A stretch of 64,000 nucleotides of DNA from Glycomyces tenuis DSM 44171 (GTDB lineage: Bacteria; Actinomycetota; Actinomycetes; Mycobacteriales; Micromonosporaceae), in the NCBI RefSeq assembly GCF_000427885.1, contig NZ_ATYW01000011.1, positions 65,001 to 129,000 on the forward strand, given 5' to 3'. The notes under the pieces are model-generated. The model was given only the letters and a program-made list of their open reading frames with translations. It was not told the DNA's origin and searched no databases. Numbering within the stretch: position 1 is the stretch's first letter; each line of letters opens with the position of its first letter. Of the stretch, positions 1-64,000 are shown one piece after another. Position numbers and translations under genes: made by a program.

Positions 1-32
1 AACCGAACGGCGACGACTGAGCGGACGGCCGC

Positions 33-599
33 TCACTCCGGCAGGCCGGCGGCGACGCCTTCGGCCAGCTCGGGCAGTTCACCGACGCCGTCCTGCTCGG
101 CGGTGATGACCACCGTCGAGGCGTCGAGCACGGTCACCCACGCCTCGCCTTCGGGGATGTCGTACGCGGCCCACGACACGCCGCCGGCCTCGACCGGCTC
201 GCCGGACCCGCTCAAGCCCTCGTGAACGTCGTCGACCGGGCCGGTGGTCTGCACCAGCTGCAGGCCGAAGCCGTCCGGCGAGTACCAGCCGGTGCGCAGC
301 GTCACCGCCTCGCCCTCCGCGGCCAGCGCGCTCGAGATCGGCTTCCACTCCTGCGAGAGCTCGGGGCGCACGGCCTCCATGCCGAGCCCCTCGGCCGCCT
401 GGCGGTCCTGGCTCGTGTCGACGACGCTGACCTCGCGGTCCTCGGCCGCCCAGTCCCACGCCCAGTAGAAGATCCCCAACGGGACGAGCAGTACCGCGAG
501 GGACAGCGCCATGTCGCGCATCCGGCGCTGCTTCGGTCGGCGCGCGGGCTTCGCCGACTCGGCCGGTCCGGCCGCGGCCTTGGCGTCATCGCTGGACAT
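33..599 (-). CDS. DUF4245-type membrane-anchored protein
   Basis: This 188-residue protein has a short basic cytoplasmic N-terminus, one membrane helix at about residues 31-48 and an extracytoplasmic domain. The start of the helix (RDMALSLAVLLVPLG) and the motif WYSPDGFGLQLVQT match the actinobacterial DUF4245 family, whose function is unknown. I chose the ATG at 599 because the upstream in-frame codons translate to arginine-rich non-protein-like sequence and a GGGGG tract precedes this ATG. It is divergent from the sugar kinase gene. The family call is fairly sure; no function can be assigned. Confidence 0.75.
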   Translation of the reverse strand: MSSDDAKAAAGPAESAKPARRPKQRRMRDMALSLAVLLVPLGIFYWAWDWAAEDREVSVVDTSQDRQAAEGLGMEAVRPELSQEWKPISSALAAEGEAVTLRTGWYSPDGFGLQLVQTTGPVDDVHEGLSGSGEPVEAGGVSWAAYDIPEGEAWVTVLDASTVVITAEQDGVGELPELAEGVAAGLPE

Positions 600-789
600 G
601 CCCCCATGGTGACCGACCGGTCCGCGGCGGGCCACACCGCCCCGCCGGCGGGTGGCGCGGTCGACGCCCCGCCCGGGCACCGGCCGCGCCCACTTGTCCA
701 CAGGCCGCGCCGGACGGTGCCGAAATGTGTTGGAATACCCTCACCATCACCGAAACTCCATATGCCCGCCCTTGACGAAAGGAGCCCCC

Positions 790-1686
790 TTGATCCTCGT
801 GGCAGGCGAGAACGTGATCGACCTCGTGCCCGCGCCGGGAGGCCAGCTGCGCCCCGTCTGCGGGGGCGGACCCGCGAACACGGCGGTGGCACTGGCCCGG
901 CGCGGGGTGCCGACGGCACTGGTCGGCTCGGTCGGCGGCGACCACTTCGGGCGGCAGGTGTGGCGGCGGCACATCGCCGCCGGAGTGCGGCGCGACTACC
1001 TGGAGCGGACCGACCAGCCCTCGACGCTGGCGCTGGCGATCGTCGACGAGGACGGGAAGGCCGACTACGACTTCTGGACCATCGGGACGGCCGACTTCGA
1101 CTGGACGGGGCGGGAGCTGCCGCGGCCGGACCCCGCCCGCGTCGACCTCGTCCACTTCGGCTCGCTCGCGGCCTACCTCGAACCCTCGGCGCAGGTGATC
1201 GAGCACTGGGTGAACCGGGCCAGGGCCTCGGTGCCGGTCTCGTTCGACCCGAACCTCCAACTGTCGGCGATGGGCTCGCCCGAGCACGTGCGCAGGCGCA
1301 CCGAGCGGCTCGTCGGCCTGTCGAACCTGGTGCGCGTCTCCGAGCGGGACCTGTCCCGGATCTACCCGGACACCGACATCGACAAGATCGCCGACGAATG
1401 GCTCGCGCTGGGCCCGGACCTGGTGGTGGTGACCCTCGGCGACGCCGGATCGGTGGCGTTCCACCGCAACCACACGACGGAGGCCCCGGCGGTGCCGGTG
1501 GACGTCGTCGACACGATCGGCGCGGGCGACGCGTTCACCTCGGGTCTCCTGGGCTGGCTGACCTCGGCCGGCTGGATGCGCCTGGACCGGATGGCGGCGT
1601 GGGGCAACCGGACGGTCGTGGCCGCGGCGCTGCGCTACGCCGGGCGGCTCGCGGCGCACGCCTGCACGGTGCCCGGCGCGCCGTGA
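790..1686 (+). CDS. PfkB-family carbohydrate kinase
   Basis: This 298-residue protein is a ribokinase/PfkB-fold sugar kinase that would phosphorylate a sugar, probably fructose or a related sugar, with ATP. The N-terminal ILVAGENVIDLVP, the GGGPANTAVALARRG substrate-lid region and the C-terminal DTIGAGDAF motif near residues 242-249 (catalytic Asp about 247) are all present. The TTG at 790 follows AAAGGAG at good spacing and starts the first beta strand, so it is preferred over the upstream ATG at 652, whose extension looks non-coding. The substrate cannot be read from sequence. It is followed by egtD on the same strand but egtD has its own promoter. Confidence 0.85.
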   Translation: MILVAGENVIDLVPAPGGQLRPVCGGGPANTAVALARRGVPTALVGSVGGDHFGRQVWRRHIAAGVRRDYLERTDQPSTLALAIVDEDGKADYDFWTIGTADFDWTGRELPRPDPARVDLVHFGSLAAYLEPSAQVIEHWVNRARASVPVSFDPNLQLSAMGSPEHVRRRTERLVGLSNLVRVSERDLSRIYPDTDIDKIADEWLALGPDLVVVTLGDAGSVAFHRNHTTEAPAVPVDVVDTIGAGDAFTSGLLGWLTSAGWMRLDRMAAWGNRTVVAAALRYAGRLAAHACTVPGAP

Positions 1687-1712
1687 TCAGTGCGTCGGCC
1701 GCGACGGCGGCA

Positions 1713-1718
1713 TAGGAT
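1713..1718 (+). promoter_or_regulatory. -10 box for egtD, leaderless-type
   Basis: TAGGAT ends 6 nt before the GTG at 1725, leaving no room for a Shine-Dalgarno site. Transcription should begin at or next to the start codon. Confidence 0.6.
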
Positions 1719-1724
1719 CAGAGG

Positions 1725-2741
1725 GTGGCAGAACCAGAACTGCGAGTGTGCCTCGACGAGGACGACCTGGACGCGGCTCTGCGTTTCGAGGCCCGGTACG
1801 GCCTGACGTCCAGCCCGAAGCGCCTGCCGATGCGGCTGCACTACGACGGCCGCGGCGCGGCCCTGTTCGGCGAGCTGACCCGCCAGCCGGAGTACTACCC
1901 GACCCGCTGCGAGCGGCGGATCCTGGACTCGCACGCCGACGCGATCGCCGACGTCCTGGCGACCGAGTTCGGCACCGGCGGCTTCGAGAGCCCGATGGGC
2001 GCGCCGGTGTCGGTGATCGAGCTGGGCGCCGGCGCCGCCGAGAAGATCCGGGTGGTGCTGGACGCGCTGCACCGGGACGGCCTGCTCGCCTCGTTCTGGC
2101 CGTTCGACGTCGACGCGGGCTCGGTGCGGGACGTGCTCGCCGAGCTGGCCCCGGCCTACCCCGACGCCAGGCTGGGCGGCATCGTCGGCGACTTCACGAT
2201 CCACCTGCGGCACCTGCCCGAGGACCACCACAACAGGCTGGTGGCGTTCCTGGGCGGCACGTTCGGGAACTTCACCGGGCCCGAGAGGGAGCAGTTCCTG
2301 CGGGACCTGCGGGAGGCACTGCACCCGGGCGACTGGTTCATGCTCGGGGCCGACCTGGTGAAGGACCCGGATACCATCCTGGCCGCCTACAACGACGCCG
2401 CCGGCGTCACCGCCGAGTTCAACCGCAACGTCCTGCACGTCCTCAACCACCGCCTCGGCGCCGACTTCGAACCCGAGCACTTCGAGCACGTCGCGACCTG
2501 GGACGGCGACGCCCAGACCGTCGAACTGCGGCTGCGGGCGCTGAAGCCGATGGCGGTGGCCCTGCCCGCGATCGGACTGGACGTCGCCTTCGACACGGGC
2601 GAGGAGATCCACACCGGCATCTCTGTGAAATTCCGCCCCGCCGAACTCGAGGACCAGTTGCGGGCGGCGGATTTCAGGCCGGAGCACCGCTGGAGCGACC
2701 CCGACGGCGCCTTCGCGGTCTTCCTCGCGCGGGTCGGGTGA
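1725..2741 (+). CDS. egtD: L-histidine N-alpha-methyltransferase EgtD
   Basis: The 338-residue protein matches EgtD, the SAM-dependent enzyme that trimethylates histidine to hercynine, the first step of ergothioneine synthesis in the cytosol. Diagnostic stretches are LTRQPEYYPTRCERRIL near residue 55, the SAM-binding VIELGAGAAEKIRVVLDAL, VAFLGGTFGNFTGPER and GADLVKDPDTILAAYNDAAG. Length is normal for the family. No egtA, egtB, egtC or egtE lies next to it, which differs from the clustered layout in mycobacteria. A GTG start is forced by the -10 box just upstream. Confidence 0.9.
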   Translation: MAEPELRVCLDEDDLDAALRFEARYGLTSSPKRLPMRLHYDGRGAALFGELTRQPEYYPTRCERRILDSHADAIADVLATEFGTGGFESPMGAPVSVIELGAGAAEKIRVVLDALHRDGLLASFWPFDVDAGSVRDVLAELAPAYPDARLGGIVGDFTIHLRHLPEDHHNRLVAFLGGTFGNFTGPEREQFLRDLREALHPGDWFMLGADLVKDPDTILAAYNDAAGVTAEFNRNVLHVLNHRLGADFEPEHFEHVATWDGDAQTVELRLRALKPMAVALPAIGLDVAFDTGEEIHTGISVKFRPAELEDQLRAADFRPEHRWSDPDGAFAVFLARVG

Positions 2742-2764
2742 GCGAACCGGCGCCGGCGACCCCT

Positions 2765-2770
2765 TAGGGT
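2765..2770 (+). promoter_or_regulatory. -10 box for the histidine phosphatase gene
   Basis: TAGGGT ends 7 nt before the ATG at 2778. The GTG at 2769 lies inside this box and can be discarded as a start. Confidence 0.55.
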
Positions 2771-2777
2771 GGTCGGC

Positions 2778-3389
2778 ATGGGAGAAATCGTGCTGATCCG
2801 CCACGGGGAGACGACCTGGTCGGCCTCCGGCCGACACACCTCGGTCACCGACCTCGACCTCACCGAGAACGGTGTGGCCCAAGCGAAAGCCCTCGCTCCG
2901 CTGCTGCGGCGCCGGGACTTCGCCGCGGTCTGGACGAGCCCCCGCAAGCGGGCCGTGCGGACCGCCGAGCTCATCGGCCTGCCCGCCGCCGAGGTCAAGG
3001 CCGACCTGGCCGAGTGGGCGTACGGCGACTACGAGGGCCTGACGCGCGAGCAGATCAACGAGACCGACCCCCAGTGGACGATCTGGACGGACGGCGGCAA
3101 AGGCGAGGGAGGCGAGACGGCCGCGCAGGTCGAGGCGCGGCTCGACCGGGCCCTCGCTGAGGCCGGGAGGCTGCTCGGCGAGGGCGACGTCGCGTTCGTC
3201 GCCCACGGCCACAGCCTCAGGGTGGCCGCGGCGCGCTGGCTGGGCCGCCCCGCCGTCGACGGCCGCGACTTCACCATCGACACGGCCTCGATCGGGGCGC
3301 TCGGCTTCGAGCACGGCCGCCCGGCCGTCACCTGCTGGAACCTGACCGCCGCCCTCGCCGAGCCGGACGGCGGCCCAGCGGCCTCGTGA
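2778..3389 (+). CDS. Histidine phosphatase (phosphoglycerate mutase-like)
   Basis: This 203-residue protein belongs to the histidine phosphatase superfamily. The catalytic RHGE motif sits at residues 8-11 with His9 as the phospho-acceptor, and the second histidine is in the FVAHGHSLRVAAARWLG segment. The HTSVTDLDLT stretch is typical of actinobacterial acid-phosphatase-like members rather than true glycolytic mutases. The substrate is not known. Start chosen from the leaderless-type promoter. It begins 36 nt after egtD, but nothing links the two functionally. Confidence 0.85.
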   Translation: MGEIVLIRHGETTWSASGRHTSVTDLDLTENGVAQAKALAPLLRRRDFAAVWTSPRKRAVRTAELIGLPAAEVKADLAEWAYGDYEGLTREQINETDPQWTIWTDGGKGEGGETAAQVEARLDRALAEAGRLLGEGDVAFVAHGHSLRVAAARWLGRPAVDGRDFTIDTASIGALGFEHGRPAVTCWNLTAALAEPDGGPAAS

Positions 3390-3448
3390 ACCGCGCCCGC
3401 GGTGCGGGGCGACTACGCTGGAAAACGGCAGGAGATCGGAAGGACCAA

Positions 3449-3787
3449 ATGGAAGCGATCCTGATCTCGGTCGCCGCCGCGGCGGCCGGCAAGGCGAGCG
3501 AAGCGGTGGTGAAGGGCGGCGCGGTGGCCGTCAGGAAGGCCGCCGAGCTGGTGCGCGCGCGGTTCGCGGGCACGCCCGAACTGGAGCGGGCCGAGCGCGG
3601 GGACATCGCGGTCGAGGACCTCGCCGCGGCGATCCAGGCCGCCTGCGCGAGCGACGAGGCGTTCCGCCGGAGCCTGAGCCAGGCGGTCGGCCGGCCGATC
3701 GGGGCCGCGACGTTCCACAACGAGTTCCACGGCAGCGTCAAGAACGTCTTCCAGGCCCGGACCGTCAACGAACTCCACCTGAACTGA
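3449..3787 (+). CDS. Small protein with C-terminal RHIM-like motif
   Basis: This 112-residue protein starts at an ATG preceded by GGAAGGA; a -10-like TACGCT lies about 30 nt upstream. The N-terminal part is alanine-rich and helical (AILISVAAAAAGKASEAVV), resembling the short helical domains at the start of some actinobacterial signalling proteins. The C-terminal 25 residues, with N-x-F-x-G-x-V-x-N-x-x-Q-A-R spacing, resemble the N...G...VQA motifs of bacterial RHIM-like amyloid signalling tails. No catalytic domain is present. If the tail is functional, this would be an adaptor or seed for a partner encoded elsewhere. The motif assignment is an inference from pattern only. Confidence 0.6.
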   Translation: MEAILISVAAAAAGKASEAVVKGGAVAVRKAAELVRARFAGTPELERAERGDIAVEDLAAAIQAACASDEAFRRSLSQAVGRPIGAATFHNEFHGSVKNVFQARTVNELHLN

Positions 3788-3828
3788 GCCCGCCTCGCGA
3801 ACCCCCGCTCGGGGCTGATCGGCTCTGG

Positions 3829-3834
3829 TACGCT
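3829..3834 (+). promoter_or_regulatory. -10 box for the YhhN gene
   Basis: TACGCT ends 9 nt before the ATG at 3844 and no ribosome-binding site is visible between them. Confidence 0.45.
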
Positions 3835-3843
3835 TCGGCAGCC

Positions 3844-4563
3844 ATGAGCCCACTCCTCACGCTGGTCCGGTCCGCGGCCGCGCGCTGCCCCGCGCCCGTG
3901 TGGCTGGCCGCCTTCGCACTCGCGCTCGCCGCCGACCTGGCGGCGATCACGCTCGGCGCCGACGGCGCCCGATGGGTCACCAAGCCCGCCCTGATGCTCT
4001 CGCTGCTGGGCTTCCTGACGGTGTCGGCGCCGCCGGGGAACGCCGCGGCGCGCCTGCTCGGCGCCGGACTGGCCCTCGCCTGGGCGGCCGATGCGGCACT
4101 GCTCGTGGACGGCACCGAGGCGTTCCTGACCGGTATGGCGCTGTTCGGCCTGATGCAGCTGTGCTACCTGGCGGTCTTCGTCCGGGCCGGGGCCGTGGAG
4201 CGCCTGCGCCGCCGCTGGCCGGTGCCCGCGGCCTACCTGCTCTTCTGGGCCGCGGCGATCGCCGTGCTGTGGCCGCGCCTCGGCGCATTGGCGGCGCCGA
4301 TCGCGGTGTACGGCCTGCTGCTGGTGGCGATGGGCGCCGCGGCCTCGGGCCTGGGCCGCTCGGCGGCGGCGGGCGGCGCGCTGTTCGTGGTCTCGGACCT
4401 CATGCTCGGCGCAGGGGTCGCCGGCCTGGACTTCCCGCTGCGCGAGCAGGCGGTCATGGCGAGCTACGGCGCGGCGCAGCTGCTGATCGTCCTCGGCTGC
4501 CTCAGGAACGCCGCCTTCGCCCCGGCGGTGGTGACGCGCCGGGCGCGGATCGAACCGGTCTAG
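3844..4563 (+). CDS. YhhN/TMEM86-family membrane protein (lysoplasmalogenase-like)
   Basis: The 239-residue protein has about eight hydrophobic segments and the YhhN hallmarks TKPALMLSLL near residue 46, AADAALL, GALFVVSDLMLG near residue 178 and YGAAQLLIVLG near the end. Family members hydrolyse the vinyl-ether bond of lysoplasmalogens, and the animal homologue TMEM86 has this activity. Actinobacteria mostly lack plasmalogens, so the physiological substrate here is uncertain. Its stop codon shares a CTAG with that of the convergent gene. Confidence 0.8.
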   Translation: MSPLLTLVRSAAARCPAPVWLAAFALALAADLAAITLGADGARWVTKPALMLSLLGFLTVSAPPGNAAARLLGAGLALAWAADAALLVDGTEAFLTGMALFGLMQLCYLAVFVRAGAVERLRRRWPVPAAYLLFWAAAIAVLWPRLGALAAPIAVYGLLLVAMGAAASGLGRSAAAGGALFVVSDLMLGAGVAGLDFPLREQAVMASYGAAQLLIVLGCLRNAAFAPAVVTRRARIEPV

Positions 4564-5459
4564 TCCTCCTGGACCAGGCGGGCGATGCTGCGGCGCAGGA
4601 ACGCGTCCCGCATCACCGAGATGAACGCGCCCTCACCCGGAGGGGCGAGCTCGCGGAGCCCGACGCCCTCGGCGAGCCGGCCGGCGTCGCCGCCGCGCCT
4701 GAGATAGTCGGTCGCCAGCGCCAGCCCGAACTCGGAGTCGAGGACCTCGGCGGGACGGCGGAGCACATCGCGGCGGGTCCGGACGATCAGCAGAGTCGTC
4801 TCGTTCAGCACGAGCATGGCCATGACCATCCAGGCGAGCATCACCTCCGGCAGATCGGCCGCGACCGCCACGGTGACCGGGACACCGAGCACGAGCAGCA
4901 GGAACACCGCCGCGACACCGAAAAGGTTCGCGAGGCCGGGCTCCTCGCCGTCCCGCCGGGCCCGGCGTCGGGCCTGGCCGACGCCGCTGACCGCCCGGAC
5001 GACGCCGGCGGCGTCGACGGTGAACGAACCCATGCTGAACACCCCCAGGCGCTTCACGACCGGCCTGACGGCCAGGTAGACGGCCACCGCGCCGACGTCG
5101 GCCACCAGGCCGACCACCGGTCCGGCCAGCGTGAACGGCATCACCAGCGTGGTCACCAGGCAGCCGACGCAGAACAGGAGCAGCAGCACCAGACCGGCGC
5201 CCAGCTCGCCGCGCATCCTCCCGCGGGGCAGCGCCGCGGCCAGCATCCGCGGATCCGAGCGGGCCCGCAGCAGCCGCCGCATCCCCTCGTGGTCCGACTC
5301 GGGCTCCTCCAGGCGCTGCATCTCCATCACGAACCGCAGGTCCTGCCGGCTCATCCCCTCGGCCAGCTCGCGGGCCTTCGCCTCCGGCAGGCCGTCGGAG
5401 CGGGCCATCGAGAGGTATTCGGCCATCGTCGCCTCGTCAGGCGGATCGCCTCGCGCCAT
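4560..5459 (-). CDS. Four-helix membrane protein of unknown function
   Basis: I do not recognise this 299-residue protein. The first 80 residues are soluble and charged, with a DxxR-rich stretch (RQDLRFVMEMQRLEEPES) that could be a small helical domain. Four membrane helices follow at roughly residues 88-110, 113-131, 175-199 and 204-226, and a soluble C-terminal tail of about 70 residues ends the protein. The ATG at 5459 has GGAGG upstream. Its promoter overlaps that of the divergent 81-residue membrane protein. Confidence 0.65.
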   Translation of the reverse strand: MARGDPPDEATMAEYLSMARSDGLPEAKARELAEGMSRQDLRFVMEMQRLEEPESDHEGMRRLLRARSDPRMLAAALPRGRMRGELGAGLVLLLLFCVGCLVTTLVMPFTLAGPVVGLVADVGAVAVYLAVRPVVKRLGVFSMGSFTVDAAGVVRAVSGVGQARRRARRDGEEPGLANLFGVAAVFLLLVLGVPVTVAVAADLPEVMLAWMVMAMLVLNETTLLIVRTRRDVLRRPAEVLDSEFGLALATDYLRRGGDAGRLAEGVGLRELAPPGEGAFISVMRDAFLRRSIARLVQED

Positions 5460-5493
5460 CGCCGCGCCTCCGTTCCCCTCCTGCAGCCGAAAG

Positions 5494-5503
5494 ACCGTAG
5501 GCT
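5494..5503. promoter_or_regulatory. Two divergent -10 boxes sharing a TA dinucleotide
   Basis: On the plus strand TAGGCT (5498-5503) lies 8 nt before the ATG at 5512. On the minus strand TACGGT (5494-5499) faces the gene starting at 5459. Bases 5498-5499 belong to both boxes, so only one polymerase could open this site at a time. Confidence 0.5.
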
Positions 5504-5511
5504 CTCAGTGT

Positions 5512-5757
5512 ATGAAACGCATTCTGTGGGGCCTGGCGTTCGTGGTGGGCGGCTACTTCGTCGTGCGGGCCCTGCTGGAGCCGTTCGTGATCGACTTCTC
5601 GGACCCCTCCAGCTACGAGGACGACTGGGGCGGCCCGAGCCTCATCGGCGTCCTGGCAGTCCACATGGGCCCCGGCGTCATCGCCGCGGCCCTGTTCGTC
5701 CACTGGCTCCTCAAATCCGACCGCAGAAAACCCACCGGCTCGACCGCTCCGGAATGA
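5512..5757 (+). CDS. Small two-helix membrane protein
   Basis: This 81-residue protein has a membrane helix at about residues 4-22, an acidic loop (DFSDPSSYEDDWGG) probably outside the cell, and a second helix at about 46-67. It ends in a basic tail. No family was recognised. The start was chosen from the -10 box 8 nt upstream. The next gene begins 6 nt after the stop, so the two are probably co-transcribed membrane proteins. Confidence 0.6.
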   Translation: MKRILWGLAFVVGGYFVVRALLEPFVIDFSDPSSYEDDWGGPSLIGVLAVHMGPGVIAAALFVHWLLKSDRRKPTGSTAPE

Positions 5758-5763
5758 TCCCCC

Positions 5764-6384
5764 GTGGCCCCCTCGACGATCCTGATCGACATCGCCGCCG
5801 TCGCGGTCTTCGCGTTGCTCGTCGCGGGCGTGGTCGGGGCGGCCCTGTGGCTGTTCCTGGGCCGCGACGCCGAGACGGCGCCGAACCGCCCCGCACCAAG
5901 ACCGACGTTGCAGCGGCGGTTGCTCGGCTTCGCCAAGCTCGCACTCGCCCTGGCGGCGATCATGTTCGCTCACGCCGCCCAAGCGGCGTTCGGCGCTCCG
6001 GTGGGCGAGCGGAGCTCGCCGGTCCTCGAGGTGGTCGAGGCCCGCGAATGCGACCGCCCACTGACGGGATTCGGCCTGATCCGAACATGCGAACTGCAGG
6101 TCTACCGCTCGACCGAGGCGATCGAATACCCTGGCCGCCCGGGCACGGTCGTCGGCGACACCCCGGTCGAGCCGGGCGACCGCGTGGCCGAGTACTCCTC
6201 GTCGGGTTGGGTGCGGTGGATCCAGGTCTTCGGCGACGACCCGCAGTGGCGGTCGCTGGACGATGCCCGAAAACCGAATCTGGACTGGCTCCCGGCCGCG
6301 GCGCTCCTCGGCGCGGCGATCGTCCTGTCTGGGGCGGGACGGCGTGTCCGCCGCCGTCCCGCCCCCGAGGAGGCCGTCAGGTGA
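5764..6384 (+). CDS. Membrane protein of unknown function
   Basis: This 206-residue protein begins with a GTG 6 nt after the previous stop. It has helices near residues 8-32 and 48-72, an extracytoplasmic region of about 100 residues with two cysteines (ECDRPLTGFGLIRTCELQVY) that could form a disulfide, and a last helix near 177-192 before a basic tail. The cysteine loop and the exposed beta-rich segment suggest a small sensor or structural protein. I see no known family. Its 3' end overlaps the convergent helicase gene by 8 bp. Confidence 0.6.
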   Translation: MAPSTILIDIAAVAVFALLVAGVVGAALWLFLGRDAETAPNRPAPRPTLQRRLLGFAKLALALAAIMFAHAAQAAFGAPVGERSSPVLEVVEARECDRPLTGFGLIRTCELQVYRSTEAIEYPGRPGTVVGDTPVEPGDRVAEYSSSGWVRWIQVFGDDPQWRSLDDARKPNLDWLPAAALLGAAIVLSGAGRRVRRRPAPEEAVR

Positions 6385-8518
6385 TGTCGATCCTCGTCAG
6401 GCGCTGCGTGGACCGGGTCAGCACCACGTAGGCGACACCGGGGCCGTGGTGCTTCGCGATGCCGTCCAGGTCGGCGGCGATGACCGCGTCCCACTCCAGG
6501 CCCTTCGACTCCAGCGGGCCGACGAGCGTCACCCGGTCGTCGTGGACGACGCCGGCCAGCTCGCCGTGGCGGGCGTACGGCGCGATGATCCCCACCGTCC
6601 CCTCGACCGCTTCGAGCGCCTCGGCGACCGCGCCGGCGACCTCCGGCAGGAGCGCGTCGGCCGCCACCGCCCGCTCCTCGACGTCCACGCCGGTCTCGCG
6701 GACCGCCTCGGGCAGGTCGATGTTCTTCAGCCGCGGCTTCGCCCACTCGGCGGCGTAGTCGAAGACCTCTTTGGAGTTGCGGTAGTTCTTCGTCAGGTGG
6801 AACTCGTGGATCCGGCCCCTCGGCACGGCCCGGCGCCTGGCGTCGGCGCTCTCCTTCGGCCTCGGCCAGCTCGACTGGGCCTCGTCGCCGACGATCGTCC
6901 AACCGGCGCTGCGGCCGCGGCGGCCGAGCATCCGCCACTGCATCGGCGACAGGTCCTGCGCCTCGTCGACGATGACGTGGGCGTAATCCTCGTAGAAGGC
7001 GTCGCGGGCCTGGCGCTCGCCCCGGTCGTAATAGCGGTCCTGCGCCGTCGAGACCTCCTCGACGCCGCTCCAGGAGCGGATGCGGTCCCGGTCGCGCGGC
7101 TCGGGTTTGACGCCGAGGAGCAGCCGCAGCTCGTCGAGCAGGGCCACGTCCTGGATCGAGAAGTCCGAGGCCCGGAACGAGTCGGCGACGCCCTCGATCG
7201 AGGGGCGCTTCAGGTGGCCTTCGGCGGCCGAGGCGAGGCGGCGCTCCTCGCCGGCCCAGCCGAGGACCTGGGCCGGGTCGAGATCGGGCCACCAGTGGTC
7301 GAGGAAGGTCAGGAACTCGCCCCGGGAGCCGACGTCGCGGGAGAACTTCGCGGGCTCCGCGTCAGGAATCACCGGCTTGACCTTGCGCCACAAGGCGACC
7401 AGCAGCGCCCGGCCCGCCTCGGTCTTCGCGAGGTTCGGGCGCTGCTCCTTCTCGAAGACGCGGGCGCGGGCGGCGCCGAGCTCGGCGGCGTCGAGCCGGA
7501 ACACCTCCCCGCGGTAGACGATGCGCAGCTCTGAGGGGGCGCCCGGCGGGGTCTGGCGGACCAGGCGGCGCAGGATCGGCAGCATCACGGTGCCGCCCTT
7601 GACCGAGGCGACCTCGGGCCGGTCCTGCCTGGTGGCCTCGACGCCGGCGTACAGCTCCCCGAGCGAGTACAGGGCGGCGGTCTCCTCGCCGAGGCTGGGC
7701 AGCACGCGGCCGATGTACCGCATGAACACCGCCGACGGGCCGACGACGAGGATCCCGGCGGCCTCGTAGCGGCTGCGGTCCTGGTAGAGCAGGTATGCGG
7801 CGCGGTGGAGGGCGACGACGGTCTTGCCGGTGCCGGGGCCGCCGGTGATGAGGGTGGCGCCGCGGCCGGGCGCGCGGATCGCGGCGTCCTGCTCGGACTG
7901 GATGGTGGCGACGATGTCCCGCATGCGCCCGGTCCGCTTGCGACCCAGGGCGGCCATGAGCGCGCCGTCGCCGATGACGGGCAAGCGGTCGGCGGCGTCC
8001 TCGTTGAGCAGGTCGTCGCTGATCTCCTCGACGTCGCGGCCGAAGGAGCGGATGACGCGGCGGCGGGCCACCTCTTGGCGGTCGACGGCGGTGGCGCGGT
8101 AGAACGGCGCGGCGGCGGGCGCGCGCCAGTCCACCAGGAGCGGCCGGTACTCGGCGTCGCGGACGCCGAGGCGGCCGACGTGGCGGACGCGGCCGTCGTC
8201 GAAGTCGAGGCGCCCGAACACGAGGCCCTCGTGCTGCGAGTCGAGGTCGGCGATGCGGCGGGCGGCGCGGTAGACGAACACGTCGCGTTCGAACTGGGCG
8301 CCGGGCACGGTCGCGTCGCGGTGGGCGTAGCCGGCCTCGCGGTGGCCTTCGGCGTCGGCGCGGAGCACGTCGACCCGATCGTAGACGCGGTCGACGAACG
8401 CCTGCTCGACGGCGATCTCCTCCTGCGGGGTGTTGGACGGGTTCGGGGTGGGGACGGCGTGGGACGTGTCGGCATCCTGTTGGCGTCGGGCGTCGACTGA
8501 GTCTGGTTTCTGGGACAC
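6377..8518 (-). CDS. helD: HelD-like RNA polymerase-associated helicase
   Basis: This protein of about 713 residues is a UvrD-like superfamily 1 ATPase of the HelD/HelR type. Walker A is GGPGTGKTVVALHRAAY, the DEXX motif is VIVDEAQDLSPMQWR, and later motifs GDEAQSSW, KNYRNSKEVF, GLEWDAVI and VVLTRS are intact. The LVDWRAPAAAPFYRAT segment before Walker A is characteristic of HelD, which dissociates stalled RNA polymerase from DNA; actinobacterial members can protect against rifamycins. The GTG at 8518 follows GAGGAG, and a TAGGCT -10 lies about 35 nt upstream, so the ATG at 8548 is less likely. Transcription is separate from the neighbours. Confidence 0.85.
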   Translation of the reverse strand: MSQKPDSVDARRQQDADTSHAVPTPNPSNTPQEEIAVEQAFVDRVYDRVDVLRADAEGHREAGYAHRDATVPGAQFERDVFVYRAARRIADLDSQHEGLVFGRLDFDDGRVRHVGRLGVRDAEYRPLLVDWRAPAAAPFYRATAVDRQEVARRRVIRSFGRDVEEISDDLLNEDAADRLPVIGDGALMAALGRKRTGRMRDIVATIQSEQDAAIRAPGRGATLITGGPGTGKTVVALHRAAYLLYQDRSRYEAAGILVVGPSAVFMRYIGRVLPSLGEETAALYSLGELYAGVEATRQDRPEVASVKGGTVMLPILRRLVRQTPPGAPSELRIVYRGEVFRLDAAELGAARARVFEKEQRPNLAKTEAGRALLVALWRKVKPVIPDAEPAKFSRDVGSRGEFLTFLDHWWPDLDPAQVLGWAGEERRLASAAEGHLKRPSIEGVADSFRASDFSIQDVALLDELRLLLGVKPEPRDRDRIRSWSGVEEVSTAQDRYYDRGERQARDAFYEDYAHVIVDEAQDLSPMQWRMLGRRGRSAGWTIVGDEAQSSWPRPKESADARRRAVPRGRIHEFHLTKNYRNSKEVFDYAAEWAKPRLKNIDLPEAVRETGVDVEERAVAADALLPEVAGAVAEALEAVEGTVGIIAPYARHGELAGVVHDDRVTLVGPLESKGLEWDAVIAADLDGIAKHHGPGVAYVVLTRSTQRLTRIDIT

Positions 8519-8590
8519 AGCGCTCCTCGCTCGAATTCGGGAACGCACCAGCCTAGCGCGTCCGAGCGCCGGTCGTCCGCCAATCGCGGC

Positions 8591-9022
8591 CTATGTGCGG
8601 CCGGGCCAGCGCTTGGCCATCCACGTGGAGGAGTCGTCGTCGACCTCGGCGAAGTCGAAGCGCCGGTAGAACTCTTCGGCGCCTTGGGTGGCGAGGAGGA
8701 CCCGCCGCAGCCCCATCCGGTCGAGGTCGTCGAGGACGTGGGCGACCAGCCGTTTGCCGATGCCGTCGCCGCGCGCTTCGGGGTCGATGTAGACGTCGCA
8801 CAGCCAGGCGAACGTGACGCGGTCGGTCACCACTCTCGCGATCCCCAGCTGCCGCCCCGAACTGTGGTAGACGCCGTAGCACAGGGAATGCTCGATCGCC
8901 CGATCGCTGCGTTCCCGCGAGCGCCCTTCGGCCCAGTAGGTGTCGGTGGAGATGACCTTGTGGATCCATGCAAGGTCGAGTCGCTCGGGGTCGCCGCTGA
9001 TGACGTATGGGGGCTCGCCCAT
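8591..9022 (-). CDS. GNAT-family N-acetyltransferase
   Basis: This 143-residue protein has the GNAT fold. The acetyl-CoA pyrophosphate loop is DPEARGDGIGKRLVAHVL near residue 82, followed by the helix and the LLATQGAEEFYRRFDF segment that ends the fold. Such proteins acetylate amines of small molecules or proteins; the substrate is unknown. A GGAGGG tract precedes the ATG. It may be transcribed after the DUF2306 gene, whose stop lies 27 nt upstream, or from its own TAGGGT box that overlaps that stop region. Confidence 0.8.
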   Translation of the reverse strand: MGEPPYVISGDPERLDLAWIHKVISTDTYWAEGRSRERSDRAIEHSLCYGVYHSSGRQLGIARVVTDRVTFAWLCDVYIDPEARGDGIGKRLVAHVLDDLDRMGLRRVLLATQGAEEFYRRFDFAEVDDDSSTWMAKRWPGRT

Positions 9023-9048
9023 GTCGTCCCTCCGGTTCCGTCAGCTGG

Positions 9049-9741
9049 TCAGGCCACCCTACCAGCCTGCTTGCGCCGCAGGTGGATCTCGATGAACAGC
9101 CAGTTGAAGACGACGGACGAGACGGCCGCGGCGGTGTAGGCGACGGCGAAGAGCGACTCGAACTCGCCGCCGTAGGCCGACTCCAGGAACGGGATCTGGA
9201 GGCCGATGAACAGGCCGAGGTAGAGCCGCAGGGTGACCGCGGCGAAGGTGAAGGCCATGTTGCGCAGCATCCAGCGTTCGTGCTCGGCGAAGTCGCGGGC
9301 GCGGACGGCCTTGTACGCGCGGTAGGCGGAGTAGAACCAGACGACGTCGAGGGTGATGAACGTGACTACCGCGATCGGCCCGGAAACGCTCAGCGCCGCC
9401 ACGACGATGCCGGTGAGGCTGCTGGGAAGGACACCGCCGAGCAGGTAGGTGCGGCCGATGATCCGGTGGACCTTCGGGTGGCGGCGGCGGATGCTCGCGA
9501 AGAACTGGAAGGGCCCGAGCAGGAGCGCGATGCCGCCGGTGGCGGCGTGGACGATCAGGAACGGCAGGTGGATCGCGACGTCGTCGCGGACGCCGACCCG
9601 CGGTTCGACGTCCCCGGGGACGAGGTAGGCGGGCACGGCGTAGAGGACGATGCCGACGCTGAGCGCGGCGACGACGGCGACTGCGATGCGGCCGCGGCGG
9701 CGGGCGGGCGCGGGCCTGGGGGGCGTGGAGAGCGAGACCAT
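9049..9741 (-). CDS. DUF2306-family integral membrane protein
   Basis: The 230-residue protein has about six membrane helices. The HAATGGIALLLGPFQF stretch, RRRHPKVHRIIGRTYL near residue 95 and HERWMLRNMAFTFAAVTLRL near residue 170 are typical of the DUF2306 family, in which conserved histidines may bind haem or a metal. Function is unknown. I chose the ATG at 9741 because AAGGAG precedes it at 7 nt, which fits better than the upstream in-frame ATG at 9789. It is divergent from a MerR regulator and shares an operator-like palindrome with it. Confidence 0.75.
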   Translation of the reverse strand: MVSLSTPPRPAPARRRGRIAVAVVAALSVGIVLYAVPAYLVPGDVEPRVGVRDDVAIHLPFLIVHAATGGIALLLGPFQFFASIRRRHPKVHRIIGRTYLLGGVLPSSLTGIVVAALSVSGPIAVVTFITLDVVWFYSAYRAYKAVRARDFAEHERWMLRNMAFTFAAVTLRLYLGLFIGLQIPFLESAYGGEFESLFAVAYTAAAVSSVVFNWLFIEIHLRRKQAGRVA

Positions 9742-9760
9742 GGGGTGGCTCCTTATCGTG

Positions 9761-9790
9761 AGTGATACTATCGATAGTGAAGGTATCACT
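9761..9790. promoter_or_regulatory. Candidate MerR operator
   Basis: AGTGATAC at 9761-9768 and its exact complement GTATCACT at 9783-9790 flank a 14-nt centre that itself contains the palindrome TATCGATA. The element lies between the divergent DUF2306 and MerR genes, 20 nt from the former's start. This is the expected place for a MerR dimer site, but no consensus for this subfamily is known to me. Confidence 0.55.
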
Positions 9791-9833
9791 AATTCGAAGC
9801 CGGATCAAACGAGGAGTCGGGTAAGAAAGACCA

Positions 9834-10490
9834 ATGCGAATCGGAGAGCTCAGCGTCAGAACGGGCGTGCCGGTGGCCACGATCAAGTACTACGTGCGGG
9901 AAGGGATCCTGGCCGGCGGGGAGCGGACCGGCTACAACCAGGTCAGCTACGGCGAGGAGCACGTCCGACGGCTCCGCCTGGTGCGCGCGCTCGTGGAGAC
10001 CGGGTCGCTGCCGATCGCGAAGGTCCGCGAGATCCTGGACAAGGCGAGCGACCCGGAGCGCGACGTCGACAGCGCGCTCGGGGTGGTCTCCCGCGCGATG
10101 GACAAGACGCGCGAGGTGGCCGAGCCCGCGCGGGACGACCTGGCGGAGGCCTACGCGATCGCCGAACGGCACGGCTGGAAGAGGGCACTGCCCCAGCGCG
10201 AGCGGGTGAAGGTGCTCGCGGACGTCATCGGGACACTGCGACTGCTCGGCATGGACGAACTGATCGAACGCGCCGACGACTACGCGCGGGCGGCGCAGAT
10301 GGTGGCCGAGACCGACATCGAGATGCTGTCGGCACAGAGCGACCGGGACGAGATCCTCGAGTCGATGATCATCGGCACGGTGCTCGGCGACGCCTTCTTC
10401 TCGGCGATGCGGCGCCTCGCGCACATCGAAGTGTCGGGAAGACGATTCAAAGCACCCAGAGAAGCGCGGGACGACACCGACCGCGAGTAA
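9834..10490 (+). CDS. MerR-family transcriptional regulator
   Basis: This 218-residue protein has the MerR winged helix at residues 1-70 (MRIGELSVRTGVPVATIKYYVREGIL) followed by a dimerisation helix and a C-terminal domain of about 140 residues. The effector domain lacks the cysteine pairs of metal sensors, so the ligand is probably organic. As a regulator divergent from the DUF2306 gene and separated by a palindrome, it probably controls that gene and itself. Confidence 0.85.
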   Translation: MRIGELSVRTGVPVATIKYYVREGILAGGERTGYNQVSYGEEHVRRLRLVRALVETGSLPIAKVREILDKASDPERDVDSALGVVSRAMDKTREVAEPARDDLAEAYAIAERHGWKRALPQRERVKVLADVIGTLRLLGMDELIERADDYARAAQMVAETDIEMLSAQSDRDEILESMIIGTVLGDAFFSAMRRLAHIEVSGRRFKAPREARDDTDRE

Positions 10491-10677
10491 TCCTCAAGGG
10501 ACACATCCCATACGGCCCGCAGACCGACCACATGCGCGAATGGCAATGTCTGCACCTGTCGGGTTTTTGACTTCGCAAGGCGATTGTGCCGCTGTACGGT
10601 ATTTCCATATCGCTCCGTGATGGGCAGGCTACGGCAAGGTCACTGCTCGACAAGAGACATTGCCTCCATCACCAGGA

Positions 10678-10712
10678 GGCCGCTCGGCGAAAGTGGGGTA
10701 GACCGAGCGGCC
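10678..10712. repeat. 10-bp inverted repeat
   Basis: GGCCGCTCGG at 10678-10687 pairs perfectly with CCGAGCGGCC at 10703-10712 across a 15-nt loop. It directly precedes the larger nested repeat cluster. Confidence 0.7.
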
Positions 10713-10726
10713 CGCGGCGGGACTCC

Positions 10727-10839
10727 GATTACCTGGCCCGGAGTCCCGCCGCTCAAATCCGCTGGGATTTGCGTGGTGGGACTCCGGGCCAGGTAATCAA
10801 AGCAGCAGGGCACCTGGCCCGGAGTCTGCTGCGCAGCAG
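10727..10839. repeat. Nested repeat cluster with a 21-bp perfect inverted repeat
   Basis: Arm 10727-10747 is perfectly complementary to arm 10778-10798 (21 bp). The 30-nt interval between them holds a second perfect hairpin, CAAATCC at 10754-10760 and GGATTTG at 10765-10771. The 15-mer ACCTGGCCCGGAGTC occurs at 10731-10745, inverted inside 10778-10798, and again at 10812-10826. The third copy is itself enclosed by GCAGCAG (10802-10808) and CTGCTGC (10826-10832). The left arm can also pair locally: 12 bp at 10715-10726... with CGGAGTCCCGCC at 10739-10750. Alternative pairings are therefore built in. Confidence 0.75.
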
Positions 10840-10888
10840 CGGTGCGAAGCGCCGCGGCTCGAAAATCCGTCGCCACATGTTCGGGCGT

Positions 10889-10919
10889 AAGCGGCCGGGC
10901 TTGGCAGGCCCGGCCGCTT
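10889..10919. terminator. 12-bp GC-rich hairpin, terminator-like
   Basis: AAGCGGCCGGGC at 10889-10900 pairs perfectly with 10908-10919 over a 7-nt loop. There is no T-run, which is usual for actinobacterial terminators. It is the best candidate for ending transcription that enters from the MerR gene. Confidence 0.5.
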
Positions 10920-11130
10920 CCGCCCCCGCGGGCGTCTGGTGGAGGTGCCGCGGCGCGGGTGCCATCCCGCGTCGCGATCTTTCGGCGGTCCGCGCGGCCC
11001 CCATCAACCGCCTACCTACACCAAAACTGAGCGCAGCGTTTCATAGGAAGTCAAGACCTTCAAGGAAAAGTTTTTGCCCTGTGGATAACTTCCGATGAGG
11101 GTGGTGGCGTTGCGGTTCGGAGGCGTGGGA

Positions 11131-11160
11131 TTGGATTCCGGCGGGCTCGGTCCCTACGAT
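11131..11160 (+). promoter_or_regulatory. Promoter for the thioredoxin-like gene
   Basis: TTGGAT at 11131-11136 and TACGAT at 11155-11160 are 18 bp apart, upstream of an AGGAG that precedes the GTG at 11200. Confidence 0.5.
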
Positions 11161-11199
11161 GGAGGCCGACCACCGATCTATCCCAGGAGTGCGATACCC

Positions 11200-11742
11200 G
11201 TGTCACTCAACTCGAACATGGTGCCGCTCGGCACGCCCGCGCCGGACTTCACGCTGCCGGACCTCGAGGGCGTCGAGCGTTCGCTCGCCGATTTCGACGC
11301 GCCGGCCCTGCTGGTCGTGTTCGCCTGCAACCACTGCCCCTATGTCAAGCACATCGAGCAGGCCTTCGGGTCGTTCGCGGCCGGGCAGGCCGATCTCGAT
11401 GTCGTCGCCATCTGCTCCAACGACGCCGAGAACTACCCCGACGACGCCCCCGCGGGCCTCGCCGAGCAGATCGCCCGCGCCGCTTGGACGTTCCCGTACC
11501 TGGTGGACGAGTCGCAGGAGGTCGCCCGCGCCTACAAGGCCGCCTGCACGCCCGACTTCTTCCTCTACGGCCCCGACCGCACCCTCGCCTACCGGGGCGC
11601 GTTCGACGGTTCGACGCCGGGCAACGGCGTCGCGGTGACCGGCGAGTACCTCGCCGCCGCCGTCGAATCCGTCCGCAAGGGCGAGCCGGTTCCCGAGCCG
11701 CACTACCCGTCGACGGGCTGCGGCATCAAATGGCGCGATTAG
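11200..11742 (+). CDS. Thioredoxin-fold redoxin (peroxiredoxin-like)
   Basis: This 180-residue protein has the AhpC/TSA thioredoxin fold. It starts GTPAPDFTLPDLEG and carries CNHCPYVKH, a C-x-x-C motif at the usual active-site position after the first strand, and TPDFFLYGPDRTL near the cis-proline. Proteins with this CNHCPYVK signature are widespread putative thiol-disulfide oxidoreductases in bacteria. No signal peptide is seen, so it should act in the cytosol. The GTG at 11200 fits the AGGAG spacing better than the ATG at 11218. Confidence 0.8.
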   Translation: MSLNSNMVPLGTPAPDFTLPDLEGVERSLADFDAPALLVVFACNHCPYVKHIEQAFGSFAAGQADLDVVAICSNDAENYPDDAPAGLAEQIARAAWTFPYLVDESQEVARAYKAACTPDFFLYGPDRTLAYRGAFDGSTPGNGVAVTGEYLAAAVESVRKGEPVPEPHYPSTGCGIKWRD

Positions 11743-11751
11743 CGATGCCGG

Positions 11752-11775
11752 CCGCGCGGGCTCCGGCCCGCGCGG
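11752..11775. terminator. Bidirectional terminator between convergent genes
   Basis: CCGCGCGGGC at 11752-11761 pairs with 11766-11775 over a 4-nt loop, filling the 33-bp gap between the thioredoxin-like gene and maf, which converge. Confidence 0.65.
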
Positions 11776-12372
11776 TCAGGACCGCCACAGGTCGGTCAGG
11801 GCGATCTCGAGTTCGCCGAGCATGCCGCGCAGCAAGGGCATCGAGAGGCCGATGACGGTGCCCGGGTCGCCTTCGATGCGGTCGATGAACGCCGATCCGT
11901 AGCCGTCGAGTGTGAACGAGCCGGCGACGTGGAGCGGCTCACCGGTGGCGACGTACGCGGCGATCTCCGCGTCCGAGACCTCCGCGAAGTGGACGACGGT
12001 CCCCGAGGCGCGGATGATGCGCCTGTCGGCGGCGGCGTCGATCAGGCAGTGGCCGGTGTGCAGGGTGCCCGAGCGTCCGCGCATTCGCTTCCAGCGGGAG
12101 CTCGCCTCTTCGGGGCCGTCGGGTTTGCCGAGGATCTCGCCGTCGAAGTCCAGCACGGAGTCGCAGCCGAGGACGAGCGATTCGCGGCTGACGAGGTTGA
12201 GGACGGCCTGGGCTTTGAGTTCGGCGAGGGTGGAGGCCAGTTCGGCGGCGTCGTGGCCGATGACTCGGCTCTCGTCGACGCCGGAGACGATCACCTCGGG
12301 GGTGAGGCCCGCGGCGTCGAGCAGTGCCCGTCTGGCGGGTGACTGGGAGGCCAGGACGAGGGGGCGGGTCAA
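11776..12372 (-). CDS. maf: Maf-family nucleotide pyrophosphatase
   Basis: The 198-residue protein is a Maf pyrophosphatase, which cleaves non-canonical or modified nucleoside triphosphates in the cytosol. LVLASQSPARRALLDAAGL at the N-terminus, the catalytic LGCDSVLDFDGEILGKP segment and EGDPGTVIGLSMPLL near the C-terminus are diagnostic. It starts with TTG, which overlaps the TGA stop of accE (TTGA), so translation is coupled. The accB-accE-maf order is common in actinobacteria, but a NYN nuclease gene is inserted here. Confidence 0.88.
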   Translation of the reverse strand: MTRPLVLASQSPARRALLDAAGLTPEVIVSGVDESRVIGHDAAELASTLAELKAQAVLNLVSRESLVLGCDSVLDFDGEILGKPDGPEEASSRWKRMRGRSGTLHTGHCLIDAAADRRIIRASGTVVHFAEVSDAEIAAYVATGEPLHVAGSFTLDGYGSAFIDRIEGDPGTVIGLSMPLLRGMLGELEIALTDLWRS

Positions 12373-12581
12373 CGGTCCGTCCCCCGGCGGGCGGGGACGG
12401 CGGTGTCGCGCCAGGAGCGGCGCACTCGCAGCCGCAGGCCCGGGTCGGTCCAGGAGGCGCGGCGGCGGGCGGCGTCGTCGGCGGGTTCCTCCTCGCGCGG
12501 CAGTGCGGTGAGGACGCCGACGAGGGCGGCGAGTTCCTCTGCGGTGGGGTTGCCGTTCAGGACCTTGACTTCAAGGCTCAT
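12369..12581 (-). CDS. accE: Acyl-CoA carboxylase epsilon subunit
   Basis: This 70-residue protein matches the epsilon subunits that stabilise the alpha-beta complexes of actinobacterial acyl-CoA carboxylases. The pattern LEVKVLNGNPTAEELAALVGVLTAL at the N-terminus, a charged linker and the terminal SWRDTAVPARRG are typical. The ATG at 12581 has GAGGAG 11 nt upstream; the nearer GTG overlaps that site and is unlikely. It overlaps maf by its stop codon and lies 8 nt after the NYN gene. Confidence 0.85.
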   Translation of the reverse strand: MSLEVKVLNGNPTAEELAALVGVLTALPREEEPADDAARRRASWTDPGLRLRVRRSWRDTAVPARRGTDR

Positions 12582-12589
12582 CGCTGTGC

Positions 12590-13600
12590 TCACTCCTCGA
12601 TGTCGAATTCGCGGTGGACCCTCTCCCAGAATCCGTCGCGGACCCAGATTCTGGCTTCGGGGTGGTCGCGTAGAGAGTAGCCGAGTTCTTTCTCGGCCTC
12701 GACGAGCAGCTCCTTGTCGATGACGGTGGGGAGCTGGGGGCCGGGGAGGAGGTCGGCGATGTTGTCGGCGCCGCGGGTGAGGAGCCATTTGTGCCCCACG
12801 TACTCCCCTACCGAGCGGACGGTCTCGGGGTCGAGTTTTTCACCTGTCTGGGTGGTGCGGACGAATTTGGGCCGGGCCGATTCGGCCTGGGCGAGGGCGT
12901 CGGCGGCGTTCATGGTGACGGCGACGGACTGGCGTTGCCCGAAGACGGCGGCCGGGCTGGGCACGACCGGTTCGGGTTCGGCCATGGGGGCGCCGACCAT
13001 GCCGCGGGTGGCGGCGGCGGCGGTGCCGCTTTTGGCGAAGTAGGGTTTGAGTTCTTCGGCGTCGATGGTCTCGACGGTGTCGGATTCCCAGACGAGTCGT
13101 TCGGCCTGGTTGGTGCCGTACGGCGGTTCGACGCCCCATAGGTGTATGCGGACGCCGTAGGCTTGGGCGACCTCGACGGCGGGGACCATGTCCTCGTCGC
13201 CGGCGAGGAGGATCGCGTCGTGGATGGCGCGGTGGCGGGCGAGCAGTTCGAGGTCGGATCGGATCTGGGCGTCGACGCCTTTCTGCTGGCCGCGTGAGTT
13301 GAGGTTGCCGAGTCTGACTTTGACGAATTCCATGTTGGCGATGACGCGCTGGTCGACGGTGGGGACGCGGTCGCGGGCGGCGTCGAACCAGTACAGGCGC
13401 AGCAGTTCGCCGTCGGGGAGGTGGTGGCCGGCGCGTTCCATGAGGGTGCCGATGAGCTTCTCGGCGTCGACGCGGTAGTCCTTGCGCGATGTGGCGTCCA
13501 GGAGGAGTTCGGCGGCCGCCGCGTAGAGGTAGCCGACGTCGATCAACATGGCGTATCGCCTGGTCAGCAGCCCAGGAAGCATCCCTACAGTCTGTGTCAT
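12590..13600 (-). CDS. NYN-domain (PIN-like) nuclease
   Basis: The 336-residue protein begins with a NYN/LabA-type PIN-like fold: AMLIDVGYLYAAA near residue 18 supplies the first acidic residue, KGVDAQIRSDLELLARH the central one near residue 109, and ILLAGDEDMVPAVEVAQAYG the last pair near residue 130. NYN domains are metal-dependent ribonucleases. The C-terminal 130 residues are unassigned and may form an OST-HTH-like or other RNA-binding part (DHPEARIWVRDGFWERVHREF). GGGAG precedes the ATG. It sits between accB and accE, with only 8 nt to accE, so it is co-transcribed with the carboxylase epsilon subunit. Confidence 0.75.
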   Translation of the reverse strand: MTQTVGMLPGLLTRRYAMLIDVGYLYAAAAELLLDATSRKDYRVDAEKLIGTLMERAGHHLPDGELLRLYWFDAARDRVPTVDQRVIANMEFVKVRLGNLNSRGQQKGVDAQIRSDLELLARHRAIHDAILLAGDEDMVPAVEVAQAYGVRIHLWGVEPPYGTNQAERLVWESDTVETIDAEELKPYFAKSGTAAAATRGMVGAPMAEPEPVVPSPAAVFGQRQSVAVTMNAADALAQAESARPKFVRTTQTGEKLDPETVRSVGEYVGHKWLLTRGADNIADLLPGPQLPTVIDKELLVEAEKELGYSLRDHPEARIWVRDGFWERVHREFDIEE

Positions 13601-13619
13601 GGCCCACTCCCAATCTCGG

Positions 13620-13638
13620 GCGGGACGAAATGTCCCGC
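13620..13638. repeat. Hairpin upstream of the NYN gene
   Basis: GCGGGAC at 13620-13626 pairs with GTCCCGC at 13632-13638 over 5 nt, just upstream of the NYN start codon. It could lie in that gene's leader. Confidence 0.4.
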
Positions 13639-13735
13639 TTCCCCCGGCTCTCTAAGACGGTACCCGGATCGGGCTCTTGAGGTGGGAGTGGTGGGGTCGG
13701 CCGCGCGTGCCGCGACTGGTCGGCGGGGTGGGGCG

Positions 13736-13765
13736 CCGGGCCCCGGGCGGGTGGCCGGGGCCCGG
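13736..13765. terminator. Terminator after accB
   Basis: CCGGGCCCCGG at 13736-13746 pairs perfectly with 13755-13765 over 8 nt, 11 nt beyond the accB stop codon. It partly separates accB from the NYN-accE-maf genes. Confidence 0.6.
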
Positions 13766-13776
13766 TGTCGGGCCGG

Positions 13777-15351
13777 TCAGAGGGGGATGTTGCCGTGCTT
13801 CTTGGCGGGTAGTTCGTCGCGCTTGGAGGCGGTCATGCGCAGGGCTCGGGCGAGTTGGGCGCGGGTCTGGCGGGGTTGGATGACCGCGTCGATGTAGCCG
13901 AGTTCGGCGGCGATGTACGGGTTGTTGAGCTTCTCCTCGTAGTCGGCCATGAGTTCGGCGCGTTTGGCCTGTTCGTCGTCGGCTTTGGCGAGGTCGCGCC
14001 GGTAGAGGATGTTGACCGCGCCTTGGGAGCCCATGACGGCGATCTCGGCGGTGGGCCAGGCGAGGTTGAGGTCGGCGCCGACGTGTTTGGAGCCCATGAC
14101 GCAGTAGGCGCCGCCGTAGTTCTTGCGGCAGACGACGGTGAGTTTGGGGACGGTGGCCTCGGCGTAGGCGTAGATGAGTTTGGCGCCGCGGCGGATGATG
14201 CCGTCGTGTTCCTGGGAGGTGCCGGGCAGGAAGCCGGGGACGTCGACGAAGGAGATGACGGGGATGTTGAACGCGTCGCAGAAGCGGATGAAGCGGGCGG
14301 CCTTCTCGGAGGCGTCGATGTCGAGGCAGCCGGCGAAGTGCATGGGCTGGTTGGCGACGACACCGACGGGGCGGCCGTCGAGGCGGCCGAAGCCGGTGAT
14401 GATGTTCTTGGCGAACAGTTCTTGGGTCTCGCAGAATTCGCCGTCGTCGAGGACGGCTTCGATGACCGTGTGCATGTCGTAGGGCTGGTTCGCCGAGTCG
14501 GGGATGAGGGTGTCGAGTTCGATGTCGGTGGCGGTGAGGTCGAGTTCGGCGTCTTTGCTCTCGTAGATCGGCGGTTCGTCGAGGTTGTTGGAGGGGAAGT
14601 ACGACAGGAGCTGTTTGACGTATTCGAGGGCGTCGTCTTCGTCGCTGGCGAGGTAGTGGGCGTTGCCGGCGACGGCGTTGTGGGTGCGGCCGCCGCCGAG
14701 TTCTTCCATGCCGACGTCTTCGCCGGTGACGGCGCGGACGACGTCGGGTCCGGTGATGAACATGTGGCTGGTCTGGTCGACCATGACGGTGAAGTCGGTG
14801 ATGGCCGGGGAGTAGACGGCGCCGCCGGCGCATGGGCCCATGATGAGGGAGATCTGGGGGATGACGCCGGAGGCGCGGACGTTGCGGAAGAAGATGTCGC
14901 CGTAGCCGCCGAGGCTGGCGACGCCTTCTTGGATGCGGGCGCCGCCGGAGTCGGAGATGCCGATGATGGGGCGGCCGGTGCGCAGGGCGAGGTCTTGGAT
15001 CTTGGTGATCTTCTCGCCGGAGACTTGGCCGAGGGAGCCGCCGAGGACGGTGAAGTCCTGGGCGAAGACGCATACTTCGCGGCCTTCGATGGTGCCGTAG
15101 CCGGTGACGACGCCGTCGCCGTAGGGCCGGTTGGCCTCCATGCCGAAGTTGGTGGAGCGGTGGCGCGCCAGGGCGTCGAGTTCGACGAACGACCCCTCGT
15201 CGAGCAGCGCCTCCAGGCGCTCGCGTGCGGTGCGCTTGCCCTTCTCATGCTGCTTTTCGATGGCGCGGGGGTTGCCGGTGGCGGCCTCGTCGAGGCGCTC
15301 GGCGTGATCGGTGAGCTTCCCGGCCGTCGTGTGGATGTCGATGTCGGTCAC
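13777..15351 (-). CDS. accB: Acyl-CoA carboxylase beta (carboxyltransferase) subunit
   Basis: This 524-residue protein is the biotin-dependent carboxyltransferase beta subunit (AccD5/PccB type) that moves CO2 from carboxybiotin to acetyl- or propionyl-CoA, supplying malonyl- and methylmalonyl-CoA for lipid and polyketide synthesis. [56 protein letters not shown] and [14 protein letters not shown] are classic motifs, and length is normal. The GTG at 15351 is fixed by a TACGAT box 7 nt upstream. The biotin ligase gene is divergent from it. Confidence 0.92.
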
Positions 15352-15358
15352 GCTTCGG

Positions 15359-15387
15359 ATCGTATCCGTCCCGTCTGTGGCTACGCT
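15359..15387. promoter_or_regulatory. Interlocked divergent promoters of accB and birA
   Basis: On the minus strand TACGAT (15359-15364) lies 7 nt before the accB GTG. On the plus strand TACGCT (15382-15387) lies 6 nt before the birA GTG at 15394. The two boxes are exactly 17 bp apart, so each occupies the position of the other promoter's -35 element. Both genes appear leaderless. Confidence 0.65.
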
Positions 15388-15393
15388 GGGTGC

Positions 15394-16209
15394 GTGAGCA
15401 CACCGATGAGGACGCCACTGGACCGGGCCCGGCTGCGGTCCTTGTTGTCGGAGAAGTCCGACTTCTGGACCGAAGTGGATGTGGTCGAGGTCACTGGTTC
15501 GACGAATGCGGATCTGGTGGGGGTCGCGCGGCGCGGCGGCGGGGAGGGGCGGGTCCTCATCGCCGAGCAGCAGACGGCGGGGCGGGGCCGCCTGGACCGG
15601 CGGTGGACGTGCCCGGTGGGGGCGGGGCTGATGATGTCGGTGCTGCTGCGGCCGGGCCGTCCGCGGCGGGAGTGGGGGACGTTGAGTCTGGCGGCGGCGG
15701 TGGCGTTGGAGGAGACGCTGCGGGCGGTCGCGGGTGTGGCGGCGAGGCTGAAGTGGCCCAACGACGTGCTCATCGGCGGGCGCAAGGTGTGCGGGATCCT
15801 CGCGACGGGCGGCGCGGAGGACGGCTCGGTCGTGCTCGGGCTGGGGCTCAACGTGTCGCTGACCGAATCGGAGCTGCCGGTGCCGGAGGCGACCTCGCTG
15901 CTGCTGGCGGGGGCCGCGACGCTCGAGCGGGAGGTGATCGCCGCGGAGTTCCTGGCGCATTTCGCGGCCGTCTACCGCACGTGGGGCGAGTCCGGTCCGG
16001 CGCACGTCGTCGAGCGGTGGCGCGAGTATTCGGCGACGCTCGGACGCAACGTTGAGGTATCTTTCCCGAACGGCCGCAAGGTGGCGGGCGTGGCGACCGA
16101 CATCGCCGCGGACGGCCGGCTGGTCGTGGCGGGACGCGACGGGGAGGGACGCGAGGAGGTGGTGACGGTCGCCGCGGGCGATGTGGTCCACCTCCGGCGA
16201 GGCGACTGA
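15394..16209 (+). CDS. birA: Biotin--[acetyl-CoA-carboxylase] ligase
   Basis: The 271-residue protein is a biotin protein ligase, which makes biotinyl-AMP and transfers biotin to the BCCP domain of carboxylase alpha subunits. [24 protein letters not shown] (the biotin-adenylate loop, RGR) and LKWPNDVLI are intact. It lacks the N-terminal helix-turn-helix of E. coli BirA, so it is probably not a repressor. Pairing with accB is functionally sensible. The GTG start is fixed by the -10 box 6 nt upstream. Confidence 0.9.
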
Positions 16210-16220
16210 GGAGTGGCGTA

Positions 16221-17207
16221 TTGACCGAGGACGTGCGGGCGGAGCCCGAGGACACCGCCACCGGGCTGGGAGCCGACTCCGAGCGGCTCTACCGGGTGCT
16301 GCTGTCCAAGGCCGACGCGTCGGTGGCGCAGCTGGCCGCCGAGAGCGGCTTGTCGGCGTCGGACGTGCACCGGCTGCTCGGCGAGCTCGTCGACGCCGGT
16401 TTCGCCACCATGACCGCCGATTCGCGCTATCGCGCCGTCGCGCCGGACCTCGTCTTGGGCGGGCGGCTCGCCTCGCGTCTGGATGCGGTCCGTTTCGGCT
16501 ACGAGGCGCTGCGCGAGCTGCTGGAGATCCACCGCACCGGGCCGGGTCGGGGCGGGCGGGACGACCGGGGCCGCTGGGAGCAGGTGACCGGCGCCGTCGC
16601 CATCCAGTCGCGCCTGACGCAGCTGCGCGACACCGCCGAGCGGTGCGTCCGCACCTTCGTCAAGCCGCCGATGGTGCTGCCGCTGCCCGACGGCGCCCAG
16701 CATCGCGAGCTCCAGGCGCGGGGGGTGGGGTACCGGCTGCTGTTCGACCGCTCCGTCCTCGACGCCGACGGTGAGGGCGCCTATCTGCGTCAGCATCTGG
16801 ACTGGAGCGATGAGATCCGTTTCGCCAAGCGTTTGCCGCTCAAGCTGCTCGTCATCGACGACCGCGCCACGATCATCGAGGACCCCGGCTCGGACAAGCC
16901 GCGGGCGCTCATCACCGCGAACGAGTCCATCGTACGGCTGACCGCGGAGCTGTTCGAGCAGTTGTGGGAGACGGCCATCCCGTCCCGGTCGGGGCCGCGC
17001 GAGCGGGCGGGCGCGGGTCTGGACGACGATGACGCGCTGCTGCTGAGTCTGCTCATCGCCGGGCTGACCGACCAGTCCATCGCCTCCAAGCTGGGGATCG
17101 GGCTGCGCACGGTGCAGCGCCGCGTCCGCGATCTGATGGATCTCGCCGAGGTGGACACGCGCATCCAGTTGGGCTGGCACGCCGCCAAGCGGGGATGGGT
17201 GTCCTAA
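16221..17207 (+). CDS. Regulator with N-terminal TrmB-like and C-terminal LuxR helix-turn-helix
   Basis: This 328-residue protein has a winged helix near residues 20-70 ([24 protein letters not shown]), a middle domain with [15 protein letters not shown], and a LuxR/GerE-type helix-turn-helix at the C-terminus ([29 protein letters not shown]). The two-HTH design is common in streptomycetes as TrmB/LuxR-type regulators. The middle domain may bind a ligand. A TTG start follows GAGGAG at 16208. It lies 11 nt after birA and is likely co-transcribed with it. The target is unknown. Confidence 0.75.
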
Positions 17208-17463
17208 CAGGTCGGTTCGGTGGGCCGGGGCCGGCGGGCCTCGAATCTGGCGGACCCGTGTGCGGACGCGGTGTTGTACTGTGCAGGAGCAACGATTACC
17301 GCCCTTTCATCACGGCGACGCTCGCGAGCCGCGCATCGGCGCAGCGGTGGCATTCGCGGACCGCACAGCGGTGCGGCTCGCGGGGCCGCGGCCCGGTGCG
17401 GCGACGGCGCCTGCGGACCGTGCATGAATACCGCCCGTCACGCTCACTCCTGGAGGTCACGCA

Positions 17464-17988
17464 GTGGGGTATCCCGACGATCAGCTTGCCCGCGGCGAGC
17501 AGGTCAAGCTTCATTCGCACCCGCACTGGAAGGAGGCCGTCGGGCCCGTCCTCTGGTTCGTCGTCTTCCTCCTCATCGGCGCCATCGCCGTCTACTACAC
17601 CGCCGGCACCGACTGGTCGGTCAAGACGTGGCTCATCCTCACCGAGGTCGTCGCCACCATCGGCCTGCTCGTGTGGCTCTCGGTCATTCCCTGGATCAAG
17701 TGGCAGACCACGCATTACGTCATCACCGACCAGCGCGTCATGTGGCGGACCGGCATGGTGACGCGCGAGAGCCGCCACATCCCGCTGGTCCGCGTCAACA
17801 CCGTCTCCTACACGCAGTCGATCTCCGAGCGCATCTTCGGCTACGGGGACCTGAAGATCGACTCGGCCACCGACGACGGCGAGATCGAGCTCACCGACGT
17901 TCCCAAGGTGGACAAGGTGAAGGCCGTCATCTACCAGCTCGCCGAGGACGACCGCAACCGCCGCGCCCAGGCCGGCGACGGCACCTGA
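17464..17988 (+). CDS. PH-domain (bPH2/DUF304) membrane protein
   Basis: The 174-residue protein has two membrane helices at about residues 27-47 and 55-78, followed by a bacterial PH domain (HYVITDQRVMWRTGMVTRES, then IPLVRVNTVSYTQSISERIFGYGDLKI). It resembles YdbS/YdbT-like proteins, of unknown molecular role, facing the cytoplasm. GGAGGT precedes the GTG by 7 nt. A 256-nt gap precedes the gene; I see no other coding signal there beyond a GC-rich region and a GTTGTACTGT stretch that may be a -10. Confidence 0.8.
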   Translation: MGYPDDQLARGEQVKLHSHPHWKEAVGPVLWFVVFLLIGAIAVYYTAGTDWSVKTWLILTEVVATIGLLVWLSVIPWIKWQTTHYVITDQRVMWRTGMVTRESRHIPLVRVNTVSYTQSISERIFGYGDLKIDSATDDGEIELTDVPKVDKVKAVIYQLAEDDRNRRAQAGDGT

Positions 17989-18005
17989 CGGCGGGGCCGA
18001 CGCAC

Positions 18006-18058
18006 GCGGAACGGCGGGCCTTCCGGGGCATGGTCTCCCGGAGGGGCCGCCGTTTCGC
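18006..18058. terminator. Bidirectional terminator with imperfect 22-bp stem
   Basis: Bases 18006-18027 pair with 18037-18058 over a 9-nt loop, with two G-U wobbles and one mismatch. It lies between the convergent PH and GtrA genes, 17 and 8 nt from their stops. Confidence 0.7.
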
Positions 18059-18066
18059 GTTGCGGC

Positions 18067-18582
18067 TCAGCGGTGCTCGGAGCGCCGGAAGACCCAGGTG
18101 CGGTAGGCGTAGAAGCGGAACGTCGAGGCCAGGCCGACGCCGACGAGGTTCGCGGCGATGTTCTTCGCGAGCACCGTGTCGAAGTACTGCGGCCAGACCT
18201 CGGCGAGGCCGTTGTTGGCCCACAGGCAGGCCAGCGAGATGAGCAGGCCGATCCCGTTGAAGAAGAAGTACAGCAGGTACTGGCGGTGGGCGGCGCTCGA
18301 GCCGAGGCGTTCGCGCCACGTCCAGTGCCGGTTGCCGAAGAACGCGAACGTCGTCGCGATCACGGTGGCGACGGTCTTCGCGGCCCAGTCGGGCCAGTCC
18401 AGGCCGAGCAGCAGCAGGTTGAACAGGCCGACGTCGAGGACGTAGGCGGTGCCGCCGACGCCGACGAAGCGGGACAGCTCGCCGCGGTGCCGCATCAGCA
18501 GGCGCCAGCCGCGCGCGATCGGGTTGCGCGGCCCTGAGCGGGAAGGCGTCTCAGGCGAGGTATCGGTGGAGGTGCTCGGCAC
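18067..18582 (-). CDS. GtrA-family membrane protein
   Basis: The 171-residue protein has four membrane helices and the GtrA signature: RFVGVGGTAYVLDVGLFNLLL near residue 38, TTFAFFGNRHWTWR near residue 77, and KNIAANLVGVGLASTFRFYAYRTWVF at the end. GtrA proteins help move polyprenyl-linked sugars across the membrane in cell-wall or lipopolysaccharide glycosylation. No glycosyltransferase gene is adjacent, so its partner is elsewhere. The GTG start is fixed by a -10 box 6 nt upstream. Confidence 0.85.
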   Translation of the reverse strand: MPSTSTDTSPETPSRSGPRNPIARGWRLLMRHRGELSRFVGVGGTAYVLDVGLFNLLLLGLDWPDWAAKTVATVIATTFAFFGNRHWTWRERLGSSAAHRQYLLYFFFNGIGLLISLACLWANNGLAEVWPQYFDTVLAKNIAANLVGVGLASTFRFYAYRTWVFRRSEHR

Positions 18583-18588
18583 CGTCTC

Positions 18589-18594
18589 AGCGTA
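18589..18594 (-). promoter_or_regulatory. -10 box for the GtrA gene
   Basis: TACGCT (minus strand) lies 6 nt before the GTG at 18582, inside the 26-nt gap after the sigma-factor gene, so GtrA need not depend on read-through. Confidence 0.55.
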
Positions 18595-18608
18595 GCGTGC
18601 GGCGGCCC

Positions 18609-21101
18609 TCACCCGCTCGGTGCCGCGACGGCCACGGCCCCGACGATGAAGGGGTCGCCGCCGCGTTCGAAGCGGATCACGCCGTCCTCGGCGGGCTCGG
18701 CCGAGTGCACGGCGACGTCGACGCCGAAGGTGTACCAGTCGGGGTTGTTCAGCGCGCCGTTCGCGTGGCACCGCGCCGGCTCCCCCATGGCGGCGCCGCC
18801 GATCGCCAGGCCGTCGCCGCCGCTGTAGGCCGAGCCGCCCCACAGGGTGTGGGCGACGGTGACCTCGCCGCCGCCGCGGACCTCGATCGCGGTGTCGGCC
18901 GCTCTCGCGCCGTCGTAGACGGCGGCCTCCCGGGGCTCGGCGCCCGGTTCGGCGTAGACGACCGCCAGGGACCACCCGGCCCAGTGCGGCTCGAGGCAGT
19001 GGGCGTCGCCGTGCGGCGGCCAGTGCTCGCACTCCGAGGCGGGCAGGGCGTGGTTGTCGACGGCCACCCAGTACTCGCCGGGGCCCCGCACCAGCTCGGT
19101 GACGTCCGCGAAGGCCTGCTCGCCGGGTTCGGTGTCGGTGACGGCGGCGGCGCTCAGCTCGGTCCAGGAGCCGCCCGGCCCGGCCAGCGCCACCTGTTCG
19201 GGCAGGTCGTCGTGGACGCCCGCCCAGTACAGGCCCGCCCACAGGATCTCGGCGTCGGCCGGGACGTCGAGGGCGGCGCCGCTGGCGGTCTCGCCGTCCT
19301 TCCCGGCGGGCGGCTGCGGGTGGCCCGGGGAGGGTTTGTAGGGCCGCATCGGGTAGCGGTCGCCGAGGCCGGCGCCGGTGGTCTCGCGGCAGGCGATGAC
19401 GTCGCAGGTGAGCCAGGTGTTGCCGGCGGCGGTGACGCCGGTGGCGTCGAGGTCGGCGTAGGCGACCGCCGAGCCGGCGGGGGCGACGGGGACGCGCAGC
19501 TCGGTGGTGCCGGAGAAGCCCGGGCCGCGGGCGGTGACGGTGAAGGTCTGGTAGCCGCTGACGTCGTCGGCGATGGCGATGCGGACTTCGGCGACGGCCG
19601 GGTCGGGCAGTTCGCGGATGGTGCACCGGGCGAGGGGGCCGTCGCCCTCGCAGCGCCAGCCGGGCGCGGCCGTCTCGGAGGCGAGGGTGATGCCGGCGGG
19701 GAGGGTGATCTCGATGGCGACGCCGCCGTCGGCCGCCTGCCCCCACGCAGCCGGGCGCGCGGGCGCGGATTCGGGGGTCCGGTCGCCGTGGCGGGCGGCG
19801 GGCGCGTATCCGCCGCCGGAGCGGCCCGGGTCCAGGCGGATCGGCAGGACGCTCTCGCCTCCGGCGACGAGGCCGGAGCTGCCGAGGCCGTGCTCGATGC
19901 CGTAGGCGGCGGGTTCGGCCTCGGCGGGCTCGTCTTCCTCGTCGGGGGCCGGTTCGGCCGGCTCGTCCGGGTCGGGCTCGGGGTCGTCCGGTTCGGGCTC
20001 GGGTTCGGCGGGCTCGTCCTCGTCGTCGGGCGGCGGGGCCTCCTCCTGGGCCTCGGCGGCGGGCGGCTCGGGTGCGGCCTGCGGTTCGGTCTCGTCGCCG
20101 GAGGTGAGCACGAAGACGGCGACGGCGGCGGCCACGGCCGCGGCGGTGCCGCCGGCGATCGAGCCCTTGGTGCCGATCTGCTGGACGATGCGCCTGATCC
20201 AGTTGCCGAAGGCGATGAACGGGGAGAGGAGGACGCCGAGGACGCCGCCCGCGGCGATGCCGGCGGCGGAGGCGGCTCCGGCGAGGTAGGGGCCGGCGGC
20301 GGTGCCGAGGATGACCGGGCCGAGGATGAGGCGCAGGCCGGAGTTGAGCTCGGTGAGCTCGGCGAACAGCAGGTTGCAGGAGACGCAGCCTTCGAGGTGG
20401 GCGTCGACGCGGTCGGCGTCGCGGGCGCCGAGTTTGCCGCGGACGCGCGCGCCGAGCCGGTCGACGGTCCAGCGGCACTCCTCGGGCGGGGAGTCGGCGG
20501 CGTGCTCGGTGAGGTAGTTCTGGCGCAGCTTCTCGCGGGCGCGGTAGGCGAGGGCGGAGACCCCGCCCGCGGTCATGCCGAGCATGGTGGCGATCTGGGC
20601 CGGGGAGTCCTCTTCGACCTCGGTGTGCCACAGGACCATGCGCCAGCGTTCGGGGAGTTTGCCGAAGGCGAGGGCGGCGTAGCGGCGTTCGGCGCCTTCG
20701 ACGGCGCTGTCGACGGTGGGGTCGGTGTGGATCTCGCCGGTGTCGAGGGCGGAGAGGTCGTCGGTGAACTCGACGCGCTGGTCGCGTCGGAGGCGGTCGT
20801 AGAAGGTGTTGCGGAGGGTGCGGAGCATGTAGGGGCGGAAGGCGAGGTCGGGGCCGCGGCCTTCGCGGAGGGTGTGGAGGAGTTTCGCGAAGGTCTCGGA
20901 GACGAGGTCGTCGGCGCCGGCGGCGTCGTTGGACAGGACGCGGGAGAGGCGGCGGGCGGCGTGGACGTGGCGTTCGTACAGGACCGCGTAGGCGGCGGTG
21001 TCGCCGCCGCGGGTGGCGGCGAGCAGTTCGGGGTCGGACAGGGCGTCGGGCTCGGTGGTGTCGACGCTGCGGGGATCGCCGGCGGGCGGGTCGTCGGGCA
21101 T
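18609..21101 (-). CDS. ECF sigma factor fused to zinc-finger, membrane and extracellular sensor domains
   Basis: This 830-residue protein starts as a sigma-70-family ECF factor: region 2 spans about residues 30-105 (DLVSETFAKLLHTLR, PYMLRTLRNTFYDRLRRDQR) and region 4 about 143-195 (LPERWRMVLWHTEVEEDSPAQIATMLGMTAGGVSALAYRAREKLRQ). A ZAS-like zinc motif follows, H235-x3-C239-x2-C242, as in anti-sigma factors. Hydrophobic stretches lie near 256-298 and 316-333, then an acidic/proline linker to about 405. The extracellular part of roughly 420 residues contains AEILWAGLYWAG and ADVTELV, resembling surface-protein domains of the DUF3344/DUF11 kind. ECF groups with C-terminal extracellular extensions are known in actinobacteria. 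I infer a one-protein signal system. The ATG at 21101 follows AAGGAG; the ATG at 21125 is an alternative. Confidence 0.8.
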   Translation of the reverse strand: MPDDPPAGDPRSVDTTEPDALSDPELLAATRGGDTAAYAVLYERHVHAARRLSRVLSNDAAGADDLVSETFAKLLHTLREGRGPDLAFRPYMLRTLRNTFYDRLRRDQRVEFTDDLSALDTGEIHTDPTVDSAVEGAERRYAALAFGKLPERWRMVLWHTEVEEDSPAQIATMLGMTAGGVSALAYRAREKLRQNYLTEHAADSPPEECRWTVDRLGARVRGKLGARDADRVDAHLEGCVSCNLLFAELTELNSGLRLILGPVILGTAAGPYLAGAASAAGIAAGGVLGVLLSPFIAFGNWIRRIVQQIGTKGSIAGGTAAAVAAAVAVFVLTSGDETEPQAAPEPPAAEAQEEAPPPDDEDEPAEPEPEPDDPEPDPDEPAEPAPDEEDEPAEAEPAAYGIEHGLGSSGLVAGGESVLPIRLDPGRSGGGYAPAARHGDRTPESAPARPAAWGQAADGGVAIEITLPAGITLASETAAPGWRCEGDGPLARCTIRELPDPAVAEVRIAIADDVSGYQTFTVTARGPGFSGTTELRVPVAPAGSAVAYADLDATGVTAAGNTWLTCDVIACRETTGAGLGDRYPMRPYKPSPGHPQPPAGKDGETASGAALDVPADAEILWAGLYWAGVHDDLPEQVALAGPGGSWTELSAAAVTDTEPGEQAFADVTELVRGPGEYWVAVDNHALPASECEHWPPHGDAHCLEPHWAGWSLAVVYAEPGAEPREAAVYDGARAADTAIEVRGGGEVTVAHTLWGGSAYSGGDGLAIGGAAMGEPARCHANGALNNPDWYTFGVDVAVHSAEPAEDGVIRFERGGDPFIVGAVAVAAPSG

Positions 21102-21464
21102 GGTTCGCCGGGGCTCCTTCCTCATGGCGCCGAGCTCGTAGGATTCGGGGGCTCGGGTCGTGCTCGTGTGCGTCGATGCCGAACGGGGCCGTGAGCGGTG
21201 TTCGTCACCGTCATCGGGTTAACGAGTGACTACGGTTCGGGTTGTGCCTAGAGATTAGGCGAAATCTCAACACCCACAAATAAGACATAACACGCATTTT
21301 ACCATAAATAGCCATCATTATCGTGAATCGTGATTCGATTGTGACCATCCGTGACGGTATCGGTCATGCTCAGCGACGTTCCAGCCAACTGTCGGAAATC
21401 TGTCAGGCTATTGCGTACCGTTGGGAAACGCACGGATCTCGCGAACGACCCCGGGAGGTGAGCA
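21102..21464. other. Intergenic region with an AT-rich patch
   Basis: This 363-nt gap separates the divergent sigma-fusion and GlpR/SepX-like genes. Bases about 21240-21345 are unusually AT-rich for the window. It holds two competing small stems, GCCTA/TAGGC at 21246-21260 and GAGATT/AATCTC at 21251-21268, and a possible -10 TACCGT at 21416-21421 for the rightward gene. An open frame at 21299-21502 on the minus strand lacks coding character. I see no gene here. Confidence 0.55.
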
Positions 21465-22280
21465 ATGCCCGCTTCGGTCCTATTGGCCCTGCTGGTCGCC
21501 ACCAGCCTGCTCGCGTTGACCCCGGCGCTGGTGCGCCGCTACGACCCCGACGAGCGCATGATCGCCGACCGCGCCGCCTCCGACGCCCGCGTCCTCACCC
21601 GCGAGGCGCGCAAGCCCGGGCCGCACCGCGGCGAAGGCGCCGACGACCAGGGCGAAGCGCCCCCCGAGGAGCCGTCCGCGTCCCCGACGTGGGAGCGGCG
21701 CGGCAGAGGCCGCGGCGAGTCGGTACGGTTGGAAGCCGACCAGTCGGTGACCGGCGAGGACCCCGAGATGCGTGAGACGGCCAGGCTTCGAGCAATGCGG
21801 GCGGAATGGTGGCGGCGGCGCCACCGCCGCATCCTCTACGTCCTCATCGCCTTGACACTGCTCGAACTGCTCGGCGTCGTCCTCGCCGGGCCCGGCTTCT
21901 GGATCGGCGCCGGACTCGCGCTCGCGCTCCTCGGCGCCTACGTGTACTTCCTGCGCGCCCGCGCCAAGCGGCTGCCGCGCGGCAAGGCCGCCCGCGCGGC
22001 GCGCGCCATGCTCACCGCCGAGCCCGAGCACGCCGAGGAGGGCCCGCCGACGTACGTGCCCGAGCAGCCCGGCGGCGAGGAGGGCTACGAGGAGGACGAG
22101 GAGCGGCGCGAGTCGTTCCTGTTCGAGAACGGCACGCTCGGCGAGGACGAGGACCCGCCGCCACCGCGGCCCGAGGCGCGCCGCCCGGACTCCACCGGCG
22201 GCATCAGGGGCCGCTCCTATGAGTCCCCCGCTAAGCTCGAAGGGTTATGCCTGAGCAGACCGAGCACCGCCACATCCTGA
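21465..22280 (+). CDS. Three-helix membrane protein resembling GlpR/SepX
   Basis: This 271-residue protein has a membrane helix at residues 3-22, a basic/acidic cytoplasmic loop of about 100 residues, a helical hairpin at about 122-166 (RRRHRRILYVLIALTLLELLG) and an acidic tail. That topology, with an N-terminal helix followed by RR and a later two-helix hairpin, resembles the actinobacterial divisome proteins SepX and GlpR, but I see no motif that proves it. GGGAGGTGAGCA precedes the ATG. Its 3' end overlaps trmB by 34 nt in another frame, so the promoter of trmB lies inside this gene. Confidence 0.6.
   Translation: MPASVLLALLVATSLLALTPALVRRYDPDERMIADRAASDARVLTREARKPGPHRGEGADDQGEAPPEEPSASPTWERRGRGRGESVRLEADQSVTGEDPEMRETARLRAMRAEWWRRRHRRILYVLIALTLLELLGVVLAGPGFWIGAGLALALLGAYVYFLRARAKRLPRGKAARAARAMLTAEPEHAEEGPPTYVPEQPGGEEGYEEDEERRESFLFENGTLGEDEDPPPPRPEARRPDSTGGIRGRSYESPAKLEGLCLSRPSTATS
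22232..22237 (+). promoter_or_regulatory. -10 box for trmB
   Basis: TAAGCT ends 9 nt before the trmB ATG and lies within the upstream coding sequence. Confidence 0.4.
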
Positions 22281-22933
22281 CGTTCAACTTCCGCCAGGGC
22301 CGCAACAAGCCGCGCCACGACGAGGCCATGGCGCGGCTGTGGCCGCGCTACGGCGTGGAGTGGGACGCGGCGGACGGCCCGATCGACTTCCGCGAGCTGT
22401 TCGGGCGCACCGCCCCGGTGATCCTGGAGATCGGCTCGGGCAACGGCGAGGCCGCCGCCGCGATGGCCGAGGCCGAGCCGGGGCGGGACCTGCTGGCCGT
22501 CGAGGTCTACCCGCAGGGCGTCGCCGACCTCATGGCCCGCGCCGAGCAGCGCGGCCTGGGCAACGTGCGCGTCTACTCCGGCGACGCGCTGCCGCTGCTG
22601 TGGCACGGGATCGAGCCGGGCTCGCTCGACGAGATCCGCGTGTACTTCCCCGACCCGTGGCCCAAGCAGCGCCACCACAAGCGGCGGATCATCCAGGAAT
22701 CGCACGTGGCGTCGATGCGCCGCCTCCTGCGCGGCGGCGGCGTCCTCCACTGCGCCACCGACATCGCCGACTACGCCGAGCAGATGCTCGAGGTCCTCAC
22801 GGCCGACGAGGGCCTGGAGAACACCGCCGAGGGCTACGCGCCCAGGCCCGAGCACCGCCCGGTGACGAAGTTCGAGCGCCGCGGCACCGCCGCGGGCAGG
22901 GACATCTTCGACCTGGTCTTCCGCAAAGCCTGA
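22247..22933 (+). CDS. trmB: tRNA (guanine-N7-)-methyltransferase
   Basis: The 228-residue protein is TrmB, which makes m7G46 in the variable loop of tRNAs with SAM. The SAM-binding ILEIGSGNGEAAAAMAEA near residue 59, the family-specific IRVYFPDPWPKQRHHKRRII near residue 130 and VTKFERRGTAAGRDIFDLVF at the end are all present. Length is normal. It is preceded by the overlapping membrane-protein gene and followed by the vapB remnant. Confidence 0.92.
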   Translation: MPEQTEHRHILTFNFRQGRNKPRHDEAMARLWPRYGVEWDAADGPIDFRELFGRTAPVILEIGSGNGEAAAAMAEAEPGRDLLAVEVYPQGVADLMARAEQRGLGNVRVYSGDALPLLWHGIEPGSLDEIRVYFPDPWPKQRHHKRRIIQESHVASMRRLLRGGGVLHCATDIADYAEQMLEVLTADEGLENTAEGYAPRPEHRPVTKFERRGTAAGRDIFDLVFRKA

Positions 22934-23004
22934 GTCCCGGCAGCGAACACATCAAGACGGGGCGATGCGCCTATGACACTGCGGTCACCGATATCGGGGG
23001 GAAC

Positions 23005-23183
23005 ATGTCCGTCACGCAGATCGACCTCGACGACGAGGTGCTCGGCAAGGCGATGAGCCTCATGGGGACCACGACCAGCAGGACACCGTCAACACGGCCC
23101 TACGCGAGTACGTGAAGCACATAGAGCGGCTGGAGGCGGCCGAGCGCCTTCACGAACAGGGCCGGCGCGGCGAGCCTGGCTGA
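23005..23183 (+). pseudogene. Frameshifted VapB-type antitoxin remnant
   Basis: The frame opens MSVTQIDLDDEVLGKAMSL, a ribbon-helix-helix VapB start, behind a GGGGGG ribosome-binding site. Near 23077-23080 the reading frame slips: bases after ACCACGACCAG continue in the other frame as QDTVNTALREYVKHIERLEA and end at 23183. One missing A in an original K codon (GTTTKQDTVN) would restore a 59-residue VapB. No toxin gene follows on this strand. An assembly error cannot be excluded. Confidence 0.75.
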
Positions 23184-23250
23184 GCCGCAGCGGTATCCCC
23201 AGCGATCGAGTCGCCCCCGAGAGACAGCTGCGAACAACGGCACCGCCCAT

Positions 23251-23673
23251 TCAGCCGGAGCGGTCGGGGCCGAACCATTCGAGCGGCTGTCCGGTGACGG
23301 CCGCGATGCATTCGAAGTCGCGGTCTCTGTGGAGCAGCGACAGATCATGCAGTTCCGCCGTGGCCGCCACAAGGAGGTCGACCGGACCGGCGCTGCGGTG
23401 CTGTCCCCTGCGGGTGAGCGCCTGTTGCACCTCAACGGCTCGCCGGAACATGCGATCGTCCATCGGGACCCATCCGAACAAGCCTATGAAGACTTCTTCG
23501 AGACGCTGCCGGTCGGCCCACGAGCGGGCACCGTACAAGTACTCGAGCTCGACTACGGAGCAGAGCGCGATCAGACCCGCTTCCGCCGCCCGGTCCCAGC
23601 CGTGCTCTTCCGAACTCTTCAACAGCAACCTCGAAAGCGCGCTGGTGTCGATGAGGTACCGAGCTGGACTCAT
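23251..23673 (-). CDS. vapC: VapC-type PIN-domain toxin
   Basis: The 140-residue protein has the PIN ribonuclease fold with its acidic residues in place: Asp9 in YLIDTSALS, Glu42/Glu44 in VELEYLYGAR, Asp99 in AGPVDLLVAATA and Asp117/Asp119 in HRDRDFECIA. VapC toxins cleave tRNA or rRNA. Its ATG overlaps the vapB stop codon as ATGA, the standard coupled arrangement. The gene appears intact. Confidence 0.88.
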   Translation of the reverse strand: MSPARYLIDTSALSRLLLKSSEEHGWDRAAEAGLIALCSVVELEYLYGARSWADRQRLEEVFIGLFGWVPMDDRMFRRAVEVQQALTRRGQHRSAGPVDLLVAATAELHDLSLLHRDRDFECIAAVTGQPLEWFGPDRSG

Positions 23674-23885
23674 CGACGATAATTCCTCTTGTCCTCGAAG
23701 ATCGACGTGTCGATCGCACCATCGGCGACCATGGCACGGAGCCTGGTCAGCGCCATCGCGCGCCGCCTGGTCTCCAGGACCTCCTTCAGCGCCGAGTTGA
23801 CGGTGTCCTTCTTGGTCGAGGTGCCGAGGGCCTTGCTCACTTCAGCGAGCAGGTCGTCGTCGAGATCGATCACAGTACGGCTCAT
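23670..23885 (-). CDS. vapB: VapB-type ribbon-helix-helix antitoxin
   Basis: The 71-residue protein begins MSRTVIDLDDDLLAEVSKALGTSTKKDTVN, the typical RHH DNA-binding part, and ends with a toxin-binding tail (GAIDTSIFEDKRNYRR). AAAGGAGGT precedes the ATG by 7 nt, which rules out the upstream in-frame ATG at 23981. It should repress its own operon together with VapC. A TATACT box lies about 60 nt upstream of the start. Confidence 0.88.
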   Translation of the reverse strand: MSRTVIDLDDDLLAEVSKALGTSTKKDTVNSALKEVLETRRRAMALTRLRAMVADGAIDTSIFEDKRNYRR

Positions 23886-24109
23886 GACCGCACCTCCTTT
23901 GATATCACTCATGCCACCGAAGCTATCGGCAAGTATATCCAGATTCGGGCGGGACACACCGACGCGAAGAGCTTTTCTCAATGCCCCTGATCGGCGGACG
24001 GTCCGGGACGTCCGCCGGGGACCGAGCCGCCCGAATACACGTTTCGTTCTCCTCGGGCTGGAAAACCCAGGGGTCCGGGCCGAGCGGCTCCGGGGTGGGG
24101 GGACGTGCC

Positions 24110-25360
24110 ATGGACACTCACTTCGAGCGCGGCGTCCTCGCCATGCTCGTCAGCCTGCTGGACGCGAGCCACCTGGTCGCCTTCAACGACATCCCGCAGG
24201 AGGTGAACCGGTGCGCGGCCATGGCCGACCTGGAGGACGTGGCGATCTACCTGGTCGACATCCAGCAGGAAGTGCTGCGGGAGATGACCGGCGTCGGCCT
24301 CGACGCCAAGCTGGACGCGCACGAGTGCGCCGTCGAGGGCACGCTGGCGGGCCGCGCCTTCCAGTACGGGCAGCCCGTCTTCGGGACGGAGGGCGAGCAA
24401 GGCCGCCCCCAGTGCTGGGTGCCGCTGATCAAGGGCACCGAACGCCTGGGCGTGCTGCGGGCGGACGTCGCGGACGACAGCCCGGAGACGCAGCGGAAGG
24501 TGGAGCGCTTCGCCTCGATGGTCGCGCTGGTGCTGCTGGCCCGGCGCCGCTCCAGCGACGCCTACCCGCGCCTGCTGCGGACCAAGCGGATGGGGATCGC
24601 GGCCGAGCAGGAGTGGCAGCTCATGCCGCCGCGGACGTACGCGGACACCCACGTGGTGATCAGCGGCGTCATGGAGCCCGCCTACGAGGTCGGGGGCGAC
24701 GCCTTCGACTACGCCATGGCCGGCGAGGTGGCCCACCTGGCGGTGTTCGACTCCATGGGGCACGACACGGCCGCCGGGATCGCGGCCAACCTGGCCGTGG
24801 CCACCTACCGGAACCGGCGGCGCCGGGACTTCGGCCTCGCCGAGACCAGCGTGGAGATCGAGCGCGTCCTCATCGAGCAGTTCGGCGGGGACCAGTACGT
24901 CACCGGCGTCCTCGCCGCCCTGGACACGCGCGACGGCGTGCTGACCTGGGTCAACCGCGGCCATCCGCCACCGATCGTCATCCGAGGCCAGCGCTGGTCG
25001 ACCGTGCTGGAATGCCCCCCGGCCCACCCGATGGGCACCGACCTGGGCCTGGAGCCCGTGGTGTGCGACGAGCAGCTCGAGCCGGGCGACCGCGTCGTGC
25101 TCTACACCGACGGCATCATCGAGGCCCGCAACCACAGCGGTGAGGAGTTCGGGCTGGACCAGTTCACCGACTTCCTCATCCGGCGCCACACCGACCGGCT
25201 GTCGACGCCCGAGACGCTGCGTCGGCTCGTCCGCAGCATCCTGCACCACCACGGCGGGAAGCTGACCGACGACGCGACCGTGCTCCTGGCCGAGCGGATC
25301 GACTCCGAGGCGATCGGCCGGCGCCGGCTCGAACGGCTCGCCGGCCTGCCGCAGCTGTGA
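24110..25360 (+). CDS. GAF and PP2C/SpoIIE-type Ser/Thr phosphatase
   Basis: The 416-residue protein has a GAF-like sensor at residues about 10-150 and a PP2C-type SpoIIE phosphatase domain from about 185 to 400, with EVGGDAFDYAMAGEVAHLAVFDSMGHD holding metal-binding aspartates, NRGHPPPIVI, DRVVLYTDGIIEARN and LTDDATVLLAER. Such proteins dephosphorylate anti-sigma antagonists of the STAS type. No STAS or anti-sigma gene is near. GGGGGG precedes the ATG; a GTG five codons earlier is an alternative. Confidence 0.82.
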   Translation: MDTHFERGVLAMLVSLLDASHLVAFNDIPQEVNRCAAMADLEDVAIYLVDIQQEVLREMTGVGLDAKLDAHECAVEGTLAGRAFQYGQPVFGTEGEQGRPQCWVPLIKGTERLGVLRADVADDSPETQRKVERFASMVALVLLARRRSSDAYPRLLRTKRMGIAAEQEWQLMPPRTYADTHVVISGVMEPAYEVGGDAFDYAMAGEVAHLAVFDSMGHDTAAGIAANLAVATYRNRRRRDFGLAETSVEIERVLIEQFGGDQYVTGVLAALDTRDGVLTWVNRGHPPPIVIRGQRWSTVLECPPAHPMGTDLGLEPVVCDEQLEPGDRVVLYTDGIIEARNHSGEEFGLDQFTDFLIRRHTDRLSTPETLRRLVRSILHHHGGKLTDDATVLLAERIDSEAIGRRRLERLAGLPQL

Positions 25361-25368
25361 GCGCCGCC

Positions 25369-26610
25369 TCAGGCGGTCGAGAGCCCGGCGTGCCAGGCGG
25401 TCGCCGAGGCGTCGGTCAGGGACGCCACCTGGTCGATCACGACGCGCAGGCGCTCGGCGTCGTCGCCGGCCGAGCGCCAGGCGGCGGCGAACATCGGCTC
25501 CATCGCCTCGGGGCCGCGCTCGCCGAGCAGGGCGACGAGCTCGGTGAGGATCTCCCGCTGGCGCGCGTAGTAGGGCTCGGCCGTCCTCGGCCGCATCACA
25601 TAGCGCCAGGCGATGCCCTTGAGGAGGGCGCACTGGATCCGCTCGCGTTCGGGGACGACAAGCCTCGCGTCGTAGCGGCGCAGCGGCGCCTCGCCGTAGC
25701 GTTCGCGGGTCGCCGCCACCGCGGCGTTCACGAAGCGGCCCACCATGGTCGAGGTGAAGGACTTCAGGGCCACCATCGCCGCGAAGGAGCCGTCGTAGTC
25801 GTGGAGGCCCCGCATCACCGGATCGCGCAGCAGCTCCCCCAGCGCCTCGGCGAGGGTCGCCTCGGACTCCTCGGCGTAGCGTCCGGCCGCGTCGGCGCAC
25901 ACCCCGGCCTGCTCGTCCGCGTCGTCCATCAGCGTCGCCAGGTCGATATAGCCGCCGTGGAGGCCGTCCTCGAGGTCGTGGACCGAGTAGGCGACGTCGT
26001 CCGACCAGTCCATCACCTGCGCTTCGAGGCACTGCTCCCCCGCCGGCGCCCCGGCGCGGAACCAGTCGAAGACCGGGCGGTCGTCCGCGTAGACGCCGAA
26101 CTTGCGCGTCCCGGGCCGGGCCTCCCACGGGTACTTGCAGGCCGCGTCCAGGGAGGCGCGCGTCAGGTTGAGGCCCACCGAGGCGCCGCCGGCGTCGAGG
26201 ACCTTCGCCTCCAGGCGGGTCAGGACCCGCAGCGTCTGGGCGTTGCCCTCGAAGCCGCCGCACGGGCCCGAGACCGCGTGCAGCGCGTCCTCGCCGTTGT
26301 GGCCGAACGGCGGGTGCCCCAGGTCGTGCGCCAGACCCGCGACGTCCACCACGTCCGGGTCGCAGCCGAGCTTGTCGCCGGTCTCGCGGGCGATCTGGGC
26401 GACCTCGAGGGAGTGCGTCAGGCGCGTGCGGAGGAAGTCGTCCGTGCCCGCGGTGTGCACCTGCGTCTTGGACGCCAGGCGGCGGAAGCCCGCCGAGTGC
26501 AGGACTCTCGCCCGGTCCCGCTGGAACGGCGAGCGCACCGACGCCGCCTCGCGCACACGGCGCTCCTCGGCGGGTCCGAGGCGGGACGCGCGAAGCACGG
26601 GATCGGTCAC
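25369..26610 (-). CDS. dgt: dNTP triphosphohydrolase (Dgt family)
   Basis: The 413-residue protein is an HD-domain dGTPase-like triphosphohydrolase that removes the triphosphate from deoxynucleotides. FQRDRARVLHSAGFRRLASKTQV near residue 30, the metal ligands RLTHSLEV and AGLAHDLGHPPFGHNGE, and QVMDWSDDVAYSVHDLEDG are intact. It is in the shorter, deoxyguanosinetriphosphate-triphosphohydrolase-like group. The GTG start is fixed by TAGGCT 7 nt upstream. The first seven codons form one arm of a perfect inverted repeat. Confidence 0.9.
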   Translation of the reverse strand: MTDPVLRASRLGPAEERRVREAASVRSPFQRDRARVLHSAGFRRLASKTQVHTAGTDDFLRTRLTHSLEVAQIARETGDKLGCDPDVVDVAGLAHDLGHPPFGHNGEDALHAVSGPCGGFEGNAQTLRVLTRLEAKVLDAGGASVGLNLTRASLDAACKYPWEARPGTRKFGVYADDRPVFDWFRAGAPAGEQCLEAQVMDWSDDVAYSVHDLEDGLHGGYIDLATLMDDADEQAGVCADAAGRYAEESEATLAEALGELLRDPVMRGLHDYDGSFAAMVALKSFTSTMVGRFVNAAVAATRERYGEAPLRRYDARLVVPERERIQCALLKGIAWRYVMRPRTAEPYYARQREILTELVALLGERGPEAMEPMFAAAWRSAGDDAERLRVVIDQVASLTDASATAWHAGLSTA

Positions 26611-26645
26611 GCCGTCGAGCCTAGCGTGACCGATCCCGTGCTTCG
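26591..26645. terminator. 22-bp perfect inverted repeat spanning the dgt start
   Basis: Arms 26591-26612 and 26624-26645 are perfectly complementary over 22 bp with an 11-nt centre. For transcripts leaving the DUF3352 gene, whose stop is 5 nt away, this is a strong terminator hairpin. The centre holds the dgt -10 box TAGGCT (26618-26623), and the downstream arm is the first seven codons of dgt. Confidence 0.75.
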
Positions 26646-26650
26646 AGGCG

Positions 26651-28459
26651 TTACTTCAGGTAGAGGCGGGCCAGGCCGGTGCCGTCGCCGTCGACCGAGC
26701 CCTGGGCCCAGGCGAAGGCCGACAGCGGCTCGGCGCCGCTGAACTCCTCGTACGAGGAGACGTCGGCCAGGTCGACCCACACGCCGAAGGCGGCGCTGTC
26801 GGGCGCGGCGTCGGCGAAGGCGCTGAAGCGCTCGTCGTCGGCGAGGGTGCCGTCGGCGACGCCGCCGCCCTCGTAGGACAGTGACGAGCCGTCGACCTCG
26901 ACGCCCTCGGGGAGGGCCTCGCCGCCGCTCATCTCCTCGATCATCGTGTTGAGCTCCTCGGCGCGGTCCTCGGACAGGACCACGGAGGCGAACAGCGTCT
27001 CGGGGTCGAACTCCCCGCCTTCGGCGGGGAAGTCGGCCGCGATGGACAGCTGGGCGCCGGAGAGCAGGTCGATGAACTCCTCAGCCTCGCCGAGGGCGTC
27101 CTCGTAGTCCGAGCCGGTGTCGTAGTCGGTCTCGACGGGGTCGTCCTCGGTGCCGTAGGTCCAGTAGCGCTGCTCGAGTTCGTAGTAGCGCTCCTCGTCC
27201 TCGGGGGCGAGGGTGTCGTCCCACCACTGCTGGTCGAGTTCCTGGTATTCGGCGTACTCCTCGTCGGTGAGCGGGCCGCTGTCGGTGGTCTCGGAGCCGC
27301 CGTCGGTCTCGCCGGAGAGCCCTTCGAGCTCGCTCGTCCACTCCTCGGTGATCTCGGCGAGGTTCTCGGGGACGTCGGCGGTCACGGCGATGTCCGAGGC
27401 GGGCATCTCGCCCATGTCGGCGAGCAGCTCCTCCGAGCCGGTCCACGGGTTGTCCTCCTCGCCGAAGTGGCGGTAGGACAGCTCGAAGCCCTCGTCGAAG
27501 GCCGAGAAGCCGGCGATGAAGTGGCCCGAGAACGTCGAGCCGAGCGCGGTGACCGTGCCCTCGTCGCCCATCATCCCGACCGTCTCGGTGAAGGCCTCGA
27601 CGTCGAACCAGTAGACGGCGAGCTGGTCGCCGTCGAGCCAGGAGCGGGCCTCCTCGTAGGAGTCCGAGCCCGACAGCGGCGAGGAGCCGGCCTCGGACTC
27701 GGCGGCCTCGAGCGCCGCGGCGGCGCCCGAGTCGCCGGCGACCATCAGGACGGAGTCGTCGCCGACGGTGTAGGCCCACTGGTCCTCGCTGACGCCGGAG
27801 GACTCGCGGATCTTCTCCAGGCCGGCCTCGGCGGCCTCGGCGTCGGTGCTGGCGAGGTTGACCACGGCGTACGGCTGCTCGTCGTGGGACCACATGGCCA
27901 TGCCGTGGCGGCGGCCGAGCCAGGAGGCGATGTCCTCGTCGGCGTCGACGTCCTCCATGCCGGCCTCTTCGAGCACGTCGGCGAGGATGTCGTTGGTGTC
28001 GTCGTAGTCGAGCCCCTCGAACTTGTTCAGGTGGTCGATGAGCTTCGGCGTCTGGTCGAACGACGGGTCGAGGTTGACCTCGAGGTACATGGACGCCGAG
28101 GACGGGAACCGCTCGGCCGGGTCGGGGCCGGAGGTCCAGAAGAAGTTGAAGAACACGAACGCCCCGATGGCGGCCACGAGCGCGACCGACAGCACTGAGG
28201 CGAGGATGACGGGCCCGCGGCGGCGGCGCGGCGCCGGGCCGGGCGGCATCGGGGCGTAGCCGCCCGGCGGCTGGAACGGCGGCTGCCCGCCGTAGGCGCC
28301 CGGCGCGCCCGGCGGGGGCGGGGGCTGCTCGGCGTAACCGGGCGGCGGAGGCTGCATCTGCGGCTGCGGCTGGTACTGCGGTGAGGGCTGCCCTCCCGCC
28401 GCGGCGGGCCCGGGACCGGGCTCGACGTTGTACTGCTGCGGGTTGTTGAAGCTCGACAT
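26651..28459 (-). CDS. DUF3352-family membrane-anchored protein
   Basis: The 602-residue protein has a proline/glutamine/glycine-rich cytoplasmic N-terminus of about 80 residues, one membrane helix at about 83-107, and a long acidic extracytoplasmic domain. PAERFPSSASMYLEVNLDPSFDQTPKLIDHLNKF just after the helix and LNTMIEEMSGGEALPEGVEV later match the actinobacterial DUF3352 family, of unknown function. A very acidic insertion lies near residues 390-455. A TAGCGT box 6 nt before the ATG suggests a leaderless message. Confidence 0.8.
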   Translation of the reverse strand: MSSFNNPQQYNVEPGPGPAAAGGQPSPQYQPQPQMQPPPPGYAEQPPPPPGAPGAYGGQPPFQPPGGYAPMPPGPAPRRRRGPVILASVLSVALVAAIGAFVFFNFFWTSGPDPAERFPSSASMYLEVNLDPSFDQTPKLIDHLNKFEGLDYDDTNDILADVLEEAGMEDVDADEDIASWLGRRHGMAMWSHDEQPYAVVNLASTDAEAAEAGLEKIRESSGVSEDQWAYTVGDDSVLMVAGDSGAAAALEAAESEAGSSPLSGSDSYEEARSWLDGDQLAVYWFDVEAFTETVGMMGDEGTVTALGSTFSGHFIAGFSAFDEGFELSYRHFGEEDNPWTGSEELLADMGEMPASDIAVTADVPENLAEITEEWTSELEGLSGETDGGSETTDSGPLTDEEYAEYQELDQQWWDDTLAPEDEERYYELEQRYWTYGTEDDPVETDYDTGSDYEDALGEAEEFIDLLSGAQLSIAADFPAEGGEFDPETLFASVVLSEDRAEELNTMIEEMSGGEALPEGVEVDGSSLSYEGGGVADGTLADDERFSAFADAAPDSAAFGVWVDLADVSSYEEFSGAEPLSAFAWAQGSVDGDGTGLARLYLK

Positions 28460-28465
28460 CCTTCG

Positions 28466-28471
28466 ACGCTA
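28466..28471 (-). promoter_or_regulatory. -10 box for the DUF3352 gene
   Basis: TAGCGT on the minus strand ends 6 nt before the ATG at 28459. The GAAGG in those 6 nt is too close to serve as a ribosome-binding site. Confidence 0.45.
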
Positions 28472-28517
28472 GGCCGTCAGTGCAACACGAACATCCCGGG
28501 ATTGTGCCAAGCGGGTA

Positions 28518-29276
28518 TCAAAACTCGTAGACCTGTCCCGGCCTGACCACTTCGACGGGGCCGGTGTAGGCGCCTCGGGCCTCGGCGAGGGTCGCCTCGC
28601 GCGAGCCCCACGGCTCCACCAGGTGGGTGAGGAGGAGGCGTCCGGCGCCGGCCTTGGTGGCGTAGTCGCCGGCCTCCTTGCCGGTGAGGTGGACGTCCTT
28701 CGGGTTCTCGCGGCCTTCCAGGTAGGACGCCTCGGCGAGGAGCACGTCGCAATGGGCGGCGAGGGATTCGAACGCCTCGCACGGGCCGGTGTCGGAGGAG
28801 TACGCCAGGGAGGACCCGGCGTGCTCGACGCGGACGCCGAAAGTCTCGACCGGGTGTGCGACGCGGTCGACGGTGATCGACAGCGGCCCCGATTCGAAGG
28901 CGCCGGGCTGCAGTTCGCGGAAGTCGTAGACGTCGCGCATCGACGGGTGGCACAGCTCGCCCTGGCCGCCGTAGGCGGCGACGATGCGCTCGGCGACGCC
29001 CGCGGGCCCGTACAGCGGGATCGGGTGCTTCGGCGCGGCGGGCGCGTAGCGGCGCATGACCGCGTAGGCGCAGCTGTCGAAGAAGTGGTCGGCGTGGAGG
29101 TGGGTGATGATGACCGCGTCGAGCAGGTGCGGGTCGAGGTGCTTCTGGAGCTCGCCGAGCGAGCCGGTGCCGAAGTCGATCAGCAGGCGGTGCCCGCCGG
29201 CCTCCACCAGGTAGGCCGAGCAGGGCGTGTCGGGTGCCGGGAAGGAGCCGGCGCATCCGATCACAGTGAGTTTCAT
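28518..29276 (-). CDS. Metallo-beta-lactamase-fold phosphodiesterase, Rv1339-like
   Basis: The 252-residue protein has the metallo-beta-lactamase fold, with THLHADHFFD as the metal-binding motif near residue 59 and SSDTGPC and LTHLVEPWGS holding later ligands. Its position directly after murI and near cysM matches M. tuberculosis Rv1339, which is an atypical class II cAMP phosphodiesterase. I infer the same role here, although RNase Z-like activity is an alternative. The gap to murI is 6 nt, so the two are co-transcribed. Confidence 0.78.
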   Translation of the reverse strand: MKLTVIGCAGSFPAPDTPCSAYLVEAGGHRLLIDFGTGSLGELQKHLDPHLLDAVIITHLHADHFFDSCAYAVMRRYAPAAPKHPIPLYGPAGVAERIVAAYGGQGELCHPSMRDVYDFRELQPGAFESGPLSITVDRVAHPVETFGVRVEHAGSSLAYSSDTGPCEAFESLAAHCDVLLAEASYLEGRENPKDVHLTGKEAGDYATKAGAGRLLLTHLVEPWGSREATLAEARGAYTGPVEVVRPGQVYEF

Positions 29277-29282
29277 GGCAGA

Positions 29283-30086
29283 TCACACCTCGTCCAGTGC
29301 TGCCGCCGCGGCGTTCGGGAACAGGTTGCCCAGGAAGCGGCGTGCGGTGCGGGTGAAGGCCTCCGGGTCGCCGGTGGCGTAGAACGCGTGCTGGGCGGGC
29401 TCCTCGCGTTCGGCGAGGAGTTCGCGCTCGGTGAGCACGCGGTACAGTTCGCGGGCGCTCTCGTCCGCGGACGACACCAGCGTCACGTCCTCTCCCATCA
29501 CCAGTCCTATGAGCCCCGACAACAGCGGGTAGTGGGTGCAGCCCAGGACGACCGTGTCGACGCCGGACTGCTGTAGCGGCTCAAGGTACCCCTGGGCCAG
29601 GCCCAGGAGCTGTCGGCCGGTTGTCACTCCCCGTTCCACGAAGTCGACGAACGCCGGGCAGGCCGCCGCGCTCACCTCCACGTCCGGCACGGCGTTGAAG
29701 GCGTCGAGGTAGGCCCCCGAGGCGATCGTCGACCGCGTCCCGATCACTCCGATCCGGCCGGTCCTCGTGGTCGCGAGCGCGCGGCGGACCGCGGGCCGGA
29801 TGACCTCGACGACCGGGATGTCGTAGCGGTCCCGGATGTCGGCCAGGCTGGCCGCCGACGCCGAGTTGCAGGCGATCACCAACGCTTTGACCTCCTGTTG
29901 GACCAGGTGGTCGCAGATGTCGAGGGTGAGCTTCCTGACTTCGGCGATCGGTCTGGGGCCGTACGGGACGTGCTCGGTGTCGCCGACGTAGACCAGCCGT
30001 TCGGCGGGCAGCTGCTCTGCGACCGCTCGGGCGACGGTCAGGCCCCCGACACCGGAGTCGAAGATCCCGATGGGCGCATTATTCAT
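29283..30086 (-). CDS. murI: Glutamate racemase
   Basis: The 267-residue protein is glutamate racemase, which makes D-glutamate for peptidoglycan. [17 protein letters not shown] is at the N-terminus, and the two catalytic cysteines are in [11 protein letters not shown] near residue 73 and [11 protein letters not shown] near residue 184. The ATG at 30086 matches the usual start of the family. A strong terminator upstream indicates a separate promoter that I could not place. Confidence 0.93.
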
Positions 30087-30204
30087 CTACGCTTCCGCAT
30101 GCGTCATCGTGGGCGTTCATGGGCTCCGAGCGTACGTCCGGAAAGGCCGACGGCGCCGCCCCTCGGCACGGGATTGTCGCCAAAATGACATGGTGGCGCT
30201 CGCC

Positions 30205-30242
30205 ACAGAAAAAGGTGTCGCGGCCCTGCCGCGGCGGGGCCG
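30205..30242 (-). terminator. Intrinsic terminator with T-run
   Basis: On the minus strand a hairpin between CGGCCC and GGGCCG (30221-30242) is followed by TTTTT (30209-30213). It begins just after the stop codon at 30244 and separates the cysM-side genes from murI. Confidence 0.7.
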
Positions 30243-30243
30243 G

Positions 30244-30648
30244 TCAGGCCATCGAGAGCATCGCGAAAGCGGCCAGCAGCGTCACGGACGCGGCGCCCAT
30301 GAACATCCACGGCACGCCCTTGAAGCGCAGCGTCGCGAACGCCATCATCGTCAGCAGCATCCCGACCACGCCGGTGGTGATGAACGCCGGGGTGAACCAG
30401 CCGGGGCCGTCGCCGAAGATGTGGAACAGGCCCACGATCGCCGAGGCCGAGCCGGCCAGGACCAGCGCGAGCGCCCACACGGCGACGCCGGCCAGGCGCC
30501 GCAGCCGCACCCGCTGCGGCTCGGCCGCGGCGGTGCCGGACCCGGCGGACGCCGCGCCGTCACCGCCGCCGAGCGGCGAGGCGCCCTGGCGGGGGATGTC
30601 CACGGCGCTCCCCGAGAGGAACGTGCTCGTCTGCTCGGTGGAACTCAT
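30244..30648 (-). CDS. Small three-helix membrane protein
   Basis: The 134-residue protein has a soluble glycine/alanine-rich N-terminus of about 45 residues and three membrane helices near 51-74, 84-104 and 111-133. I recognise no family. It occupies the place of the rhomboid gene Rv1337 in M. tuberculosis, but it lacks the GxSx and His motifs of rhomboids. It has its own -10 box and terminator, so it forms a single-gene unit. Confidence 0.65.
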   Translation of the reverse strand: MSSTEQTSTFLSGSAVDIPRQGASPLGGGDGAASAGSGTAAAEPQRVRLRRLAGVAVWALALVLAGSASAIVGLFHIFGDGPGWFTPAFITTGVVGMLLTMMAFATLRFKGVPWMFMGAASVTLLAAFAMLSMA

Positions 30649-30654
30649 GCGGCC

Positions 30655-30660
30655 AGGCTA
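30655..30660 (-). promoter_or_regulatory. -10 box for the three-helix membrane protein
   Basis: TAGCCT on the minus strand ends 6 nt before the ATG at 30648, within the 25-nt gap after cysM. Confidence 0.5.
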
Positions 30661-30673
30661 GCAAGCTGGGCGC

Positions 30674-31639
<966 letters not shown>

Positions 31640-31642
31640 TCA

Positions 31643-31680
31643 GGGCGAGTCGTCGGGCGCGGGCCCACGACGGCTCGCCC
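31643..31680. repeat. Hairpin between cysO and cysM
   Basis: GGGCGAG (31643-31649) pairs with CTCGCCC (31674-31680), and the stem continues through a wobble and a 5-bp CGTCG/CGACG block. It fills the cysO-cysM gap, so it may attenuate or protect the message. Confidence 0.6.
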
Positions 31681-31959
31681 TCACATGCCGCCCGCGACGG
31701 CGGGCAGGATCGTGACCGAGTCGCCGTCGGACAGCTTCGCCTCGAGGCCGCCGATGAAGCGGACGTCCTCGTCGTTGACGTAGACGTTGACGAAGCGGTG
31801 CAGGTGCCCCTCGTCGGTGACGATGCGGGCCTTGAGGCCGGTGTGGGCGGCGTCGAGGTTCTCGAACAGCTCGGCGAGGGTGTCGCCGGAGCCGGAGACG
31901 ACCTTCTGGCCGCCGGTGTGGCTGCGCAGGATGGTGGGTACGCGGACTTCAACGGACAT
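31681..31959 (-). CDS. cysO: Sulfur carrier protein CysO
   Basis: The 92-residue ubiquitin-like protein belongs to the ThiS/MoaD family and matches CysO: EVRVPTILRSHTGGQKVV at the start, HRFVNVYVNDEDVRFIGGL and SDGDSVTILPAVAGGM at the end. The diglycine is followed by Met, so the C-terminus needs trimming before thiocarboxylation, plausibly by Mec. AAGGAA precedes the ATG at 31959, which beats the upstream ATG at 31980. The sulfur-loaded form feeds CysM. Confidence 0.9.
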   Translation of the reverse strand: MSVEVRVPTILRSHTGGQKVVSGSGDTLAELFENLDAAHTGLKARIVTDEGHLHRFVNVYVNDEDVRFIGGLEAKLSDGDSVTILPAVAGGM

Positions 31960-32023
31960 GGAGATTCCTTCTTCGATCATGGGAAAACGGCGGACTCGTC
32001 TCGCCGCCCGGGGCGGCGGCGGT

Positions 32024-32506
32024 TCAGTGACAGTCGTAGACGGTCGAGTCGGGGCTGTGCGCGAACTTGTACGTCTGCACCGCGTCGGCGCCGCCGACCG
32101 CCTCGATGGGCTCCTCGGCGGCCTCGCCGTCGGCGATGCGGAACGACCGGACCTCGGCGATGTCGGGGTCGCGGGTGGTCACGAGCACGTAGTGCGCCTG
32201 CGGGAGGCCCATCTCGGAGGCGATCCCGATGTCGGAGCGCGAGGGGCGGGCCTCGGTGGCGGTGTGGGAGTGGTAGGCGACGACGACTTCCTCGTCCCTG
32301 TCCCACATCTCGTCGTAGACGCGTTTCCACTCTTCGGCGTCGAACTCGTAGAAGGTCGTGGAGCGGGCGGCGTTGGTCATCGGGACGTGCCGTCTCGGCT
32401 CTCCCGTGCCCTCGGGGCCGACGATGAGTCCGCACGCCTCGTCCGGGTGGTCGGCCCGGGCGTGGGCGACCACCGCCTCGACCAGTTCATGCGCTATCCG
32501 CAACAC
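32024..32506 (-). CDS. mec: JAMM metalloprotease Mec
   Basis: The 160-residue protein is the Mov34/JAMM zinc peptidase that releases cysteine from the CysO-cysteine adduct. Glu23 (DEACGLIVG) and the zinc site YHSHTATEARPSRSDI (H-x-H-x10-D) are intact. It heads the mec-cysO-cysM unit. The GTG at 32506 is fixed by TACGCT 7 nt upstream. Confidence 0.9.
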   Translation of the reverse strand: MLRIAHELVEAVVAHARADHPDEACGLIVGPEGTGEPRRHVPMTNAARSTTFYEFDAEEWKRVYDEMWDRDEEVVVAYHSHTATEARPSRSDIGIASEMGLPQAHYVLVTTRDPDIAEVRSFRIADGEAAEEPIEAVGGADAVQTYKFAHSPDSTVYDCH

Positions 32507-32513
32507 GCCGACA

Positions 32514-32519
32514 AGCGTA
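32514..32519 (-). promoter_or_regulatory. -10 box for mec-cysO-cysM
   Basis: TACGCT on the minus strand ends 7 nt before the GTG at 32506. It is the only clear promoter for the cysteine-synthesis unit. Confidence 0.55.
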
Positions 32520-32550
32520 CACGCGGCGGCGGCCTCGTCGCCGCCGTCGC

Positions 32551-33804
32551 TCAGGTGGTGAGACGCGACTGCGCTTCATGATGAGCGCGGGGCAGCGGGG
32601 CGGTGAGCGCGCCCACCATGACCGCGAGCGGGACGAGCGCGGACAGCCACAGCACCAGGGAGAACGAGCCGGTCCAGGCGTAGAACAGCGAGTAGAGCAG
32701 GGGCGCGAAGGAGCTGCACGTGATGGTGACGCCGGAGACGACGCCGCGGATGGCGCCGATGTGGGCGGTGCCGAACAGCTGCGGGGTGATGCCGTTCTCG
32801 ATGGCGCGCAAGGCGTTGCCGCAGGCGCCGAAGACGACGCCGAAGCCGACGGCCGACCAGCCGGGTTCGGCGACGGTGCCCCAGGCGAAGGCGGCGGCGA
32901 AGGCGAGCATGGAGACGGCGATGACCAGCCGGGGGCTGGCCCGGTCGATCACGGAGCCGACCAGGAGGGTGGCGGCGGTCCCGGCGATCGCCTGCGGCAG
33001 GAAGTTCGCGGCGGCCTCGGTGGCCGACAGGCCGCGCTCGCCGAGCAGGGCGATGAGGTGGAAGCCGATGGCGGCGTTGAAGAACCCGGCGGTGGCGAAG
33101 ACGCCCACCAGGACCCAGAAGAACGGCTGGCGGACCGCCTCGGCGCGGGTGGCGCCCCATTCGGCGCGCGAGCCGCGGCCGTTGGCCGGGTCCCCGTCGA
33201 CGAACTGGCCGAGGTCGGCGGGGCGGCTACGGGCCCAGATCAGGGCCAGGGGCAGCAGGACGCCCACGACGACGGCGCCTTCGACGAGCATCGCGGTGCG
33301 CCAGTCGGAGGCGGCGATGATCCGCTCGAGCGGGACCGGGGAGAGGGCGATGATGCCGCCGCCGACGGCGATCTGGACGCTGAGCACGCGGCCGCGCCGC
33401 TTGGCGTACCAGCGGGCGACGAGCGTGGCCGCGCACAGGCCGAGCGCGCCCTGGCCGAGCATGCGGACGCCGATGAAGCCGAAGGCGAGGCCGACGAGGT
33501 TCTGCGCGAAGGACAGGCCGACGCAGGCCGAGCCGAAGGCGACCACGACGACGGACATGACGCGGCGCACGCCGTACCGGTCGACCGCGCGGCCCACCCA
33601 CGGCAGGGCGAAGGCGCCCGCGAGCGTGCCGATCATGTAGGCGCCGGAGACGGCGGTGCGGCCGAGGCCGAGGTCGGCGATCATCGGGTCGATGAAGACC
33701 GAGATGGAGGCGGTCTGGCCGGGCGCGGTCAGGCCCATGGCGAGGGTCGCGATGACGACCATGCGCGGGCCGGAGAACTTCCGTTCGGCGGTGCGGGCGA
33801 TCAC
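32551..33804 (-). CDS. MFS transporter
   Basis: The 417-residue protein has about twelve membrane helices and MFS loop motifs (GRAVDRYGVRRVMSVVVV after helix 2, VARWYAKRRGRVLSVQIAVGG after helix 4). It resembles the oxalate/formate-antiporter-like and monocarboxylate-type branch. Substrate unknown. The GTG start follows CAAGGAGC. It is divergent from pncB. Confidence 0.8.
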   Translation of the reverse strand: MIARTAERKFSGPRMVVIATLAMGLTAPGQTASISVFIDPMIADLGLGRTAVSGAYMIGTLAGAFALPWVGRAVDRYGVRRVMSVVVVAFGSACVGLSFAQNLVGLAFGFIGVRMLGQGALGLCAATLVARWYAKRRGRVLSVQIAVGGGIIALSPVPLERIIAASDWRTAMLVEGAVVVGVLLPLALIWARSRPADLGQFVDGDPANGRGSRAEWGATRAEAVRQPFFWVLVGVFATAGFFNAAIGFHLIALLGERGLSATEAAANFLPQAIAGTAATLLVGSVIDRASPRLVIAVSMLAFAAAFAWGTVAEPGWSAVGFGVVFGACGNALRAIENGITPQLFGTAHIGAIRGVVSGVTITCSSFAPLLYSLFYAWTGSFSLVLWLSALVPLAVMVGALTAPLPRAHHEAQSRLTT

Positions 33805-33937
33805 GGGGCGCTCCTTGGGGGGAGTCGGCTACTGGCCGACCGGCTAGGCAAGCCTTTTCCAGCGTAGGCCCCGCGACGCCCGACCCCGCCGCCGGGAAGC
33901 CCGAAGGCAAGCCGGAGTGCGAATCGTGCTCGTGCAT

Positions 33938-33943
33938 TAGGCT
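33938..33943 (+). promoter_or_regulatory. -10 box for pncB
   Basis: TAGGCT ends 6 nt before the ATG at 33950, with no ribosome-binding site between them. Confidence 0.6.
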
Positions 33944-33949
33944 CGTCGC

Positions 33950-35242
33950 ATGTCCGTCACGCTCCCGCGCACGCCCCTGTACACCGACCACTACGAGTAC
34001 ACGATGCTCGAGGCCTCGCTGCGCGACGGCACCGCCGACCGCCCATGCGTGTTCGAGGTGTTCGGCCGCCGCCTGCCGACCGGCCGCCGCTACGGCGTGG
34101 TCGCCGGGATCGGGCGCCTCGGCGAGGCGATCGGCCGCTTCCGCTTCGACGAGGCGATCCTCACCGACCTCACCGCCAACCGGGTCATCAGCGACGACAC
34201 GGCCTCCTGGCTGGCCGACTACCGCTTCTCCGGCGACATCGACGTCTACGCCGAGGGCGAGCTGTACTTCCCCGGCTCCCCGATCGTGACCGTCACGGGC
34301 ACCTTCGCCGAAGGGATCCTGCTGGAGACGCTGACGCTGTCGATCCTCAACCACGACTCGGCCGTGGCCTCGGCGGCGGCCCGCATGGTCACCGCCGCGC
34401 GGGGGCGCCCGATCCTGGAGATGGGCTCGCGGCGCACCCACGAGGCCGCCGCCATCGCCTCCTCGAGGGCGGCCTACCTCGCCGGATTCGCCGCGACGTC
34501 CAATCTGGAGGCCGGGCGCCGCTACGGGGTGCCCACGGCGGGCACCAGCGCGCACGCCTTCACGCTCCTGCACTCCTCCGAGACGGCCGCGTTCGAGGCG
34601 CAGATCGCCGCGTTCGGCACCGAGACGACGCTCTTGGTCGACACCTACGACATCACCCAGGGCATCCGCAACGCCATCGAGGTCGCCGGCCCCAGACTCC
34701 GCTCGATCCGGATCGACTCGGGCGACCTGGACGTCATGGCGACCGGCGCCCGGGAGCTGCTCGACGAGCTGGGCGCGACGGACACCAAGATCGTCGTCTC
34801 CGGCGACCTCGACGAGTACTCGATCGCGGCGCTGGCCGCCGCGCCGGTGGACATGTACGGGGCCGGGACGGCGGTGGTGATCGGCTCGGGCGCGCCGACG
34901 GCGCAACTGGTGTACAAACTGGTCGAAGTGGAGGGACGACCGGTCGCCAAGCGCTCGGAGCACAAGGGCACCACGGGAGGACGCAAGACCGCGGTCAGGC
35001 GGCACAAGCCGACCGGCACCGCCGTCGAGGAGGTCGTGGTCTCCCAAGGGGAGCCCGAGTCGGCGCCCGGGGACAAGCGCCTCCAGACACCGCTGCTGCG
35101 CGGCGGGGAGCTCGTCCCGCAGCCGAGTCTCGACGAATCGCGCGAGCTGCTCCGCCAGCGGCTGATCTCGATCCCTTGGGAGGGACTGAAACTCTCCCCG
35201 GGCGATCCCGCCGTGCCGGTAGTGATGCGCTCTGCCAGCTAG
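33950..35242 (+). CDS. pncB: Nicotinate phosphoribosyltransferase
   Basis: The 430-residue enzyme converts nicotinate and PRPP to nicotinate mononucleotide in NAD salvage. TDHYEYTMLEASLRDG near residue 13, LEMGSRRTHEAAAIASSRAAYLAGFAATSN near residue 155, GTSAHAFTLLHSSE, SIRIDSGDLDVMA and YGAGTAVVIGSGAP are typical. The M. tuberculosis homologue pncB1 is also near the cysM/murI region. Confidence 0.92.
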   Translation: MSVTLPRTPLYTDHYEYTMLEASLRDGTADRPCVFEVFGRRLPTGRRYGVVAGIGRLGEAIGRFRFDEAILTDLTANRVISDDTASWLADYRFSGDIDVYAEGELYFPGSPIVTVTGTFAEGILLETLTLSILNHDSAVASAAARMVTAARGRPILEMGSRRTHEAAAIASSRAAYLAGFAATSNLEAGRRYGVPTAGTSAHAFTLLHSSETAAFEAQIAAFGTETTLLVDTYDITQGIRNAIEVAGPRLRSIRIDSGDLDVMATGARELLDELGATDTKIVVSGDLDEYSIAALAAAPVDMYGAGTAVVIGSGAPTAQLVYKLVEVEGRPVAKRSEHKGTTGGRKTAVRRHKPTGTAVEEVVVSQGEPESAPGDKRLQTPLLRGGELVPQPSLDESRELLRQRLISIPWEGLKLSPGDPAVPVVMRSAS

Positions 35243-35247
35243 CACGA

Positions 35248-35253
35248 TACGAT
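35248..35253 (+). promoter_or_regulatory. -10 box for spo0M
   Basis: TACGAT lies about 55 nt before the GTG at 35309; here the message has a leader with GGAAAGGA, unlike the leaderless neighbours. Confidence 0.45.
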
Positions 35254-35308
35254 TCAGTCACCCGATTGAGCAACTCCCCCAAGATCCTCCCGGAAAGGAC
35301 TCACCCCA

Positions 35309-36076
35309 GTGGTGTTCAACATTGTCAAGTCGGTCTTCGGTGTCGGAATCTCCGTCGACACCACTTTGACCAGCACCCACATCACTCCCGGTGGGACGCT
35401 CCCGGGCTCGGTGTCGTTCACCGGCGGTGAAGTGCCCGGAAAGGTCGAGGGCATCGAGATCGAGTACACCGCCGTCGTCGAGGACGACTCCAAGGGAGAG
35501 GAGAAGACGTTCACGACCGACTTCTTCTCCGCTCAGGTCTCCGGCCCGTTCAACCTCGCGCCCGGGACCGGCCACTCCATCGACTTCGAGGCCGCCGTCC
35601 CGTGGGAGACGCCGCTGAGCACCGTCGCGGGGCGCCCGCTGCCGGGCATGAAGCTCGGCGTGGCCACCAAGCTCGCGCTCGACAACGCCTTCGACAAGGG
35701 CGATCTGGACGAGCTGACGATCGAGCCGCTGCCGGTCCAGGCCGCGGTGATGGACGCCCTCGAGGGGCTGGGCTTCGTCTTCCAGTCCGCCGACCTCGAG
35801 AAGGGCACGATCGCGGGCTCGCACATGCCGTTCTACCAGGAGGTCGAGTACTGGGCCACCGGTGAGTTCGCCGACAAGCTCAAGGAGGTCGAGGTGACGT
35901 TCGTGGCGAGCCAGTCGAACACCGACGTGATCTTCCAGACCGACAACCCCGGCGGCCTGCTCACCCCCGACCACAACCGCTTCGTGCGCTTCGGCATCGC
36001 CACCGACGAGGCCGGCGACATCACCGAGACGGTGCGCGCCCAGCTCGAGCAGCTCATCCAGCGCAAGGGCATCTGA
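35309..36076 (+). CDS. spo0M: Spo0M-family sporulation-control protein
   Basis: The 255-residue cytosolic protein has an arrestin-like beta-sandwich and matches Spo0M: VFNIVKSVFGVGISVDTTL, TPGGTLPGSVSFTGGE, and HSIDFEAAVPWETPLS. In Bacillus, Spo0M affects sporulation through an unresolved mechanism, and the family is also common in actinobacteria. It starts with two consecutive GTG codons; either could serve. A strong terminator follows. Confidence 0.85.
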   Translation: MVFNIVKSVFGVGISVDTTLTSTHITPGGTLPGSVSFTGGEVPGKVEGIEIEYTAVVEDDSKGEEKTFTTDFFSAQVSGPFNLAPGTGHSIDFEAAVPWETPLSTVAGRPLPGMKLGVATKLALDNAFDKGDLDELTIEPLPVQAAVMDALEGLGFVFQSADLEKGTIAGSHMPFYQEVEYWATGEFADKLKEVEVTFVASQSNTDVIFQTDNPGGLLTPDHNRFVRFGIATDEAGDITETVRAQLEQLIQRKGI

Positions 36077-36108
36077 CACCGGAAGCCCGTACGACACAGC
36101 TTGACGAC

Positions 36109-36149
36109 GGCCGGCCCGGCCACCGCGCGACGCGGTGGCCGGGCCGGCC
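36109..36149. terminator. Terminator after spo0M, 19-bp perfect stem
   Basis: Bases 36109-36127 pair perfectly with 36131-36149 over a 3-nt loop, 33 nt after the spo0M stop. It is followed by TTCTCC rather than a T-run. Confidence 0.8.
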
Positions 36150-36445
36150 TTCTCCATCGGGCGCGGCGGCAGGGCGCGGCGGGAGGCGGCCTTCGGATCG
36201 GCCCGAGCGGAGCGCCGCCTCCGCGCGACGATGCGCTCGCCGCTCGCCGGGTGCCGCACAGCGCCGCCGCGCAGCGCTCGCGGACACCCCGGAAGTTCTC
36301 CGGAAGTTTCAGTACTGAAGGCCCGATTCTCGGCCTTGTCGTCGCGTCGCTCATCGTTCTGTTCCGAGTTTCGCGGTTTTTCGATGGCGGTACGCAGGCA
36401 TGACGCTACTCCGCGGAGCAAACCGACCAAATTGGATTATCGAGA

Positions 36446-36459
36446 AATTTCCGGAAATT
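36446..36459. promoter_or_regulatory. Palindromic operator next to the xylanase -35
   Basis: AATTTCCGGAAATT is a perfect 14-bp palindrome that ends one base before the TTGACA box. It overlaps the smaller palindrome GAAATTTC, which recalls the CGAAA-TTTCG repeats reported upstream of Streptomyces xylanase genes. An activator or repressor site is likely. Confidence 0.55.
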
Positions 36460-36460
36460 A

Positions 36461-36489
36461 TTGACAAACCGGCGGAGCCGGACAATACT
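36461..36489 (+). promoter_or_regulatory. Consensus promoter of the xylanase gene
   Basis: TTGACA (36461-36466), 17-bp spacer, AATACT (36484-36489). This is one of the best sigma-70-type promoters in the window. Confidence 0.65.
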
Positions 36490-36679
36490 GTTGCTGTCGG
36501 CGGCATCGACGACTGTCGATCCGAGTCGCCTCGTGCGGCCCGATCCTCCAGTCGTCGGCCGCACGACGACCGACCAGAACTCACTGCGTCGCGCGATGCC
36601 GGCGGGCGGCCTCGTCCACCGGGGCCCTCAGGTCGCGCCGCGCCGGCCGGCCTCCCGCCGGCCCGCACAAGGAGGAAGC

Positions 36680-37369
36680 ATGTCCATCGACAAACCCAAC
36701 CCGCTCAGGCGCAGAAGCCTCCTGCTCGGCGGCGCGGGCGCCCTGGCGCTGGGCGGCTCCGCGCTGCTGGCGAAGGGCACCGCGAGCGCCCAGGACACCA
36801 TCACCACCAACCAGGAGGGCACGCACAACGGCTACTACTACTCGTTCTGGACCGACAGCCAGGGCTCGGTGTCCATGACCCTGGGCCCCGGCGGGAACTA
36901 CACCTCCCAGTGGAACGGCACCAACAACTGGGTCGGCGGCAAGGGCTGGGCCAACGGCGGGCGCCGCACCGTCACCTACGACGGCTGGGTCAACCACGGC
37001 AGCAACGGCTACCTCGCGCTCTACGGCTGGACCTCCAACCCGCTGGTGGAGTACTACATCGTCGAATCCCACGGCCCGTACAACCCCAGCAGCGGCGCCG
37101 AGCAGCGCGGCACGCTCAACACCTCCAGCGGCACGTACACCCTCCTCCACTCCATGCGGTACAACGCCCCGTCGGTGGAGGGCACCCAGACCTTCCCGCA
37201 GTACTGGAGCGTCCGCCAGAGCCTCCGCAGCTCCGGCACCATCAACACCGGCGAGCACTTCGACGCCTGGGCCCAGGCCGGGATGAACCTCGGCAGCTTC
37301 AGCTACTACATGATCATGGCGACCGAGGGCTACCAGAGCTCCGGCAGCTCCGACATCACGGTGAGCTGA
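36680..37369 (+). CDS. GH11 endo-1,4-beta-xylanase, Tat-secreted
   Basis: The 229-residue protein has a twin-arginine signal ([18 protein letters not shown]) with cleavage near residue 37 (ASA-QD) and one GH11 jelly-roll domain. [29 protein letters not shown] with nucleophile Glu124 and [13 protein letters not shown] with acid/base Glu216 are diagnostic. It hydrolyses xylan outside the cell. No carbohydrate-binding module is attached, unlike many actinobacterial GH11 enzymes. AAGGAGG precedes the ATG by 4 nt. Confidence 0.93.
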
Positions 37370-37410
37370 CGACCGCCTCCCGGCGGGCGTCCCGCTCCCC
37401 GACCGCACCT

Positions 37411-37440
37411 GTGGCGCGGTGGCCTAGGCCACCGCGCCAC
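37411..37440. terminator. 30-bp perfect palindrome after the xylanase gene
   Basis: The whole 30 bp is its own reverse complement, giving a 13-bp stem with a CTAG-type loop. It lies 42 nt after the stop and should terminate transcription. Confidence 0.75.
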
Positions 37441-37455
37441 TGGCATGTCCGGGGC

Positions 37456-37485
37456 TTGCGGAAGGCATACGTATACGTATATGAT
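37456..37485 (+). promoter_or_regulatory. Promoter of the EXLDI gene
   Basis: TTGCGG (37456-37461), 18-bp spacer, TATGAT (37480-37485). The -10 box lies inside the palindromic operator. Confidence 0.5.
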
Positions 37486-37495
37486 ATACGTATAC
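37471..37495. promoter_or_regulatory. 25-bp palindromic operator
   Basis: GTATACGTATAT at 37471-37482 and its exact complement at 37484-37495 flank a single central G. Being AT-rich in a GC-rich genome and covering the -10 box, it is a clear repressor site. The best local candidate ligand is the EXLDI protein, whose N-terminus looks like a ribbon-helix-helix. Confidence 0.7.
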
Positions 37496-37531
37496 TCATA
37501 ACCGAGCCGCCGAGGAGGTTAAGATGCCGCC

Positions 37532-38050
37532 ATGCCCAACAAGACGATCTACGTTTCCGACAAGGACCTGCCGCTCTACGACCGGGCGCAGGAGCTCGCG
37601 GGCGGCAACCTGTCCAAGGCCATCGCGAAGGCCTTGCGCAAGTACGTCGAGGCCGAGGAGGGGCGCCTGGCGGGCTATGACGAGATCACCGTGAAGGTCG
37701 GCTACGGCCCGGCCCGCAAGCGCCGCCGCCAGCGCTTCGTCGGCGTCAAGCTCGGCGAATGGGGCCGGGGCGACAGCAAGCGCGCCGAGATCTGCCGGGT
37801 CTACCGCTCGCGCACCGGCAAGTACGTGATCCACACCGAGCGCACGCCGGACGTCAAGCACGACAAGAGCGAGACCGGCTGGAGGGGCGCGCTCGGCATG
37901 GGCGAGCAGACGTGGGCGATCGGCCCCGAGGAGGGCACCCTCGAAGTCGTCGACACCCTTGAGGAGCTCAAGGAGAAGGTCCCCGCCGAACTCTACGAGA
38001 TGGTCGCCGCCGCCGGAGAGGCCCCGCCGGTCGAAGACCTCGACATCTGA
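37532..38050 (+). CDS. EXLDI-family protein with RHH-like N-terminus
   Basis: The 172-residue protein ends in EDLDI, the E-x-L-D-I signature that names the family. Residues 1-42 (KTIYVSDKDLPLYDRAQELAGGNLSKAIAKALRKYVE) read as a strand followed by two helices, as in ribbon-helix-helix DNA-binding proteins. The middle part is basic (ARKRRRQRFVGVKLGEW). EXLDI genes commonly adjoin ABC exporter genes, as here. I infer an autorepressor of the transporter operon. AGGAGG is 13 nt before this ATG and 5 nt before an out-of-frame ATG at 37524. Confidence 0.75.
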   Translation: MPNKTIYVSDKDLPLYDRAQELAGGNLSKAIAKALRKYVEAEEGRLAGYDEITVKVGYGPARKRRRQRFVGVKLGEWGRGDSKRAEICRVYRSRTGKYVIHTERTPDVKHDKSETGWRGALGMGEQTWAIGPEEGTLEVVDTLEELKEKVPAELYEMVAAAGEAPPVEDLDI

Positions 38051-38218
38051 CACCCGCGCGGCACCCGCCGCGCCGCACCGGCCCGCCCGCTGAGCGCCCG
38101 GGCCGTCCCCGACCATGCGCCGCAAGGCCCCCGGGGGCGGAGCCTGCGCTCGAAATCAGTCTACAAAGCACAGTCAAACCGGGACGCATTCCCCGTCCCG
38201 CTCTCGAAACGAGGCATC

Positions 38219-39175
38219 ATGTCCACCGCGAAACCACTGGCCATCGAGGCCCGCGGCCTCCGCAAGTCATACGGCGACAGCACCGTCCTCGACGGCGTCG
38301 ACCTCGCCGTGCCCGAAGGGACGATCTTCTCCCTGCTGGGCCCCAACGGAGCCGGCAAGACCACCACCGTCAACATCCTGTCCACGCTCATCGGCGCCGA
38401 CGGCGGCGAGGCCTTCGTCGGCGGCCGCGACGTGGCCCGCGACGCCGACCGCGTCCGCGAGGCCATCGGCGTCACCGGCCAGTTCGCCGCCGTCGACAAG
38501 CTGCTCACCGGCGCCGAGAACCTGCACCTGATGGGCCGCCTGCACCACCTGGGGCGCAGGGAGACCCGCCGCCGTGCCGCCGAACTCCTCGAGCAGTTCG
38601 ACCTGGTCGGCGCCGCCGGGCGGCTCCCGTCCACCTACTCCGGCGGCATGAAGCGCCGCCTGGACCTGGCGATGAGCCTCATGGGCGAGCCGCGCGTCAT
38701 CTTCCTCGACGAGCCCACCACCGGCCTCGACCCGCGCACCCGCCGCACCATGTGGACGATCATCCGCGAGCTGGTGGCGGGCGGCGTCACCATCTTCCTG
38801 ACCACCCAGTACCTGGAGGAGGCCGACCAGCTGGCCGACCGGATCGCCGTCCTCGACGGCGGCCGGATCGTCGCCGAAGGCAGCGCCGAGGAGCTCAAGC
38901 GGCTCGTCCCCGGCGGCCACGTCAGCCTGCGGCTGCACCGCCTCGACCAGCTCGAGAAGGCCGCGAACCTCCTGGGGGCCACCGCCTCCGACCCCGAGCA
39001 GCTCACCGTCCAGGTGCCCGGCGACGGCTCCGTCGCCTCGCTGCGATCCCTGATCGAGGCCCTCGACGGCGAGTCCATCGAGGTCGAGGACCTGACGATC
39101 CGCACCCCCGACCTCGACGACGTCTTCCTCGCCCTGACCGGGCGGCCCGAACACCGCAAGGAGTCCACGCGATGA
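38219..39175 (+). CDS. DrrA-type ABC transporter ATP-binding protein
   Basis: The 318-residue ATPase powers an ABC-2 exporter. Walker A is GPNGAGKTTT near residue 42, signature YSGGMKRRLDLA near 140, Walker B IFLDEPTTGLD near 162, and the long C-terminal domain (about 230-318) is typical of the daunorubicin-resistance DrrA branch. It follows the EXLDI gene after 168 nt, in which no strong promoter is evident. Its stop overlaps the permease start as ATGA. Exported substrate unknown. Confidence 0.9.
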   Translation: MSTAKPLAIEARGLRKSYGDSTVLDGVDLAVPEGTIFSLLGPNGAGKTTTVNILSTLIGADGGEAFVGGRDVARDADRVREAIGVTGQFAAVDKLLTGAENLHLMGRLHHLGRRETRRRAAELLEQFDLVGAAGRLPSTYSGGMKRRLDLAMSLMGEPRVIFLDEPTTGLDPRTRRTMWTIIRELVAGGVTIFLTTQYLEEADQLADRIAVLDGGRIVAEGSAEELKRLVPGGHVSLRLHRLDQLEKAANLLGATASDPEQLTVQVPGDGSVASLRSLIEALDGESIEVEDLTIRTPDLDDVFLALTGRPEHRKESTR

Positions 39176-39957
39176 GCACCGTGAACCACGCCCTCAACGA
39201 CACCGCGACCATGTTCCGCCGACAGCTCCGGCACATGGCCCGCTACCCGTCCCTGACCGGGATGGTCATCGGGATGCCGGTGGTCTTCCTGCTGCTGTTC
39301 GTCTACGTCTTCGGCGGCACGCTCGGCGACGGCCTCGGCGGGCCGGGCGGCGGCAGGGACGCCTACCTGGCGTACGTGACGCCGGGGATCCTGATGATCG
39401 CGATCGCCGGGGCCGTGCAGGGGACGTCGATCGGCGTCGCGATGGACATGACCGAGGGGATCGTCGACCGCTTCCGCACCATGGCCATCGCGAGGGTCTC
39501 GGTCCTGACCGGGCACGTGCTCGCCAGCATGGTCCAGATCCTCCTGGGGCTGGCGGTGGTGCTGGGCATCGCCGTCGCGATCGGCTACCGGCCCGAGGCG
39601 GGCCCGGGCGACTGGCTCGCGCTGCTCGGCGTGCTCGCCTTGATCGCGTTCGCGCTCACCTGGATCACGGTGGCGGCCGGCATGACCGCCAAGAGCGTCG
39701 AGACCGCCAGCAACACGCCGATGCCGCTGCTGCTGCTGCCGTTCATGGGCTCGGCCTTCGTGCCGACGGAGTCGATGCCGGGCGCGATGCGGTGGTTCGC
39801 CGAGTACCAGCCGTTCACGCCGTGGATCGAGGTCACGCGCGGCCTGCTCGACGGCACCGGCGTCGCGGGAGGCGATCTGGCGCTGACCGTCGCGTGGGCG
39901 GCGGCGATCGGCCTGTTCGGCTACCTGGTCTCCAGGGCCAGGTTCAACCGGCGGTAG
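39172..39957 (+). CDS. DrrB-type ABC-2 permease
   Basis: The 261-residue protein has six membrane helices and the DrrB pattern: an N-terminal amphipathic segment (MFRRQLRHMARYPSLTGMVIGMPVVFLLLFVYVFGG), TPGILMIAIAGAVQGTSIGVAMDMTEGIVDRFRTM, and FVPTESMPGAMRWFAEYQPFTPWIEVTRG. It pairs with the preceding ATPase. Confidence 0.9.
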   Translation: MSTVNHALNDTATMFRRQLRHMARYPSLTGMVIGMPVVFLLLFVYVFGGTLGDGLGGPGGGRDAYLAYVTPGILMIAIAGAVQGTSIGVAMDMTEGIVDRFRTMAIARVSVLTGHVLASMVQILLGLAVVLGIAVAIGYRPEAGPGDWLALLGVLALIAFALTWITVAAGMTAKSVETASNTPMPLLLLPFMGSAFVPTESMPGAMRWFAEYQPFTPWIEVTRGLLDGTGVAGGDLALTVAWAAAIGLFGYLVSRARFNRR

Positions 39958-39964
39958 GCCGGGG

Positions 39965-39984
39965 GGCGGGCCCGCGGGCCCGCC
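39965..39984. terminator. 20-bp perfect palindrome between convergent genes
   Basis: GGCGGGCCCGCGGGCCCGCC is its own reverse complement and fills the gap between the DrrB-type permease and the FHA gene, ending beside the FHA stop codon. Confidence 0.65.
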
Positions 39985-40779
39985 TCAGTCGTCGCCGAGG
40001 AAGCGCAGGTCCGGCGGGACGAGGGTGCGGGAGTGGAGCAGCTCGACGATCAGGTTGTGGTTGAGCATGTTGCCGACCGGTTCGCCGACCTCGTCGCGGG
40101 TCAGGCCGGGCACGCCTCCTTTGGACAGGCGGCGGCGGACCGCGGCGACGACGCGCTCGACCTTCTTGTGGGTCCAGCCGGCGTCGGGCTGGAGCTCCCC
40201 CAGCCGGTCGGCGGCCTGCCGCCAGGCGAGCGGCTGCGGATAGGCCTCGTGGAGCAGGTACCGCTGCGCCAGGGCCACCAGCGCCAGCCGCTCGACGTCG
40301 CTGAGCTTCCAGGGCTTGTCCTTCAGGGTGGAGGCTTCGGGCGCGGGACTGGGCAGGCGGCCGTCGTCGCCGGTCACGTACAGCTCCATCAGGTGGCGTC
40401 TGCGGGAGGTGCCGCTGATGAAGACCGGCGTGTAACCGGTGCCGAGCGGGAACGGCTCGTCCTCGGGGAACAGCATCCGCGACCCGGGCAGCTGCAAGGG
40501 CAGGTGCCCGACGTTGTGCAGCCACCAGTGATCGCCGCGGCGGGCGACGCGGCCCTGGCTGCGGCTGACGCGCCGGTCGTCCTCGCCGACGCACACGTGC
40601 ACCTCGGGCCGGTTTCGTCCGAAGAGGACGAACCGGTCCTCCTTGGGGCGGAAGCGGACGCCTCCCGAGACCGAGAGCGCGTAGATGGTGCCGGGCGTGG
40701 TCTCGGCGACGCCGAACGCGAGGCTGGCGTGCTGCGGCGGCAGTGGTTCCAGTCCCTCGACCTGAAGGATGTCACTCAT
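39985..40779 (-). CDS. FHA-domain protein
   Basis: The 264-residue protein has an FHA-like fold at about residues 40-110 (RFVLFGRNRPEVHVCVGEDDRRVSRSQGRVARRGDHWWLHN), which binds phosphothreonine, and a C-terminal part with a possible winged helix (LSDVERLALVALAQRYLL to KVERVVAAVRRRL). The ATG at 40779 follows GGAGGT; the ATG at 40791 with its own AGGAG is an equal alternative. A Ser/Thr kinase gene about 1.3 kb away is a plausible source of its phosphopeptide. Confidence 0.78.
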   Translation of the reverse strand: MSDILQVEGLEPLPPQHASLAFGVAETTPGTIYALSVSGGVRFRPKEDRFVLFGRNRPEVHVCVGEDDRRVSRSQGRVARRGDHWWLHNVGHLPLQLPGSRMLFPEDEPFPLGTGYTPVFISGTSRRRHLMELYVTGDDGRLPSPAPEASTLKDKPWKLSDVERLALVALAQRYLLHEAYPQPLAWRQAADRLGELQPDAGWTHKKVERVVAAVRRRLSKGGVPGLTRDEVGEPVGNMLNHNLIVELLHSRTLVPPDLRFLGDD

Positions 40780-40851
40780 GTCGACCTCCATGTGTCTCCT
40801 GGCCGCCAGCGTGCCACGGTCCGGCGGGGAGCCCTCCCGGACAGTGTCGGA

Positions 40852-40857
40852 TATAAA
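40852..40857 (+). promoter_or_regulatory. -10 box for the lipoprotein gene
   Basis: TATAAA lies 37 nt before the ATG at 40895. I see no matching -35 element. Confidence 0.4.
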
Positions 40858-40894
40858 CGGGACCGGCGGCAACTCTGCGAGCCGAGGAGGCACC

Positions 40895-41338
40895 ATGACC
40901 CGCACCGTCTCCTTCCTCGCCCTGCCCGCGGCGGCCATGCTTGCTCTGGCCGGATGCGGTGCGGGCGAGGAAGGTTCCATATCCGATGCCGAGACCGCCG
41001 AGGCGCCGGACCCCGAGGAGCCGGTGCCGACAGTGGTGCCGACCGACGGCACGCCCGAGGAGGCGGCCGACGGCACCGACTACGAGGCCTGCTACGACGG
41101 CTCGTGCGAGGTCGTCGTCACCGAAGGCGTCGAGATCGCCTTCGCCCCGGAGTTCCGCACCGACGTGCTCGTGGTGACGGGCATCGACGAGGAGAACATC
41201 TCGCTGGCGTCCGAGTTCGTCGCGATGAGCGCGAGCCCGGGCGGGTGCGGGTCGGTCAACGACCTCGGGCTCACCGTGGGCTCGGTCAGCGGCGGCGAGG
41301 CGGTCGTCACCTTCTATCCCGCCGTCGACTGCTTCTAG
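40895..41338 (+). CDS. Small secreted lipoprotein
   Basis: The 147-residue protein has a lipoprotein signal peptide with lipobox LALAGC (Cys about 21), then an acidic/proline-rich linker and a compact domain with two cysteine pairs (ACYDGSCEVVV and a later C-x-C-terminal Cys). GAGGAGG precedes the ATG. No family was recognised. It lies between the FHA gene and the kinase gene, and its stop codon shares CTAG with the kinase stop. It may act with the kinase's external domain. Confidence 0.7.
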   Translation: MTRTVSFLALPAAAMLALAGCGAGEEGSISDAETAEAPDPEEPVPTVVPTDGTPEEAADGTDYEACYDGSCEVVVTEGVEIAFAPEFRTDVLVVTGIDEENISLASEFVAMSASPGGCGSVNDLGLTVGSVSGGEAVVTFYPAVDCF

Positions 41339-43143
41339 ACCGGAGGCAGCGCGGCGGCCAGCGGCTCGGCGAGCAGCATGGCCTGATCGCACAGCGCGTC
41401 CACGGGGTCGTCGCCTTGGACCTGGAGGCGCACCACCTCGGCGGTGGTCGTGCGGTCGGGGTCCGGACTGGGCCGTTCGAGGTGGACGATGCTCACCAGG
41501 CACGAGTCGTCACTCCAGCGGTCGTGCTGGAGGAAGACCTGGCGGCCGGCGATCGTCAGCTCCTCGCCGTCGTCGGCGGTGAGGGGCCTGATCCGCTCGA
41601 ACAGCACCCGCAGGTCCTGGTCGCTGGTCGTCGAGTGCCAGGTGCAGTCCCAGCCGCCGAAGGTGGTGACGGGATGGGTGGCGTCGACGCCGGGGAACAG
41701 CTCCAGGGCCTCGTTGTCGAGCAGAGCGCAGGCGTCGGCGTGGATCAGCGAGTTCGCGTCGGGCTCGCTCGCGAGTCTGGGGATCTGGCCCTCGTTCATC
41801 ACCGACACCGCCGTGCCGACGGCGATCTCGGCGATGCCGCACAGGTCGGCCTCGCCGTCCCGGGACTGCTCGGCGTCCACTGAGATGTAGTGCTCGCCGT
41901 CGGGGAGCGCCAGCGTCCGCTCGCACTCCTCGGGCTGGGGCTCGTGGCGGATGACGGCGATGCGTCCCTCCTGCTCGATCTCGCCCAGCTCGGGTTCGTC
42001 GCCGGTGCGGTATACCAGCAGCTCGATCTCGACCTCGCTGCCGCTGTGGACGGTCACGATCGCGCCGCAGCGGACGAAGGAGCCGCGGTCGGCGGCGAGC
42101 CAGGCCTCGCCGACCTCGTCGAAGGCCTCGGCGTCGAGCAGCGCGCACGGGTCGAGCGTGGCGGGGTCGCCGAGGATGTCCCCTTCGGCCGTGTCCGATC
42201 CGGAGGCGCCGGGCGAGCCGAAGGTGGCGTCCGCGGGGCCCAGGTACCGCCAGGCGCCGAGCGCGGCGACGGCGAGCACCAGGACTGCGGCGACGGCGGA
42301 GACGACCCAGGCGGCGGTGCGCAGCCGGTTCGTCTCCGCGGCGGCGCCGACGGGCGTCTCGCCGCTCATGGCGCCCAATTCGAGGCGCAGCCGCTCGGGG
42401 CGGGGGCGCCGCCGCGGGTCGTTGTCCAGCATCCGCTCGAGCACCGGGGCGAGCGCGCCGGCGTTCCTCGGCGCGATCCGCTCGTGCCGCGAGGTCCGCA
42501 GGATCAGTGCGTGCGGGTTGTCGTTCCCGAACGGGGAGGTGCCCTCGACGGCGTGGAACAGGGTGGCGCCCAGGGAGAAGACGTCGGACTCGGCGGTGGA
42601 GGGGCCGCCGTGGACCACTTCGGGGGCGACGTAGCCGGGCGTCCCGGTGACCATGCCGGTGCCGGTCAGCGTCGCGTCGGCGTGGACGTTGCGGGAGATC
42701 CCGAAGTCGGCGAGCTTCGCGAGGCCGTGGTCGGTGACCATGACGTTGGCGGGCTTGATATCCCGGTGGAGGACGCCCTTGGCGTGCACCGCCTCGAGTC
42801 CGGCGGCGAGCTGGGCGCCGTACCGGGCGGCCTCGGCGACGGAGGCGGGGGGCCGGTCGGCGAGGGAGGCGCCGCGCACGTACTCCATGACGATCCACGC
42901 GTCGCCGTCCTCGGCGACGGAGTCGTGCACCGTGACCACGTTGGGGTGGTTGATGTTCGCGAGGATGCGGGCCTCGCGGCCGAGCTTCGCCGCGGCGGCC
43001 GGGTCGCCGCCCAGGAGCGCCCGTTTCATCGCGACGGGGCGGTCGAGCTCCAGGTCGCCGGCGCGCCACACCTCCCCGTGGGCGCCTGAGCCCAATCGCT
43101 CCTCAAGCCGATACCGTCCACCAACGATCTGCCCGGCGCGCAA
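41335..43143 (-). CDS. Membrane Ser/Thr protein kinase with duplicated external domain
   Basis: The protein of about 602 residues has a Hanks-type kinase domain (about 8-265): glycine loop LGSGAHGEVW, lysine AMKR, HRDIKPANV, DFGISR and APEVV. A membrane helix lies near 277-300. The external part contains two copies of a CALLD module (DPCALLDAEAF and DACALLDNEALELFPG, the latter followed by WDCTWHS), resembling DUF3558-like sensor domains. I chose the TTG at 43143, which follows GGAG and leaves a normal short N-terminus; the ATG at 43227 is an alternative. Confidence 0.85.
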   Translation of the reverse strand: MRAGQIVGGRYRLEERLGSGAHGEVWRAGDLELDRPVAMKRALLGGDPAAAAKLGREARILANINHPNVVTVHDSVAEDGDAWIVMEYVRGASLADRPPASVAEAARYGAQLAAGLEAVHAKGVLHRDIKPANVMVTDHGLAKLADFGISRNVHADATLTGTGMVTGTPGYVAPEVVHGGPSTAESDVFSLGATLFHAVEGTSPFGNDNPHALILRTSRHERIAPRNAGALAPVLERMLDNDPRRRPRPERLRLELGAMSGETPVGAAAETNRLRTAAWVVSAVAAVLVLAVAALGAWRYLGPADATFGSPGASGSDTAEGDILGDPATLDPCALLDAEAFDEVGEAWLAADRGSFVRCGAIVTVHSGSEVEIELLVYRTGDEPELGEIEQEGRIAVIRHEPQPEECERTLALPDGEHYISVDAEQSRDGEADLCGIAEIAVGTAVSVMNEGQIPRLASEPDANSLIHADACALLDNEALELFPGVDATHPVTTFGGWDCTWHSTTSDQDLRVLFERIRPLTADDGEELTIAGRQVFLQHDRWSDDSCLVSIVHLERPSPDPDRTTTAEVVRLQVQGDDPVDALCDQAMLLAEPLAAALPPV

Positions 43144-43309
43144 CGCTGTCTCCGCTCCGTAGAAGCCTTGAACCGTACCCCGTGTGATCGAGACCAACTT
43201 TAGTGCAACGGTCCGAAGCTGTCTCATGCGGCGAATCGGCAGCGCCCGGACGACGCGTCCGAGTGAACCGGCGGCGCGGAACGGCGGGCAAACCGCTTGC
43301 CACGCCGAT

Positions 43310-43315
43310 TAAGGT
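43310..43315 (+). promoter_or_regulatory. -10 box for the methyltransferase gene
   Basis: TAAGGT ends 6 nt before the ATG at 43322. Confidence 0.55.
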
Positions 43316-43321
43316 CGGGGC

Positions 43322-44110
43322 ATGGACTGGGTCGACGACTTCTACTCCCGCACCGGACACTGGTGGGGCCGAGCCGAATCCGGCATCGGCGAGCGCGATC
43401 GCGGACGGGTCGAGCAGGCGCACCGCCTGCGCGGCGCCGAGCCGGGACGCGTCCTCGAACTCGGCTGCGGCTACGGCAACACCGCCGCGGCCTTCGCCGA
43501 GGCCGGGCACCGGGTGGTCGGCGTCGAGCTCACCGACCGGGCCGACCGCGCCGCCGTCCACACCGACCGTCTCGGCGCGGAGGCGCTGCGAGTGATCCGG
43601 GGCGACTTCTACACCGTGGAGCTGGACGGCCGCTTCGACGTCGTCGCCTACTGGAACGGCTTCGGCATCGGCACTGACGCCGAGCAGCGCCGTCTCCTGC
43701 GGCGCATCGGCGACGAATGGCTGGCCCCGGACGGGGTCGCGCTCGTCGACGTGTTCAACCCGCTGGTGTGGGCGAGCTGGGACGGCGAGGAGGACCACCT
43801 CACGCCGAACCCGGAGCGCGGCTACGAGCACGAGCTGATGCAGCGCCTCAGCTTCGACCCGGTCTCCTCCACCGCCGTCGACACCTGGTGGGACGCGGCC
43901 GAACCCGAGCGGAAGATCACGCAGCGCCTCCGCTGCTACGGTCCGGCCGATCTGCGGCTGCTGCTGGAGGGCACCGGCCTGGCGCTCGATGCGGTCATCG
44001 CCGGCGGCGAGCCGGTCGACCTCGGCGGCGACCACGCCGGACACGCCGCCATGCTGCGCGAGCGCCACGAGTACCTGGCCGTGCTGCGGCACGAGCCGCT
44101 CAGCGGCTGA
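43322..44110 (+). CDS. Class I SAM-dependent methyltransferase
   Basis: The 262-residue protein has a Rossmann methyltransferase core with VLELGCGYGNTAAAFAEAGHRVVGVELTDR near residue 45 and a second motif DVVAYWNGFGIG near residue 107. The WWGRAES start and the tryptophan-rich middle are unusual. The substrate is not identifiable; small-molecule methylation is likely. Its end overlaps the convergent histidine kinase by 11 bp. Confidence 0.8.
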   Translation: MDWVDDFYSRTGHWWGRAESGIGERDRGRVEQAHRLRGAEPGRVLELGCGYGNTAAAFAEAGHRVVGVELTDRADRAAVHTDRLGAEALRVIRGDFYTVELDGRFDVVAYWNGFGIGTDAEQRRLLRRIGDEWLAPDGVALVDVFNPLVWASWDGEEDHLTPNPERGYEHELMQRLSFDPVSSTAVDTWWDAAEPERKITQRLRCYGPADLRLLLEGTGLALDAVIAGGEPVDLGGDHAGHAAMLRERHEYLAVLRHEPLSG

Positions 44111-45269
44111 ACGGTCCGGCCGCCGGGAAGGCGACCGAGACGCGCAGGCCGCCGCCGCTCCTGGGGGCCGCCTCGAGCTCCGCGCCGTGGGCACGGGCCA
44201 CCGACGCCACGATCGACAGGCCGAGCCCGACGCCGCCGGAGGAGTCGACGCGGTCGCGGCCCTGGCCGCGCCGGAACGGCTCGAACAGGGCGTCGACCTC
44301 GTAGGGCGGCACCACCGGGCCGGTGTTGGACACGCTCAGGACCGCCTTCCCGTCGCGGACGGCGGTCACGGCCGTGACCTGGCCGCCGGCGTGGTTGTGC
44401 CTGATCGCGTTGGCGATCAGGTTCTCGACCAGGCGCTCCAGGAGGGTCGCGTCGCCCGCGGTCACCGCCTCGGCGGCGTCGAGGCGCACCACGACCTCGG
44501 CGTCGGCGGCCTCCCGGGCGAGCCCGTCTGCCGCATGCGACACCACGTCGGCCAGGTCGACCGGCACGGGCTCGGGCGAGGCGTGCTCGGTGCGCGCCAG
44601 CGTCAGGAGGCCGTCGATGAGCCGCTCGTGGCGGGCGTTGACGGCGAGGAGGTTCTCGGCGAGGGTCTTCAAGCGCTGGTCGGCGCCTGGCCCGGCCGCG
44701 GCCACCTCGATGAGGGTGCGATTGATGGCGAGGGGCGTGCGCAGCTCGTGGGAGGCGTTGGCGACGAACCGCCGCTGCCCTTCGAAGGCCCGGTCGAGCC
44801 GGGCGAGCATCTCGTCGAAGGTGTCGGCGAGGCGTTTGAGCTCGTCGTTCGGCCCCTGCAAGGTGATGCGCTCGTGCAGGCTGCGGTCGGCCACGCGCCG
44901 GGCGGTGCTCGTGATCGCGTCGATCGGGCGCAGGGCGCGGCCCGCGAGGAGCCAGCCGACGGCGAGGGCGAGCAGGCCGACGGCCAGGAGCGCGATCGCC
45001 GACCAGGTCAGCAGGGCCTCGAGGGTCTCGGTGTTGACCGTCTCCTGGCGCCGGGTCATCTCCTCGGCGAGGGCCAGCCGCTCGTCGGTGTCGGCCTCGG
45101 TGAGCTCGCGGACCTCGATCTCCCCGCCGGCCCCTCCGAGCAGCACGTTCATCTCCCCGCCGCTTCGCAGCCGCTCGCTGACGAGCAGGTAGACCACGGT
45201 GATCAGAACCGCGCCGGCGGCGAAGAACGCCCCCGAGTACCACAGGGTCAGCCTCGTGCGCAGCCTCAT
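44100..45269 (-). CDS. Sensor histidine kinase
   Basis: The 389-residue protein has helices at about residues 10-32 and 93-117 flanking a small external loop of 60 residues, a HAMP linker (RRVADRSLHERITL), the H-box ANASHELRTPLAINRTL and an ATPase domain with N-box ENLIANAIRHN and GVGLGLSIV. It forms a pair with the preceding response regulator, the genes overlapping as ATGA. The small loop and layout fit kinases that sense envelope stress or peptides near MacB-type exporters. Confidence 0.9.
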   Translation of the reverse strand: MRLRTRLTLWYSGAFFAAGAVLITVVYLLVSERLRSGGEMNVLLGGAGGEIEVRELTEADTDERLALAEEMTRRQETVNTETLEALLTWSAIALLAVGLLALAVGWLLAGRALRPIDAITSTARRVADRSLHERITLQGPNDELKRLADTFDEMLARLDRAFEGQRRFVANASHELRTPLAINRTLIEVAAAGPGADQRLKTLAENLLAVNARHERLIDGLLTLARTEHASPEPVPVDLADVVSHAADGLAREAADAEVVVRLDAAEAVTAGDATLLERLVENLIANAIRHNHAGGQVTAVTAVRDGKAVLSVSNTGPVVPPYEVDALFEPFRRGQGRDRVDSSGGVGLGLSIVASVARAHGAELEAAPRSGGGLRVSVAFPAAGPFSR

Positions 45270-45937
45270 GGTGCGGGCTCCTCTCTGACGGCGTAGCCCG
45301 AGCCGGGCACGGTGACGATCACCGGCGGGTCGCCGAGCTTGCGCCGCAACGTCATCATCGTCACTCGCACCACGTTCGTGGCCGGGTCGATGTGCTCGTC
45401 CCAGGCCTTCTCCAGCAGCCGCTCCGATGAGACCACGGCGCCGTCGGCGCGGAGCAGCTCCACGAGCACCCCGAACTCCTTCTTGGACAGCGACAGGTAG
45501 CGTCCGTCGCGGAACACCTGGCGGCGGGCGGTGTCGACGCTGATGCCGTCGAATTCGAGCACCGGCGGCACGGCCGGGGCCGAGCGCCTGGCCAGGGCGC
45601 GGACGCGGGCGACGAGCTCGGCGAACGCGAAGGGCTTGCCGAGGTAGTCGTCGGCGCCGAGCGAGAGGCCCTCGACGCGGTCGCCGACCTCGGCGGCGGC
45701 GGTCAGCATGAGGACGCGGGTGCCGTGCGGGCCCTCGACGACCTTCCGGCACAGCTCGTCGCCGCCGACGCGCGGCAGGTCCCGGTCCAGGATCGCCACG
45801 TCGTAGTCGTAGACGGCCAGGCGCAGCCGCGCCGAGTCGCCGTCGTAGCAGACGTCGACGGCCATCGCCTCGGCGCGCAGGCCCTCGGCTATGCCGTCGG
45901 CGAGCATCCGCTCGTCCTCCACCACCAGTACGCGCAT
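45266..45937 (-). CDS. OmpR-family response regulator
   Basis: The 223-residue protein has a receiver domain with phosphoacceptor Asp51 (AILDRDLP) and Lys in GADDYLGKPFAF, and an OmpR winged helix at the C-terminus (LSLSKKEFGVLVELLRADGAVVSSERLLEKAW). It is divergent from the lipoprotein-adaptor-MacB operon, its probable target. The 142-nt region between them carries no perfect palindrome. Confidence 0.9.
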   Translation of the reverse strand: MRVLVVEDERMLADGIAEGLRAEAMAVDVCYDGDSARLRLAVYDYDVAILDRDLPRVGGDELCRKVVEGPHGTRVLMLTAAAEVGDRVEGLSLGADDYLGKPFAFAELVARVRALARRSAPAVPPVLEFDGISVDTARRQVFRDGRYLSLSKKEFGVLVELLRADGAVVSSERLLEKAWDEHIDPATNVVRVTMMTLRRKLGDPPVIVTVPGSGYAVREEPAP

Positions 45938-46079
45938 ACCCCATCCTCTCGCCCGGTCCGTCGGCAAGTGTGCCGGGCGGCGCATAAAGCCGGTGTAAGC
46001 GCGAACGCTGACGCCGGCCACATGCGCCGCCGGATTCACTGGGTCGCTCCAGAGCACTCCACAGATGGGAGCTATGACG

Positions 46080-46589
46080 ATGAGACGACTACTGCTCGTC
46101 GCGGGCGCGGTCTCGGCGCTGATGCCGGCCGCCGCGTGCGGCGAGGACGCCGCAGAGGACGACTCGGTGGCGAGCGTCGACGGCGGCGCCACGCAGTCGG
46201 AGACCGCCGAAGAAGAAGAGGTGAGCCGCGAGGAGGCCCTGCAGAACTACGTCGAATGCATGCGGGACAACGGGGTCGAGGCCATGCCCGACCCCTCCCC
46301 GAACGGCGGTATGCAGCTCACCCCCGAGGTCGGCGAGGACCCCGAGTTCGAGGCGGCCCAGGAGGCCTGCCAGGAAGAGCTCCCCGACGGGGGGCCGGGC
46401 GGCGGTGGCGGACCCGACCCGGAGCTGGTCCTCGAGTTCGTCGAGTGCATGCGGGACAACGGCGTCGAGGACATGCCCGACCCGCAGAGCGGCGGCGGCA
46501 TCATGATGGGCCCCGAGACCGCCGAGGACCCCGACTTCGAAGCGGCCATGGCGGCCTGCGAGGACGTCCTCCAGGAGCTGCGCGGATGA
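46080..46589 (+). CDS. Lipoprotein with two CMRDNGV repeats
   Basis: The 169-residue protein has a lipoprotein signal with lipobox PAAAC. Two modules of about 50 residues follow, each with ECMRDNGVExMPDP and a later FEAA...AC. Single-module relatives upstream of adaptor/MacB genes are common in actinobacteria and uncharacterised. I chose the third ATG (46080), which has GGGAG 8 nt upstream, over 46065 and 46074. Its stop overlaps the next start as ATGA, so it is part of the efflux operon. Confidence 0.78.
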   Translation: MRRLLLVAGAVSALMPAAACGEDAAEDDSVASVDGGATQSETAEEEEVSREEALQNYVECMRDNGVEAMPDPSPNGGMQLTPEVGEDPEFEAAQEACQEELPDGGPGGGGGPDPELVLEFVECMRDNGVEDMPDPQSGGGIMMGPETAEDPDFEAAMAACEDVLQELRG

Positions 46590-47650
46590 GGTCGGTCAAG
46601 CGGATCCTGCTGCCCGCCGGCGCGGTGGTGGCGGCCGCGGCGGTCGCCGTCGCGGCCACCGCCTTCGACGGCGACGAGGCCCCTGCCGGGGGCGATGAGA
46701 CGGCCGGCGCGACCGCGGAGGTCGTGCGCCGGGACCTGGCCCGCTCCGAGGAGGTCGACGGGACCCTCTCGTACGGGGAGGTCCAGACGATGACCGGCGC
46801 GCTGCCGGGCACGATCACGTGGCTGCCCGAGGTCGGATCCACGATCGGGGCCGGGGATGCGGTCTGGAACGTGGACGACCGGCCGGTGACGGCCATGGAC
46901 GGCGTGCTGCCGATGTGGCGGCCCATGGGGGCGGGCACCGAGGGAGCCGATGTGGCCCAGTTGGAGGAGAACCTCTCGGCGCTGGGCTACGGCGGCTTCA
47001 CCGTCGACGACGAGTACACCGGCGCCACCGCCGAGGCCGTCGAGCAGTGGCAGGAGGACCTCGGCGCGCCCGGGACGGGGACGGTCGCGCTCGGCGAGGT
47101 CGTGTTCCTGCCCTCGGCGGTGCGCGTGGCCGGGCACGCCGCCGACGTCGGCTCGGCCGGGAAGGGGCCGGTGCTCGGGTACACCGGCCACGAGCAGCAC
47201 GTCACCGTGGACCTCGAGGCCGCCAAGCAGGACTTGGCGGTGGAGGGCCAGGCCGTGACGGTGACGCTGCCGGACGGGACCGAGCTCGGCGGCGAGGTCG
47301 CCGAGGTGTCCGCGACCGTGGCCTCGGCCCCCGCCGAGGACGGCGGCGGCCAGGAGGACGAGGCGGAGAGCACGGTCGAGGTGACCGTGGCCGTCGACGA
47401 CCCCGAGGCCGTGGCCGGACTGGAGTCGGCTCCGGTGAAGGTCGAGCTGGTCGCCGAGACGCGCGAGGACGTGCTGGTCGTGCCCGTCGAGGCGCTGCTG
47501 GCGCTCCGCGAGGGCGGCTACGCGGTGGAACTCGTCGAGGGCGACTCGGTCGAACTGGTGCCGGTCGAGACCGGGATGTTCGCCGGCGGGCTCGTCGAGG
47601 TCTCCGGCGAGGGCCTCGCCGAGGGCGCGCTGGTGGGGGTGCCCGAATGA
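46586..47650 (+). CDS. Efflux adaptor with peptidoglycan-binding domain
   Basis: The 354-residue protein has an N-terminal membrane anchor (residues 5-26), a barrel-sandwich part ([15 protein letters not shown]), a peptidoglycan-binding_1 domain at about 112-150 ([19 protein letters not shown]) inserted within it, and a beta-barrel with [18 protein letters not shown]. It is the HlyD/MFP-type adaptor of the MacB-like exporter that follows, bridging membrane and cell wall. ATGA overlaps couple it on both sides. Confidence 0.88.
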
Positions 47651-48330
47651 GCGGCCCCCAGCGGAGCGTCGTGACGCTGGAGTCGGTGAGCAAGACCTAT
47701 CCGGGGGTGACGGCCCTGTCGGACGTGTCGCTGGTGATCGACGCCGGCGAGCTGGTGGCGATCGTCGGGCCTTCGGGCTCGGGCAAGTCGACACTGCTGA
47801 ACCTGGCCGGGACGCTCGACCGGCCCACGTCGGGGCTGGTACGCGTCGCGGGCCGGGAGGTGGCCGCGCTCTCCGACCGGGAGGTGTCGCGGCTGCGCTC
47901 GACCGAGCTCGGATTCGTGTTCCAGCAGTTCCACCTCGCTCCGGGCGTGCCGATTCTGGACAATGTGGCGGACGGGCTGCTGTACGCGCGGGCGCCCAGG
48001 TCGCGGCGGCGCGAGCGGGCCGCCGCCGCGCTCGAGCGCGTGGGCCTGGGCGAGCGGGTCTCCCACCGGCCGCACGAGCTGTCCGGCGGGCAGCGCCAGC
48101 GGGTGGCGATCGCCAGGGCGATCGTCGGCGAGCCGACGCTGCTGCTGGCCGACGAGCCGACCGGGAACCTCGACACCGCCTCGGGCGAGACGGTCATGGC
48201 GCTGCTGCGCGGTCTCAACGAGGCCGGGACGACGGTCGTGATCATCACGCACGACAGAGAGATCGCGGCGAGCCTGCCCCGGCGCATCGAGATGCGCGAC
48301 GGGAGGGTGGTGAGCGATGCGGTGGGCTGA
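47647..48330 (+). CDS. MacB-type ABC transporter ATP-binding protein
   Basis: The 227-residue ATPase of the LolD/MacB/FtsE branch has Walker [12 protein letters not shown] near residue 41, FQQFHL, signature [15 protein letters not shown] and Walker [13 protein letters not shown]. It drives a tripartite-like export or mechanotransmission complex with the following FtsX-type permease. Confidence 0.92.
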
Positions 48331-49489
48331 CGTCTGGCGGGTCGGCGCCTACGGGCTGCGGTCCAGGCCGCTGCGCGTCACGCTCTCGGCGATCGGCATC
48401 GCCATCGGGATCGCCGCGATGGTGGCGGTCGTCGGCATCTCGGCCTCCAGCTCGGAGGACCTGAACCGGCGTCTGGACGCGCTCGGGACCAACCTGCTGA
48501 CGACCGCGCCCGGCCAGTCGGTGTTCGGGGAGGCCTCGCAGCTGCCGCTGGAGGCCGAGCCGATGATCGAGCGGATCGGGCCGGTGCTGGACACCTCGGC
48601 GACGGGCGTCGTGCCCGAGGCGTCGGTGTACCGCAACGACCATGTCCCCGAGATCGAGTCGGGCGGCATCACCGTCCAGGCCGCCAGGCTCGACCTCCTC
48701 GAGGTCGTCGGCGGCGAGGTGGCCGAGGGGCAGTGGCTGACGGAGGCGACCGCGGCCTTCCCGTCGGTGGTCCTGGGCGCCGACGCCGCCGAGCGGCTCG
48801 GCGTCCCGGCGGACCCGGACGTGCAGGTGTGGCTCGGCGGCCAGTGGTTCACCGTCGTCGGGGTCCTGGAACCGGCGGCGCTGGCCCCCGAGCTGGACAG
48901 CGCGGCGCTCGTCGGCTGGGAGGCCGCCGAGGCGTACCTGGACTTCGATGCGCACGCGACGACGGTCTACACGCGGGCGGCCGAGGCGGCGGTGACCGAC
49001 GTGCAGTCGGTGCTCGGCGCGACGGCCTACCCCGAGCACCCCGACGAGGTCGAGGTCTCGCGCCCTTCGGACGCGCTCGTGGCGGCCGAGGCCGCCGAGG
49101 AGACCTTCACCGGACTGCTGTTGGGCCTGGGCGCGGTGGCGCTCCTCGTCGGCGGCGTCGGCGTGGCGAACACGATGGTCATCTCGGTGCTGGAGCGGCG
49201 CGGGGAGATCGGCCTGCGGCGGTCGCTGGGGGCGACGAAGGCGGACGTGCGGGGCCAGTTCCTCGCCGAGTCGCTGCTGCTGTCGCTCCTGGGCGGCGTC
49301 GGCGGGGTGGTGCTCGGCGCCGCCATCACCGCCGCGTACGCGGCCTGGCAGGGCTGGCCGCCGACGGTGCCGCCGTGGGTGCTGGGCGGGGGCGTCGCCG
49401 CGACCTCGGCGATCGGCGCGATCGCCGGGCTGTACCCGGCCGTCAAGGCCGCGCGCCTGTCCCCCACCGAGGCGCTCACCGCGCCGTGA
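48317..49489 (+). CDS. FtsX-type ABC permease (MacB-like)
   Basis: The 390-residue protein has one N-terminal helix (about 18-42), a large external domain and three C-terminal helices. [28 protein letters not shown] and [40 protein letters not shown] are the FtsX signatures. It overlaps the ATPase gene by 14 nt and ends at a strong terminator, closing the four-gene operon. Confidence 0.9.
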
Positions 49490-49491
49490 GG

Positions 49492-49525
49492 CGGCGGGCC
49501 CGGCCCGAGCGGGCCGGGCCCGCCG
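49492..49525. terminator. 16-bp perfect hairpin after the MacB operon
   Basis: Bases 49492-49507 pair perfectly with 49510-49525; the stem starts 2 nt after the stop codon. It lies 16 nt before the next ATG. Confidence 0.75.
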
Positions 49526-49541
49526 TGGCACGATCGCGGGC

Positions 49542-50399
49542 ATGACGCCGAGCCTCCAGATCGGATCCGCCACGGTCATCGCCCTCACCGACGGCGAGGG
49601 GCCGTTCTTCGCCGAGCGGTCCGAGGCCTTTCCGAACGCCACGGCCGAGCAGTGGGACGCGGCCGACCGCTTCGACCCCGGTTCGGTGACCGGCGACGGC
49701 CGCTGGTGGCTCCAGTTCCGGGCCTTCGCGATCCGCGACGACACCGGGATCACCGTGGTGGACGCCGGGATCGGCCCCGCCGACGGCCCGGCCGCCTCGT
49801 GGGCGCCGGTGCCGGGGCGCCTCCCGGCGGAGCTGGCCGCCGCGGGCATCGATCCGGCCGATGTGGACACCGTGGTGCTCACGCACCTGCACACCGACCA
49901 CGTCGGCTGGGCGGTGGTCGCCGACGGGCCGGAGCGGCGCCCGTTCTTCGCGAACGCGCGGTACGTCTTGCAGCGCAGGGAAGTCGACGCCGTCGAGGAG
50001 TTGAACCCGCAGCTGCGCGAGATCCTGATCGAGCCGCTGCGCGAGGCCGGGCGGCTCGCGGCCGTCGACGGCGAGCACGCGCTGACGCGGCGCTCGCGCG
50101 TGGTCCCGACGCCGGGGCACACCCCGGGGCACCAGAGCGTCCTGGTCGAGTCCGGCGGCGGGCTCGTCGCGGTCACCGGCGACGTCCTCGTCCACGCCGT
50201 CCAGCTGCTGCACCCCGAGGTGGCGTACGAGCTGGAGTCCGATCGGCGGACCGCCCGCGAGAGCCGCGAGGCGCTGCTGCGGCGCGTCGCCGAGGCGGGC
50301 GGCTCGATCGCCACGCCGCACCTGACCGAGCCGTTCGCCGCGGCGGGGCGCCGGGGCCCGGGAGGAAGCGCGGTCCCGCCGGGTGGCGGCTCCTCTTGA
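49542..50399 (+). CDS. Metallo-beta-lactamase-fold hydrolase
   Basis: The 285-residue protein has the HxHxDH motif (LTHLHTDHVGWA) near residue 110, PTPGHTPGHQSV and TGDVLVH, the later metal ligands. It belongs to the broad lactonase/hydrolase group of the superfamily. The substrate is unknown. No signal peptide is present. The end of the gene carries the -35 box of the GH51 gene. Confidence 0.8.
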   Translation: MTPSLQIGSATVIALTDGEGPFFAERSEAFPNATAEQWDAADRFDPGSVTGDGRWWLQFRAFAIRDDTGITVVDAGIGPADGPAASWAPVPGRLPAELAAAGIDPADVDTVVLTHLHTDHVGWAVVADGPERRPFFANARYVLQRREVDAVEELNPQLREILIEPLREAGRLAAVDGEHALTRRSRVVPTPGHTPGHQSVLVESGGGLVAVTGDVLVHAVQLLHPEVAYELESDRRTARESREALLRRVAEAGGSIATPHLTEPFAAAGRRGPGGSAVPPGGGSS

Positions 50400-50423
50400 C
50401 AACGGCGACTGTAACGGTAAAGT
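50396..50423 (+). promoter_or_regulatory. Promoter of the GH51-lacI operon
   Basis: TTGACA (50396-50401), 16-bp spacer, TAAAGT (50418-50423). The -35 overlaps the stop codon of the preceding gene. Confidence 0.6.
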
Positions 50424-50445
50424 GACCGCAGCTGTATCGATAAAG
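50409..50445. promoter_or_regulatory. Two tandem LacI-type operators
   Basis: CTGTAACGGTAAAG (50409-50422) and CTGTATCGATAAAG (50432-50445) match at 12 of 14 positions and start 23 bp apart. Each has the central CG of LacI-family sites, and the second contains the palindrome TATCGATA. The first covers the -10 box. The LacI protein encoded downstream is the likely ligand. Confidence 0.65.
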
Positions 50446-50486
50446 AAGCGGTGCGGTTCCCACATCTCCCCCAGAAGGACGCTCCC

Positions 50487-52016
50487 ATGCCTCACAACGT
50501 CGTACCGGCGGTCGTCAACGTGGACCTGGAAGGCCCGCGGATCAGCCGGCACGTGTACGGCCACTTCGCCGAGCACCTCGGACGGTGCATCTACGGCGGC
50601 TTCTACGTCGGGCCCGACTCCGACATCCCGAACGAGGGCGGCATCCGCCTCGACGTGGTCGAGGCGCTGCGGGCCCTGGACATCCCGAACCTGCGCTGGC
50701 CGGGCGGGTGCTTCGCCGACGAGTACCACTGGAAGGACGGCATCGGCCCCAAGGAGGACCGGGCCGTCATGGTCAACACGCACTGGGGCGGGGTCGAGGA
50801 GAACAACCACTTCGGCACCCACGAGTTCATGGCCCTGTGCGAGCTGCTCGGGGCCGAGCCGTACATCTCGGGGAACGTCGGCTCGGGCACCGTGCGGGAG
50901 ATGAGCGAGTGGGTCGAGTACCTCACCCGCGAGGGCGACTCGCCGATGGTGCGCCTGCGCAAGGCCAACGGCCGCGAGGAGCCGTGGAAGGTCGAGTACT
51001 GGGGCCTGGGCAACGAGACGTGGGGCTGCGGGGGCAACATGTCCGCCGAGCAGTACGCCCTCGAAGCGCGCAAGTACGCCACCTACTGCCGCAGCTACGG
51101 CGAGAACAAGCTGTACAAGATCGCCGCCGGCGCCGCCGACTTCGACTACGGCTGGACCGAGACGCTCATGAAGCAACTGGGCCACCTCGGCTGCCAGCGG
51201 GTCAACAACTCGATGTACCACGCCGTCTCGGTGCACTACTACACGATGGCGGGGACCTGGGCCGACAAGGGCTCGGCGACCGAGTTCACCGAGGAGGAGT
51301 ACTACACGACGATGGCGAAGGCCGCCCGCGTCGACGAGCTGCTCACCGGGCACGCGAACGTCATGGACTGCTACGACCCGGGCAAGGAGGTCGGCCTGGT
51401 CCTGGACGAGTGGGGCACCTGGTGGACCGTGGAGCCGGGCACGAATCCCGGGTTCCTGTACCAGCAGAACACGATGCGCGACGCCCTCGTCGCCGGCGTC
51501 CACTTCGACGTCTTCCACCGGCACGCCGACCGCCTGGTCATGGCGAACATCGCCCAGACGGTGAACGTGCTCCAGGCGATGGTCCTGACCGACCCCGACT
51601 CCGGGGCCCTGGTGCTCACCCCGACCTACCACGTGTTCGAGATGAACAAGGGCCACCAGGACGCCGCGTCGCTGCGGGTCGACACCCCGGCCGGGCTCCC
51701 GAGCCGCGAGGTCGAGGGGCGGGAGCTGTCCACCGTCTCGGTCTCGGCCTCCCGCAAGGACGGGCGCCTGCTCGTCTCCCTGTCCAACCTGGATGCGGAA
51801 GGGGCGGCCGACGTCGAGCTCGACCTGCGCGGCGGTACCGTGGGCGAGGTGACCTCCCGCATCCTGACCGCCGGGGCGCTCCAGGCGCACAACACGCCCG
51901 AGACGCCCGACGCCGTCGCGCCCCGCGCGCACGAGGGCGTCACCGCCACCGACAAGGGACTGCGCGTCCACCTCCCGGCCCACTCCTTCGTCACCGTGGA
52001 GGGCCGCATCGCATGA
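50487..52016 (+). CDS. GH51 alpha-L-arabinofuranosidase
   Basis: The 509-residue enzyme removes arabinose side chains from arabinoxylan fragments. Acid/base Glu177 is in [10 protein letters not shown] and nucleophile Glu308 in [22 protein letters not shown] and [19 protein letters not shown] are classic. No signal peptide exists, so it works in the cytosol on imported oligosaccharides. No sugar transporter gene lies next to it. The ATG at 50487 follows AGAAGGA. Its stop overlaps lacI as ATGA. Confidence 0.93.
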
Positions 52017-53032
52017 CGGCGGGGCAGGGCACGGTGACCATGGGCGACGTCGCGCGCCTGGCCGGGGTGTCGAAGATGACCGTCTCCAACGTCATCAACA
52101 ACCGGCCGGGCGTCTCGGAGCCGGTGCGCCGCCGTGTCCTGGAGGTCGTGCGCGAGTCCGGCTACCGCATCAACGTCTCCGCCCGGACCCTCCGGTCCGG
52201 GCGGACCGGCGTGCTCGGCCTGGCCGTGCCGCACGTCAACAGCGCCTACTTCGGGCTCCTCGCCGAGCACGTCATCGAGGAGGCCGCCGGCCGCGGCTTC
52301 CACATCGCGATCGAGCAGACCGGCGCCGCCGCCGAGGGCGAGTTCGAGGTGATCGCCCAGTCGCACAAGCTCCAGTTCGACGGCCTCATCCTCTCCGCCT
52401 CCGGGCTCGACCCGGCCGACCAGCGCCTGGTCGGCGGCGGCATCCCGATGGTGATGCTCGGCGAGCGGGACTTCGCGGCGAGCTTCGACCACGTCGCGAT
52501 GCCGAACGAGGAGGGCACGAAGGCCGCCGCCGAGCACCTCGCCGACCGCGGGTGCAGGCGGATCGCGATCGTCACCGGCGCCCTCGGCGACGGCGACGTC
52601 AACGTCGTGACCCGCCGCCACCGCGGCTACCTGGCCGCGCTGCTGGAGCGGGGCCTGGCGGCCGAGCCGGAGCTGCTGGTGGCGCTCGACGAGATGAACG
52701 CCCGGGGCGGGAGGCGGGCCGCCCACCGCATGGTCGACTCCGGACTCGGGTTCGACGGCGCGGTGGCGGTGACCGACGGCGTCGCCCAGGGGCTCCTGCG
52801 CGGCTTCGCCGACCGGGGCGTCCGCGTTCCCGACGACGTGCGGCTCATCGGCTTCGACGACGTCCCCGACGCCGAGATCATGGTGCCGTCGCTGTCGACG
52901 GTCTCGCCCGACCACCGCTGGATGGCCGCGAAGGCCGTCGAGCTGGTCACCGCCCGCATCGAGGACCCCGAGCGCCCGGCCACCGAGCACACCGCGCCGT
53001 TCACGATCGCCGAGCGCGAGTCCACCCGCTGA
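52013..53032 (+). CDS. LacI-family transcriptional regulator
   Basis: The 339-residue protein has a LacI helix-turn-helix with hinge ([39 protein letters not shown]) and a periplasmic-binding-protein-like sugar domain. It is translationally coupled to the GH51 gene, so it probably represses this operon through the tandem operators and responds to an arabinose- or xylose-containing sugar. Confidence 0.9.
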
Positions 53033-53250
53033 GGCCGGAGCCGCTCGCGAAGGGGGCCTTGCGATCATGGCGCCCCCTGCGGCATACTCATTGAAGTTCT
53101 TGTATATATACGGAACTCGGCAGTCGCCCCCCTCATAGCGCGACCGGGGTTTTCGCCCTTCGAGCTCGTCGACACGGATAGACACCCGTCGGCCGACGAC
53201 GCTCGACCCTCATCGGGCGCATCGGCCCCACACTCCCTGAGGAGGGCACG

Positions 53251-53943
53251 ATGTCCGGCATCCGCCGCAGACGTCCACTCACCACCGTCCTGGCAGCAGC
53301 CGTCGCGACGCTCGGAGCAGTCATGGCGTTCACGATCCCCCAGACCGACTCGCACGCGGCCGCCTGCGACGGCTACGTGGCGCTCACCTACGACGACGGC
53401 CCCAACCCGAACACCACGCAGCGGCTCATCGGCGCGCTCCAGGCCGCCGGGGCGCGGGCGACGTTCTTCAACACCGGGCAGAACGCCCAGACCCACCCGT
53501 CGCTGGTGCAGGCCCAGCAGAACGCCGGGATGTGGACCGCCAACCACTCCTGGAGCCACCCGCACATGACGCAGCTCAGCGCCGCCGAGATGGCCTCCGA
53601 GATCTCCCGGACCCAGCAGGCGATCCAGCAGGCCATCGGGACCGCCCCGACCCTGTTCCGCCCGCCGTACGGCGAGACCAACGCGACGCTCAAGTCCGTC
53701 GAGGCGCAGTACGGCCTCACCGAGGTCATCTGGGACGTCGACTCGCGCGACTGGGCCGGGGCGTCCACCGCCGAGATCGTCCAGGCCGCGCGCGGCCTCC
53801 AGAACGGCGGCGTGATCCTGATGCACGACAACTACCAGACCACCATCGACGCCGTGCCCCAGATCGTCGCCGATCTGGAGAGCCGCGGGCTGTGCACGGG
53901 CATGATCTCCCCGTCCACCGGCCGGGCCGTGGCACCCGCCTGA
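53251..53943 (+). CDS. Secreted CE4 acetylxylan esterase (AxeA-like)
   Basis: The 230-residue protein has a signal peptide (cleavage near residue 37) and one CE4/NodB polysaccharide deacetylase domain. The catalytic TYDDGP (Asp48/Asp49), the metal-binding NHSWSHPHM, RPPYGETNAT and VIWDVDSRDW closely match AxeA of Streptomyces lividans, which deacetylates xylan. GAGGAGGG precedes the ATG. The 218-nt upstream region holds an AT-rich GTATATATAC palindrome at 53102-53111 flanked by AGTTC and GAACT. Chitin-oligosaccharide deacetylase is the alternative. Confidence 0.88.
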   Translation: MSGIRRRRPLTTVLAAAVATLGAVMAFTIPQTDSHAAACDGYVALTYDDGPNPNTTQRLIGALQAAGARATFFNTGQNAQTHPSLVQAQQNAGMWTANHSWSHPHMTQLSAAEMASEISRTQQAIQQAIGTAPTLFRPPYGETNATLKSVEAQYGLTEVIWDVDSRDWAGASTAEIVQAARGLQNGGVILMHDNYQTTIDAVPQIVADLESRGLCTGMISPSTGRAVAPA

Positions 53944-53953
53944 CGACCGCACC

Positions 53954-53984
53954 GGGCCGCCGCCGCGCCGCGCGGCGGCGGCCC
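53954..53984. terminator. 13-bp hairpin after the esterase gene
   Basis: Bases 53954-53966 pair perfectly with 53972-53984 over 5 nt, 10 nt past the stop codon. Confidence 0.7.
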
Positions 53985-54059
53985 CGCTGTACGGTGAAGC
54001 GCACTCGAATCGACGGGCGCCGCCGCTCGGGCGCCCGCGCAGAACGCGCTGGAGGCGAT

Positions 54060-55274
54060 ATGGGCATGTTCGACCGGCTCGCGGACCGGTGGCGGTCGCG
54101 CCCGACCGGGCCCGAGGACGGCCGGGGGCACCGGCAGAGCGGCAAGCAGATGGGCAGGGCCGTCAAGGACTCCCTGGCGTCGCTGCGCCCCCGCCACTCG
54201 GGCGGGCGCCCCGCGTCCGAAGCCGCCGAGCGCCGGCCGGCGGTCCCGCCGCCGTCGGAGGAGTCGGTGGTCGACAACGCCGTCTACGCCGACGGCGCGC
54301 GCCTCGAACCGGAGTCGCTCGAGCAGACCTACGAGCTCGTGCGCGAGCACCGCGGCATGGGCTGGATCGGCCTCTACCGGCCCGACAAGGCCGCCATCGA
54401 CTCGATCGCCGCCGAGTTCGGGCTCCACGAGCTCGCCGTCGAGGACGCCCTCGAAGCCCACCAGCGGCCCAAACTCGAACGCTACGGCGAGACCCTGTTC
54501 ATCGTGCTCAGGCCGGCCCGCTACGTCGACCCGATCGAAGTGGTCGAGGTCGGCGAGCTGCACGTCTTCGTGGGACCGGACTTCGTGGTCACCATCCGCC
54601 ACTCCGAGACGCCCGACCTGCGGCCGGTGCGCCGCCGCCTCGAATCGCAGCCGGAGCTGCTGCGCCTGGGCCCCGAGGCGGTGCTGTACGCGATCCTCGA
54701 CAAGATCGTCGACGACTACTCGCCGGTGCTGCGCGGCCTCGCGAACGACCTCGACGAGATCGAGACGCAGGTCTTCGACGGCGACGTCGAGGTCTCGCGG
54801 CGGATCTACCAGCTCGGCCGCGAGGTCATCGAGTTCCGGCGCGCCGTCGAGCCGCTGCTCGACCTGTTCTCCTCGCTGCGTTCGGGCTTCGGCAAGTACG
54901 ACGTCGACCTCGAACTCCAGCGGCACCTGAGGGACGTCGAGGACCACACCGTGCGGGTGGCCGAGCGGCTCGACTCCTTCCGGGAGCTGCTGAGCACCAT
55001 GCTGACCTTGAACGCCGCGGTGGTCGGCCAGCGCCAGAACGAGGAGATGCGGCGCCTCAGCGAGGCGAGCCTGACCCAGAACGAAGAGGTCAAGAAGATC
55101 TCGGCGTGGGCGGCGATCCTGTTCGCGCCCACGCTGGTCGGCACCGTGTACGGCATGAACTTCGACGACATGCCCGAGCTGCACTGGGCGCTGGGCTACC
55201 CCTTCGCGCTGGCCTTGATGGTCATGGTCTCGCTGACGCTGTACGGGGTCATGAAGTGGCGCCGCTGGATGTGA
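54060..55274 (+). CDS. corA: CorA-family magnesium/cobalt transporter
   Basis: The 404-residue protein has a soluble N-terminal funnel, long coiled helices (about 250-345) and two C-terminal membrane helices separated by the pore motif YGMNF near residue 365. It forms pentamers for Mg2+ or Co2+ uptake. The first 70 residues are an unusual basic, low-complexity extension. The ATG at 54060 follows GGAGG. A TACGGT box lies at 53990. Its end overlaps the convergent amidohydrolase by 26 bp. Confidence 0.9.
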   Translation: MGMFDRLADRWRSRPTGPEDGRGHRQSGKQMGRAVKDSLASLRPRHSGGRPASEAAERRPAVPPPSEESVVDNAVYADGARLEPESLEQTYELVREHRGMGWIGLYRPDKAAIDSIAAEFGLHELAVEDALEAHQRPKLERYGETLFIVLRPARYVDPIEVVEVGELHVFVGPDFVVTIRHSETPDLRPVRRRLESQPELLRLGPEAVLYAILDKIVDDYSPVLRGLANDLDEIETQVFDGDVEVSRRIYQLGREVIEFRRAVEPLLDLFSSLRSGFGKYDVDLELQRHLRDVEDHTVRVAERLDSFRELLSTMLTLNAAVVGQRQNEEMRRLSEASLTQNEEVKKISAWAAILFAPTLVGTVYGMNFDDMPELHWALGYPFALALMVMVSLTLYGVMKWRRWM

Positions 55275-56463
55275 GGCCGCGCCGCATCCGGCGGACGGCG
55301 AGCTCGGCGAGCAGCGCGGCGCCGTCGGCGAGCACACTGTCGTCGAAGGCGGCGCGCGGCGAGTGGTTCGCCGCCGCGAGCGTGTGGTCGTCCCCGGCGC
55401 AGGCGCCGAGGAAGAGGTAGCTGCCCGGCACCGCCTGGAGCACCCGCGAGAAGTCCTCCGAACCCATGTTCGGCTCGGGCATCTCGAGGTAGCGCTCGGC
55501 GCCGAACAGCTCCCGCACGGTCTCGGCGACGAAGTCCGCCTCCTCGGCGCGGTTGACCGTGGCCGGGTACTCGCCGTCGTAGCGGACCTCGGCGGTGAGG
55601 CCGTGCGCGGCGGCGATGCCCTCGCACAGCCGCACGGCCTGCTCGGCGACCCGCTCGGCGGTGTCCTGGGAGAAGGTGCGGACGGTGGCCTCGAAGACCG
55701 CGTCGTCGGGGATGATGTTGCGCTTGGTGCCCGCGTGGAGGCTGCCGACGGTGACCACCACGGGTTCGAAGGTGCTGAAGCGGCGCGTGACCAGCGTCTG
55801 GAGGGCGGTGACCATCTCGCAGGCGGCCGGGACGGGGTCGAGCGCCTTGTGCGGGCGCGAGCCGTGCCCGCCGGCGCCGACGACGCGCACGAACAGGCCG
55901 GCGGAGGCGGACATCATCGGGCCGGGCCGGGTGGTGAAGACGCCGCGCGGCACCATGTCGGAGACGACGTGGAGGCCGTAGGCGGCGTCGGCGGGCCGCC
56001 CGGCGGCCTCCAGGACGCCTTCGGCGATCATGTGCCCGGCGCCGTCGAAGCCCTCCTCGCCGGGCTGGAACATGAAGACGACGTCGCCCGCGAGCTCGGC
56101 GCGGTGGGCGCTCAGGAGGCGGGCGGCGCCGACGAGTCCGGCGGTGTGCAGGTCGTGGCCGCAGGCGTGCATGACGCCGTCGTGGCCCGAGACGTAGTCC
56201 GCGTCGGATTCCTCGGCGACGGGGAGGGCGTCCATGTCGCCGCGCAGCAGCACCACCGGCCCCGGGCCGCCGCCGTGCAGGACGGCCGTGACCGAGGACA
56301 GGCCCTCGCCGGTGGTGATCTCGAGCGGCAGCCCGTCGAGGGCGGCCAGGACCGCGGCCTGGGTCTTCGGCAGCTCGAGCCCGATCTCGGGGATGCGGTG
56401 CAGCTCGCGCCGCAGGGCGATCAGCTCGTCTTCGATGGCCGCGGCCTCTTCCCGGAGGTTCAT
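55249..56463 (-). CDS. M20-family amidohydrolase
   Basis: The 404-residue protein is an M20D peptidase/amidohydrolase like hippurate hydrolase and N-acyl-amino-acid deacetylases. Metal ligands are in LLRGDMDALP, HACGHDLHTA, FQPGEEGFDGAGHM, and MGSEDFSRVL near the end. It would hydrolyse amide bonds of N-acyl amino acids in the cytosol. Exact substrate unknown. GGGAGC precedes the ATG. Confidence 0.87.
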   Translation of the reverse strand: MNLREEAAAIEDELIALRRELHRIPEIGLELPKTQAAVLAALDGLPLEITTGEGLSSVTAVLHGGGPGPVVLLRGDMDALPVAEESDADYVSGHDGVMHACGHDLHTAGLVGAARLLSAHRAELAGDVVFMFQPGEEGFDGAGHMIAEGVLEAAGRPADAAYGLHVVSDMVPRGVFTTRPGPMMSASAGLFVRVVGAGGHGSRPHKALDPVPAACEMVTALQTLVTRRFSTFEPVVVTVGSLHAGTKRNIIPDDAVFEATVRTFSQDTAERVAEQAVRLCEGIAAAHGLTAEVRYDGEYPATVNRAEEADFVAETVRELFGAERYLEMPEPNMGSEDFSRVLQAVPGSYLFLGACAGDDHTLAAANHSPRAAFDDSVLADGAALLAELAVRRMRRGLTSSGATS

Positions 56464-56504
56464 GCGCGCTCCCTGGGGTCGGTGGGTCGTCCGCGGCAAT
56501 ACTG

Positions 56505-57752
56505 TCACGGCTGCTCGGGCGTGGCCTGCCCGGCCGGGTGGCCCGGCTTGCGGGCCGCGGGCGAGCACAGCATCGCCACGGCGACCAGGACGAGGACGAC
56601 GATGAACGCGTTGCGCAGGCCCACCTCGTCGCCGAGGAGGCCCAGCAGCGGCGGCCCGATGAGGAACGCCGTGTAGCCGATGGTCGCCACCGCCGCGACG
56701 TTCGCCGTGGCCCGCTCCGGGTCGTCGGCGGCGGCCGACATGCCGACCGGGAAGCCGAGCGAGGCGCCCAGCCCCCACAGGACGATCCCGGCGATCGCCA
56801 TCGCCGCGGTCGGGCCGATGATCACCAGCAGCAGCCCGGCGATCGCCATCGCCGCCGAGCCGGCCAGCACCGGCACCCGGCCGAAGCGGTCGAGGACCAT
56901 GCCGCCGCACAGGCGCCCGGCGGTCATCGCCGTGACGAACACCGCGAAGGCCGCGGCGCCGCCGGCGTTCGAGAAGTCGTAGCCGTCGACCATCGCCAGG
57001 CCGAGCCAGTCGTTGGCGGTGCCCTCGGTGAAGGCCATGCCGAGGATGATCAGGCCGATGAGCAGGATGCGCGGGTCCTTCCAGGGCGCCAGGCGCGATC
57101 GCCAGCCGGCGTGCCCGCCCGCCTCGTCCGCCGTGCTCGGCTCCTCGGCGGGCTGGAGGAAGCGGACGGTGACCAGGCCGACCGCGATCGCGACGGCCCC
57201 GGTGGCGACCAGGTGGGCGCCGACGGGGACGTCGAGCTTCTCGGTGAGCGCGCCGAGCCCGGCGCCGAGGATCGTGCCGATGCTGAACGCGGCGTGGAAC
57301 AGCGGCATGAGGGTGCGCCCGACCCGGCGCTCGTTGGCGGCGCCGGAGAGGTTCATGGCGACGTCGAGCACCGAGTTGCCCGCGCCGAGCACCATGAGCG
57401 CGGCGAACAGGGCCCAGTAGTTCGGCGTGAGGTCGGCGATGGCGCCCACGGCGATCAGGCCGACGGCGGCCAGGGTGAGGAACCAGCGGATCGCGGCGCT
57501 GGCCCCGAGGCGGGTGATGACGTGGCTGGAGGCGATGAGGCCGAGGATCGCGCCGATCGACATGCCGACGATGAGGACGCCCATCTCGCCGGTGGTGGCG
57601 CCGAGGACGTCGCGGACGTTGGGGATGCGGGCGGCCCAGTTCGCGAAGACGAAGCCGGAGAGGGCGAAGATCACGAGGACGGCGTTGCGCCAGCGGGCCA
57701 GCTCGGGCTCGAGGCGGGCGGGGGCGGTCGCCTGCACGGCGGCATCGGTCAC
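56505..57752 (-). CDS. MFS transporter
   Basis: The 415-residue protein has twelve predicted helices, with GFVFANWAARIPNVRDVLG near residue 33 and RTLMPLFHAAFSIGTILG in helix 4-5, as in FucP/YcaD-like putative sugar or drug MFS proteins. The GTG at 57752 is chosen because upstream codons look non-coding. The gap to the M20 gene is 41 nt, so they could be one transcript. A 19-bp palindrome lies upstream. Confidence 0.78.
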   Translation of the reverse strand: MTDAAVQATAPARLEPELARWRNAVLVIFALSGFVFANWAARIPNVRDVLGATTGEMGVLIVGMSIGAILGLIASSHVITRLGASAAIRWFLTLAAVGLIAVGAIADLTPNYWALFAALMVLGAGNSVLDVAMNLSGAANERRVGRTLMPLFHAAFSIGTILGAGLGALTEKLDVPVGAHLVATGAVAIAVGLVTVRFLQPAEEPSTADEAGGHAGWRSRLAPWKDPRILLIGLIILGMAFTEGTANDWLGLAMVDGYDFSNAGGAAAFAVFVTAMTAGRLCGGMVLDRFGRVPVLAGSAAMAIAGLLLVIIGPTAAMAIAGIVLWGLGASLGFPVGMSAAADDPERATANVAAVATIGYTAFLIGPPLLGLLGDEVGLRNAFIVVLVLVAVAMLCSPAARKPGHPAGQATPEQP

Positions 57753-57792
57753 GGCGGTCCAATCGAACGGTGGTTCCGGAGTGCTCGGCTGT

Positions 57793-57811
57793 TTGTTCGA
57801 GCCTCGAACAA
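57793..57811. promoter_or_regulatory. 19-bp palindrome upstream of the MFS gene
   Basis: TTGTTCGAG (57793-57801) and CTCGAACAA (57803-57811) are perfect complements around one C, 41 nt before the GTG. The half-site order GTTCGA...TCGAAC is the reverse of the actinobacterial LexA box, so another regulator is likely. Confidence 0.55.
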
Positions 57812-57862
57812 GGATGCATCCGCGGGTGAGCGCCTGCCAAGCGGTTTCCCGGGAATGGAGAC

Positions 57863-59068
57863 CTACGCGACTCCCGCCTTGGAGCGGAAGGCCCGCGCGG
57901 TGAACAGGCCGACGCCGAGCGCCGCGGCGGCCAGCAGGAGCAGCCCGATCGCGTAGGCGCCGGTCAGCTGGAAGACGACGCCCATCACCAGCGGCGGGAA
58001 GTAGCCGCCGAGGCCTCCGGCCGCGCCGACCACGCCGGTGACGGTGCCGACCCGGGAGGGCTCGATCAGCTTGGCGACGAGCGCGAAGACGCCGCCCGAG
58101 CCGAGCCCGAGCGCGGCCGCCATGAGCACGAAGGAGACGCCCGCCGGGATCTCCGCGGGCGGGTGGAGGGCCAGCACGACGGCCATCGCGGCGGCGGCGA
58201 AGAACGAGGCCAGGCACACCTTGACCGGCCCGATCCGGTCGGACAGGGCGCCGCCGAGCGGGCGGGCGACCACGGCGGCGAGGGAGAAGCCGGCGGTGCG
58301 CATCCCGGCCTCGGTCTGCGCGAAGTCGTAGGCGGTGGTCAGCATCGTCGGCAGGTAGGTGGAGAACGCGACGAAGCCGCCGAACGCCAGGGCGTACAGC
58401 ATGGACAGCTGCCAGGTGGCCTTGAGCTTCAGGGCCGCGGTGAAGCGCGGCAGGGCGGGCTCGCGGTTCGGCCGCCAGCCGGGGGCGTCGCGCATGGCCG
58501 TCCAGGAGACGACGGCCGCGACCACCAGCGCCGCGCACATGACCAGGTGGGTCCGCAGCAGCCCGAAGGACTCGACCAGCGGGGGCGTCAGCCACGCCGA
58601 CAGGGCCGTGCCGCCCATGCCCGCGCCGAAGACGCCGGTGGCGAAGCCGCGGCGTTCGGGCCGGTACCAGGCGTTCGCGAAGGGGACGCCGACCGCGAAG
58701 GAGGTCCCGGCGACGCCGAGGAGGAAACCCGAGACGAGCAGGGCCGCATAGGAGTCGCTCGAGAAGCCGACCATGGCGGTCGGGACGACGGTGACGAGGC
58801 AGATCGCGGTGAACATGCGCCGCCCGCCGTAGCGGTCGGTCAGGACGCCCACCGGGATGCGGCCCACCGCGCCGACCAGGACCGGGAAGGCCACCAGGAG
58901 CGCCGTCTGCGTCGGGCCGAGGCCGAGGCGCTCGGAGTAGGTCTTCGACAGCGGGCCGATCAGGTTCCACGCCCAGAACGTCAGCGCGAACACGGCCGTC
59001 GCCAGCGCCAGGTTGGCGCCCGCCCCGGTGCGCTCCGCCGCCTTCGGCTCGTCGATGCCGGTGCTCAT
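57863..59068 (-). CDS. narK: NarK-type nitrate/nitrite MFS transporter
   Basis: The 401-residue protein has twelve helices and the nitrate-porter pattern: FWAWNLIGPLSKTYSERLGLGPTQTALLVAFPVLVGAVGRIPVGVLTDRYGGRRMF near the start and GVAGTSFAVGVPFANAWYRPERRGFATGVFGAGMGGTAL in helix 4-5. It imports nitrate or exports nitrite for the divergent nitrate reductase. The ATG at 59068 follows GAGGAGG. CATACT at 59115-59120 on the minus strand is its likely -10. Confidence 0.87.
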   Translation of the reverse strand: MSTGIDEPKAAERTGAGANLALATAVFALTFWAWNLIGPLSKTYSERLGLGPTQTALLVAFPVLVGAVGRIPVGVLTDRYGGRRMFTAICLVTVVPTAMVGFSSDSYAALLVSGFLLGVAGTSFAVGVPFANAWYRPERRGFATGVFGAGMGGTALSAWLTPPLVESFGLLRTHLVMCAALVVAAVVSWTAMRDAPGWRPNREPALPRFTAALKLKATWQLSMLYALAFGGFVAFSTYLPTMLTTAYDFAQTEAGMRTAGFSLAAVVARPLGGALSDRIGPVKVCLASFFAAAAMAVVLALHPPAEIPAGVSFVLMAAALGLGSGGVFALVAKLIEPSRVGTVTGVVGAAGGLGGYFPPLVMGVVFQLTGAYAIGLLLLAAAALGVGLFTARAFRSKAGVA

Positions 59069-59136
59069 CGGCCGTCCTCCTCGGGGCCCGCCGCATCGGG
59101 ACGGGCCCGGGCACAGTATGGCCAATGCACCGGTCT

Positions 59137-59156
59137 CAAGGGACGAAAGTCTCTAA
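59137..59156. promoter_or_regulatory. DosR/OsdR-like box between narK and narG
   Basis: The core GGGACGAAAGTCTC (59140-59153) is close to the DosR/DevR consensus GGGACTWWAGTCCC, with two mismatches. Its centre is about 39 bp upstream of the expected narK start site, a usual activator position, and overlaps the -35 region for narG. Confidence 0.5.
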
Positions 59157-59159
59157 AGT
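59154..59159 (+). promoter_or_regulatory. -10 box for the narG transcript
   Basis: TAAAGT ends 7 nt before an ATG at 59167 that opens a seven-codon frame. Confidence 0.45.
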
Positions 59160-59166
59160 GATCGGC

Positions 59167-59190
59167 ATGCTCGCCGTGCACCGGACCTGA
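59167..59190 (+). CDS. Possible leaderless leader peptide MLAVHRT
   Basis: The ATG at 59167 starts 7 nt after the TAAAGT box and reads seven codons before TGA. It is in the same frame as narG, whose GTG lies 12 nt after this stop behind GAGGGGG. It could set narG translation by coupling, or it may be chance. Confidence 0.35.
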   Translation: MLAVHRT

Positions 59191-59202
59191 GAGGGGGTCG
59201 AC

Positions 59203-62200
59203 GTGGCCCAGCCCGACGGCGCCGCAGGCGCGGCCGACCTGCTGCTGCGCACGGGCGTGTTCCTCACCCGCGCCCGAAGCACCGGCGATCTGCGCGCGGT
59301 GTTCAAAGAGGGCGGTCGCGAGGGCGACGTGTTCTACCGGGACCGGTGGAGCCACGACAAGGTGGTGCGCTCGACGCACGGGGTCAACTGCACCGGCTCG
59401 TGCTCGTGGAACGTCTACGTCAAGGACGGGATCATCACCTGGGAGACGCAGGCGACCGACTACCCGTCGGTGGGGCCCGACCGCCCCGAGTACGAGCCGC
59501 GCGGCTGCCCGAGGGGCGCGGCGTTCTCCTGGTACACCTACTCCCCCACTCGGGTGCGGTACCCGTACGGGCGCGGCGTCCTGGTCGAGATGTACCGGGA
59601 GGCGAAGGCGAGGCTCGGCGACCCGGTGCTGGCGTGGTCGGAGATCACCGAGGACCCGCTCAAGCGCCTGCGATACCAGTCGGCGCGCGGCAAGGGCGGG
59701 CTGGTGCGCATCACCTGGGACGAGGCGGTGGAGATCGCCGCGGCGGCGCACGTGTACACGATCGCGCGGTACGGGCCCGACCGGATCGCCGGGTTCAGTC
59801 CGATCCCGGCGATGTCGCAGGTCTCGCACGGGGTCGGCGCGCGGTTCGTGAACCTCATCGGCGGCTCGATGCTGTCGTTCTACGACTGGTACGCCGACCT
59901 GCCGGTGGCCAGCCCGCAGGTGTTCGGCGATCAGACCGACGTGCCGGAGTCCGGGGACTGGTGGGACGCGGCGTACCTGGTGCTGTGGGGCTCGAACGTG
60001 CCGGTCACGCGCACGCCGGACGCGCACTGGATGGCCGAGGCCCGCTACCGGGGCCAGAAGGTCGTGGTGGTCTCCCCCGACTACTCGGACGCGACGAAGT
60101 TCGCCGACGAGTGGCTGGCCCCGCGGCCGGGCACCGACGGCGCGCTGGCGATGGCGATGGGGCACGTGATCCTCAGCGAGTGCTTCGTGCGGGGCCGTCG
60201 GGAGCGCTTCGAGGCGTACGTCCGCAAGTTCACCGACCTGCCGTTCCTCGTAGAACTGGACGAGCAGGACGGCCGTCCGGTGCCGGGGAAGTTCTTGACG
60301 GCGGCGGCGCTGCCCGGCGAGGAGCCGTACGGCGAGTGGAAGCCGGTGTTCGTCGACGAGGCCACCGGCGAGGCGGTGGCGCCGGCCGGGACGCTCGGGC
60401 ACCGCTGGGACCCCGACCGCCCGGGGCGGTGGAACCTGGACCTCGAAGGGCGGGTGCCGCGCTTGAGCATGTACGGCCTCGACGCCGAGATCGCCGAGGT
60501 CCGCCTGCCGCGCTTCGACGGCGAGGGCGGGCGCATGACGCGGGGCGTGCCGGCCCGGCGCGTCGCGGGCCGACTGGTGACCACCGTGTTCGACCTGCTG
60601 CTGGCCCAGTACGGGGTGGCCCGGCCGGGGCTGCCCGGCGAGTGGCCGAGCGGCTACGACGACGCGGCGCAGCCGTACACGCCCGCCTGGCAGGAGGCGG
60701 TCACCGGGGTCAAGGCCGAGCGGGCCACCCGCATCGCCCGCGAGTTCGCCGACACCGCCGAGGCGAGCGGCGGGCGGGCCATGATCATCCTCGGGGCGGG
60801 CACCAACCAGTGGTTCCACGGCGACACCATGTACCGCGCGTTCCTCACGCTGCTGCTGCTGACCGGCTGCCAGGGCGTCAACGGCGGCGGCTGGGCGCAC
60901 TACGTGGGGCAGGAGAAGTGCCGGACCCTCGCGGGCTGGACCGCGTACGCCTCGGCGAACGACTGGACGCGCCCGCCGCGGTTCATGGCCGCGACCCCGT
61001 ACTGGTACCTGCACACCGACCAGTGGCGCTACGACACGTACGGCGCGGACGCGCTGCTCTCCGAAACAGGGCCGCGCACCCTGGCCGGGCGGCACACCGC
61101 CGACCTCGTGGCCGCCTCGGCGCGCATGGGCTGGATGCCGTCCTATCCGACCTTCGACCGCAACCCGCTCACGCTCGGCCGCGAAGCGGCCGAATCGGGC
61201 CAGAGCCCCGGCGAGTACATAGCCGCGTGCCTCGCCGCCGGGAGCCTGCGCTTCGCCTGCGAGGATCCCGACGCGCCCGAGAACTGGCCGCGGGTGCTGA
61301 CGGTGTGGCGGTCCAATCTGCTCGGTTCCTCGGCGAAGGGCGACGAGTACTTCCTGCGGCACCTGCTCGGCACGGACTCCGCGATCCAGGGCGCCGAGGC
61401 CGGGCCGGAGCACCGCCCGAGCGAGGTGGCCTGGCGCGAGTCGGCCCCCGAGGGCAAGCTCGATCTGCTGCTGTCGCTGGACTTCCGCATGACGAGCACC
61501 ACCGTCATGTCCGACATCGTGCTCCCGGCCGCCACCTGGTACGAGAAGCACGACCTGTCCACCACGGACATGCACCCGTTCGTCCACGCCTTCTCCCCCG
61601 CGATCGACCCGCCGTGGCAGGCCCGCACCGACTTCGAGGCCTTCCACGCGATCGCGAGGCGGTTCTCCGAGCTCGCCGCGACGCGCCTGGGCACCGTCAC
61701 CGACCTCGTCGCCGTGCCGCACCAGCACGACACGCCCGGCGAGATGGCGCAGCCGGGCGGCACCGCGCCCGATTGGGGGCGCGACGGAGCGGCGCCGGTG
61801 CCGGGCCGGACGATGCCGGGCATCGTCGCCGTCGAACGCGACTACGCCGCCGTGGCCGCGAAGATGGCCGCGCTCGGGCCGCTGGCCGAGACCGCCGGGC
61901 TGCCGGTCAAGGGCCTCGCGTTCACCCCCGACGCCGAGGTCCGCTGGCTCGGCGAGCGGGGCGGCCGCGTCGCCGAGGGGCCCGCCGCGGGCAGGCCGAG
62001 CCTCGACACCGACGTCAAGGCGTGCGAGATGATCCTCGCGCTCTCGGGCACCAGCAACGGGCGGCTCGCCGCGCAGGGCTTCCGGCGTCTCGCCGAGCGG
62101 ACCGGCACCGACATGGCCGAGCTCGTCCACGCCTCGGCCGAGCGGCGGGTCGTCTTCACCGACGCCCAGCGGGGCCCGACCCCGGTGGGCTCGAGCCCGG

Positions 62201-62937
62201 AGTGGTCCGGCAAGGAGGCCCACGACCGGCGCTACTCGCCGTTCACGATCAACGTCGAGCACGACAAGCCGTGGCACACCCTCACCGGCCGCCAGCACTT
62301 CTACATGGACCACGACTGGATGCACGAGTTCGGCGAGGCGCTGCCGGTCTACCGGCCGCCCTTGAACATGGCGGAACTGTTCGGAGAGCCTGCGATCCGA
62401 ACCGAGCGGCACAGCGGAGAGCCTGCGATCCGAACCGAGCGGCACAGCGGAGAGCCGGAGGCGGGTCCGACGGGGCGGCGGGAGGTGGCCGTCAGGTACC
62501 TGACGCCGCACTCGAAGTGGTCCATCCACTCCGAGTACCAGGACAACCTGCTGATGCTCACCCTCTCGCGGGGCGGGCCGACGATCTGGATGAGCCCGGG
62601 CGACGCCGAGGCCATCGGCGCGGCCGACAACGACTGGGTCGAGGCGGTCAACCGCAACGGCGTCGTCGCCGCCCGGCTCGTCGTCTCCCACCGCATGCCC
62701 GAAGGGACCGTCTACATGTACCACGCGCAGGAGCGCCTGATCGACGTCCCGAAGACCGAGACCACCGGCCGGCGGGGCGGCATCCACAACTCGCTCACGC
62801 GCCTGTTGGTCAAGCCGACGCACCTCATCGGCGGCTACGCGCAGTTCAGCTACGGCTTCAACTACATCGGGCCCACCGGCAACCAGAGAGACGAGGTCAC
62901 GGTCGTGCGCAAGCGGACGCAGGAGGTGCGCTACTGA
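59203..62937 (+). CDS. narG: Respiratory nitrate reductase alpha subunit
   Basis: The 1244-residue molybdopterin enzyme reduces nitrate to nitrite at the cytoplasmic face of the membrane. The FS0 cluster ligands are in HGVNCTGSCSW near residue 60 with CPRG later, and the Mo-binding Asp is in GGSMLSFYDWYADLP near residue 225. The C-terminal YLTPHSKWSIHSEYQDN is normal, but just before it lies an 11-residue direct repeat, GEPAIRTERHS twice, that I do not expect in NarG. The GTG at 59203 follows GAGGGGG. narH overlaps its stop by one base. Confidence 0.95.
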   Translation: MAQPDGAAGAADLLLRTGVFLTRARSTGDLRAVFKEGGREGDVFYRDRWSHDKVVRSTHGVNCTGSCSWNVYVKDGIITWETQATDYPSVGPDRPEYEPRGCPRGAAFSWYTYSPTRVRYPYGRGVLVEMYREAKARLGDPVLAWSEITEDPLKRLRYQSARGKGGLVRITWDEAVEIAAAAHVYTIARYGPDRIAGFSPIPAMSQVSHGVGARFVNLIGGSMLSFYDWYADLPVASPQVFGDQTDVPESGDWWDAAYLVLWGSNVPVTRTPDAHWMAEARYRGQKVVVVSPDYSDATKFADEWLAPRPGTDGALAMAMGHVILSECFVRGRRERFEAYVRKFTDLPFLVELDEQDGRPVPGKFLTAAALPGEEPYGEWKPVFVDEATGEAVAPAGTLGHRWDPDRPGRWNLDLEGRVPRLSMYGLDAEIAEVRLPRFDGEGGRMTRGVPARRVAGRLVTTVFDLLLAQYGVARPGLPGEWPSGYDDAAQPYTPAWQEAVTGVKAERATRIAREFADTAEASGGRAMIILGAGTNQWFHGDTMYRAFLTLLLLTGCQGVNGGGWAHYVGQEKCRTLAGWTAYASANDWTRPPRFMAATPYWYLHTDQWRYDTYGADALLSETGPRTLAGRHTADLVAASARMGWMPSYPTFDRNPLTLGREAAESGQSPGEYIAACLAAGSLRFACEDPDAPENWPRVLTVWRSNLLGSSAKGDEYFLRHLLGTDSAIQGAEAGPEHRPSEVAWRESAPEGKLDLLLSLDFRMTSTTVMSDIVLPAATWYEKHDLSTTDMHPFVHAFSPAIDPPWQARTDFEAFHAIARRFSELAATRLGTVTDLVAVPHQHDTPGEMAQPGGTAPDWGRDGAAPVPGRTMPGIVAVERDYAAVAAKMAALGPLAETAGLPVKGLAFTPDAEVRWLGERGGRVAEGPAAGRPSLDTDVKACEMILALSGTSNGRLAAQGFRRLAERTGTDMAELVHASAERRVVFTDAQRGPTPVGSSPEWSGKEAHDRRYSPFTINVEHDKPWHTLTGRQHFYMDHDWMHEFGEALPVYRPPLNMAELFGEPAIRTERHSGEPAIRTERHSGEPEAGPTGRREVAVRYLTPHSKWSIHSEYQDNLLMLTLSRGGPTIWMSPGDAEAIGAADNDWVEAVNRNGVVAARLVVSHRMPEGTVYMYHAQERLIDVPKTETTGRRGGIHNSLTRLLVKPTHLIGGYAQFSYGFNYIGPTGNQRDEVTVVRKRTQEVRY
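62383..62448 (+). repeat. Tandem 33-bp duplication inside narG
   Basis: Copies 62383-62415 and 62416-62448 are identical, and the first 8 bases occur again at 62449-62456. The repeat keeps frame and adds GEPAIRTERHS. Confidence 0.9.
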
Positions 62938-64000
62938 TGGGCGAGCGGATCGGGAAGGTCATGGCCCACGTGGCCATGGTGATGAACCTCGACAAGTGCA
63001 TCGGGTGCCACACCTGCTCGGTGACGTGCAAGCAGGCGTGGACGAACCGCTCGGGCGTGGAGTACGTGTGGTTCAACAACGTCGAGACCCGGCCCGGCCA
63101 GGGCTACCCGAGGCGCTACGAGGACCAGGAGCGCTGGCAGGGCGGCTGGAAGCGCACCGCCGCGGGGCGGCTCAAGCCGCGCGCGGGCGGGCGGCTCAAG
63201 AAGCTCGCGACGATCTTCGCCAACCCGAAGATGCCGTCCATCCAGGACTACTACGAGCCGTGGACGTACGACTACGAGCACCTCCTCACCGCCCCGCTGG
63301 GCGACGACGTCCCCGTCGCCAGGCCGCGCTCGCTCATCTCCGGCGAGCCGATGGACATCTCCTGGAGCGCGAACTGGGACGACGACCTCGGCGGCGGCGA
63401 GGAGCTCGGCTCGGCCGACCCCGTCGTGCAGAAGATCGGCGACAAGGTGAAGTTCTCCTTCGAAGAGGCGTTCATGTTCTACCTGCCGCGCATCTGCGAG
63501 CACTGCCTCAACCCCTCGTGCGTCGCCGCGTGCCCTTCGGGCGCGATGTACAAGCGCAGCGAGGACGGCATCGTGCTGGTCGACCAGGACAAGTGCCGCG
63601 GCTGGCGGATGTGCGTCACCGGCTGCCCCTACAAGAAGGTGTACTTCAACCACAAGACCGGCAAGGCCGAGAAGTGCACGCTCTGCTACCCGCGCGTCGA
63701 GGTCGGCCTGCCGACGGTCTGCTCGGAGACGTGCGTCGGGCGCCTGCGCTACCTCGGCGTCGTCCTCTACGACGTCGAACGCGTCGGCACCGCCGCCGCC
63801 GTCAAGGACGAGCGGGACCTCTACGAGGCGCAGCTGGACGTGTTCCTCGACCCCGACGACCCGGAGGTGCAGGCCGCGGCCCGCCGCGACGGCATCCCCG
63901 AGCGCTGGATCGAATCGGCGCGGCGCAGCCCGGTCTACCTGCTGGCCAAGCGCTTCGGCGTGGCGCTGCCGCTGCACCCGGAGTACCGGACGATGCCGAT
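62937..64000 (+). CDS. narH: Respiratory nitrate reductase beta subunit, 3' end outside window
   Basis: The visible 354 residues match NarH, which carries three [4Fe-4S] and one [3Fe-4S] cluster between NarI and NarG. CIGCHTCSVTCKQAW, CEHCLNPSCVAACPSGAMYKR and CRGWRMCVTGCPYKKVYFN are intact; the Trp in C-x2-W-x2-C marks the [3Fe-4S] site. CTLC and CSETC supply the rest. The ATG at 62937 overlaps the narG stop (TGATG). narJ and narI would be expected to the right of the window. Confidence 0.95.
   Translation, partial: MGERIGKVMAHVAMVMNLDKCIGCHTCSVTCKQAWTNRSGVEYVWFNNVETRPGQGYPRRYEDQERWQGGWKRTAAGRLKPRAGGRLKKLATIFANPKMPSIQDYYEPWTYDYEHLLTAPLGDDVPVARPRSLISGEPMDISWSANWDDDLGGGEELGSADPVVQKIGDKVKFSFEEAFMFYLPRICEHCLNPSCVAACPSGAMYKRSEDGIVLVDQDKCRGWRMCVTGCPYKKVYFNHKTGKAEKCTLCYPRVEVGLPTVCSETCVGRLRYLGVVLYDVERVGTAAAVKDERDLYEAQLDVFLDPDDPEVQAAARRDGIPERWIESARRSPVYLLAKRFGVALPLHPEYRTMP

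Follow-up and report, generated by a model that had tools for sequence, protein, structure and literature searches.

Actinobacteria have many leaderless genes, which may follow closely on other genes; the insulation of such genes from upstream transcription has, to our knowledge, been little studied. Protection against outside transcription by RNA structure is known for mobile elements, the transposases of IS10 and IS50 having inverted repeats that hide their translation starts. In IS200, the RNA stem of the inverted repeat covers the translation start region, as described in PMC12594629. The T4 genes e, soc, 49 and I-TevI are further examples: according to PMC3014915, the start is sequestered in a helix when the RNA is a long one arriving from upstream, and for gene e, late promoters located just upstream yield RNA devoid of the 5' strand. 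As regards transcript 3' ends, 441 of the 2115 mapped in S. griseus are structured without a U-motif, and "I-shaped" terminators are discussed for GC-rich actinobacteria (PMC8914203). In mycobacteria, an RTG at the 5' end of the RNA suffices for leaderless translation, leadered initiation needs a Shine-Dalgarno sequence, and re-initiation at gene junctions is discussed (Shell et al. 2015, PMC4633059). Leaderless RNAs also exist in P. acnes (PMC3848588).

The locus described here lies on the minus strand of the window, the whole stretch of 64,000 nucleotides of Glycomyces DNA that was analysed, and comprises dgt, the gene that precedes it and the hairpin at their junction (Table 1). A dGTPase lowers dNTP pools, so that tight control of dgt is plausible. 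A sequence-only reading of this DNA had named both genes: the assignment of dgt is firm, but that of the upstream gene as DUF3352 is a weak lead, its match to Pfam PF11832 (E 0.064, 12.3 bits) falling below the cut-off of 26.8. The product of the upstream gene has a proline-rich N terminus followed by a hydrophobic segment. TAGCGT stands 12 nt before its ATG (window 28459, minus strand) and the previous gene is 58 nt away; it looks leaderless and thus probably has its own promoter. To note, two short adjoining genes beyond dgt (window 23251-23981, minus strand) resemble a VapBC-type pair when their translations are read by eye, with a PIN-like ORF (23251-23673) preceded by a small partner gene.

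Table 1. Features of the dgt locus, with positions in the window.
Feature	Position	Strand	Remark
5' arm of the hairpin	26624..26645	-	inner part GGGATCGGTCACGC conserved in the genus
Loop, 11 nt, TAGGCTCGACG, holding the -10-like box	26613..26623	-	
TAGGCT, leaderless-type -10 of dgt	26618..26623	-	first base 13 nt before GTG
3' arm: GC, dgt GTG, five further codons (2-6) plus two bases of the seventh	26591..26612	-	
dgt start codon GTG	26608..26610	-	same GTG aligned in 22/22 genomes
dgt, deoxyguanosinetriphosphate triphosphohydrolase	25369..26610	-	NF002829, 568 bits, cut-off 385; Pfam HD and HD_assoc
Upstream gene, weakly DUF3352-like	26651..28459	-	ORF; stop TAA 26653-26651

The inverted-repeat comparison confirmed the perfect repeat of the earlier reading: the two 22-nt arms are 100% complementary and the 5' arm begins 5 nt behind the upstream TAA. 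The candidate -10 box of dgt does lie in the 11-nt centre, at an offset typical for the leaderless promoters of this genome. The far arm had been described as the start codon plus six codons; it contains the GTG and five complete codons, but it begins 2 nt before the GTG and takes in two bases of the seventh codon. An in-frame GTG at dgt codon 5 is also located inside the stem. The minus-strand RNA 26580-26660 folds with a predicted energy of -53.5 kcal/mol (z -7.5), a value equalled by none of 200 shuffles.

As in T4 gene e, the start codon is predicted to lie within a helix of the long RNA; if the conserved -10-like box in the loop is the promoter of dgt, RNA begun there would be devoid of the 5' strand. 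Gene e, however, combines a phage late promoter with a Shine-Dalgarno site, whereas dgt is chromosomal and has a leaderless-type start, a -10 box in the loop and a hairpin that probably plays a 3'-end role for the preceding gene. Unlike the repeats of transposases, the dgt arms lie between two ordinary genes of conserved order, and no mobile element was noticed nearby. The hairpin shares with U-poor or "I-shaped" terminators a stable GC-rich stem right behind a stop codon, but its 3' arm is the coding sequence of the next gene and its loop harbors a likely promoter. Finally, dgt resembles leaderless actinobacterial genes in having a -10 box 12-14 nt before GTG/ATG and differs from them by its stem, none of the other 207 sampled starts carrying a comparable one. 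The principle is known from T4 gene e, I-TevI and the transposases; an arrangement that unites it with leaderless initiation, a loop containing the promoter and the 3'-end hairpin of a preceding gene was not found in the titles and abstract starts among the matches listed by a full-text literature search, which is weak evidence of absence, most subscription journals lying outside that search.

Boxes of the leaderless type are strongly concentrated ahead of candidate starts in this genome. TANNNT located 12-14 nt before the start yields 171 matches (100, 50 and 21 per offset) at 1617 candidate starts, against a background of 1-6 matches per offset at 6-11 and 16-23. The dgt box, at offset 13, belongs to this peak, and the pairwise identity of its hexamer reaches 0.92 across 22 genomes. 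The consensus sigma-70 promoter scan gave no match at the locus, the genus alignment upstream of dgt displays no conserved -35 box, and no Shine-Dalgarno-like stretch precedes the GTG in the read-through RNA. We infer that the dgt transcript starts at this GTG; an alternative start codon was rejected based on its alignment in all the genomes compared (Table 1). Since the gene caller is crude (for dgt, it chose a start located 54 nt inside the gene), in-frame upstream starts were considered too. The sample thus drawn from this genome covers 1.664 Mb out of 5.735 Mb (29%) and contains 208 leaderless-type candidate starts; a Watson-Crick stem longer than 9 bp covers that of dgt alone (22 bp, the next best being 9 bp). 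The same layout was sought in 400 kb of genome G031, where the best stem among 20 leaderless-type starts is 5 bp long.

All 22 genomes of the genus that were searched possess dgt, preceded in 22/22 by an upstream-gene homologue, and the identity of Dgt to the window protein goes down to 72%. The dgt region of G015, a member of the genus, is identical over the stretch compared to that of a contig named as G. arizonensis, which places the genus as Glycomyces. The loci L031-L042 were excluded from the counts, as each has an identical counterpart among L001-L022 over the compared stretch. The distance from the upstream stop to the GTG is 38-56 nt in 21 genomes and 344 nt in the remaining one, G004 (locus L018). 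In these 21 genomes, the start codon is covered by a stem that has 15-24 pairs and is uninterrupted in 12 of them, the others containing a single mismatch. Conservation of the upstream arm in relatives, which the earlier reading had put forward as a check, is therefore observed in 21/22 genomes, but it concerns a core of 14-15 bp (GGGATCGGTCRCGC / GCGTGACCGATCCC) and not the whole 22 bp, the outer pairs of the window's stem differing between species. Locus L018 does not have the arm and was for this reason left out of alignment A1, of the opening-cost, block-identity and tail means, and of the outer-pair permutation given below.

Across the 22 genomes, the 12 nt preceding the -10 box have a pairwise identity of 0.82, as compared to 0.43 at 23-12 nt before it and 0.36 further upstream. 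Within dgt, the first 13 nt reach 0.99 and the sequence beyond them 0.53, GTGACCG(A/G)TCCCG being invariant except for one base. Two control leaderless genes display identities of 0.64 (gene 30648, 17/22 usable rows, five being left out as no leaderless start was found) and 0.69 (gene 32506, matched in 21/22 genomes, 21/21 usable) for the same 12 nt. In the block 16-6 nt before the -10 box, the mean majority identity is 0.88 for dgt (21 genomes) and 0.63 (17) and 0.60 (21) for the controls. The 5' arm is better conserved than these two promoters and hence seems to be held by more than promoter function. Outside the genus, 76 dgt loci were collected, of which L023 and L087 gave no candidate start, L023 being read by hand. 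TANNNT precedes the candidate start by 12-14 nt in 23 of the 74 usable loci, and none of the 74 has a Watson-Crick stem longer than 7 bp over it, which makes the start-covering hairpin a Glycomyces feature.

Much of the core being invariant, the edge of the promoter and the N terminus of Dgt, each of them conserved, might be complementary by coincidence, without any RNA function. The codons involved lend this idea some substance. Codon 3 of dgt is GAT in 21/22 genomes (GGT in one), while GAT accounts for 28 of the 829 Asp codons (3.4%) in the rest of the gene. Early codons, however, use GAT more often: among Asp codons it represents 15/57 near leaderless-type starts and 48/276 near other called starts, as compared to 6% in gene bodies. 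Moreover, GAT CCC occupies dgt codons 3-4 in seven Catellatospora loci and in L024, with stems of 2-4 bp, and dgt starts with ATG-GTY-GAT-CCC behind a TANNNT box in L024, L043, L051, L055, L058, L060, L064 and L068. The GAT-CCC codons thus occur without the hairpin and are not specific to it, and little weight is given to codon 3. Against coincidence stand the conservation of the 5' arm relative to the controls, the unique position of dgt among the 208 starts, and the length of the repeat: one first-order Markov simulation of 464 kb produced no perfect repeat of at least 13 bp, so that 22 bp of perfect complementarity are beyond the simulated range. A chance origin of the repeat was discarded on this ground, and a purely fortuitous complementarity of the two conserved segments appears highly improbable.

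The earlier reading also proposed to look for co-variation of the arms, and this was analyzed by counting named pairs in 21 sequences, merged to 20 distinct rows. In the core register 95% of the cells pair, a proportion equalled by 3/500 shuffles, and the covariation score, 0.073, was reached by 0/500. Nevertheless, 9 of the 16 core pairs never vary and three vary on one side, and sliding the register by +3 gives a score of 0.072, yet with 31% of the cells pairing (23-44% in all slid registers). Changes on both sides are found in 2/16 core pairs (16/500 shuffles as high), whereas the cells with double changes (83/500) and the pair types (448/500) are unremarkable. Covariation support for the stem is thin. 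One example is provided by L003, in which a U-A pair has become C-G. The commonest variation is an A to G change opposite the U of GUG, giving G-U in 13/20 distinct rows; it keeps the pairing in the dgt-sense RNA and breaks the symmetry of the DNA. A C.A mismatch is present in the core of 5/20 rows. Outside the core, contiguous extra pairs number 61, as compared to 39.3 with swapped partners (0/20000 permutations as high), in a permutation that ignores relatedness although related species share states. A second, non-contiguous measure of outer pairing, 82 of 168 as against 76.9, fails to reach significance (p 0.076).

These variations bear on the possibility that the repeat acts as DNA, i.e. 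as an operator whose arms, around the -10 box, would bind a dimeric regulator repressing dgt. A perfect dyad centred on a promoter, with two highly conserved arms, is what such a site would look like. The G.T (13/20 rows) and C.A (5/20) combinations nevertheless break its symmetry, G.T keeping the RNA pairing, and its outer pairs are species-specific. Furthermore, the exact half-site pair GGATCGGT-N3..30-ACCGATCC is found at dgt in 14/22 genomes and at four scattered sites elsewhere, with unrelated spacers. The operator reading is accordingly unlikely, though a local regulator retains a small probability; a regulon operator was rejected since the pair barely occurs away from dgt (4 sites, 22 genomes). 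Single-arm searches allowing 2 mismatches returned 159 + 157 matches against 67 + 70 for the reversed control, the exact ones being at the dgt locus alone. The Rfam search identified no known element or riboswitch, its two microRNA models being far below the cut-off and on the plus strand. An antisense, plus-strand RNA element was rejected, as these models are sub-threshold and the G-U changes favor the dgt-sense strand.

The position of the hairpin is shared by many others in this genome. In 1.264 Mb, window included, there are 104 perfect repeats whose arms measure 13 bp or more and whose loops measure 3-20 nt, and the dgt hairpin is one of the six with stems of at least 22 bp. For 70 of the 104, the position falls between 5 nt before and 60 nt after the end of a predicted gene (convergent genes flanking 26 of the 70), while 9 are within genes and 25 elsewhere. 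Long stems behind stop codons thus look like the usual 3'-end signature here, and the dgt repeat is by position one of these hairpins, with a stem longer than most. Their tails contain on average 2.2 T per 8 nt (96 tails, convergent ones counted on both sides), an about twofold enrichment in T (sample 14% T), and U-runs are rare. In the case of dgt, the 8 nt following the conserved core contain 2.8 T on average (range 1-5, 21 genomes). The initial description of a terminator hairpin holds as far as the stable GC-rich stem behind the stop codon is concerned, but directly after the window's stem CGCGTCCC is found instead of the U-run of a canonical intrinsic terminator, and the terminator scan of the region gave no match. 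The fold is well below the -25 kcal/mol taken from PMC8914203 as the threshold for structured 3' ends, and the hairpin is a candidate member of the U-poor 3'-end hairpins of actinobacteria. Its U-poverty is usual for this genome, yet it provides no positive evidence for termination.

Two rearranged relatives illustrate what the hairpin may be when it is not fused to dgt. In G004, whose genes are 344 nt apart, the -10 box and GTGACCGATCCCG are retained, the arm before the -10 box is mutated and the long stem is gone. A 14-nt repeat (93%, 3-nt loop) is instead located 35 nt behind the upstream stop. The gap harbors a 28-nt direct repeat (89%, spacing 232 nt; L018:1202-1229 / 1434-1461), which suggests a local duplication; a local duplication or an insertion may have split the fused hairpin, judging from this sequence. 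The arm GGGACCGGCTGCGC of the separate hairpin (L018:1192-1222) resembles the genus arm GGGATCGGTCGCGC at 11/14 positions, which may be due to chance. G034 (L023) belongs to another genus with the same gene order, and its upstream protein is 42% identical. It possesses a 15-bp repeat, located 137 nt behind the upstream stop, with the likely ATG of dgt following 98 nt further on. In both genomes, a hairpin thus follows the upstream gene without touching the start of dgt, which suggests that the element is a merged 3'-end hairpin of the upstream gene, a reading based on two genomes, G004 being a single exception within its genus. On balance, we lean towards the view that the hairpin is the U-poor, terminator-like 3'-end hairpin of the upstream gene, which has merged in Glycomyces with the dgt start and its leaderless promoter.

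The merger has a predictable effect on the accessibility of the dgt start. In the 21 genomes, the energy predicted to be needed for opening the initial 12 nt of dgt averages 2.6 kcal/mol in RNA beginning at the GTG and 20.0 kcal/mol (14-34) in RNA beginning 60 nt upstream. The predicted probability of the start being unpaired is 0.60 in the former and 0.02 in the latter. This agrees with the proposal of the sequence-only reading that read-through RNA folds over the start whereas the gene's own RNA cannot, in terms of a start predicted to be almost fully paired or largely free. The corresponding predictions for L018 are 3.2 (own RNA) and 12.0 kcal/mol (120-nt read-through RNA), with unpaired probabilities of 0.52 and 0.29. 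Even in this exception, the start is thus predicted to be costly to open in read-through RNA, which counts against the reading favored here.

Start hiding alone, as in T4 gene e, might have been selected: no termination would take place, and the stem would block translation of dgt, or re-initiation, on a two-gene RNA. The predicted opening cost is in line with such a function, and so is the persistence of the start-codon overlap in 21/22 genomes although a separate hairpin is possible, as L018 and L023 demonstrate. Conversely, the L018 hairpin stands behind the upstream gene and not over dgt, and the long perfect repeats of the genome are mostly at or behind gene ends. Moreover, as no Shine-Dalgarno-like stretch precedes the GTG, read-through RNA may not be translated there, and hiding would in part be redundant, except if ribosomes resume initiation behind the upstream stop; termination or 3'-end formation is then at least as likely a function as start hiding. 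Start hiding as the sole selected function is in our opinion unlikely. Termination fits the position and the rearrangements and start hiding fits the persistence of the overlap, as far as sequence comparison can tell.

With the hairpin taken as the merged 3'-end hairpin of the upstream gene, the following scheme may be proposed. A polymerase arriving from upstream would transcribe both arms, and the stem formed by them would favor termination or serve as the mark of a protected 3' end of the upstream RNA; any RNA passing the stem would have the dgt start locked in a helix. A polymerase initiating from the -10 box of the loop would produce an RNA that begins at or next to the GTG and contains the 3' arm alone. 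As the 5' arm is absent from this RNA, the stem cannot form in it, and the RNA would stay open for leaderless translation. The net effect would be that of an insulator leaving dgt under its own promoter, and the hairpin probably keeps dgt from being activated by the neighbouring gene; a benefit to the cell may be supposed. A stronger version, which we hold tentatively and with some doubt, is that a single segment fulfils four roles (3'-end hairpin of the upstream gene, -10 box in the loop, leaderless start and first codons of dgt) and is held by selection so that dGTPase comes solely from RNA begun inside the hairpin. The dgt locus represents a compact case, accessible to experiment, of a barrier built in part from the start codon itself, and G004 and G034 are natural variants in which hairpin and start are apart.

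Several other sites of the genome deserve mention. The second-best leaderless-type start (G000:C13:55462) has a 9-bp Watson-Crick stem (16 with G-U) over an ATG located 135 nt behind the preceding gene; it may represent an operator, or else the dgt layout in a weaker form. Stems of 10-16 bp overlap six non-leaderless candidate starts whose start codons are uncertain. A 16-bp perfect repeat with a 17-nt loop (G000:C2:136384-136432) lies just before or over a predicted gene start, the start codon again being uncertain. Two further repeats (G000:C1:330874-330911 and 336645-336676) are centred on TGTTTCACGTGAAACA, which we take to resemble the parS chromosome-partition site.
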